From a virus, in IMG/VR virus record IMGVR_UViG_3300046002_001684, positions 1-29,938 of that record: a stretch of 29,938 bases of DNA, one strand, 5' to 3'. Positions within the stretch are counted from its first letter, which is position 1. Each line of letters opens with the position of its first letter. Both the position numbers and the translations under genes were made by a program. The notes under the pieces are model-generated. The model ran no database searches. It saw only the letters and a program-made list of their open reading frames with translations, and was not told the origin of the DNA. Positions 1 to 29,938 of the stretch are shown in pieces.

Positions 1-1
1 G

Positions 2-61
2 GGAACGCATGGGCCTATGTATTGGTATATTTACAAGTTTGAGGTTTTGAAAAAAGGGTAA
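2..61 (+). CDS. 3' end of a small gene upstream of terS (5' end missing)
   Basis: This frame is open from the window's first bases to TAA at 59-61, three bases before the terS start. The visible peptide contains MYWYIYKFEVLKKG, which looks protein-like but is too short to assign. It may be the C-terminus of the open gene that leaves the other end of the window at 29809-29938, since both share the 10-mer CGCATGGGCC. Joining them in this frame needs one extra C at the junction. Without that C the frame ends instead at a TGA near 49-51. The pairing is an inference. Confidence 0.35.
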   Translation, partial: GTHGPMYWYIYKFEVLKKG

Positions 62-64
62 ATT

Positions 65-541
65 ATGGGAAAAAGAGGACCGGTACCGCAACCGTTAGCA
101 GTTTTAAAGGCAAAGGGTACAATTAACGTCACCAGAGCAAATGACCAAATTGCAGATGCAAATGAGTTAGATTGGATTTACAATGAAATTCCAACACCGC
201 CGGATGATTTGACAGAAAAGGCCAAAAACATCTGGAATCAGCAACTTTTGCAATCACGTAAGATATACGGCTACATTTCATTTATTGACCTTTCAATGTT
301 TAAGGAATATTGCTATGTTTACGGTGAAATGGAATATTTAAAAGAACATACCAAAGGCCGAACTTACACTGATGATAAAGGCACAATCCGATTAGATCCT
401 TTGTACATGGAACTTAACAAACTGCGCAAGGATTTCATCAGACTTTCACAAGAGTTTGGATTTAGCCCAAGCGCACGAACAAGAATAACTTTGCAAAATA
501 AACCAGACGAAAACACAGATATTTACGGCGATGGCATATAA
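65..541 (+). CDS. terS: terminase small subunit, P27 family
   Basis: This is the DNA-recognition subunit of the packaging motor, which binds phage DNA near the packaging site and recruits the large subunit. At 158 residues it has the usual length for P27-type (Terminase_4) proteins. It starts with a basic G-K-R-G-P-x-P-x-P segment followed by A-L-K-like residues. The middle is helical (about residues 50-100), and the family-typical C-terminus FGFSPSARTRI lies around residues 131-141. The start is preceded by an A-rich stretch without a Shine-Dalgarno sequence. It overlaps terL by 11 bases, indicating co-translation. Family assignment rests on recognised motifs and on the adjacent terL. Confidence 0.88.
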   Translation: MGKRGPVPQPLAVLKAKGTINVTRANDQIADANELDWIYNEIPTPPDDLTEKAKNIWNQQLLQSRKIYGYISFIDLSMFKEYCYVYGEMEYLKEHTKGRTYTDDKGTIRLDPLYMELNKLRKDFIRLSQEFGFSPSARTRITLQNKPDENTDIYGDGI

Positions 542-2129
542 AACAGACTTTTCAAAAATAGATCTCGATAAATACTTTTTTGATGATAAAACCGCTAACA
601 CGGTTGTAAAGTATATTGAAGAAAACGTAAAGCACGTAAAAGGGGATTTGGCCGGTAAACCTTTTATTTTGGAAGAATGGCAAAAGAACGACATTATCAG
701 ACCTTTGTTCGGTTGGAAGCACATTGACACTGGATTAAGAAAATACACCAGTGCATACATAGAAATCCCAAAGAAAAGCGGTAAATCATTTCTTGCAGCG
801 TCAGTTGCGTGTATTTTTATAGACATTGAGCGTGAAGGTGGTTCCGAGATTGTGGGTGTTGCATGGGGCCGCAAACAAGCAGGTTTAGTATTTGAAGCAA
901 CAAAGCAAGTAATTCAAAAAAGCCCAAGATTAAAAGCAAAGTGCAACATTTACCGTAATTCAATAACGGCACCGGATCACATTGGTGGTTTGAAAACTTA
1001 CCAGATATTAAGTAAGGAAGCAGGGGGCGAGGATGGAATCAATCCACAATTAGCAATTATTGATGAGTTGCACGTACACAAGAACAATGAAGTACTTGAA
1101 ATGGTTGAAAAGTCACAAGGGGCAAGAAAACAACCTTTATCTTTCATTATTACAACGGCAGGATCTGATTTGTATGGAATCGGGTACCAACGGCACGAAA
1201 ACGCCATTAATGTGGCAAAAGGTGTGACAACCGATGAATCACAACTTGTTTGCGTGTATGGGGCCGATTATGAAGATGATCCGTATGATGAAAAGGTTTG
1301 GATTAAGTCAAATCCAAATTACAACATTAGTATTGGTAAACGCGCTTATGAAAAGGAAGCTGCCAAAGCTATGGTAAGCGCATCAAGTCTAAACTCATTC
1401 AAAAGATACTATCTAAATATTTGGACACAATCAAAAGATGGGTGGATAAACGATGAAATTTGGAATGCAAGCCAATGGGAGATGGATGAAAGTATTTTGA
1501 AAGATTACCCGTGTTATGGTGGATTAGACCTTTCTTCACGTTCTGACATTACCGCTTTTAGTTTAGTTTGGCAAATTGAAGACAAATACTATTCAAAGAA
1601 CTGGTTTTGGCTTCCTGAGGACAAAGGAACACAATCTGCAGACACAAACAACATTCAGTACCGTGAATGGGTGCGAGATGGCCATATTGAAGAAACAAAT
1701 GGCAATGTAGTAGATTATGACTTTATTATTTACAAATTGGGTGAATTGAACAAAACTTATCAAATTAAGTCAATTGCTTACGATAATTGGAATAGTCACC
1801 ACATTGCACCGCGCTTAATGGATGAGGGCCTTGATTTAATTGAATTTAGACAAGGATTTAAAAGTATGAATGCACCTACAAAGGAAATGCAGGCCGCAAT
1901 CGAAAGCCGAAAGTTCAACCACTTTGGGAATCCGGTGTTGAGATGGATGGCAGGAAACGCAAGTGTGAAAAGCGATCCAGCAGGAAACGTAAAACTTGAA
2001 AAGGATTTTAAAGCGCCAAGCAAAAAAATAGATGGATTAATTTCAAACGTCATGGCTTATGGCTTATGGTTGGACAATCCTGAAGATACCAACAGTTATT
2101 TAGAACAAGGAAACTTATACATAATATGA
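531..2129 (+). CDS. terL: terminase large subunit (Terminase_1 type)
   Basis: ATPase and nuclease of the packaging motor, which docks on the portal, translocates DNA into the prohead and cuts concatemers. The 532 residues hold an N-terminal ATPase with Walker A PKKSGKS (80-86) and Walker B QLAIIDE (173-179), whose final acidic residue is the presumed catalytic glutamate. The C-terminal RNase H-like nuclease begins near residue 330 with GGLDLSSRSDITAF, whose first Asp is a likely metal ligand. The gene is full length for the HK97-associated Terminase_1 family. It overlaps terS upstream and the next gene by 4 bases (ATGA). Confidence 0.95.
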   Translation: MAYKTDFSKIDLDKYFFDDKTANTVVKYIEENVKHVKGDLAGKPFILEEWQKNDIIRPLFGWKHIDTGLRKYTSAYIEIPKKSGKSFLAASVACIFIDIEREGGSEIVGVAWGRKQAGLVFEATKQVIQKSPRLKAKCNIYRNSITAPDHIGGLKTYQILSKEAGGEDGINPQLAIIDELHVHKNNEVLEMVEKSQGARKQPLSFIITTAGSDLYGIGYQRHENAINVAKGVTTDESQLVCVYGADYEDDPYDEKVWIKSNPNYNISIGKRAYEKEAAKAMVSASSLNSFKRYYLNIWTQSKDGWINDEIWNASQWEMDESILKDYPCYGGLDLSSRSDITAFSLVWQIEDKYYSKNWFWLPEDKGTQSADTNNIQYREWVRDGHIEETNGNVVDYDFIIYKLGELNKTYQIKSIAYDNWNSHHIAPRLMDEGLDLIEFRQGFKSMNAPTKEMQAAIESRKFNHFGNPVLRWMAGNASVKSDPAGNVKLEKDFKAPSKKIDGLISNVMAYGLWLDNPEDTNSYLEQGNLYII

Positions 2130-2614
2130 TACTTACAGAACCAGTTTACAACGTGTTAAACTACAAAAAGAATTTTGATTTCATTTTTTTACAAATGTTA
2201 AAAAACAACAATCAAGAAGATGCTTATGATGCTGCGCTTGATTTAGTTCGGGAATACGCACCTAATTTCAAACATTACAAAGACTTTGATTCATATCGGG
2301 TTGTTTTGGCCAATAGTCAAGATAGGGGGCCGGTAGTAAGCAATTACAAACCAAATCTTGATATTCCTATGGATGTGATTGATGCTATTTGCAAGGGAAT
2401 AGATGAACTATTCCATAAACACTTAAAAAGGGTGAAAGTGCGCAAAATGGCTTATGATGCCTGCGTGAAAGAAATCAATATTTACTTCCCACACTACAAG
2501 CCACATAAAAACTATCAAAGCTATAAGGCAAGCGAAAGCATCAGGCACAAGAACAAATCAATTGAAAACAAAAAACGTGGCGTTAAAAAAGTAAATGTGG
2601 CGAAATTGCCATAA
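2126..2614 (+). CDS. unknown protein following terL
   Basis: A 162-residue protein with no recognised domain. It starts in a 4-base overlap with the terL stop, so it belongs to the packaging operon. The N-terminal two thirds are mixed helical and acidic. The C-terminal third (from about residue 105) is rich in Lys, His and Tyr and ends in a strongly basic tail, suggesting nucleic-acid contact. Its position could fit an accessory packaging or head role, but nothing in the sequence proves this. Confidence 0.75.
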   Translation: MILTEPVYNVLNYKKNFDFIFLQMLKNNNQEDAYDAALDLVREYAPNFKHYKDFDSYRVVLANSQDRGPVVSNYKPNLDIPMDVIDAICKGIDELFHKHLKRVKVRKMAYDACVKEINIYFPHYKPHKNYQSYKASESIRHKNKSIENKKRGVKKVNVAKLP

Positions 2615-2663
2615 TTAAGAATTATTCTATTTTTTAAAATGGTCGAATTTGACCACTTTAGAA

Positions 2664-2671
2664 TATATTTG
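2664..2671 (+). promoter_or_regulatory. Bacteroidota -7 element TATATTTG
   Basis: Matches TAnnTTTG, the -7 consensus of Bacteroidota promoters. A TTTG lies at 2648-2651, closer (12-base gap) than the usual -33 spacing. The element is part of a 20-base repeat shared with 2939-2958, in which only one base differs. It lies 68 bases upstream of the small gene at 2739. The leader between them can fold GCTAAAA (2687-2693) against TTTTAGC (2708-2714). Confidence 0.5.
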
Positions 2672-2738
2672 TATTAATAACTGTCAGCTAAAAGACGTTT
2701 TAATGTTTTTTAGCGCAAGTTATGGGGAATTTTAAAAA

Positions 2739-2930
2739 ATGAAACAGAAAAAAATTGAACACATTAGCCACGATTTAAACGTGGATGTAATTTTAAAATG
2801 CCTTTGGTCTATTAGAGAAAATGACCAATTCTATTTCAATTCATACGGCAAGGAAATGATTGAGAATTGCATCAATCAAAGGCTTCAAAAGAAACTTGAA
2901 GAAATAAAAAAATGCGAACATTTATCGTAA
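2739..2930 (+). CDS. small unknown protein between packaging and head genes
   Basis: Encodes 63 residues, acidic at the N-terminal half and Lys/Glu-rich at the end. It has no domain I recognise. It starts at ATG after an A-rich stretch and appears to be transcribed from the promoter-like element at 2664. The gap on each side is over 100 bases and carries regulatory-looking sequence, so this gene is probably an independent unit inserted between terL and the portal gene. Confidence 0.6.
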   Translation: MKQKKIEHISHDLNVDVILKCLWSIRENDQFYFNSYGKEMIENCINQRLQKKLEEIKKCEHLS

Positions 2931-2935
2931 TTAAC

Positions 2936-2943
2936 TAAATTTG
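2936..2943 (+). promoter_or_regulatory. Bacteroidota -7 element TAAATTTG ahead of the putative RNA
   Basis: Matches TAnnTTTG immediately after the stop of the 63-residue gene. It is followed by TATTAATAA and TGTCA exactly as at 2664, making a repeated promoter-like block. I see no convincing TTG at 17-23 bases upstream, so strength and use are uncertain. A transcript would start near 2950 and end at the terminator at 3044-3081. Confidence 0.5.
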
Positions 2944-2949
2944 TATTAA

Positions 2950-3081
2950 TAAATGTCAAGGTGGCAGAAGGCTTATAGTGTGAGTTAAATCGTTAAGGTG
3001 TTTAATTCCTACTATAACAAGGTACTTGGAACATTTATTAATTAAAGGACTCGGGCTTGTAAACCTTACGAGTCCTTTTTT
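2950..3081 (+). ncRNA. candidate small non-coding RNA of about 130 nt
   Basis: A gene-free stretch bounded by a TAAATTTG promoter element and a strong intrinsic terminator, without an open frame of useful length. Predicted helices by eye: TTATAGT (2973-2979) with ACTATAA (3011-3017); nested AGTTAAA (2983-2989) with TTTAATT (3001-3007); and a small CAAG-GTA-CTTG hairpin (3018-3028). It could be a regulatory RNA, or simply a structured leader or trailer between packaging and head genes. It does not fold as a convincing tRNA. The 5' end is inferred. Confidence 0.45.
3044..3081 (+). terminator. intrinsic terminator before the portal gene
   Basis: AAAGGACTCG (3044-3053) pairs perfectly with CGAGTCCTTT (3069-3078) in a 10-bp stem with a 15-base loop, followed by a run of T to 3081. 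This would stop transcripts from the terminase side and from the putative RNA. The portal gene would then need read-through or its own promoter. Confidence 0.88.
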
Positions 3082-3132
3082 AGTTAAATAAATTACAATT
3101 TAACTATTTTTATTTATTCCATTTTTGCAAGG

Positions 3133-4350
3133 ATGAATATATTAGGCTTCGAGGTTAGGCGCATAAATCCATTCGTGCAAGAAAAAACCGGTTTCTTAAA
3201 TGCCAATTTTGGCGGAATGGTTGGGCGTACACCAGTAAGCGAAACAAGTGTATTTGGATTATCAGCATATTGGGCCGGTGTAAGAAGAATTTCTGAATCA
3301 GTTGCAATGTTGCCAGTTGATGTATTTAAAAAGGTCAATGGTACACGTTCAATGGTTGATCATCCGGTGGAATACCTACTTAATGCAGAAGCAAACTATC
3401 AAACCTGCGCATTTGATTTCACGCAAATATTAATCACATCAGCAATCAATCACGGCAATGGTTTAGCAATAATAGAACGTGACAGATTTGGCACACCAAC
3501 TGGTTTAGTAAACGTATCACGCGAGATTTGTGAACCGTTGAAATATGACGATGAGTTGTATTGGAAGGTTGAAGTAAAAGAAGCAGCCAACAAACAAGAA
3601 AGTTTGCTGGTAAAAGATAGGGACATAATTAATCTTAGGGGCTTTGGATCGGATCCCGTAATTGGAATAAGCGCAATACAAGCCCACAAACAAAACTTAG
3701 GACTTTCGATAGCTGCACAAGATTATGGGGCCGATTTTTATAATCGCGGAACGAGGATTGACGGCTATATAAGCTATTCCGGTGTATTAAAACCAGAGAC
3801 CAAAGATGCAATAAGTCAGCAATGGTCAAGTAATTATGGTGCAAACGGCACACGTGGTACGGCCATTTTAGATTCCGGCACCCAATACCATCGTTTAGGA
3901 TTACCGCCACAAGACGCGCAATTTATTGAAACACGTAAATTCCAAAAAAATGAAATAGCAACAATTCTGGGAATACCATCACACATGATAAATGAGATGG
4001 ATGGGGCAACCTTTTCAAACATTGAACACCAGAGCATTGAGTTTGTTACTTATGGTATTGGCTCATGGATTGAAAAAATAGAACAAGAATATAGACGTAA
4101 ATTATTAAAAGAAAGCGAAAAAAGAAATCATTATTTCAAACACAATGTTGATCGTTTACTTCGTACAGATGTAAAAACCAAAGGTGAGTATTATCGATTG
4201 ATGACTGACATCGGCGCTTACACAATTAATGACGTTCTTGAATTGGAAGATAGAAATTCAGTGGATAACGGAGATGAACGATATGTTCAAATCAACCGTA
4301 TACCAATAGAACAAATGGCCGAATATTATAAAAAAGACATACCAAAATGA
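3133..4350 (+). CDS. portal protein, HK97 family
   Basis: Forms the dodecameric ring at one capsid vertex through which DNA is packaged and to which terminase and connectors bind. At 405 residues it has the usual length for the HK97 (Phage_portal) family. It opens with the variable N-terminal segment, followed by the conserved stretch with SAYWAGVRRISESVAMLPVD around residues 38-57 and the family-typical IPSHMIN segment near residue 280. The start has an AAGG just ahead of it, one of few Shine-Dalgarno-like sequences here. It overlaps the protease gene by 4 bases, the classic portal-protease-capsid order. Confidence 0.94.
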   Translation: MNILGFEVRRINPFVQEKTGFLNANFGGMVGRTPVSETSVFGLSAYWAGVRRISESVAMLPVDVFKKVNGTRSMVDHPVEYLLNAEANYQTCAFDFTQILITSAINHGNGLAIIERDRFGTPTGLVNVSREICEPLKYDDELYWKVEVKEAANKQESLLVKDRDIINLRGFGSDPVIGISAIQAHKQNLGLSIAAQDYGADFYNRGTRIDGYISYSGVLKPETKDAISQQWSSNYGANGTRGTAILDSGTQYHRLGLPPQDAQFIETRKFQKNEIATILGIPSHMINEMDGATFSNIEHQSIEFVTYGIGSWIEKIEQEYRRKLLKESEKRNHYFKHNVDRLLRTDVKTKGEYYRLMTDIGAYTINDVLELEDRNSVDNGDERYVQINRIPIEQMAEYYKKDIPK

Positions 4351-4949
4351 TGAATAAAATAGAAAGAATAGCAGAGGTTCGCGGTGTTAATGCCGAAAAC
4401 AGAACCGCGCAATTTGTAATAAGTACCGAATCAATCGACAGGCACGGCACCGTGTTTAAATTAGCCGGTTGGGATTTAGAAAACTACAATCGTAATCCAA
4501 TAGTTGCATACAACCATGTAACAAGTGATTCAAATCCTGATACCATAATTGGCACATCAAGAGTGTACATAGAAGATGATTCATTGATTGGAGAGGTTAC
4601 ATTTGAGCGTGAAGGTAACAATCCATTGGCAGACAAAGTATTTAACAAAATGCAGGATGGTATTTTGAAAATGGCATCAGTTGGTGCAATTCCACATGAA
4701 TATCGTTATGGCAATGTTGACAATGGTGAAGATAGTGGTACTATTTACTTCACACGTCAAGAATTAATTGAATGGTCAATAGTTAGTGCAGGATCCAACA
4801 AAGATGCATTCAAAAGAAGTGCAGATCAGGTTGATGAACTTAAAAAGACTTTGAAAGTAATTGAAGAAGCACCAGTTGAAATGGGTGTTGAAACAAAAGC
4901 GGATTTGCGAAATTATGCAAAGGTTAAAATAGTTACAAAATACCTATAA
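4347..4949 (+). CDS. prohead maturation protease, HK97 type
   Basis: Serine protease that cleaves the capsid N-terminal scaffold during head maturation. The 200 residues match the herpesvirus-like fold of the HK97 gp4 family: STESIDRHG near residue 26, the presumed catalytic His57 in YNH, Ser111 in KMASVGAIP, and an acidic candidate in ELIEWSIVSAGS around 139-150. Catalytic assignments follow from family motifs. The gene is coupled to the portal gene by an ATGA overlap and lies 44 bases before the capsid gene. Confidence 0.93.
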   Translation: MMNKIERIAEVRGVNAENRTAQFVISTESIDRHGTVFKLAGWDLENYNRNPIVAYNHVTSDSNPDTIIGTSRVYIEDDSLIGEVTFEREGNNPLADKVFNKMQDGILKMASVGAIPHEYRYGNVDNGEDSGTIYFTRQELIEWSIVSAGSNKDAFKRSADQVDELKKTLKVIEEAPVEMGVETKADLRNYAKVKIVTKYL

Positions 4950-4993
4950 TAAAAAGTAGAATTTTTGTAAGGTAAATTAAAAAATACATAAAA

Positions 4994-6199
4994 ATGAAAA
5001 ATAGTTTAGAAATACGTGAAGAAATCGGAAGCGTAAAAAATATCCTTGATTCATTAGAGACTTTGGTTTCTGGTGAAAATAGAGATTTTACCGCAGATGA
5101 GAAAGTGTCATTTGACACAAACATGGAGAGACTTACAACTTTGGTTGAAGAACTACCAAAAACAGAAAAATTAGAAGAAATCAGATTGAAAGCAGCAAAT
5201 TTAGCAGGCGCACCAGTTGCATCGGCAAGCAAAGAGGAAAAAGAAATAGTTAGAGACTTTTCTTTTGGTAGAGCAGTTCGTGCCGCATTTGGTGGTAAAT
5301 TAGAAGGTGTTGAGTTAGAAATGGCTCAAGAAGGTGAGAAAGAAATGCACGCCATCGGAAGATCTTCCAACGGTGTTGTGATTCCTTCAATGATCTTAAA
5401 CAGAGCAGTTATCACTGAAAACGGAACAACTGGCGTTGAGCAATTATCTTTTGTAGATGCAGTTTATGCAAATACTATACTTGGTGATCTTGGAGTTACA
5501 AGAATAGCAACATCAACAGACCAACGTATTCCAATCTTAGGTGCAGTTAGCACTCAGTGGGAAACTGAAGTATCAGCAGCAATTGATGGTGGAACTGCAA
5601 TGACTAAAAAAGACCTTGCACCAAGAAGACTTGCAGCTTATGTTGATTATTCAAAACAAGCAGCACTTCAAGCTAATTTCTCATTAGAGACTGCACTTAG
5701 AAATTCAATCGCTCAAGCGGTTGCAGCGAAATTTGAATATGCAGCATTCACAGATGATACTGCAAACGGTGCATTTGAATGGTTAGGAAACGATAAAACG
5801 CCAGTAACAAACGCTTCAATTAGCGCACTTGTTTTGGCTTTGATGGAAGAAGTACAATCTAACAACCACAACAGAGGTAATTTAGGTTTTGCAATTTCAA
5901 ATGATTTGTTTAGCGATGTATACGCAGCAGCACAAGTATCTGGTGTTAGTCCATTAATCACAAACCAAATGATCATGGGCATAATGGCTAAATTTAGCAA
6001 TCAAATTGCAGACATAACTAATCCTGCTATTTATTATGGAGACTGGTCAAAAGTTTACTGTGCACAATTTGGAGCTTTAGAAATTTTAATGGATCCGTAC
6101 AGTCAGGCAATTCAAGGAACAAACAGATTAATCCTTAACTCGTACTGGGATATGGCTCTTGTTCAAGATGCTGCAATCTCAGTTGGAACATTCGGTTAG
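4994..6199 (+). CDS. major capsid protein, HK97 fold
   Basis: Main shell protein of 401 residues. The N-terminal ~95 residues are charged and helical and correspond to the delta domain, which scaffolds assembly and is removed by the upstream protease. The HK97-fold part follows from about residue 110 and ends in a conserved-looking SYWDMALVQDAAISVGTFG segment. Codons here are more uniform and GC-balanced than in neighbours, as expected for a highly expressed gene. The start is preceded by an A-rich leader, and the gene is followed at once by a strong terminator. Confidence 0.95.
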   Translation: MKNSLEIREEIGSVKNILDSLETLVSGENRDFTADEKVSFDTNMERLTTLVEELPKTEKLEEIRLKAANLAGAPVASASKEEKEIVRDFSFGRAVRAAFGGKLEGVELEMAQEGEKEMHAIGRSSNGVVIPSMILNRAVITENGTTGVEQLSFVDAVYANTILGDLGVTRIATSTDQRIPILGAVSTQWETEVSAAIDGGTAMTKKDLAPRRLAAYVDYSKQAALQANFSLETALRNSIAQAVAAKFEYAAFTDDTANGAFEWLGNDKTPVTNASISALVLALMEEVQSNNHNRGNLGFAISNDLFSDVYAAAQVSGVSPLITNQMIMGIMAKFSNQIADITNPAIYYGDWSKVYCAQFGALEILMDPYSQAIQGTNRLILNSYWDMALVQDAAISVGTFG

Positions 6200-6222
6200 T
6201 CTTAACTAATAACTAAATACAA

Positions 6223-6254
6223 AAGGGGTGGGTGTTGTGCCTATCCCTTTTTTT
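6223..6254 (+). terminator. intrinsic terminator after the capsid gene
   Basis: AAGGGGTGGG (6223-6232) pairs with CCTATCCCTT (6240-6249), ten pairs including two G-U, with a 7-base loop. A T run extends through 6254. It sits 23 bases after the capsid stop and probably lowers expression of the connector genes downstream. The 5' arm is the same as in the terminator after the tail tube gene. Confidence 0.9.
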
Positions 6255-6265
6255 ATACTTAAAAA

Positions 6266-6820
6266 ATGATAAGAAATAAAAAAATAACTGCATACACATT
6301 AACACAAAATTGGGCCTTGACTTTGGTTGAAGCTAAAAGACATTTGAACATCGTTGATAATTCATTTGATGACCTTATTAATGACTATTTAGCAAGTGCG
6401 CACGTATGGTTATACAATGAGACTGCAATCTTTGTAAAGGGGTCTATATTGGGCTACATGCAAGAATGGGATGACTTCCGTGTTGATGTTGCAAAGGTTG
6501 ATACAATAGCAATTTATTACTATGATTTAGACAATACACGTACTCTTTTAAGTACTGATTTGTATTATTGGAACAATGGGTTATATTCTTACATTGAATT
6601 TAAAGGAAGCCTTCCTACATTATACGTGAAAGACTTTGCAATTGAGGTTGAAATTACCACATTGGCAAACACAGATCCAATGGTGAAGCAAGCGCTTAGA
6701 ATGTTAGTTGCAGATATGTTTGAAAATCGACAAAATGAAATACTTGGTTCCACCGGTAGAATTATTTCACGCGGCACCATGTACCAACTTTCACTTATTA
6801 GTCAAAGAACAGAAATATGA
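6266..6820 (+). CDS. head-tail connector, gp6-like
   Basis: A 184-residue protein of the HK97 gp6 / SPP1 gp15-like adaptor group, which forms a ring beneath the portal. The signature is the early segment ALTLVEAKRHLNI (about 17-29) followed by helices bearing D-x-L-I-x-x-Y-L-x-S-A. A later block VKQALRMLVADMFENR (near 139-155) is also typical. It starts just after the capsid terminator and overlaps the next gene by 4 bases. Confidence 0.85.
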   Translation: MIRNKKITAYTLTQNWALTLVEAKRHLNIVDNSFDDLINDYLASAHVWLYNETAIFVKGSILGYMQEWDDFRVDVAKVDTIAIYYYDLDNTRTLLSTDLYYWNNGLYSYIEFKGSLPTLYVKDFAIEVEITTLANTDPMVKQALRMLVADMFENRQNEILGSTGRIISRGTMYQLSLISQRTEI

Positions 6821-7128
6821 ACATAGGCCGGTTAGATAGAAAAATAGTAATCCAAGTGCAAAACTTCACCACTAATTCAATCGGTGAGTACACGACCACA
6901 TGGGATACTTTTCACACTGCATTTGCCAATGTTCAAAAGGTAAGCGGCATGGAAGCAATCAATGCAGACCAAGTTACTGCAACCAACAAAGTAAGGTTTA
7001 AAATTAGATACTTTGCAGGCATTAACGAAAGCATGCGCGTGGTTTACAATGCAACAAATTATGACATTATTGAAATACAAGAATTGGATCGTGAAGGGTT
7101 ATTTTTAACCGCAACCAGAACATTATGA
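6817..7128 (+). CDS. head closure / head-tail adaptor protein
   Basis: A 103-residue protein matching the phage head-tail joining family (SPP1 gp16 / HK97 gp7-like). It begins with NIGRLDRKIVIQ, contains a W-D-T-F-H-T-A-F-A-N-V segment near residue 29 and ends with the typical late block about R-Y-F-A-G-I and E-L-D-R-E-G-L-F-L. It would plug the connector after packaging and receive the tail. It is coupled on both sides by ATGA-type overlaps within the connector operon. Confidence 0.85.
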   Translation: MNIGRLDRKIVIQVQNFTTNSIGEYTTTWDTFHTAFANVQKVSGMEAINADQVTATNKVRFKIRYFAGINESMRVVYNATNYDIIEIQELDREGLFLTATRTL

Positions 7129-7583
7129 ATTTAAGTATTGAAAGTATTGAAGGCCTTGAAGGTGTTATTGCCGAAATTAAACTTTTGACAGATGACAGAA
7201 TGAAAAGGCGTGAAATAATTAAGATTTTAAAAAGACAAGTTAAACCAATTTTGGAAGCAGTTAAGGCAAACACACCAATTGCGGATAAGCCAATTATGGG
7301 TAGGGATGGAAAAGTTTATGAACCGGAGAATTTAAAGAAATCCTTTGCAATTTGGGCAAGTCCACATAAACAATATGTAAATGTTTTAATTGGCCCAAAG
7401 AAAGGATACAGAGCAAAATACGATGGGTTTTATGCTTTTTTTGTTGAAGAAGGTGCAGGCAATATACCGGCAACGCATTTTATTAGGAACGCATCGGAAC
7501 CATTTATGGCATCAGTAAGCACAACAATGAGTGCAGAATTAGAAAGATATATTTATAAAAAAGCACAAACATTAAATTTATGA
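7125..7583 (+). CDS. HK97 gp10-like tail completion protein
   Basis: A 152-residue protein with the features of the HK97 gp10 family: an N-terminal helical segment, a basic stretch around LKRQVKPILEAVKANTPI, and a C-terminal block with FFVEEGAGNIPATHFIRNA where P-A-x-H-F-I-R is family-like. These proteins act at the head-tail joint or in tail completion. It lies in the order adaptor, gp10-like, tail tube, as expected, and is translationally coupled to both neighbours. Confidence 0.83.
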   Translation: MNLSIESIEGLEGVIAEIKLLTDDRMKRREIIKILKRQVKPILEAVKANTPIADKPIMGRDGKVYEPENLKKSFAIWASPHKQYVNVLIGPKKGYRAKYDGFYAFFVEEGAGNIPATHFIRNASEPFMASVSTTMSAELERYIYKKAQTLNL

Positions 7584-7804
7584 GAATACTATTAATAAAA
7601 GATCATGCGGTTGCACTTAGAGTGTTACCAAAAGGCACAGAATTACGCGTTAGCAATAAGCTGGGCGCGGAATTAATTAAATTGAAAGTGGCAAAGGAAT
7701 TTGGAGACTATACAACAGAAGAAAAGGTTGAGCATATTCTTGAAATTGCATTTGATAATGAAGAAAAACCTAAAGTTAAAAAAATTACTAAAGTAGAGAA
7801 GTAA
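7580..7804 (+). CDS. small unknown protein before the tail tube gene
   Basis: A 74-residue protein starting in an ATGA overlap with the gp10-like gene. The N-terminal half looks like a small beta domain (residues 1-45, with repeated Leu/Val and Gly), and the end is a Lys/Glu-rich tail. The position suggests a small head-tail joining protein, but I recognise no family. Confidence 0.65.
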   Translation: MRILLIKDHAVALRVLPKGTELRVSNKLGAELIKLKVAKEFGDYTTEEKVEHILEIAFDNEEKPKVKKITKVEK

Positions 7805-7811
7805 TAGAAAT

Positions 7812-7819
7812 TATTTTTG
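7812..7819 (+). promoter_or_regulatory. possible -7 element TATTTTTG before the tail tube gene
   Basis: Fits TAnnTTTG and ends 17 bases before the tail tube start, a distance like that of the better promoters in this genome. There is no clear -33 TTG. A separate promoter for the abundant tube protein would make sense given the terminators around it. Confidence 0.35.
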
Positions 7820-7836
7820 TTTAAAATATAGAAAAA

Positions 7837-8247
7837 ATGGCAAGTACAGGAATATTGAATGGCACCATCGCCAAGATACAAGTAGCAGGTGTAACAGTTG
7901 CACACCTAACATCTAACTCATTGACTTTCGACATGGCAACCCGTGACGCAAGCACAAAGGATTCATCAGGATGGAAACAGAGTTTAGAAGGACAAAGATC
8001 TTTCAGTGGAAGCGGTGAAGGATTCTTTGCAGAAGATGCATCATATGGTTTTGAAGATTTATACGATGCTTTCGTAACACGCGCCGCAGTTGTTATAACA
8101 TGGACAACAGACGTGGTTGGCGATAAAGAGTACAGTGGATCTTGTCACATTACGTCATTGGGAAGAACTGACGGTCTTGAGGAATCAAGCACCTTTTCAG
8201 TATCTTTTGAAGGAACTGGCGCGGTAACAAAGGCGACAGTAGCTTAG
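7837..8247 (+). CDS. major tail tube protein, TP901-1-like
   Basis: Forms the stacked hexameric rings of the tail tube. The 136 residues match the TP901-1 major tail family: MASTGILNGTIAKIQVAG at the start, SLTFDMATRDASTKDSSGW around 28-46, a G-x-R-S-F-S-G-S-G-E-G-F segment, and a closing beta-rich part with D-G-L-E-E-S-S-T-F-S-V-S-F-E-G-T-G. It is followed at once by a strong terminator, as the capsid gene is, consistent with a high-expression unit. Confidence 0.88.
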   Translation: MASTGILNGTIAKIQVAGVTVAHLTSNSLTFDMATRDASTKDSSGWKQSLEGQRSFSGSGEGFFAEDASYGFEDLYDAFVTRAAVVITWTTDVVGDKEYSGSCHITSLGRTDGLEESSTFSVSFEGTGAVTKATVA

Positions 8248-8272
8248 TTTTTATCTTGTTAATGTGTGATTG

Positions 8273-8304
8273 AAGGGGTGGGTATTTTGCCCACCTTTTT
8301 TTTT
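8273..8304 (+). terminator. intrinsic terminator after the tail tube gene
   Basis: GGTGGG (8277-8282) pairs with CCCACC (8290-8295) around a 7-base loop. The outer AAGG continues pairing with the T run, which extends to about 8304. The 5' arm AAGGGGTGGGT is identical to that of the capsid terminator at 6223. Confidence 0.92.
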
Positions 8305-8347
8305 AACCATTAACTCTAATTACACAACAAATTAAAATTAAATACAC

Positions 8348-8635
8348 ATGATTAAAATTAACAGTAAAGAGTACAAATTTAAGTTCGGATTCAAAGCACT
8401 TTTAATGTACGAAAAGGAAACCGGTTCAAGCGTTTCTGCAATTGGTGACAACATCAATATGAGTACATTGGTAGACATTGCATATTGCGGTTTAAAAGCA
8501 GCAGGCGAAGATGTAACAAAGGATTTTGTTATTGATGCCATTGATGAAGACTTTGCACTTATTAACGTATTCACGCAAGCAATGCAAGAAGATATGGCGG
8601 CGCTTAATAATATGGGTAAGGAAGCAAAAAAGTAA
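8348..8635 (+). CDS. tail assembly chaperone, G-like short product
   Basis: A 95-residue protein in the position of lambda gpG, between the tail tube and tape measure genes. It would coat the tape measure protein during tail assembly. It begins with a short beta segment (I-N-S-K-E-Y-K-F-K-F-G) and is then helical. Its last codons are GCA AAA AAG followed by TAA, which makes a perfect A AAA AAG slippery heptamer in the zero frame. A -1 shift here produces the longer GT-like product continuing at 8638. Confidence 0.85.
   Translation: MIKINSKEYKFKFGFKALLMYEKETGSSVSAIGDNINMSTLVDIAYCGLKAAGEDVTKDFVIDAIDEDFALINVFTQAMQEDMAALNNMGKEAKK
8626..8632 (+). promoter_or_regulatory. programmed -1 frameshift site A AAA AAG
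   Basis: The heptamer is in the correct phase, its last codon adjoining the TAA stop. After slipping, reading continues GTA AAA TTG straight into the open frame at 8638-8970, giving a 207-residue product. A weak hairpin CCAT (8641-8644) with ATGG (8652-8655) lies 8 bases downstream. Its stimulatory role is uncertain. Confidence 0.85.
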
Positions 8636-8637
8636 AA

Positions 8638-8970
8638 TTGCCATTGTCAACATGGATCAGGGGGTTTGTATTAGGCGTTCTAAAGCAATCCCCACTATCA
8701 CTTGATGAATTTACAATGGCGGCCATCTTCGATGCCTACATAGGGCATACAATAGGCGAAAACATAAAAGCACGCACTCAATGGGAAACTGCAAGATTTG
8801 TTTCTTTTGTTACATTGAAAAGTGCAGGAAATAAAAGAATGCACAAACCACAAGATTTGATTAAGTTTGACTGGGAACAACAAGATGACAAAAAAGGCAC
8901 TGGCAACAATGCTTGGACAAAGGCAGAAATAGAACAATTAAAGAAACAAAAACCAAACTGGTTCAAATAA
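8638..8970 (+). CDS. tail assembly chaperone, T-like extension (via frameshift)
   Basis: An open frame of 110 residues with no ATG at its beginning (first possible start TTG at 8638), lying in the -1 frame of the preceding gene. It is most likely translated only as the C-terminal part of a G-T fusion made at 8626-8632, as in lambda. The region includes an N-terminal W-I-R-G-F-V-L-G-V segment and a C-terminus with W-T-K-A-E-I-E-Q-L. The tape measure gene begins at 8972, one base after the stop. Confidence 0.82.
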   Translation: MPLSTWIRGFVLGVLKQSPLSLDEFTMAAIFDAYIGHTIGENIKARTQWETARFVSFVTLKSAGNKRMHKPQDLIKFDWEQQDDKKGTGNNAWTKAEIEQLKKQKPNWFK

Positions 8971-8971
8971 A

Positions 8972-11128
8972 ATGGCAAGAAAGCAGATAAATATACGTGC
9001 AGGATTTGATTTAGGTCACTTTTCAACATCAAGTCAAAGTTTGCAAAGGGAACTTAAAAAAGTAGGTACTCAAATGAAAAATGTGGGCAGAGACATGTCT
9101 ACATATATCACTGCGCCATTGGCAATAATGGGAGGTTTGGCCGTGAAGACATTTGCTGATTTTGAACAATCAATGGCAAAGGTTAAGGCCGTGAGTGGTG
9201 CAACCGGCGCAGAGTTTGAAAGTCTTAATAAATTAGCAAAAGATCTTGGCATAAGTACCAGATTTACCGCAACGGAAGTGTCTGACTTAATGCTTGAATA
9301 TTCAAAGTTGGGATTTTCTGCAAGCGAGATTGAACAAATAACCGCAGCAACTTTAAACTTAGCACTTGCAACCGGTGAAGATTTAGCAAAAAGTGCAGAG
9401 GTTGCAGGTAGCACATTAAGGGCGTTTGGTTTAGATGCAAGTCAGATGTTGCACGTTACAGACGTAATGGCGCAAGCATTCAATAAATCTGCGCTTGGTT
9501 TGGATGATTTTACAGATTCAATGAAATATGTGGCACCGGTTGCGGCCAGTGCAGGCGTATCACTTGAAGAAGCAAGTGCAATGTTGGCTATCCTTTCAAA
9601 CAATGGTATAAAAGGATCTCAAGCAGGTACATCATTAAGGCGAATAATAACTGACTTAGGTTCCACTGGTGGCAATGTTGCAGGTGCAATTGGTAATCTT
9701 GCAAATAAAGGTTTAACACTTACCGATGCAATGGATGAGGTTGGTAGAACTGCACAAACTGCATTGATTGTTTTAGGTAAAGGGGTTGGCCAAATAAAGC
9801 CATTAACAGAAGAATTTACAAATGTCAATGGTGCAACTGCTGACATGGCAGCAATCATGGACAATACATTGCAAGGTTCTATGTTAAAAATGACTAATGC
9901 GGTTGGAGGTTTGTCAATTTCATTTGGTGAAATTATGGCACCTGCAATTGGTTATGTTGCTAAGGTTTTAAGTAATATTGCATTGAAATTTTCTGACTTA
10001 AATCCATACATGAAAACTGCCATTATAATTGTTGCAGGATTAACAGCATCAGTTGGGCCTCTTTTGTTTGTTATTGGTAGTTTAACAATTGCATTTGCAA
10101 AGTTATCAATGGCACAAGTTCAAACAACACTTATAATTGTTGGTGTAATAGCAACTATTGCTTTGTTGGTTACGGCATTTTTGTATGTTCGTGATAACTT
10201 GCAAGCCTTTAAAGATTTCTTTTATAATGCGTGGGTTGGCATTGCAAACGGATTTATTGACATATTAAAATCAATGGTTACTCCATTTTTAAAATTTGCC
10301 AATATTTTAGGAATAGACATTGGAACTGGTATAAATGCCTTCTTGGATTCTTTCAAATTAAAATCAAGAGATTCAACTGCGGAATTTGGATCTTTCAAAG
10401 AAATGTTGCAAGATGTTAAAAAGGATTTAACAACAACAACAACGGAAATTGATAAAACAACCGGATCGGTTAAAAAATTAGGAAAAGAAACAGAAAAAAC
10501 CGCAGAAAAAACAATAAAACTTTCAAGAAATTGGAAGGGATTAGGCGAAATTTTGGAATCTATGAGGATGACAAAAAGTTTTGATCCTAACATAAAACTT
10601 GATATAAGCAATGTCGTGGTTGACACAGACACAAGCGGAATATTGTCTGACATGGAAGAGTTAGGCAAAGAAATGGGTTCCGCTTTATCGGATGGATTGA
10701 AAGCATTAGCAACGGAAGGTTTAACGCAATTTGGTGAGTTCTTAGGCACTGTTATAAGTGGAGGGGATATGACAGTGAAAGACTTTGGAAGGGGCTTGTT
10801 AGACTCATTAGGTAAGTTCATGGGGCAATTTGGTGAAGCTATGATCGCGATGGGTATAGCACAAGTTATGTTAGACATTGCAATCAAATCTTTTAATCCT
10901 GCACTTGCTATAATAGGCGGTGTTGCATTAGTTGCAGCAGGCGCGGCAATATCAAATCTAAGTCAAAAAGGAATAGACAAAAGTGGCGCATCAAATCTTT
11001 CTGGTGGCGGTGGTCTTTCATCAATGAGCGGAATAGGTGGTAACATGCAACCAATAGTTCTTGAAACAAAAATAAGCGGCAGGGACTTAGTTCTTGTTCA
11101 AAGTAGATCAAACAATTTCAGAAGATAA
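8972..11128 (+). CDS. tape measure protein, TP901 family
   Basis: Sets tail length and lies inside the tail tube until DNA ejection. The 718 residues carry the TP901 core domain near residues 60-270 (F-E-Q-S-M-A-K-V-K-A-V-S-G-A-T, then S-T-R-F-T-A-T-E-V), hydrophobic segments around 345-410 and near 645-670, and a Gly/Ser-rich tail. At roughly 0.15 nm per residue this predicts a tail of about 110 nm (an inference). It follows the chaperone genes directly, fixing the tail order. Confidence 0.93.
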   Translation: MARKQINIRAGFDLGHFSTSSQSLQRELKKVGTQMKNVGRDMSTYITAPLAIMGGLAVKTFADFEQSMAKVKAVSGATGAEFESLNKLAKDLGISTRFTATEVSDLMLEYSKLGFSASEIEQITAATLNLALATGEDLAKSAEVAGSTLRAFGLDASQMLHVTDVMAQAFNKSALGLDDFTDSMKYVAPVAASAGVSLEEASAMLAILSNNGIKGSQAGTSLRRIITDLGSTGGNVAGAIGNLANKGLTLTDAMDEVGRTAQTALIVLGKGVGQIKPLTEEFTNVNGATADMAAIMDNTLQGSMLKMTNAVGGLSISFGEIMAPAIGYVAKVLSNIALKFSDLNPYMKTAIIIVAGLTASVGPLLFVIGSLTIAFAKLSMAQVQTTLIIVGVIATIALLVTAFLYVRDNLQAFKDFFYNAWVGIANGFIDILKSMVTPFLKFANILGIDIGTGINAFLDSFKLKSRDSTAEFGSFKEMLQDVKKDLTTTTTEIDKTTGSVKKLGKETEKTAEKTIKLSRNWKGLGEILESMRMTKSFDPNIKLDISNVVVDTDTSGILSDMEELGKEMGSALSDGLKALATEGLTQFGEFLGTVISGGDMTVKDFGRGLLDSLGKFMGQFGEAMIAMGIAQVMLDIAIKSFNPALAIIGGVALVAAGAAISNLSQKGIDKSGASNLSGGGGLSSMSGIGGNMQPIVLETKISGRDLVLVQSRSNNFRR

Positions 11129-11135
11129 AAAATAA

Positions 11136-13805
11136 ATGGGCAACACAATTTTCAGCAGTGAATTAATTTCAAATGATGGCATAACGTATAAGGCAGAATT
11201 GTACGGTGAAGACTATATTGGATTCCCAAAAGTTGCAATTGTTACCGGTTCTGGGAACACTTATGTTGTTTCAAAAGATTGGAGAGATTTTTTAGAAGTT
11301 GGGCAGGTTCTTTATTTGTACACTGCGGATGTTTATTCAACAAGTGGCGAAATCACCGCAATTTCTTCAAGCGGGCCAACTACATTAATAACATTAGACA
11401 TTGCCTACAATGCTGCTTATACTAACATCGGAAGCAGCACTATATTAATAGAGCAATACACGCCAACATTTGAACCTGATATAATTTCACTTAATACTGA
11501 ATGGGGTGGTGAAGGTGATGAAATACTTGGGGCCATTAAAGATTCAAGCACCACAATAACTTATGCAAATAATGACGTTTGGTTTGATAGATTCTTTGAG
11601 CAGTATAAAATTACTCAAGACAACAAACTTAAATTTATAATCTACAAAGAAGATGGCGCGGCATGGCTTTTAGATTGGGCTGGTATCATTGTGATGGACT
11701 TGGTTGAATGGGCAAACGATTCAAAGCCTATCCCGTACACTTTTAAAGCCATTGATGGACTTGCAGCACTTAAATTCTATGAATACACACAAGAAACTTT
11801 AGAGCAAAACACTGCTATTAGAAACGTCTTTGATATACTTGGACTTTTGGACTTGTATAAGTTCTGGGGTTCAACCGATGCTTATATTAGAGAATCAATA
11901 GAATACAAAAGTAGGGTTTTAGAAGCAACCACAACGGATGCAGATTCACCGCTTGACTACACGTATATTTCTGATAACTTTTTTATTGAGGATGCAAATA
12001 AATTCCCTACAAAATTCAAATCTTATTACGATGTTTTAAAAGGGATTTTAGACATTTACTCATGCAGGATGTACATTGCAAATGGCGTGTATTACATTCA
12101 GCAAGTACGTAACTTTAAAGAAGAAAGTATCACTTTTAGAGAATACCTTGTTGATTCAAGTAACAATTATACTTATACAGAAGGCAATTATGTTCATCAA
12201 AGGGATGTGGGTAACACAACAGAGGATTTTAACATTTTAGCAGGTGGAACATTTGGGTATTATGCAGGTGCCTACAAAGTCAAAATGGAACAAAAAAGAC
12301 ATTTTGAAGGAAGCCATATTAATGAAGATGTTAAAAACATAATTGCAAATGATGATCCTGAAGAACAAGATTCTTATACCTTCCCAATAGGCAAAATAAA
12401 TGGTGATGGTTTAGGAAATATACAAGTTGCAATTCCGGTGTTTGATTCGCATGGCCGCGATAGTGTTTTGAATGGGAACACATTTGATGATACGTTTTTA
12501 AATCCTATCAGAATAACAAACTATGTTGTAAAAGTTATGGTGGCTATTTATAGCACAACCGGCAACAGATATTTAAGGGGTACAACACCAAGAACAAATT
12601 CACAATATGAAACCGAATGGACAGATGATTTAGTTGTTCCGGTTGCACAAAGGAATGTTGTTCGATACATTCAAAATGGGGGTAACAATACAACCTTATT
12701 TGTAAACACACCGGTAATTAATTTTGACGATGATTTTGAAATTAGTATCACATTTGAATACATTGGCAGGAACGCGAAAATAGGTTTGACAAAATATGCA
12801 AATGCAATGGATGTTACCAGAGTGCGCATATTATTCCCTTTGACTGAGGTAAATGAGAACTATGACAAATATATTGAATTAGACAATCCAAGCGGTTTCT
12901 TTACAAAGGAAGTTGAACTTGATCCTTTATTGTTTATAGATAGTGCGGCCGATACAAGCACGGTTGTAAAAATACAAATCAATGAGGATTACAATTCTGG
13001 GGGGCTTTCATTAGTACCAACAACAACATTTGATGGTGGGTTCCTGCAAGAAAATGGGGATCCATTGTATTTGTTCCTTTCAATCATGCGAGTGTATGAG
13101 GCAATGAGTTTGCAATATAAACCAGTTGAAAGAATGATGTCAACAATAGTAGGTGATTACTATCCTTTCTATTCACTGGCTTACAATGACAAAGTCTATG
13201 TGTTTAGTGGTTGCACCAAAGACTACACAATGGATGAGGTGCAGGGTGAATGGTTTGAGGTTATTTCAGCAATGCCAGCAGCATCACACAACATAATTAC
13301 TGACTACATCGGAACCGTTGATGATATTAAACCTTTTAGTGGTGAAGAAAAACACAACACCATAGGTGCATTTAATTCAAGGGATGCAATTGGATTCATT
13401 GACAATGTTGAAGCAGGCGCACACGATACACTACCTATTAATCCTTATCAAGGTGACAGACTTTTCAAAGGTGATGTGATAAGCATATTTGATCCAAACA
13501 ACACAAGCGAAATTGAATACTTTACAGTACGTGAAAATGTGGAAGTTGATGATACTGAAATTCTTGTTAATTTAAAAACAACAACCTTCCCGATGAGACA
13601 AGGTAGTATTATTGTGTACAAAAAAGGTGAAACAATGGAATCAAATCGTGTTCGTGCAAACATCTTCCAAATGAAAGGGAACGCAACGGAACCGGATCCA
13701 ATTTTAAATAACTACATGAATAACGGTGAGTTTATTTTTATAGACAACAAAATCTTTTGGAAGTCTGGAGGCACTTATTATTCAGTTACCGGAGTAGGTG
13801 AGTAA
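11136..13805 (+). CDS. large tail-tip / baseplate protein
   Basis: An 889-residue, beta-rich, acidic protein immediately downstream of the tape measure gene, where distal tail and tail-associated (hub) proteins normally sit. The N-terminal ~130 residues look like a small beta domain. The middle includes aromatic-rich W and Y segments, and no catalytic motif is evident. Because no separate distal tail or Tal genes are visible, it may combine these roles. The function comes from position and composition, not from a recognised domain. It overlaps the HNH gene by one base. Confidence 0.7.
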   Translation: MGNTIFSSELISNDGITYKAELYGEDYIGFPKVAIVTGSGNTYVVSKDWRDFLEVGQVLYLYTADVYSTSGEITAISSSGPTTLITLDIAYNAAYTNIGSSTILIEQYTPTFEPDIISLNTEWGGEGDEILGAIKDSSTTITYANNDVWFDRFFEQYKITQDNKLKFIIYKEDGAAWLLDWAGIIVMDLVEWANDSKPIPYTFKAIDGLAALKFYEYTQETLEQNTAIRNVFDILGLLDLYKFWGSTDAYIRESIEYKSRVLEATTTDADSPLDYTYISDNFFIEDANKFPTKFKSYYDVLKGILDIYSCRMYIANGVYYIQQVRNFKEESITFREYLVDSSNNYTYTEGNYVHQRDVGNTTEDFNILAGGTFGYYAGAYKVKMEQKRHFEGSHINEDVKNIIANDDPEEQDSYTFPIGKINGDGLGNIQVAIPVFDSHGRDSVLNGNTFDDTFLNPIRITNYVVKVMVAIYSTTGNRYLRGTTPRTNSQYETEWTDDLVVPVAQRNVVRYIQNGGNNTTLFVNTPVINFDDDFEISITFEYIGRNAKIGLTKYANAMDVTRVRILFPLTEVNENYDKYIELDNPSGFFTKEVELDPLLFIDSAADTSTVVKIQINEDYNSGGLSLVPTTTFDGGFLQENGDPLYLFLSIMRVYEAMSLQYKPVERMMSTIVGDYYPFYSLAYNDKVYVFSGCTKDYTMDEVQGEWFEVISAMPAASHNIITDYIGTVDDIKPFSGEEKHNTIGAFNSRDAIGFIDNVEAGAHDTLPINPYQGDRLFKGDVISIFDPNNTSEIEYFTVRENVEVDDTEILVNLKTTTFPMRQGSIIVYKKGETMESNRVRANIFQMKGNATEPDPILNNYMNNGEFIFIDNKIFWKSGGTYYSVTGVGE

Positions 13806-14140
13806 TGCCAAGCATGCCTAAAAAGGTGTATGGATTTACACCACAAAAGCAAAACAAGCAAGCAGAACAAAAGAACTGGCTTAAGGATAAGGAACACGAA
13901 AAGTTCTACAATTCAAAAGCGTGGCGGCACCTATCTTTGTCTTATAAAATGAAGCATCCGGTGTGCGAGGTGGAAGGGTGCAATCAACCATCTTATTACA
14001 CTGACCACATTATCCCAATGTCACAAGGTGGCGATGAATGGAACGAAGATAATTTTCAGGCATTATGTAAAAGTTGCAACGGAAGTAAAACCGCGAAACA
14101 AAGTTCAAATAGCATTGCTATACAAAGAATGTTAAAATAA
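13805..14140 (+). CDS. HNH endonuclease
   Basis: A 111-residue nuclease with a complete HNH core: zinc Cys pairs C54/C59 and C88/C91, DH at 67-68 followed by I-I-P-x-x-x-G-G, and the late N-F-Q-A-L-C-K-S-C-N-G-S-K-T. It resembles small phage HNH proteins that assist terminase at cos sites, but it sits in the tail region rather than beside terS. It could instead be a free-standing homing nuclease. Its start overlaps the last base of the preceding gene. Confidence 0.88.
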   Translation: MPSMPKKVYGFTPQKQNKQAEQKNWLKDKEHEKFYNSKAWRHLSLSYKMKHPVCEVEGCNQPSYYTDHIIPMSQGGDEWNEDNFQALCKSCNGSKTAKQSSNSIAIQRMLK

Positions 14141-14181
14141 TTACATCAACAACAAAAGTCAATTAAAGATATTTGCAATCA

Positions 14182-14580
14182 ATGATAGGCGGTGCAATAT
14201 ATCAACTTCTAAATGTTCCTGCAATTACCGGAATTGTAGAGCATTTAAATTACGGGTTAGCACCACAAGAAAACTTGTTTCCGCGTATTGTAATCACGGA
14301 ACGAAGCACGCCAGAAAACTTTAAGGATGGTTATTCAATAATTAACCATGATGTAGAAATAAACATTTACGCATCAAAAGCCAAAGATGGTAATGGTGGA
14401 TTCCTGCAAGCATCAAACATAGCGGATGCAATTGAAACAATCCTTTACCGATACAAAGGAACGGTAGGAAGTAAAAGAATAGACCAAACACTATTAAGTA
14501 ATCAAGAAATCTTATTTGATAACTCAAGCCAGTGCGCGCGCGTTATTATGGAATATAGTATTAGAGAAAATTTAACATAA
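14182..14580 (+). CDS. probable tail terminator, DUF3168-like
   Basis: A 132-residue protein with MIGGAIYQLL at the start and a D-V-E-I-N-I-Y-A-S segment near residue 55. The following helix I-A-D-A-I-E-T-I-L, the late L-F-D-N-S-S-Q-C-A-R-V-I-M-E-Y-S-I and this length match the DUF3168 tail-completion group. I chose ATG at 14182 over an in-frame TTG nine bases upstream. The location, after the tail tip rather than by the tube gene, is unusual but not unique. Assignment is by pattern only. Confidence 0.6.
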   Translation: MIGGAIYQLLNVPAITGIVEHLNYGLAPQENLFPRIVITERSTPENFKDGYSIINHDVEINIYASKAKDGNGGFLQASNIADAIETILYRYKGTVGSKRIDQTLLSNQEILFDNSSQCARVIMEYSIRENLT

Positions 14581-14587
14581 AAAGAAA

Positions 14588-14857
14588 ATGACAATAGAAG
14601 AATTAGTTGCACTTAAGGGTGGCAAGTTTGTAGATAGCACAATAACCGGAACAAATAGCACAAATTACCGCTATTTAGTTGTAAATGCTGATTGCGTATT
14701 TAGCGCGTTAACTGACACAGATGACAACAACGTGTTGACTGAATGGGGCATTAGTGGCAAGACCATAACCAAAGGAATGATCATTGCACCAGCAAGCGGA
14801 AAAGCACTTAAAACGGTAACACTTGCAAGCGGTTCAGTACTTTTAATCAAACTTTAA
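14588..14857 (+). CDS. small beta-rich virion-type protein
   Basis: An 89-residue protein, Thr/Ser/Gly-rich with alternating hydrophobic residues, predicted all-beta. It starts 7 bases after the preceding gene and ends two bases before the next, in the tail-fibre cluster. I recognise no family. Composition and location suggest a small structural or fibre-associated protein, such as a decoration or fibre-head protein. Confidence 0.6.
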   Translation: MTIEELVALKGGKFVDSTITGTNSTNYRYLVVNADCVFSALTDTDDNNVLTEWGISGKTITKGMIIAPASGKALKTVTLASGSVLLIKL

Positions 14858-14858
14858 A

Positions 14859-14984
14859 ATGTACGGGTACGGGTACCAATACGGCACAATTGTAGAAAGT
14901 GGCACACCTCCATTCGCTGCTTTTATTTGGGGTACGGCAACGGCTCAAAATTGGGGAAGCGCAACAACAGAAACTTGGGGTTAA
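14859..14984 (+). CDS. 41-residue Trp/Tyr/Gly-rich small protein
   Basis: A short open frame starting one base after the previous stop. It begins M-Y-G-Y-G-Y-Q-Y-G and ends with a W-G-T-A and W-G-S-A repeat, giving Gly/aromatic-rich composition. The spacing and the A-rich start before the fibre gene argue that it is translated. It may be a small fibre-associated peptide. The function is unknown. Confidence 0.55.
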   Translation: MYGYGYQYGTIVESGTPPFAAFIWGTATAQNWGSATTETWG

Positions 14985-15003
14985 AAAATAAAAATATAAA
15001 AAT

Positions 15004-15996
15004 ATGGCAAATTTATTAAGTCAAAATATAGGCACAAATTACAAGGGGATACTAAACTTAGATTCCACCATTAATACTCCATTAGATGCTACGCTAAGAG
15101 CGGTAACAGATGGAGAGGGCAATGCAAGCCCACTGTTATTAAGCACAACAAGCGTAACAAATTTAGGAGCAGGTGCAGTTGCAACTAATACGGCTTTTGG
15201 TGATGGTGCTTTAGATAGTAACAGCACAGGGTCAAATAATACGGCTTTAGGTAATAATGCTTTGACAGCTAATACTACAGGCACTAACAACACCGCTAAC
15301 GGAGCTCAAGCGTTACAATTTAACAGCACGGGTAGTAATAATACTGCTATTGGTAGACAAGCATTAGAAAACAACACAGCATCTAATAACGTAGCAGTAG
15401 GTTACGAAGCGGCTAAAGCTAACACCACAGGCACAGGCATAACAGCTATTGGTTACCAAGCGTTATTGGCTAGTACAGGTGCAAATAATACAGCATTAGG
15501 TTTTCAATCATCGGATTCAACAACTACAGGTGCTCAAAATACGGCAATAGGTTCACAAAGTTTTGAAGCAAATACTACAGGTAACAATAACGTAGCAATA
15601 GGATACCAAGCGTTAAAATTAAATGTTACGGGGTCAAATAATATGGCTTTAGGCACTCAATCACTATTTCAAAATACAGGAAATGCAAATACTGCTTTAG
15701 GAACAGAAACAATGTTTAATAACACTACAGGCAGAGAAAATGTGGCAGTTGGTTTTCGAGCAATGCAAAATAACGTATCAGGAATAAGCAACACAGCAAT
15801 AGGTTATAATACTCAAAGTGGCAACTTTAACGGTTCTACAATTATCGGTCGTGATGCGGTAGCAACAGCAAACAATCAATTTGTAATAGGAACGGCAGCA
15901 GTAAACGCGGGAGCAGTAGCGGCAGAAATAAACACAAGCGCAAATGTTTGGAACGTAGTAATCAACGGGGTAGCAAGAAAAATACTTTTAGCATAA
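15004..15996 (+). CDS. tail fibre with YadA-like head repeats
   Basis: A 330-residue protein made, from about residue 62 to 285, of about ten imperfect repeats of roughly 22-26 residues of the form N-T-A-(I/L)-G-x-x-A-L-x-x-N-T-T-G-x-N-N. This matches the left-handed parallel beta-roll of trimeric autotransporter heads (YadA-head type). The first ~60 residues probably attach to the virion. The end lacks the coiled-coil stalk and beta-barrel anchor of bacterial adhesins, so it is a phage fibre rather than a secreted adhesin. A receptor-binding role is inferred. Confidence 0.75.
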   Translation: MANLLSQNIGTNYKGILNLDSTINTPLDATLRAVTDGEGNASPLLLSTTSVTNLGAGAVATNTAFGDGALDSNSTGSNNTALGNNALTANTTGTNNTANGAQALQFNSTGSNNTAIGRQALENNTASNNVAVGYEAAKANTTGTGITAIGYQALLASTGANNTALGFQSSDSTTTGAQNTAIGSQSFEANTTGNNNVAIGYQALKLNVTGSNNMALGTQSLFQNTGNANTALGTETMFNNTTGRENVAVGFRAMQNNVSGISNTAIGYNTQSGNFNGSTIIGRDAVATANNQFVIGTAAVNAGAVAAEINTSANVWNVVINGVARKILLA

Positions 15997-16000
15997 AAAT

Positions 16001-16342
16001 ATGATATACAATTGGCAAGTAACAAACCTTTTTACCTTAGATGAGGGTACAGAAACAGATTACGTAGTGACAGCACTATACACAGTAACAGGAATAGAGC
16101 AAAGTGGCGGACAGGAATATACAGCAGAACTTTCTAATTCAGCACAGTTTGAAGTAGTACAGGGTGCGACATTTGTTCCTTATGCAGACCTTACTAACAC
16201 TTTAGTAGTATCGTGGATACAATCACAGTTGGGCGAAGATGGTGTAAACAACTTACAGGCAAGCGTAGCAGGTATGATTAACAGCGAAATTAATCCACCA
16301 GTCAGCCCACAAAACATAGACCTACCACCTAACTTTAATTAA
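16001..16342 (+). CDS. small fibre-cluster protein, DUF7936-like
   Basis: A 113-residue protein with W-x-V near the start, a beta-rich first half, and F-V-P-Y-A-D-L-T-N-T-L-V-V-S-W-I-Q followed by L-G-E-D-G-V-N-N-L-Q-A-S and a Pro-rich end. This pattern is known from small proteins beside tail-fibre genes in diverse environmental phages. The role is unknown but probably virion-linked. It starts four bases after the fibre gene. Confidence 0.6.
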   Translation: MIYNWQVTNLFTLDEGTETDYVVTALYTVTGIEQSGGQEYTAELSNSAQFEVVQGATFVPYADLTNTLVVSWIQSQLGEDGVNNLQASVAGMINSEINPPVSPQNIDLPPNFN

Positions 16343-16345
16343 TTT

Positions 16346-16489
16346 ATGAAAGAAGCAAAGAACGTAATTTACAATGCACTAAACATTGCAATCTCTAAGG
16401 GTTGTTACAATTTAGATGAAGCTATTCAGATAGTAGACGCACTCCGCTTAGTTCTAATAAAAGAGAAGGATGAAGATTTACCTGAGTAG
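16346..16489 (+). CDS. 47-residue small protein before the holin
   Basis: Short helical acidic protein with K-G-C-Y-N-L-D-E-A-I-Q-I-V-D-A-L in its middle, a pattern seen in small phage proteins near fibre and lysis genes. ATG follows the previous stop closely, and the reading frame overlaps the holin start by 20 bases, suggesting translational coupling. No function can be assigned from the sequence. Confidence 0.55.
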   Translation: MKEAKNVIYNALNIAISKGCYNLDEAIQIVDALRLVLIKEKDEDLPE

Positions 16490-16889
16490 CATATTAACCG
16501 CATTGATTTTATTCTTTGCCCCAATTAAGGGTATAATCCTAATGGTGGCACTTGCTACTATTATTGACACTTGCTTTGGAGTTTGGAAAGCTAAAAGCCT
16601 AAAAGAGCCTATTACAAGTAAGATGTTTCGGAATGGCTTAATACCTAAGTTAGTTAGTTATATTGCGGTGGTGATGCTCGTATATGCCTCTGATGTATTT
16701 ATAATAAACGGATTAACAACGAGCGTGGTAAGCGTTGAGTTTATCTCTACAAAGGTAATTGCTTTAGTTTTGCTATCCGTAGAGGTAAAGAGTATGGATG
16801 AGTCTTGGATTAAGGTTAAAGGCTATTCGTTTATTGATAAGATAAAGGCTATCATTGTAAAACTAAAAGACGTTAAAAAGGAATTATAA
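16470..16889 (+). CDS. holin (phage_holin_4 type)
   Basis: A 139-residue membrane protein that should form the inner-membrane lesion timing lysis. Hydrophobic segments lie around residues 3-17, 19-36, 61-82 and 90-108, and the tail is Lys-rich. D-T-C-F-G-V-W-K-A-K following the second segment and T-S-K-M-F-R-N-G near residue 49 are typical of the phage holin 4 group. It overlaps the endolysin gene by one base. Confidence 0.8.
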   Translation: MKIYLSSILTALILFFAPIKGIILMVALATIIDTCFGVWKAKSLKEPITSKMFRNGLIPKLVSYIAVVMLVYASDVFIINGLTTSVVSVEFISTKVIALVLLSVEVKSMDESWIKVKGYSFIDKIKAIIVKLKDVKKEL

Positions 16890-17356
16890 TGATGACCACA
16901 AACGACATTGTTAAAAAGTACGGAAAGCCAAATGAAACTGGCGAAGGTTATTTGACCACAATACTTTTACCTTATCCAATGCGTTTGGCGTGGGATGTAG
17001 ATACTAAAGTTTCTAAAATGAGATGCCATAAGTTAGCCGCAGAACCATTTCTAAACGTGTTCAATGATTTATTGGCTGAGTATGGAATGGCAGAGATTGA
17101 AAGACTTGGCATTGACTTATTTGGTGGGTGTTTTAATTACAGAAAAATGCGAGGGGGAACAAGTTGGTCTACACACGCTTGGGCAATAGCAATTGATTTA
17201 GATCCGGCAAGAAACAAATTAAAAGAAACCGCAAAGACTGCACGCTTTGCACGCCCAGAGTACCAAAAGATGATTGATATATTTTATAGGCACGGATTTA
17301 TAAGTTTAGGAATAGAAAAGAATTACGACTGGATGCACTTTCAATTAAGAAAATAA
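16889..17356 (+). CDS. endolysin, peptidase M15 (VanY-like)
   Basis: A zinc D,D- or L,D-peptidase that cuts peptide links in peptidoglycan. The 155 residues show the M15 zinc site: His96 in S-T-H-A-W, Asp103 in A-I-D-L-D and His150 in D-W-M-H-F. R85/R88 in F-N-Y-R-K-M-R fit the substrate-binding arginine. It has no signal peptide, so release depends on the holin upstream. Together they form the main lysis cassette. Confidence 0.92.
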   Translation: MMTTNDIVKKYGKPNETGEGYLTTILLPYPMRLAWDVDTKVSKMRCHKLAAEPFLNVFNDLLAEYGMAEIERLGIDLFGGCFNYRKMRGGTSWSTHAWAIAIDLDPARNKLKETAKTARFARPEYQKMIDIFYRHGFISLGIEKNYDWMHFQLRK

Positions 17357-17373
17357 ACACACACACACATAAC

Positions 17374-18486
17374 ATGAGTCAATATGACATAACCTTTGAA
17401 GCATTTGCCGCAAATCCAAGAAAATTAAATGAGTTCAAAAAAGATTACTACAATCGAATAGGTGGTGTTGTTGGCAAATCTCCATTAACAATTAAAGACC
17501 ATTATACACTTTATATTTCAAAGATTGATGACTATTGTGAAGATGCAGGTGTACCGACCAAAGACGTAAAGCATGGTTGGGTAAAAACAAAAGACACTTC
17601 TTTATTCTTCACCAATCCAGACTATGAAGGTGCGGTGTCTTATGATCAAATACGTGATAAATTAGTTGCTGAATTAAAAAACTATTCGCCTAAATATCCA
17701 ACTATAAAAAGGAACAAATCAAAGGATAGTCACTTATTAGTTATTGATCCGGCTGATGTTCACATTGGCAAATTATGTGAAGCATTTGAAACGGGTGAAG
17801 ACTATGATACAAACATTGCCGTTAGACGCGTTTTAGAGGGGGTACAAGGCATTATAGATAAGTCGCAAGGGTATAACATAGATAAGATACTATTTATTGG
17901 TGGTAACGATATTCTGCACATTGATAGTCCAAGAAGACAAACGACATCAGGCACACCACAAGATACGGATGGAATGTGGTATAGTAATTTTTTAAAAGCA
18001 AAGCAGGTGTATGTGGATGTTCTTGAGATGTTGATTCCAGTTGCTGATGTACATTTCACTTTTAATCCATCAAATCACGATTATCAAAGTGGGTTTTTTT
18101 TGGCCGATGTTATTAGTTCTTGGTTTAGAAACAACAAAAACATAACCTTTGACTGTTCAATTGCACACCGTAAATACTTTGCTTATGGTACATCCTTAAT
18201 TGGAACCACACATGGGGATGGTGCAAAGCCGCAGGATTTACCATTACTTATGGCAGTGGAATCAAATGACTGGGGAACAACTAAACACCGGTACGTTTAC
18301 ACACACCACGTGCATCACAAGACCTCAAAAGATTATCAAGGTGTGACAGTTGAATCATTAAGGTCACCAAGTGGCACGGACTCTTGGCATCATCGTAACG
18401 GATACCAACACGCACCAAAAGCAATTGAAGGGTTTCTTCATTCAAAAGAACACGGCCAGATTGCACGTTTTACGCATTTGTTCTGA
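17374..18486 (+). CDS. calcineurin-like metallophosphoesterase
   Basis: A 370-residue protein with metallophosphoesterase motifs from residue 121: D128-x-H130 in D-P-A-D-V-H, G-G-N-D (176-179), N-P-S-N-H-D (231-236), T-H-G-D-G (279-283) and T-H-H-V-H-H (310-315). Motif II and the GNHD motif are variant (GGND, SNHD), though metal ligands are retained. Such proteins may act on DNA, RNA or nucleotides. The ~115-residue N-terminal extension may bind DNA. It sits at the end of the late region, after a CA dinucleotide run. The substrate is unknown. Confidence 0.78.
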   Translation: MSQYDITFEAFAANPRKLNEFKKDYYNRIGGVVGKSPLTIKDHYTLYISKIDDYCEDAGVPTKDVKHGWVKTKDTSLFFTNPDYEGAVSYDQIRDKLVAELKNYSPKYPTIKRNKSKDSHLLVIDPADVHIGKLCEAFETGEDYDTNIAVRRVLEGVQGIIDKSQGYNIDKILFIGGNDILHIDSPRRQTTSGTPQDTDGMWYSNFLKAKQVYVDVLEMLIPVADVHFTFNPSNHDYQSGFFLADVISSWFRNNKNITFDCSIAHRKYFAYGTSLIGTTHGDGAKPQDLPLLMAVESNDWGTTKHRYVYTHHVHHKTSKDYQGVTVESLRSPSGTDSWHHRNGYQHAPKAIEGFLHSKEHGQIARFTHLF

Positions 18487-18658
18487 GGCAAACTGCATGA
18501 ATTTTTCCTAAAACTTTATGCACTTGTTTACTTTTGGGAATGTAATTATACTCTTAGTATAAATTTAAACTGCACAATATATTGATAAGGTTTATTGTGC
18601 AATAAGTAGTATAATTCATACATTAATACATCATAACGTGGTTAATGTTGGAATTTTA
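18487..18658. terminator. convergent intergenic region with hairpins
   Basis: Lies between the end of the plus-strand late genes and the end of the minus-strand block. GCACAATA and TATTGTGC form an 8-bp stem with a 13-base loop (about 18573-18601), and ATACT-CTT-AGTAT forms a 5-bp hairpin at 18548-18560. Neither has a strong T run, so termination is plausible by position but not certain. I see no open frame. Confidence 0.4.
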
Positions 18659-18877
18659 CTACACTAAATTATTTTCACTTTCATTCTCAAATTTATAAAG
18701 GTATAAATTAAACCATCCTAGACATATTCTAAACTGCCAACATTTTCGATACATTGTAAAAGCTGGGTTTTTTTCCCAGATAATACCAAATTCGCCTCCA
18801 TATTTTATGCTAGTAGATATTAAAATAGTTAATAAATACTTACCTTTTTTGTAATTATTCCAAGTGTTTATTTTCAT
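18659..18877 (-). CDS. small aromatic-rich protein
   Basis: A 72-residue minus-strand frame with an unusual content of Trp, Tyr and Phe, a basic N-terminus, and the segment W-Q-F-R-I-C-L-G-W-F-N-L-Y-L-Y near residues 47-61. It is the last gene of the minus block and lies downstream of a hairpin that may terminate the genes before it. Composition suggests a real, possibly membrane-near, small phage protein, but homology is unproven. Confidence 0.5.
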   Translation of the reverse strand: MKINTWNNYKKGKYLLTILISTSIKYGGEFGIIWEKNPAFTMYRKCWQFRICLGWFNLYLYKFENESENNLV

Positions 18878-18898
18878 TTTAGTTTTTTTTAATTAAAA

Positions 18899-18926
18899 GC
18901 GGTTACCATATTACTCCGATAACCGC
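18899..18926 (-). terminator. hairpin terminator on the minus strand
   Basis: GCGGTTA (18899-18905) pairs with TAACCGC (18920-18926) with a 14-base loop. On the minus strand it is followed by TTTTAATT and more A/T. It would partly end transcription of the genes to its right before the last small gene. The T run is short, so strength is moderate. Confidence 0.5.
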
Positions 18927-18949
18927 ATGTTGTTGCTCAATAGTTAACT

Positions 18950-19111
18950 TTAAAGTTTAATTTTATTATTCTTTTTTAAATCTATAAGTTCAAGAAGGGA
19001 AATAAATCCAATCAAAAACGTGATACTTGCATAGACTGGTTCATCAACAAGTGAAACCGCAAATCCCATTGGCATAAACATTGTGCCAACTCTAAAAATC
19101 ATTTCTTTCAT
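18950..19111 (-). CDS. small membrane protein
   Basis: I choose ATG at 19111, which overlaps the stop of the preceding gene as ATGA, giving 53 residues. The upstream in-frame starts would lie inside that gene. A short basic start is followed by hydrophobic stretches around residues 5-20 and 25-44, ending in a Lys/Asn-rich tail. It is likely a small inner-membrane protein of unknown role, co-translated with the gene to its right. Confidence 0.6.
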   Translation of the reverse strand: MKEMIFRVGTMFMPMGFAVSLVDEPVYASITFLIGFISLLELIDLKKNNKIKL

Positions 19112-19278
19112 TTTACTAAAAAATAAGAATTTGAGTGTGATAAAAAAATCTTCCAATCAGATGGCGTGTTGTTATCCATATCTTCAAATTCATCTTTTGA
19201 AAATTTAGATGTGCGATACTTGTTTGATTCAGTTGTAATTGTGAATGTTCTTTTTTGGTAGTTTGCTTTTACGTTCAT
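19108..19278 (-). CDS. 56-residue protein, first gene after a strong promoter
   Basis: An ATG-started frame with K-R-T-F-T-I-T-T-E-S near the start and an acidic middle (D-E-F-E-D-M-D-N-N), ending in a Ser/Phe-rich segment. It starts 22 bases downstream of a well-matched promoter and overlaps the following gene by ATGA, so it is almost certainly translated. No family is recognised. As the first gene of an early-type transcript it may be a host-takeover protein. Confidence 0.62.
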   Translation of the reverse strand: MNVKANYQKRTFTITTESNKYRTSKFSKDEFEDMDNNTPSDWKIFLSHSNSYFLVK

Positions 19279-19300
19279 GTTTTTATCTTTTAATCTGATG

Positions 19301-19327
19301 CAAATATAATGTACAAACTATATGCAA
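19301..19327 (-). promoter_or_regulatory. Bacteroidota promoter, TTG-N16-TATATTTG
   Basis: On the minus strand the -33 TTG lies at 19327-19325 and the -7 TATATTTG at 19308-19301, with a 16-base gap. The block TTGCATATAGTT is shared with the promoter at 22132-22158 and nearly with that at 23567-23592. It drives the small genes at 19278 and leftwards. Confidence 0.75.
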
Positions 19328-19362
19328 AACTATTTTATCACGTTTAGACTGATTCTAAATAA

Positions 19363-19860
19363 TTACGCTTGTCTAATCTTGGCATTTAGTAGCTGAATGA
19401 TACAAGAATAATCGCGTTGTGTTTTCTTATCAAATCCTAAAAAGTTCTGTATGGATTGTTGGCCATGTATAACACTTGAATGATCGCGGCCACATAAGTA
19501 TGCACCAATGTCAGTAAGGGCAATATTAGGCAGGTATTGTTTTGAAAGGTAAGCGAACATGTGACGTGGTGTCACGTACTTTCTCTTCCTGCAATGGCCT
19601 TTAATTAGTTCTGGTTCTTGCTGATAATAAAAAGACACCACATCCATAAGCAAATCAAATGTAATCTCATGCCCATTGGCCAAGCGCATGTACTGGTTAT
19701 TTTGGTGTTGAATGTTGTGTTTTGTTCTTAGTTGCAGGATACGTTCGTGCATGTATCCGTTCTTTTTTAGGCGGTCTTCGCATTCGTTTATGTAGATGCC
19801 CATTGATGTGAGCAACTGTTTGTGATGGCTTAGTTCTTTTTTTATCTCTTTTAAATTCAT
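19363..19860 (-). CDS. DnaA domain IV-like DNA-binding protein
   Basis: The 165-residue protein has a helical, basic N-terminus. Residues 91-140 resemble the DnaA C-terminal DNA-binding domain: RKRKYVTPRHMFAYLSKQY (91-109) corresponds to the first helices, and LTDIGAYLCGRDHSSVIHG (115-133) carries the DnaA-box signature with the G-R-D-H-S-S/T-V-x-H motif. There is no ATPase domain. It may bind DnaA-box-like sites to initiate or redirect replication, or interfere with host DnaA. It overlaps the next gene by 4 bases. Confidence 0.82.
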   Translation of the reverse strand: MNLKEIKKELSHHKQLLTSMGIYINECEDRLKKNGYMHERILQLRTKHNIQHQNNQYMRLANGHEITFDLLMDVVSFYYQQEPELIKGHCRKRKYVTPRHMFAYLSKQYLPNIALTDIGAYLCGRDHSSVIHGQQSIQNFLGFDKKTQRDYSCIIQLLNAKIRQA

Positions 19861-20270
19861 AAATATTCTTTGTGTGTGTTTATTTCTTTGTCAATTGCAA
19901 AGTGATTAATCAAATATTCTTCGCTTGTTGGAATGTATGTGTTTAGTTCTTTGGCTGCTTTGGTTCTTATGTAGTCTATAAATTGAGTCATTATAAGACT
20001 GTCAAGGTCTGCGCTGCTCATTAGGTACTTCTTACCTTTCTTTTCATAAATAAGCCCATAGTCGCGCTTTAAATCGGTTTTGGCTTCTTCCAGTGTACTT
20101 CCATAAGCAATAGCGTATAAGGTCACAACAACGTGAAAGTATTTATTCTGTGACAGTGATCGTTTTTGTTTGATTTCTTTCAGTTCTATCTTCTTACCGG
20201 ATGCAATCAAGGCCTTGAATTTAATCTCGGCCTTGTTCACATCGTAATTATTTGAAAGGTCAAAGGTCAT
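19857..20270 (-). CDS. NinB-like recombination protein
   Basis: A 137-residue protein with K-Q-K-R-S-L-S-Q-N-K-Y-F-H near residue 34, which matches the R-S-L-x-Q-N-x-x-F-H motif of lambda NinB-type proteins, then a helical part with A-K-T-D-L-K-R-D-Y-G-L-I. NinB binds single-stranded DNA and assists recombination. The neighbours (SSB-like, NinG-like) fit a recombination module. The fit is moderate, based on motif and size. Confidence 0.58.
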   Translation of the reverse strand: MTFDLSNNYDVNKAEIKFKALIASGKKIELKEIKQKRSLSQNKYFHVVVTLYAIAYGSTLEEAKTDLKRDYGLIYEKKGKKYLMSSADLDSLIMTQFIDYIRTKAAKELNTYIPTSEEYLINHFAIDKEINTHKEYL

Positions 20271-20650
20271 TTGCTTTTTATAATCAACGAATCTTTTGTA
20301 TAGCTTACTTTGGGCAATTCAATTTCTGCACCATCTTCATCTGCCATTTGTATCTTACCTTTTAGTTTTAACGCATTTTTTAAATCGTTTTCAAGATCCT
20401 TTCGTGCATTGTCCAATTCTTGCCATTGTTGTATGTGTTTAAAATCATACATTGTCCTTCCGTTTCTTTTCTCAAATTCAAAGCCTTCCAATTCAAAGCG
20501 CGGTTCATACAAATCTGCTTCATCTTGGGCCAACTCTTCCATTTCTTTTACTAATTTGGTGTAATGGTTTAGAATGGTCTTTGCTTTTGCATAAGCAACC
20601 AGTGTGTTCTGGTTGCCATTAAATGCATCTTCGTGTAATTTGTCAATCAT
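20267..20650 (-). CDS. coiled-coil protein of the recombination block
   Basis: A 127-residue, strongly charged helical protein. Residues 20-50 and 70-105 look like coiled coils, with a G-R-T-M-Y-D-F-K-H-I-Q-Q-W-Q-E-L segment between them. The last ~20 residues are beta-like and basic. Phage proteins of this shape often accompany RecT- or SSB-type proteins and nucleases. Here it is coupled to the NinB-like gene by 4 bases. I do not assign a function. Confidence 0.6.
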   Translation of the reverse strand: MIDKLHEDAFNGNQNTLVAYAKAKTILNHYTKLVKEMEELAQDEADLYEPRFELEGFEFEKRNGRTMYDFKHIQQWQELDNARKDLENDLKNALKLKGKIQMADEDGAEIELPKVSYTKDSLIIKSK

Positions 20651-20662
20651 TAAAATCTTATT

Positions 20663-21274
20663 TTAAAATGGTATGTCATCCGATTCATCCACTGGTATTT
20701 CATTAGGCTTTGACATGGCCTTAAATTCATCACTGCTTACAATCTTATCTTTTAAGAAGTCTGGTAATGAATTAAACACATTTTCATTAAAGTCATCAAA
20801 TGCAAGGACTTGATCAGGGTTAATTTGTGCAGGGCATTCCATACCTTTAGGTAGTAAGTTAACACCGGTTAAGTTAGCATACGTGTTGCCATTCTTTGCT
20901 ACTTTGTGACTAATAGAAATTAGGCAAGGCTTACCGATTAATGCAGTAACATCAAAAGACAATGCTTCCTTTTCTGTGAATGTTTTGCCACGCCATGATT
21001 CCAAGAATTGGCGAAGGGTTGATTTTTCGTGCATTGAAAGTGTAAACTCCTTACTAATAACAAGCGGTTGTTCTCCATTTTCTTCTCTGAATACTTTGGT
21101 TTCTGTGGGTAATTCCCATGTGATCCGTACCTTGTTTAGTTTCTTAGATACACCTTGAATGTTTTCTTCGTTGGTGCCTAATTGTATCATTGAGTAACAT
21201 CGTGCGGCATAGCTGCCGGCTGCGATAGGTTCACGATCAAATGATGTTGCGGTGTTTGTTGCGATAATTGCCAT
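20663..21274 (-). CDS. putative single-stranded DNA-binding protein
   Basis: A 203-residue protein whose first ~150 residues are mainly beta, with an I-A-A-G-S-Y-A-A-R-C-Y-S start segment, an I-T-W-E-L-P block and a long loop. It ends with D-E-S-D-D-I-P-F, closely resembling the acidic tip of bacterial SSB proteins that recruits partners. A role in coating ssDNA during replication and recombination is inferred from the tail and the neighbouring genes, not from a certain domain match. Confidence 0.65.
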   Translation of the reverse strand: MAIIATNTATSFDREPIAAGSYAARCYSMIQLGTNEENIQGVSKKLNKVRITWELPTETKVFREENGEQPLVISKEFTLSMHEKSTLRQFLESWRGKTFTEKEALSFDVTALIGKPCLISISHKVAKNGNTYANLTGVNLLPKGMECPAQINPDQVLAFDDFNENVFNSLPDFLKDKIVSSDEFKAMSKPNEIPVDESDDIPF

Positions 21275-21279
21275 TGTTT

Positions 21280-21486
21280 TTATTTTTTAATTTGGTTATG
21301 AATTTCCATGTATTGAAATAATAAATCTCCTATTGATTCCCTTATAATTTCTGAATTATTATTTTCTAACTCTAATTGAATTTTGTCGGTTTCGTTTTTA
21401 AGTGCTTTAACTAATAAGTATTTTTGGAATTTACTTAATTTCATTTTTACTTTTTTTGTTTCTGTGTTTTTGTCTGATAGTGCCAT
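21280..21486 (-). CDS. small charged helical protein
   Basis: I chose ATG at 21486, since earlier in-frame starts overlap the HTH gene. The product has 68 residues, with a Lys/Thr-rich start followed by a long helix with many Glu and Asn and an end like L-L-F-Q-Y-M-E-I-H-N-Q. The start is 5 bases from the preceding stop. No family is recognised. It may be an accessory protein of the SSB-like gene that follows. Confidence 0.55.
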   Translation of the reverse strand: MALSDKNTETKKVKMKLSKFQKYLLVKALKNETDKIQLELENNNSEIIRESIGDLLFQYMEIHNQIKK

Positions 21487-21490
21487 TGTT

Positions 21491-21694
21491 TTAATTTTTA
21501 ATTTGTTTCTGTATTTGTGAATATTCGTATTTAAAAAGTCTGATGATTTCTTCTCTGGTTGCTTGATCCATTCGTACAAGCCTGCCAAGTAAGGCATTGT
21601 TTACTGTCTGAGGGTGTATGCCCAATTGGTCTGCAATTCGTTTTTGAATGCCCCTAAATGGTTTCTTTCGGGTTTGTTCTAAAATGTCTTTCAT
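21491..21694 (-). CDS. helix-turn-helix DNA-binding protein
   Basis: A 67-residue protein, starting at ATG 21694 rather than an upstream TTG. It contains I-Q-K-R-I-A-D-Q-L-G-I-H-P-Q-T-V-N-N-A-L near residues 17-36, a typical HTH of Cro/LacI-like shape. It probably regulates the early genes of this block. No dimerisation domain is visible. The two neighbouring genes are closely spaced, indicating one operon. Confidence 0.7.
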   Translation of the reverse strand: MKDILEQTRKKPFRGIQKRIADQLGIHPQTVNNALLGRLVRMDQATREEIIRLFKYEYSQIQKQIKN

Positions 21695-21710
21695 TAAATG
21701 CAATTTAATT

Positions 21711-22115
21711 CTATCTTGTATATTTTACTTTACGTTTACCACCTTCCTGCAAGTATCGAAGAACATTATGAGCATTGCAATAATCACAAAATTCTAATTC
21801 ACGCTTAATTGAATCGTGTCCAAAGCTACTAAATGGATTGTATTCATCATCTTCCTGATGGTGCAGGTCATTGTCAACTATCCAGTCAATAAATTCACCG
21901 GTGTCAATGAACACATCCAAAAGAATGCGCATGTCATGGTTATCTTCAAGGCAACAAATCAAATACTGGTCTTGGTCTTGGTACTTGCTGAATGTAGTCA
22001 GGATGTAATCACCATCCACATGTGGGATTGTTTCTGCAATCAGAAAGCAGTTAATCAATGACAAATCACGCGAACGATTAAAGTCATTTTGCAGGTTGTT
22101 TAGTTCGTGGTTCAT
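21711..22115 (-). CDS. acidic unknown protein, first gene of an early operon
   Basis: A 134-residue acidic protein (many D, E, H) with no recognised domain. A Cys pair C-D-Y-C-N lies near residues 109-113, followed by a basic C-terminal end. It starts 17 bases after a strong promoter -7 element and leads the HTH and SSB-like genes. Its acidic character could suit a DNA-mimic or protein-interaction role, but this is speculative. Confidence 0.6.
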   Translation of the reverse strand: MNHELNNLQNDFNRSRDLSLINCFLIAETIPHVDGDYILTTFSKYQDQDQYLICCLEDNHDMRILLDVFIDTGEFIDWIVDNDLHHQEDDEYNPFSSFGHDSIKRELEFCDYCNAHNVLRYLQEGGKRKVKYTR

Positions 22116-22131
22116 GTTGTTTATATTAATG

Positions 22132-22158
22132 CAAATATAATTGTATAACTATATGCAA
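22132..22158 (-). promoter_or_regulatory. Bacteroidota promoter, TTG-N16-TATATTTG
   Basis: On the minus strand TTG lies at 22158-22156 and TATATTTG at 22139-22132, with the same 16-base gap as at 19301. The stretch also reads as an imperfect inverted repeat (TGCATATA with TATATTTGCA), a possible operator. It drives the operon starting at 22115. Confidence 0.75.
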
Positions 22159-22172
22159 CATCATTAGAATGA

Positions 22173-22865
22173 TTATAAATAATAACTTAGTTCTTTTTGG
22201 TAGATTCCTAAATACTCGTTTAACCGGTTACGTTCTGTAATCCTTTCATTCGGTGATCTTAAAACTTTATCAACTGTTTTGATGTAATCATTCAACCTTA
22301 GATTCAAATCTTTCAAATCATTCACGTTCAACTTAATCAAAGGGTGTGCAGGAAGTGATTCAATCCAATTCAAGTAATCTACACCAAAGGTATCAATCAA
22401 GCCTTCACGATAACGCTTATCATCACCACCTTTGTAGCTATTGGAATGACGTGACTGTTGGAATATGTTGTGTGCATGGAATGCCAGTGTTGGGTGTGCT
22501 AATCTTCCATAGTAATGGCCTGCATCATTAATGGCTGAATGCTTACCGGATGCAATGCACTTTTGATCATGGTCAATTAACCTGATTATTTTGTTGATTT
22601 TAACCTGCACATCTTTCTGCCAGTCGGATCGTGTTTTTAATTGTTCTTTGTTTTTAGTCTTTAATTCTGTCTTGATTTTTCGAATATTTGTGACATGTTT
22701 TAAAGCGTGCTTGTATAACTGTTCTTTGCCTTCCGGTGTTGTTTTCAGCCAGCTATCATAACACTTTGAACATAGTCCATACGTACGTACTAATACAAGC
22801 CCACCACATCCATCAAAATTGATTGCTTTGTTTTGTCCTTTGCACTTCTTTTCTTTTATGTTCAT
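22173..22865 (-). CDS. ninG: NinG-like HNH recombination nuclease
   Basis: A 230-residue protein of the lambda NinG (Rap) family, structure-specific nucleases acting on recombination intermediates. The N-terminus holds a Cys cluster (C8, C20, C32, C35). The core contains C-I-A-S-G (103-107), D-A-G-H-Y-Y-G (114-120) and H-N-I-F-Q-Q-S-R-H-S-N (132-142), then Y-R-E-G-L. Compared with the lambda-type core (C-I-S-C-G and Q-C-x-x-C-N), three zinc Cys are replaced. A similar variant exists in Bacteroidota phages, so the nuclease may still fold or work differently. Confidence 0.8.
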   Translation of the reverse strand: MNIKEKKCKGQNKAINFDGCGGLVLVRTYGLCSKCYDSWLKTTPEGKEQLYKHALKHVTNIRKIKTELKTKNKEQLKTRSDWQKDVQVKINKIIRLIDHDQKCIASGKHSAINDAGHYYGRLAHPTLAFHAHNIFQQSRHSNSYKGGDDKRYREGLIDTFGVDYLNWIESLPAHPLIKLNVNDLKDLNLRLNDYIKTVDKVLRSPNERITERNRLNEYLGIYQKELSYYL

Positions 22866-22878
22866 TTTACTTTAAGTA

Positions 22879-23265
22879 TTACTTAATATAAATTATAAAG
22901 GCCTCAAATACAACCGCAACAATGGCCCAAGATAAATTGCTTTGTGTTCTTCTTAGTTTTAGAATCTTGTCACGTGTATCAGCAGCAGAGTTTTTTAACA
23001 TTTGGGTTTTCAAGTCTAAACTCTTTTTGTACTTTTCTGTGATTGCTTTTTGATCTTCCAATTCATACAGTTCTAATATACGAAGTGAATCACAAAGTTG
23101 CAGTTCACGATATAACGTATTCAAACGGATGTTGTCGGCTTTGTAAAGTTCAACCGGTGTGTGAATGCTATCTTGTATGCAAATAGAAGTCAATGGTGTC
23201 ACGGAGGTTTGCGCGAATGATAATTTGGCCACTGTCAGAAGTGCGAGAAATAATACTTGTTTCAT
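22879..23265 (-). CDS. exported coiled-coil protein with C-terminal membrane anchor
   Basis: A 128-residue protein with a type I signal peptide (cleavage likely after S-F-A near residue 18), a charged helical periplasmic part with coiled-coil character around 50-95, and a C-terminal membrane segment L-S-W-A-I-V-A-V-V-F-E-A-F-I-I-Y. It starts inside the preceding gene in another frame, overlapping by about 98 bases. The pair resembles overlapping spanin genes, although no lipobox is visible. The role is an inference. Confidence 0.6.
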   Translation of the reverse strand: MKQVLFLALLTVAKLSFAQTSVTPLTSICIQDSIHTPVELYKADNIRLNTLYRELQLCDSLRILELYELEDQKAITEKYKKSLDLKTQMLKNSAADTRDKILKLRRTQSNLSWAIVAVVFEAFIIYIK

Positions 23266-23464
23266 ATTGTATTTTTGTTTTTAATTTGGTTATGGTTTTA
23301 ATTTTAGTTATTTGTATTGTGTCAATTCGTGATTTAATGGAATCAATTTGTTCAATTGGATCCGATGGCGGTGCAGGTTTTCGGCACTGGGTTAGGTTGA
23401 CTATAATTACCATCAGCAGGATGCCAACGATAAAGCCAACAAGTAGTATATTGTTTTTAATCAT
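23168..23464 (-). CDS. spanin-like membrane protein with coiled coil
   Basis: A 98-residue protein with an N-terminal membrane segment (about 6-25), a Pro-rich patch, and a periplasmic-type helical region with the repeated pattern R-I-D-T-I-Q-I-T-K-I-K-T. This layout matches inner-membrane spanins of Bacteroidota phages, and the overlap with the next gene recalls Rz/Rz1. It starts at the left edge of the divergent regulatory region, yet lies 6 kb from the holin and endolysin. Function is inferred from topology only. Confidence 0.6.
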   Translation of the reverse strand: MIKNNILLVGFIVGILLMVIIVNLTQCRKPAPPSDPIEQIDSIKSRIDTIQITKIKTITKLKTKIQYETSIISRTSDSGQIIIRANLRDTIDFYLHTR

Positions 23465-23566
23465 GCTGCAAATTTAACTATATTAATAGGTGTATTTTTA
23501 ATCTGTATTATTTTGATTGATTCCAAATAAGAAAGAAAAATGAAAATAATTATATCAATGTGATAG

Positions 23567-23592
23567 TTGCACATAGTTTGAATGTACATTTG
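23567..23592 (+). promoter_or_regulatory. Bacteroidota promoter, TTG-N15-TACATTTG
   Basis: TTG at 23567-23569 and the -7 TACATTTG at 23585-23592, followed by the ATG of the Zn-ribbon gene 22 bases later. The stretch TTGCACATAGTTTG matches the two minus-strand promoters at all but one base. It is one arm of the divergent control region. Confidence 0.75.
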
Positions 23593-23614
23593 TGGTAACA
23601 TAAACGGAAAAAAC

Positions 23615-23893
23615 ATGAACAACACAGAAATCGAACCGCAAAACATTATTCGCATTGAAATAACTAATTTTGATACTTATCAAAAAAATGTTGAAAGAGC
23701 ATACGAAAAAAATTTAGAGCATTGCCCATGTTGCGGTAAATCAATAACAAATCCAAAATTCTTTGTTAATTCAATTTATGGTGGAAGTTTTTATCCTGCA
23801 AATGACCAAAATCAATACAATGATGCTTGGGTTATGGCTGTAGGATCTGAATGCAAAAAAAAATTCCCAAAAGGATATATTTTTACAATTTAA
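23615..23893 (+). CDS. small Zn-ribbon-type protein
   Basis: I chose ATG 23615 because the upstream in-frame ATG (23582) overlaps the promoter -7 element. The 92-residue product has C-P-C-C-G-K-S-I near residues 26-33 and a late V-G-S-E-C-K-K-K-F-P block, suggesting a small zinc-binding fold of a family common in Bacteroidota phages. It is the first gene of the rightward early transcript, and its function is not known. Confidence 0.7.
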   Translation: MNNTEIEPQNIIRIEITNFDTYQKNVERAYEKNLEHCPCCGKSITNPKFFVNSIYGGSFYPANDQNQYNDAWVMAVGSECKKKFPKGYIFTI

Positions 23894-23900
23894 CCAACAC

Positions 23901-23920
23901 GGGGAGCGTAAAACCTCCCC
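23901..23920 (+). terminator. GC hairpin between early genes (weak terminator or leader)
   Basis: GGGGAG (23901-23906) pairs with CTCCCC (23915-23920) around an 8-base loop, followed by ATTAATTT rather than a T run. It lies between the Zn-ribbon gene and the transglycosylase start, 14 bases before the ATG. It could attenuate transcription or shape translation of the next gene. Confidence 0.45.
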
Positions 23921-23934
23921 ATTAATTTAACACC

Positions 23935-24360
23935 ATGAAACAAACAATCTTATCCTTATTACTTTTGGCATTTATCAGCACACAATCTATGATGTACGAT
24001 AAACCAACAGAACAACCCGTTGCAATAGATACACTTTTAAACGCCGTGATGGCCGTTGAATCTAATTTTGATAGTATGGCATACAATGAGAAAGAAAATG
24101 CGGTAGGCGTGCTACAAATACGTCCTATCATGGTGCGTGAGGTTAATAGGTTGTTAGGTGAAGACAAATACACGTTAAAAGATCGTTGGAACAAAACAAA
24201 AAGCATTGAGATGTTCAACGTAATACGCTCACATCTTAAAGGTGCAAGCGATGAGCAGATAGCGAGGGTATGGAATGGTGGCTACAACGGTCATAATATA
24301 CCCAAAACAATGCAATACTGGCGAAAAGTTAAACAATATACCCAAAAGAATATAAAATAA
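23935..24360 (+). CDS. exported lytic transglycosylase-like enzyme
   Basis: A 141-residue protein with an N-terminal signal-type segment (M-K-Q-T then L-L-L-L-A-F-I, about 5-15) and an SLT-type lysozyme fold: catalytic Glu42 in A-V-M-A-V-E-S-N-F, A-V-G-V-L-Q-I (56-62) and R-V-W-N-G-G-Y-N-G (111-119). It would cleave glycan strands in the periplasm. It lies in the early region, unlike the M15 endolysin, and may aid entry or lysis timing. Confidence 0.82.
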   Translation: MKQTILSLLLLAFISTQSMMYDKPTEQPVAIDTLLNAVMAVESNFDSMAYNEKENAVGVLQIRPIMVREVNRLLGEDKYTLKDRWNKTKSIEMFNVIRSHLKGASDEQIARVWNGGYNGHNIPKTMQYWRKVKQYTQKNIK

Positions 24361-24367
24361 TAAACAA

Positions 24368-24613
24368 ATGACAATTACACTTGACACAATACAAGCTCCT
24401 GCAATTTTAGACCAAAACGCAGCAACCTTTGTATCTTACTTAGATGATGAAATGGATTTTAATCGGGTTTACATAGCGGTACTTTATGGTTCAGATACTA
24501 AACTAACCCCATTAGTAAGCTACGACAAAGAAACATTTACCGATGACAACTTTATTAATTACGTAAGAACTTTTACAGATTCAGCAATAAAATTAGATAA
24601 CATATTAAAATGA
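24368..24613 (+). CDS. unknown acidic small protein
   Basis: An 81-residue acidic protein, predicted alpha/beta, with no recognised domain. It starts 7 bases after the transglycosylase gene and overlaps the next gene by 4 bases (ATGA), forming a compact run of small early genes with translational coupling. Confidence 0.65.
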   Translation: MTITLDTIQAPAILDQNAATFVSYLDDEMDFNRVYIAVLYGSDTKLTPLVSYDKETFTDDNFINYVRTFTDSAIKLDNILK

Positions 24614-24783
24614 CAATAACACTTAAACATTACGGAGTTACGTACTCCATTGAAACCACAGGCGATGACTTAGACGCCACAGAGATGATAAATACTTTTA
24701 ACAACTTATTGTTGTGTGCAGGATGGCCTCAAGGGGCAATAGATAACGCAATTATGGAACTAAACGAAAAGATAGATTTATGA
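24610..24783 (+). CDS. 57-residue small protein
   Basis: Coupled by ATGA overlaps to the genes on both sides. It begins M-T-I-T-L-K-H-Y-G and ends with an L-L-C-A-G-W-P-Q-G-A-I-D-N-A-I-M-E-L segment, a pattern common in small phage proteins of unknown function. Confidence 0.65.
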   Translation: MTITLKHYGVTYSIETTGDDLDATEMINTFNNLLLCAGWPQGAIDNAIMELNEKIDL

Positions 24784-24995
24784 ACAATAAACAACAAACA
24801 GCAGTGGACATTGCATTTGAAAAATTAGCAAATCAAGGTTTATTAGTAACACGAGATTATAAAAATCTTGTAGTGTATAGAGAAGCCAAAGAAATGGAAA
24901 AGCAGCAGATAATAGATGCTTATGCACAAGGATTTATTGAAAGTGAGTCAATGGATAAAGGTGCAGAACAATACTACAAAGAAAATTATGAGTAA
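24780..24995 (+). CDS. small acidic protein of a widespread phage type
   Basis: A 71-residue protein with A-K-E-M-E-K-Q-Q-I-I-D-A-Y-A-Q-G-F-I-E near the middle and a K-E-N-Y-E end, a recurring small-protein family in Bacteroidota phages. It is translationally coupled upstream by ATGA and overlaps the HTH gene by 8 bases. Function unknown. Confidence 0.68.
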   Translation: MNNKQQTAVDIAFEKLANQGLLVTRDYKNLVVYREAKEMEKQQIIDAYAQGFIESESMDKGAEQYYKENYE

Positions 24996-25200
24996 CCAAA
25001 GGAGATTTATTAGGCTTATTAAAATGATGCAGATGATGGAGACCAAGCCCAGAGGCATTCACACAATGGCCAGATACTTGAACATATCACAAAGAAGCGT
25101 GTACAGGTATCTGCATTCATTTAAAGAAATAGGCTATAAGATAGATAAAAACAAGTTAAACAAATACAAACTAACAAGAACAAATGAAACCAGCAATTGA
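24988..25200 (+). CDS. HTH regulator
   Basis: I chose ATG at 24988, since earlier in-frame starts lie deep inside the preceding gene. The 70-residue product contains G-I-H-T-M-A-R-Y-L-N-I-S-Q-R-S-V-Y-R-Y-L near residues 27-46, a helix-turn-helix like the HTH_11 group, followed by a basic tail. It probably regulates the early or replication genes. It overlaps the next gene by 17 bases. Confidence 0.78.
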   Translation: MSNQRRFIRLIKMMQMMETKPRGIHTMARYLNISQRSVYRYLHSFKEIGYKIDKNKLNKYKLTRTNETSN

Positions 25201-25441
25201 ATTATACATCAGCACAGTGAGGTTACTTACTATCATTGATCAGGTTGATATGCCCAACAATGGCTTTAAAAAGGCTATAAGAAGCATTGAAGACTGGGCC
25301 GCAAAACAAAGTTACATTCTGGAAGATATGGATCCAGAGGCACACGAAAGAATAATTCACAACTTTAATGTCATAATGGATTCTATTGATCACGATGTTT
25401 TAAGTACACCAATTGGTGAATTAACGGTTGAGGCTAAATAA
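25184..25441 (+). CDS. helical unknown protein
   Basis: An 85-residue, mostly helical acidic protein with no domain I recognise. It starts inside the HTH gene in another frame, so the two are co-translated. It is the last gene before the gap that leads into the replication block. Confidence 0.62.
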   Translation: MKPAIELYISTVRLLTIIDQVDMPNNGFKKAIRSIEDWAAKQSYILEDMDPEAHERIIHNFNVIMDSIDHDVLSTPIGELTVEAK

Positions 25442-25487
25442 GTTATTGACAAAATATAAATAGGTAGATAAGAGGTAAAAGAAAGAG

Positions 25488-25495
25488 TATATTTG
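25488..25495 (+). promoter_or_regulatory. -7 element TATATTTG before the replication genes
   Basis: Matches TAnnTTTG and continues TAATAAG, similar to the element at 2664. I see no -33 TTG at the usual spacing. It lies 19 bases before a short leader reading frame and about 124 bases before the initiator gene. Confidence 0.55.
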
Positions 25496-25514
25496 TAATA
25501 AGTAAAACACTACA

Positions 25515-25628
25515 ATGCAATTAAAAAGAACTTACGAAGGGGTTGAAATAGCAGCAACAGTTGTTAGGGTTAGTAGTGTTTCCTATAACCCCTTTTATAA
25601 AATTAAAAAAACACTACAATGGCGTTAA
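25515..25628 (+). CDS. 37-residue leader reading frame overlapping the initiator start
   Basis: An ATG-started frame ending TAA at 25626-25628, ten bases into the replication initiator gene. It includes the 5' side of a hairpin AAGGGGTT with AACCCCTT that spans most of the frame. Its start context AAAACACTACAATG is repeated exactly at the initiator start (25608-25621). It may be a small protein or a translational control element for the initiator. Confidence 0.5.
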   Translation: MQLKRTYEGVEIAATVVRVSSVSYNPFYKIKKTLQWR

Positions 25629-26485
25629 ACAAAAAATCATTTGTACTTTACTGTGATCTAATTCACACCGTAAACAAACTACCGGATGACAAAGCCGGAT
25701 TACTATTTAAACATTTATTGGCTTATGTTAATGATGAGAATCCAATTACGGATGATCTTATTGTTGACATTTCATTTGAACCAATTAAAAGACAATTAAA
25801 ACGTGACCTTAATAAGTGGGAAGAAAAATTAAATCAAAAATCATTAGCAGGAATTAGCAGTGCATTATCTAAATTTGAGCAAAGTATTATTAATTTTAAT
25901 ACCAAATCACTTAAAAAATACAAAGATAAGTACGAATATAAGTTATCAATAGACAACGAAAACAAGTACATAATAGGAGTGTTAAACATAATCAACGAAC
26001 GTTTAACGAAATCAACGAACGTTGAAGAGTGTTTAACGGAATCAACTGATAATGTAAATGTAAATGTAACTATTAAAGAGTCTTTAGTTCCACCTGAAGG
26101 TGAGAACGCGCTATATTTTTATATTGCAAAGTCATTTCATAATACCTTTTATAATTACAAAGGATCTAAAAGTTTAGAGAATGCAATCGTAAGTGATTGG
26201 ACAAAAGTAATTCGTTTACTAATTGAGAACGATAAGGTTCCAGTTACACACTTAATCGCAATTAAAATGTTTCTTCAGGCAGGTATCGACAAAGAAAAAG
26301 GTGTTGATACATTCTGGAGTGACACTATTTATTCAATAAGCGCATTAAGAAAGAAAAGCAAAGATGGGGTATATCAAATTGATAGGATAATTCAAGCCAC
26401 AAAAAAATGGTTGGATCGTAATCCAGAAAGAGAAGCAATGGTTTATCAAGCGGAAACAGAATTGAATGAAAGAATCAATGGATAA
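25619..26485 (+). CDS. replication initiator, DUF6291-like N-terminus
   Basis: A 288-residue protein whose first ~90 residues (K-K-S-F-V-L-Y-C-D-L-I-H-T, L-L-F-K-H-L-L-A-Y-V, L-K-R-D-L-N-K-W-E-E) match the DUF6291 domain seen in phage replication proteins. A variable linker (about 90-160) ends in Asn/Val repeats. The C-terminal part is helical and may be DnaD-like. The gene is followed by a RecA-type ATPase, an initiator-loader layout. The linker DNA carries iteron-like repeats, as in lambda O. The start shares its sequence context with the upstream leader frame. Confidence 0.75.
   Translation: MALNKKSFVLYCDLIHTVNKLPDDKAGLLFKHLLAYVNDENPITDDLIVDISFEPIKRQLKRDLNKWEEKLNQKSLAGISSALSKFEQSIINFNTKSLKKYKDKYEYKLSIDNENKYIIGVLNIINERLTKSTNVEECLTESTDNVNVNVTIKESLVPPEGENALYFYIAKSFHNTFYNYKGSKSLENAIVSDWTKVIRLLIENDKVPVTHLIAIKMFLQAGIDKEKGVDTFWSDTIYSISALRKKSKDGVYQIDRIIQATKKWLDRNPEREAMVYQAETELNERING
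25981..26046 (+). repeat. iterons of a probable replication origin inside the initiator gene
   Basis: Three 16-base copies fit GTTWAACRNAATCAAC closely, beginning at 25981, 26001 and 26031, so spaced 20 and 30 bases (whole helical turns). The 14-mer AATCAACGAACGTT also recurs at 25990 and 26010. An AT-rich stretch with TGTAAA repeats follows at 26054-26070 and could unwind. The first copy differs by two or three bases. Origin function is an inference. Confidence 0.6.
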
Positions 26486-27278
26486 ATTAACGGCACTCAC
26501 AAACAAACTGTATGAAACAAGACTTGATCCAAGTAAGGTTATACAGAAGCAACCAACACTTTTATCAGTTTCACAAAGAAGCGGAACCAGTTCAATCCAT
26601 ATTCCTATATTCTCACTGGGTGATCTTAGTTTGATTCAAGGCAGGCAGAAAAGTAAAAAGACTTTCTTCACATCGTCAATAGCGGTTAGCTTATTGAATC
26701 CAAATAAGTTTGACATATTAGTTTCAACTGCACCAACCGGTACAACCTTAGCCATATTCGATACAGAACAAAGCGCATACCATGCACAAAAGACTAATCA
26801 AAGGATTGAATACATGGCCGGTTCAAATAATTTCTATTACTTTGCATTCAGAGACAGTACGCCAACAGAACGTAAAGAACTGATTGAACACTTTCTTAAG
26901 GGCCACAAAGGAACAATCAGTTATATTTTAATAGATGGTATTGTGGATCTCTTATATGATTTCAATGACCTAAAAGAATGCAGCGAGTTGGTACAATGGA
27001 TTATGCACATCACAAAAGAATATAACATTCATTGCAGTTGCATACTACATGAGAATGCATCCGATGGTAAAGCAAGGGGCCACATCGGCACCATGTTAGC
27101 ACAGAAGGCAGAAACAGTATTGAAGATAGAGAAGCACGGAACAGAACACAACAGAAGCACAATAAGCGCAAACGATACAAGGGGCTTGCAGTTCCAATCA
27201 TTTGACATTGTGATTGACAACAATGGTATTCCAGAATTAGTAGAGATGTTAGAAAAAAAGAAAGTATTTGTAGTATGA
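26466..27278 (+). CDS. RecA/DnaB-like ATPase of the replication block
   Basis: A 270-residue P-loop ATPase: Walker A region G-R-Q-K-S-K-K-T (59-66), F-D-T-E (98-101), Walker B I-S-Y-I-L-I-D-G (151-158) and a late C-I-L-H-E-N-A-S-D-G-K-A-R-G-H segment (192-206). The Gly before the catalytic Lys is replaced by Lys, a variant known in phage primase/helicase-type ATPases. It probably unwinds or loads DNA at the origin. It overlaps the initiator gene by 20 bases. ATG 26478 is an alternative start. Confidence 0.75.
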   Translation: MKESMDKLTALTNKLYETRLDPSKVIQKQPTLLSVSQRSGTSSIHIPIFSLGDLSLIQGRQKSKKTFFTSSIAVSLLNPNKFDILVSTAPTGTTLAIFDTEQSAYHAQKTNQRIEYMAGSNNFYYFAFRDSTPTERKELIEHFLKGHKGTISYILIDGIVDLLYDFNDLKECSELVQWIMHITKEYNIHCSCILHENASDGKARGHIGTMLAQKAETVLKIEKHGTEHNRSTISANDTRGLQFQSFDIVIDNNGIPELVEMLEKKKVFVV

Positions 27279-27520
27279 AAATAGAATCAATGAACATACA
27301 AAGGATCTTAGATTATATTAACAATAATAATCATTATCAATATGAGGTGGTAATTAATTACAATCAACATCACTATGTTACCAATGTAATGAGATCCTGC
27401 GGCAAAGATGAACCGGAAGCACTGGAAGCATTAAAACAAAAGTTATCAAAGAAAATAGATAAGTTAAAAGATAAGAGAGGTGAATACAAAGTTGAATCAA
27501 TAAAACTAATAACACAATGA
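27275..27520 (+). CDS. small basic protein beside the methyltransferase
   Basis: An 81-residue basic protein, coupled by ATGA overlaps to the ATPase gene and to the methyltransferase gene. It has an Asn/His/Tyr-rich first half and a Lys-rich helical second half. No domain recognised. The basic helix could contact DNA, but this is a guess. Confidence 0.62.
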   Translation: MKIESMNIQRILDYINNNNHYQYEVVINYNQHHYVTNVMRSCGKDEPEALEALKQKLSKKIDKLKDKRGEYKVESIKLITQ

Positions 27521-28797
27521 ATGTACTAAGTTTATTCGATGGCATGAGTTGCGGCCAACAAGCACTTGACAGAAACGGAATCAAGGTAGATAATTACTTT
27601 GCATCAGAGATTGACAAATATGCTATCACAGTAACAATGGCAAATTATCCAAACACTAAACAAATAGGAAGTGTGGTTGATGTAGATGGTTATTCATTAC
27701 CTAAGATTGATTTATTAATTGGTGGTTCACCATGTCAATCATTTAGCTTTGCAGGTAAACGCAAAGGAATGGCAACAAAAGATGAACAAGAGATATTGAC
27801 CTTAGACCATTACCTTCAATTAAAATCAGAAGGGTTTGAGTTTGAAGGTCAGTCGTATTTATTCTGGGAGTACATGCGATTAATGTATGAGTGTAAGCCT
27901 AAGTACTTCTTACTTGAAAATGTTATGATGGGTGAGAAATGGGAAAAGATATTGAGCAGGGCAATAGGTGTGAATCCTATAATGATTAATTCTTCACTAC
28001 TATCAGCACAGAACAGACAAAGATTGTATTGGACAAACATAGGATTAGAACCAGCAGGATTATTTGGATACCCACAAAGCACAATTGAACAACCAAAGGA
28101 CAAAGGAATACTATTGAAAGATGTATTAGAAAGTGAAGTGGATGAAAAGTATTATCTTAGTGAGAAAATGATTAATGGATTTTTGGCACATAACAAAAGA
28201 CATATTGAAGAAAAAAATCAAACTGGATTTAATTGGAAGCCAACAGAAGGAAACAAGAAAGCAGCTTGCCTAAGAGCAAATGCAGCATTAGCAGCAACAG
28301 ACAATTCAGTAATAGTTCACAATACAATGCCACGTTTATCAACCGGAACAACAAATGCGGTGGAGATTGTAGCAATGAGAGGCAGAGGTGAAAAAGGTAA
28401 TATTGAGCAAAAACTTGAAACAAATGGAACTGATAAAAGCAATTCACTAACTACTGTTCAGAAAGATAATTTAGTTAAAATTACAAATGCGGTGGAGATA
28501 AGAAAAGTAAAGCAATTAAACCCAAGTACAGAAAGTGGTGGTAAGCAGCCATACCAACAGAATAGGATTTATGATGTGGATGGCATAAGCCCTGCTTTAT
28601 GCGCACAATTACCAAAAGGAAGTACAATTATTAATACTACAAGAATACGGAGACTAACACCAACAGAATGCGAAAGACTTCAAACAGTAAAAGACAATTA
28701 CACTAACCATGTAAGTGATTCACAAAGATACAAGATGTTGGGCAATGGATGGACTGTTGACGTAATAAGACACATATTAAACTACATGAAGATATGA
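27517..28797 (+). CDS. dcm: DNA cytosine-C5 methyltransferase
   Basis: Transfers methyl from S-adenosylmethionine to cytosine in DNA. The 426 residues show motif I L-F-D-G-M-S-C-G (6-13), motif IV G-G-S-P-C-Q-S-F-S with catalytic Cys73, motif VI E-N-V (134-136), motif VIII Q-N-R-Q-R (165-169), and late motifs L-T-P-T-E-C-E-R-L-Q and G-N-G-W-T-V. The target-recognition region (about 190-370) is long and polar. No matching restriction nuclease is visible, so protection of phage DNA is likely. It overlaps its neighbours by 4 bases. Confidence 0.94.
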   Translation: MNVLSLFDGMSCGQQALDRNGIKVDNYFASEIDKYAITVTMANYPNTKQIGSVVDVDGYSLPKIDLLIGGSPCQSFSFAGKRKGMATKDEQEILTLDHYLQLKSEGFEFEGQSYLFWEYMRLMYECKPKYFLLENVMMGEKWEKILSRAIGVNPIMINSSLLSAQNRQRLYWTNIGLEPAGLFGYPQSTIEQPKDKGILLKDVLESEVDEKYYLSEKMINGFLAHNKRHIEEKNQTGFNWKPTEGNKKAACLRANAALAATDNSVIVHNTMPRLSTGTTNAVEIVAMRGRGEKGNIEQKLETNGTDKSNSLTTVQKDNLVKITNAVEIRKVKQLNPSTESGGKQPYQQNRIYDVDGISPALCAQLPKGSTIINTTRIRRLTPTECERLQTVKDNYTNHVSDSQRYKMLGNGWTVDVIRHILNYMKI

Positions 28798-29138
28798 CCA
28801 CACAAGAAGCAAAAGAAACATTAAACAAACCTTTCATCTTTAAGGAAGGCGAAAGATCAATAAGGGAGATGAAGATTAAGTTAAGTAAATACACCGGTGA
28901 TAAAACAGAACAGACCAAACACCTAAACAACTTAGATAACCTATTGAACCTTGCACACAAGCAGGCAATAGACTTAGATACTTATGAAGACCTACTTGCT
29001 ACCTACCTATTTAAGATAGGTGAACAACAAGCAAAGATTCGTGAGTTAGTTGAGATGCACGCAATCAGTGAACACATCCATGAAGTTGGTATTGATGAGG
29101 TGGTGAAAGACTTTAAAAGTAAAATGCAATTGAGATGA
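28794..29138 (+). CDS. coiled-coil unknown protein
   Basis: A 114-residue, highly charged helical protein with probable coiled-coil from about residue 22 to 75. It overlaps the methyltransferase stop by 4 bases and the next gene by 4 bases. No domain is recognised. It may be a structural partner of replication or DNA-modifying proteins. Confidence 0.62.
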   Translation: MTTQEAKETLNKPFIFKEGERSIREMKIKLSKYTGDKTEQTKHLNNLDNLLNLAHKQAIDLDTYEDLLATYLFKIGEQQAKIRELVEMHAISEHIHEVGIDEVVKDFKSKMQLR

Positions 29139-29641
29139 TAGAAGAATATAGAGCAGTCAAAGGTTATGAAGGTTTATACGAGGTATCTAACTTTGGTAAT
29201 GTTAAGAGTTTGAAAAGGAAAGGATGTGTAAGAGATAGATTATTAAAATTTACTAAAAATAGTCATGGATATTTTGCAGTTAGTTTATTTAATAAAGGTT
29301 ACGAAAAAAAAATTCAAGTGCATCAGCTTCTTGCAATAGCTTTTTTAAATCACGTTCCAAATGGTAATAAGATAGTTGTAGACCACATAGACAACAATCC
29401 ATTAAACAATAGATTAGATAATCTTCAGTTAATAACACAAAGAGAAAATCTATCTAAAGATAAAAAAGGCACAAGCAATTACACTGGAGTAAGTTGGTGT
29501 AATAAATCAACTAAGTGGAAATCTACTATCAGAATCAATGGCAAAACTAAACACTTAGGTTTCTTCACAAATGAATTACAAGCAGCTAACTATTACCAAT
29601 ACGAACTAAACAAGATACAACAACATGATAGGACTATTTGA
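29135..29641 (+). CDS. homing-type HNH endonuclease (NUMOD4-HNH-AP2)
   Basis: A 168-residue protein with an N-terminal NUMOD4-like segment (Y-R-A-V-K-G-Y-E-G-L-Y-E-V-S-N-F-G, 5-21), an HNH core (H63, V-V-D-H-I-D-N-N-P-L-N-N-R-L-D-N-L near 81-97) and an AP2-like DNA-binding domain (G-V-S-W, then W-K-S-T-I-R-I-N-G-K, 118-137). This is the classic architecture of mobile phage endonucleases. It may be a recent insertion in the early operon. It overlaps both neighbours. Confidence 0.9.
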   Translation: MIEEYRAVKGYEGLYEVSNFGNVKSLKRKGCVRDRLLKFTKNSHGYFAVSLFNKGYEKKIQVHQLLAIAFLNHVPNGNKIVVDHIDNNPLNNRLDNLQLITQRENLSKDKKGTSNYTGVSWCNKSTKWKSTIRINGKTKHLGFFTNELQAANYYQYELNKIQQHDRTI

Positions 29642-29822
29642 AGTAAGCGCAACCAGAGCAGGTAAAACAATCAGTTGTACGATGTTTGGAAACATTGCAG
29701 AGAAAGAACAGTTGTTTGGTGAATTAATGAATCAACATAAGATTGACCAGAGTGAACGGCATCTATGGAAGTTAACAAACATCACTACGAAATACAATAG
29801 CTTTGCAAATGACGCATTTTAA
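29625..29822 (+). CDS. small unknown protein at the right end
   Basis: A 65-residue protein, starting inside the homing endonuclease gene and ending in a 14-base overlap with the next reading frame. It has a beta-rich start and a polar helical rest, with no recognised domain. Tight overlaps suggest it belongs to the same transcript as the methyltransferase genes. Confidence 0.6.
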   Translation: MIGLFEVSATRAGKTISCTMFGNIAEKEQLFGELMNQHKIDQSERHLWKLTNITTKYNSFANDAF

Positions 29823-29938
29823 GCACGCTCACGGCACTTTGAGAGTTGAGATGATAGAAGGTGTCAACACACACACGAAGTTAGGGGGAAGGCCCCTCAA
29901 AGTCTACGAGGCGTACAGGGAACTACGCATGGGCCCTC
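29809..29938 (+). CDS. GC-rich open frame running off the window end
   Basis: At least 43 residues starting at ATG 29809 (a second ATG at 29851), open to the last base. It contains L-G-G-R-P-L-K-V-Y-E-A-Y-R-E-L-R-M-G-P. The DNA from 29851 on is about 55% G+C by count, far above the rest. It may continue in the short frame at the start of the window, ending just before terS; if so, the gene would be ~57 residues. The identity is unknown. Confidence 0.5.
   Translation, partial: MTHFKHAHGTLRVEMIEGVNTHTKLGGRPLKVYEAYRELRMGP
29884..29938. other. GC-rich end region, possible packaging site or contig junction
   Basis: Contains the hairpin GGGG-AAGG-CCCC (29885-29896), the palindrome GGGCCC (29931-29936) and the 10-mer CGCATGGGCC (29926-29935), which also occurs at 6-15. 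GGGAAC also precedes it at both ends (29918-29923 and 1-6). A cos or pac site beside terS, or an assembly overlap with base errors, are the two readings. Confidence 0.45.

Follow-up and report, generated by a model that had tools for sequence, protein, structure and literature searches.

Genomic context of the element

The window analysed here comprises 29,938 nt, positions 1 to 29,938 of IMGVR_UViG_3300046002_001684, and derives from an uncultured bacterial virus. Its large terminase subunit gene terL (531-2129) and its portal gene (3133-4350) were both confirmed by PHROGs, and the portal is encoded in 52 IMG/VR loci. Between a terminase-linked gene of 162 aa and the portal gene lies a stretch (window 2615-3132) that we call the cargo slot and that is a variable cargo hotspot. 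Many relatives have an empty slot, reduced to a gap of 46-58 nt (49-58 nt in L008, L015, L020, L021, L026 and others); elsewhere it is filled by unrelated small genes, in L004 it holds a methyltransferase-like fragment, and in L003, L005, L013 and L052 it contains palindromes edged by TAAC/GTTA and similar in appearance to integron attC sites. The window thus carries, between the same two flanking genes, a unit that is absent in close relatives, as is typical of a moron or cargo slot. The sequence-only reading had assigned to this unit a role in insulating the head genes from the terminase genes; since the slot is empty or variable in relatives, and in L008, L015, L020 and L026 (gap 49-57 nt) also devoid of a terminator, such a role is unsupported.

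The slot of the window opens with a promoter-like region (2640-2671) that is conserved in L003, L005 and L058 and that ends in the promoter-like box TATATTTG (2664-2671, plus strand), the surroundings of which are kept in the same three loci; this box is the first copy of a repeat shared with the box of the RNA described below. Upstream of TANNTTTG at the slot start lies an inverted repeat that reads TGGTCGAATTTGACCA in the window and TGGCGAATGTGCCA in L003, the loci differing there by paired changes. A separate plus-strand hairpin with an attC-like outline, TAACTG...AAGTTA (2675-2725, z -3.8), is located 5' of an ORF of 63 aa (2739-2930, plus strand); in L004, an attC-like hairpin directly adjoins the RNA element. 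The 63-aa ORF has no Pfam or PHROGs match and is related, at 77% identity, to the N-terminal half of a protein of 139 aa encoded in an unrelated phage region (L077, 2001-2420). At the other end of the slot (window 3118-3135), and likewise in relatives, the portal start is immediately preceded by a conserved motif, TTTTTGCAAGG-ATG or TTTTTGCAATA-GTG, which is possibly a promoter for a leaderless transcript.

Parts, fold and transcription of the element

The sequence-only reading had proposed a phage RNA of about 130 nt at 2936-3081, and all features it described were found in place. No ORF of at least 50 aa occurs between 2930 and 3114, the nested helices 2973-2979/3011-3017 and 2983-2989/3001-3007 are both present, and the terminator consists of a stem at 3053-3075, with 10 pairs scored, followed by TTTTTT. 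What had been overlooked is an outer closing helix, P1 (2945-3042, plus strand), in which 2945-2956 pairs with 3031-3042 over 12 contiguous pairs in both the minimum free energy and the centroid fold; it is shorter in L004. The fold of 2944-3081 reaches -41.4 kcal/mol compared to -25.2 +/- 3.4 for shuffled sequences (z -4.74, attained by 0/200), with z -4.6 for the inner 45 nt on their own and z -4.3 for the element minus its terminator. The intrinsic terminator hairpin (3044-3081, plus strand, z -3.4), a G+C-rich stem with the U-run directly after it, marks the 3' end of the RNA, and in L004 its stem is retained with changed bases. Over 2955-3043 the element of L004 has three differences from that of the window; L004 lacks the 63-aa ORF and the TAAATTTG box. 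A discrete structured phage RNA is supported.

Upstream of the RNA body, TAAATTTG (2936-2943, plus strand) reads as a candidate -7 element of a Bacteroidota-type promoter, corresponding to TAnnTTTG, and on reading the sequence no -33 element (TTTG/TTG) was found at a distance of 17-23 nt upstream. By itself TANNTTTG occurs in the window at chance frequency, 53 times against 49.7 expected. The box gains weight because its 19-nt context, TTTGTATTAATAAxTGTCA, is present in two copies (at 2668 and 2940) and because the position of TANNTTTG recurs: it precedes the RNA body by 11 nt in the window, by 9 nt in L085 and by 8 nt in L087, against a background of approximately 1% per locus; these three loci represent two lineages. 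In L089 TANNTTTG stands 43 nt upstream, and it is absent upstream of the RNA in L086 and in L004, where the RNA and its terminator come straight behind the attC-like hairpin with no box between them. We infer transcription from the TAAATTTG box. The complete small transcription unit that had been proposed is at most plausible, the promoter being limited to a -7 element and L004, the nearest relative, having the RNA and the terminator without the box. In L085 (about 300-345) and L087 (reverse strand), perfect palindromes of 18 bp, ATAAACAAATTTGTTTAT and GTAAACAAATTTGTTTAC, overlap the box that precedes the tRNA-like gene; a paired change distinguishes the two, as would be expected of an operator.

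Relatives of the element in tRNA-Leu-like genes

Exact copies of a 21-base piece of the hairpin were found in five further phage contigs (L085-L089), bringing the hairpin to seven IMG/VR contigs, of which L085 and L088 are near-identical. In context, the hairpin of these five lies inside the D-loop of tRNA-Leu-like genes whose tRNA body is complete in other respects, with the layout TCAGGTG-TG-GCG-GAATG-[hairpin]-CTTGGTCAGA-CGC-...-T-arm-CACCTGA. In its D-arm this layout agrees with ordinary tRNA-Leu of Bacteroidota (GCG-GAATTGGTAGA-CGC), the hairpin being inserted after GAAT. In BLASTN between the window and L085-L089 the match is limited, within the region, to about 2947-3024 (E 1e-13 to 1e-17). 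A covariance model (R2) for which only the tRNA-like genes of L085, L086, L087 and L089 were used, with the window left out, matched the window at 2955-3029 with 68.4 bits (E 1.6e-16) and L004 with 65.6 bits.

The same order of parts is seen in the window, where a tRNA-Leu-like 5' part (2955-2971, plus strand), supported by the D-arm order, the match to L003 and model R2, consists of GTCAAGG (acceptor 5' strand), TG, GCA (D-stem 5' strand) and GAAGG (D-loop start), as in the tRNA-Leu D-arm GCG-GAATTGGTAGA-CGC of a Bacteroidota genome. It thus holds the 5' acceptor strand and D-arm start of the tRNA-Leu type. There follow the conserved D-loop hairpin (2972-3018, plus strand), of which the inner part, TGTGAGTTAAATCGTTAAGGTGTTTAATTCCT, is the same in all seven phage loci, and GGTA (3021-3024, plus strand), which two alignments identify as a remnant of the D-loop GG motif, relatives having GGT(C)AGACGC. 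The window accordingly shows the feature by which we define the family, a conserved hairpin of 46-47 nt following TGGCRGAAKG. Past 3024 the window has neither the anticodon arm nor the T arm seen in the relatives. The T-arm and the 3' acceptor strand are present in L085, L086, L087 and L089 and absent in the window and L004, the only two loci with the truncated form, which lacks both the T and anticodon arms. The placement of the RNA in this family is well supported; its derivation from a tRNA-Leu-like gene with a conserved D-loop hairpin, one shared with other phages, had escaped the sequence-only reading.

The intact relatives are themselves recognized by neither ARAGORN nor Rfam. When the hairpin was left out and the flanks were joined by script, ARAGORN made a tRNA call for L087 and L089 but not for L085 and L086, the anticodon regions of which hold further extra sequence; the tRNA-like gene of L086 (about 155-335 of a phage contig of 99.6 kb) has a second extra hairpin in the anticodon region besides the one in the D-loop. 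The cargo slot of L003 contains an irregular tRNA-like gene (3050-3119; Rfam RF00005, 42 bits) with an anticodon loop of 6 nt, which together with its four preceding bases opens with AAATGTCAAGGTGGC, the first 15 bases of the window element. L081 (10392-10570) likewise has a phage tRNA-Leu-like gene that begins with this 5' end, GTCAAGGTGGCGGAATTGG; it is located behind two normal tRNAs and has a variable region of >60 nt. The terminator region of the window also has 9-10-mers in common with the anticodon regions of L085 (GCTTGTAAA) and L086 (ACGAGTCCTT), a hint, too short to support a claim, that the terminator may derive from the old anticodon arm.

Conservation and covariation of the hairpin

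Covariation of the hairpin and D-stem was assessed on six sequences against a shuffle control (n=500). Standard pairs make up 99% and four pairs are changed on both sides, a count as high being reached in 1/500 shuffles, and sliding the pairing partners destroys the pairing. Among the double changes in the outer stem is a replacement of A-U by G-C that occurs both in the window and in L004. The relatives fold into tRNA-like bodies, and for the four complete tRNA-like genes the acceptor, T and hairpin stems together give five double-changed pairs (2/500 shuffles as high), with far lower scores for slid structures. As the sequences are few and related, these counts are support rather than proof. 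The compensatory changes which the sequence-only reading had suggested to look for are thus found in the outer hairpin stem, whereas covariation is absent from the inner stem, owing to its invariance: the inner stem-loop TGTGAGTTAAATCGTTAAGGTGTTTAATTCCT, about 31 bases, has no change across the seven loci. Since the 21-mer had itself been the search key, we also used a relaxed pattern that leaves 16-20 inner bases free, and recovered the same seven loci with zero inner variants. Around the element the contigs L085, L087 and L089 are only 75-81% identical, and L086 has only about 80 bp in common with the other loci at the DNA level. The core of the hairpin is intact in the window and L004 despite the loss of the T and anticodon arms.

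Distribution outside the seven contigs

That the RNA belongs to no named RNA family, as had been supposed, was borne out by an Rfam search of the region, which returned zero matches at E up to 10, the tRNA family included; neither did ARAGORN make a call on the window element. The complete cloverleaf of a tRNA (RF00005), with T-arm and acceptor 3' strand, is not found in the window, and no GGTTCRANTCC-like sequence could be read 3' of the hairpin. BLASTN of 2600-3160 against 50,697 isolate phage records gave no relevant match. With the tRNA-like form of L089, the phage records gave weak matches, and among the matches listed none was to the hairpin, those listed covering bases 91-141 (anticodon/variable region and T-arm). 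The D-arm plus hairpin gave only chance matches in phages and 72,556 plasmids, and the exact hairpin 24-mer is absent from 84,980 bacterial and archaeal genomes. In genomes the relaxed pattern had 21 matches that, read singly, were not tRNA-like and were judged to be chance; the same judgement was made on the one 30-bit match (L117, without T-arm or tRNA context) of a covariance search in 395 genomes of the phylum of genome G001. Searches with the 162-aa and 63-aa proteins yielded no further copies of the element.

Three candidate roles for the hairpin were tried and set aside. The loop GTTAAGG contains U-UAA, yet stem and loop mismatch the one tRNA-Leu(UAA) arm tested, from a Chitinophaga genome with the anticodon loop CTTAAAA, so that mimicry of an anticodon arm by the inner loop is speculation. 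Mimicry of a CRISPR repeat, prompted by length and palindrome, was dropped since none of the 84,980 genomes contains the exact 24-mer; a diverged CRISPR repeat may still be mimicked. An antisense action on a phage gene was rejected, since the only site of the loop complement CACCTTAAC in the window is the element.

Proposed origin and function

The interpretation that we favour, with about even chances of being right, is that 2945-3081 encodes a noncoding phage RNA of about 130 nt that arose from a tRNA-Leu-like gene and offers an invariant stem-loop to a partner, possibly as a decoy or mimic. The ancestor would have been a phage tRNA-Leu-like gene holding a hairpin of 46-47 nt in its D-loop; in the lineage of the window, the 3' half of the tRNA would have been lost in favour of a long closing helix and a terminator, with the hairpin kept. 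As the 3' half is gone in the window and L004 and the hairpin core is intact in both, the hairpin and not the tRNA looks to be the functional module, for which the tRNA body or the closing helix may serve as a stabilising scaffold. Lacking the anticodon and T arms in both loci, the RNA cannot be a tRNA. The invariance of the stem-loop (loop GUUAAG) suggests that it is recognized by a putative partner, either a protein or another RNA. The likeliest benefit to the phage would be interference with host tRNA-acting factors during infection. Such a decoy is plausible and is the guess that we prefer, in view of the tRNA origin of the family and of published work in which phage tRNAs counteract defences directed at tRNA (PMC10264068, PMC11555353).

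A decaying tRNA-like pseudogene that happens to lie in the slot, the window copy being without a function of its own, is an unlikely explanation, though one that would fit the loss of the 3' half, the failure of any tRNA model to match, the turnover in the slot and the irregular state of the tRNA-like gene that L003 carries at this site (anticodon loop of 6 nt). Decay is difficult to reconcile with a hairpin core identical to that of distant relatives when everything beyond it is unalignable, with the compensatory change from A-U to G-C in the outer stem of the window and L004, or with the gain of a new closing helix and terminator (z -4.7).

The hairpin could alternatively be a selfish palindromic DNA element that enters phage tRNA genes and spacers and is conserved for reasons at the DNA level. 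We consider this improbable. Its constant position in the D-loop with a flanking tRNA-Leu D-arm, the single copy per record and the absence of the exact 24-mer from 84,980 bacterial and archaeal genomes all argue against it, as do the similar neighbour genes of L085-L089, L086 included, which suggest vertical descent rather than hopping. On the other hand, this palindrome of 46-47 nt does occur in phages that share little other DNA (about 80 bp in L086), and repair of quasi-palindromes is also able to yield paired changes.

Improbable to the same degree is that the element forms the structured 3' end of the mRNA of the upstream cassette, the hairpins stabilising and terminating the message. 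The arrangement in L004, with the RNA directly behind the end of a cassette and without a box of its own, agrees with this explanation, under which transcription there would be by read-through only. L004 keeps the RNA, however, although it has no 63-aa ORF, the tRNA-like genes with the hairpin in relatives have a box 8-9 nt upstream, and a terminator alone requires none of the conserved inner sequence.

An intron or extra domain in the D-loop of a functional tRNA, either excised on maturation or tolerated thereafter, would explain why joining the flanks restores a tRNA call in L087 and L089, but it is very unlikely given the irregular anticodon arms, the lack of a call in L085 and L086 even when joined, and a window copy without anticodon or T arm. 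An integron attC site or cassette junction can be practically dismissed: neighbouring slots (L003, L005, L013, L052) do hold attC-like palindromes and attC clusters without integrase (CALINs) occur in phages, including a Polaribacter phage (PMC9892861), yet no RYYYAAC/GTTRRRY pair could be read in 2945-3045 around the palindrome at 2945-3042, and by homology the hairpin belongs in tRNA-like genes.

Returning to a tRNA-derived RNA that displays a stem-loop, the seven loci appear to constitute a small, new phage RNA family with a tRNA body as scaffold. More tentatively, and less likely than not, they could represent a new class of phage regulatory or anti-defence RNAs in which a natural tRNA scaffold displays a sequence-invariant stem-loop from the D-loop and can later be shed, the hairpin RNA surviving with its own terminator. 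The usual view of tRNA-like genes in phages is that they help with codon usage or provide a resupply against tRNA nucleases; if our interpretation is true, a dispensable tRNA body with an invariant inserted hairpin would be a different phage use of tRNA scaffolds, in a family that would escape tRNA finders and Rfam. The hairpin, being a short defined sequence, would lend itself to tagging and to use as bait for its putative partner.

Comparison with known systems

With tRNA, and tRNA-Leu in particular (RF00005), the window element shares the 5' acceptor strand, the TG spacer, the D-stem start and the D-loop order GAA..GGTA, and L085-L089 share also the acceptor, D and T stems with GGTTCRAATCC; the family differs in the hairpin of 46-47 nt within the D-loop, and the window in lacking the T-arm and anticodon arm. 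Rickettsia palindromic elements likewise consist of a short palindrome within genes, whereas the present hairpin occupies one conserved position in a tRNA D-loop, in one copy per record and only in phages. The CALINs found in phages (PMC9892861) resemble the slot of the relatives, with its attC-like palindromes and variable cassettes, and differ from the window element, which is without attC core boxes. As to anti-defence phage tRNAs (PMC10264068, PMC11555353), these are also phage-borne, tRNA-derived RNAs, possibly directed like ours against host tRNA nucleases, but they are ordinary tRNAs that resupply a function, which the window RNA cannot do since it cannot act as a tRNA. Finally, like phage morons, the element is an extra unit between conserved late genes that is absent in relatives and has its own terminator and a possible promoter; unlike them, its cargo is a noncoding RNA instead of a protein gene.
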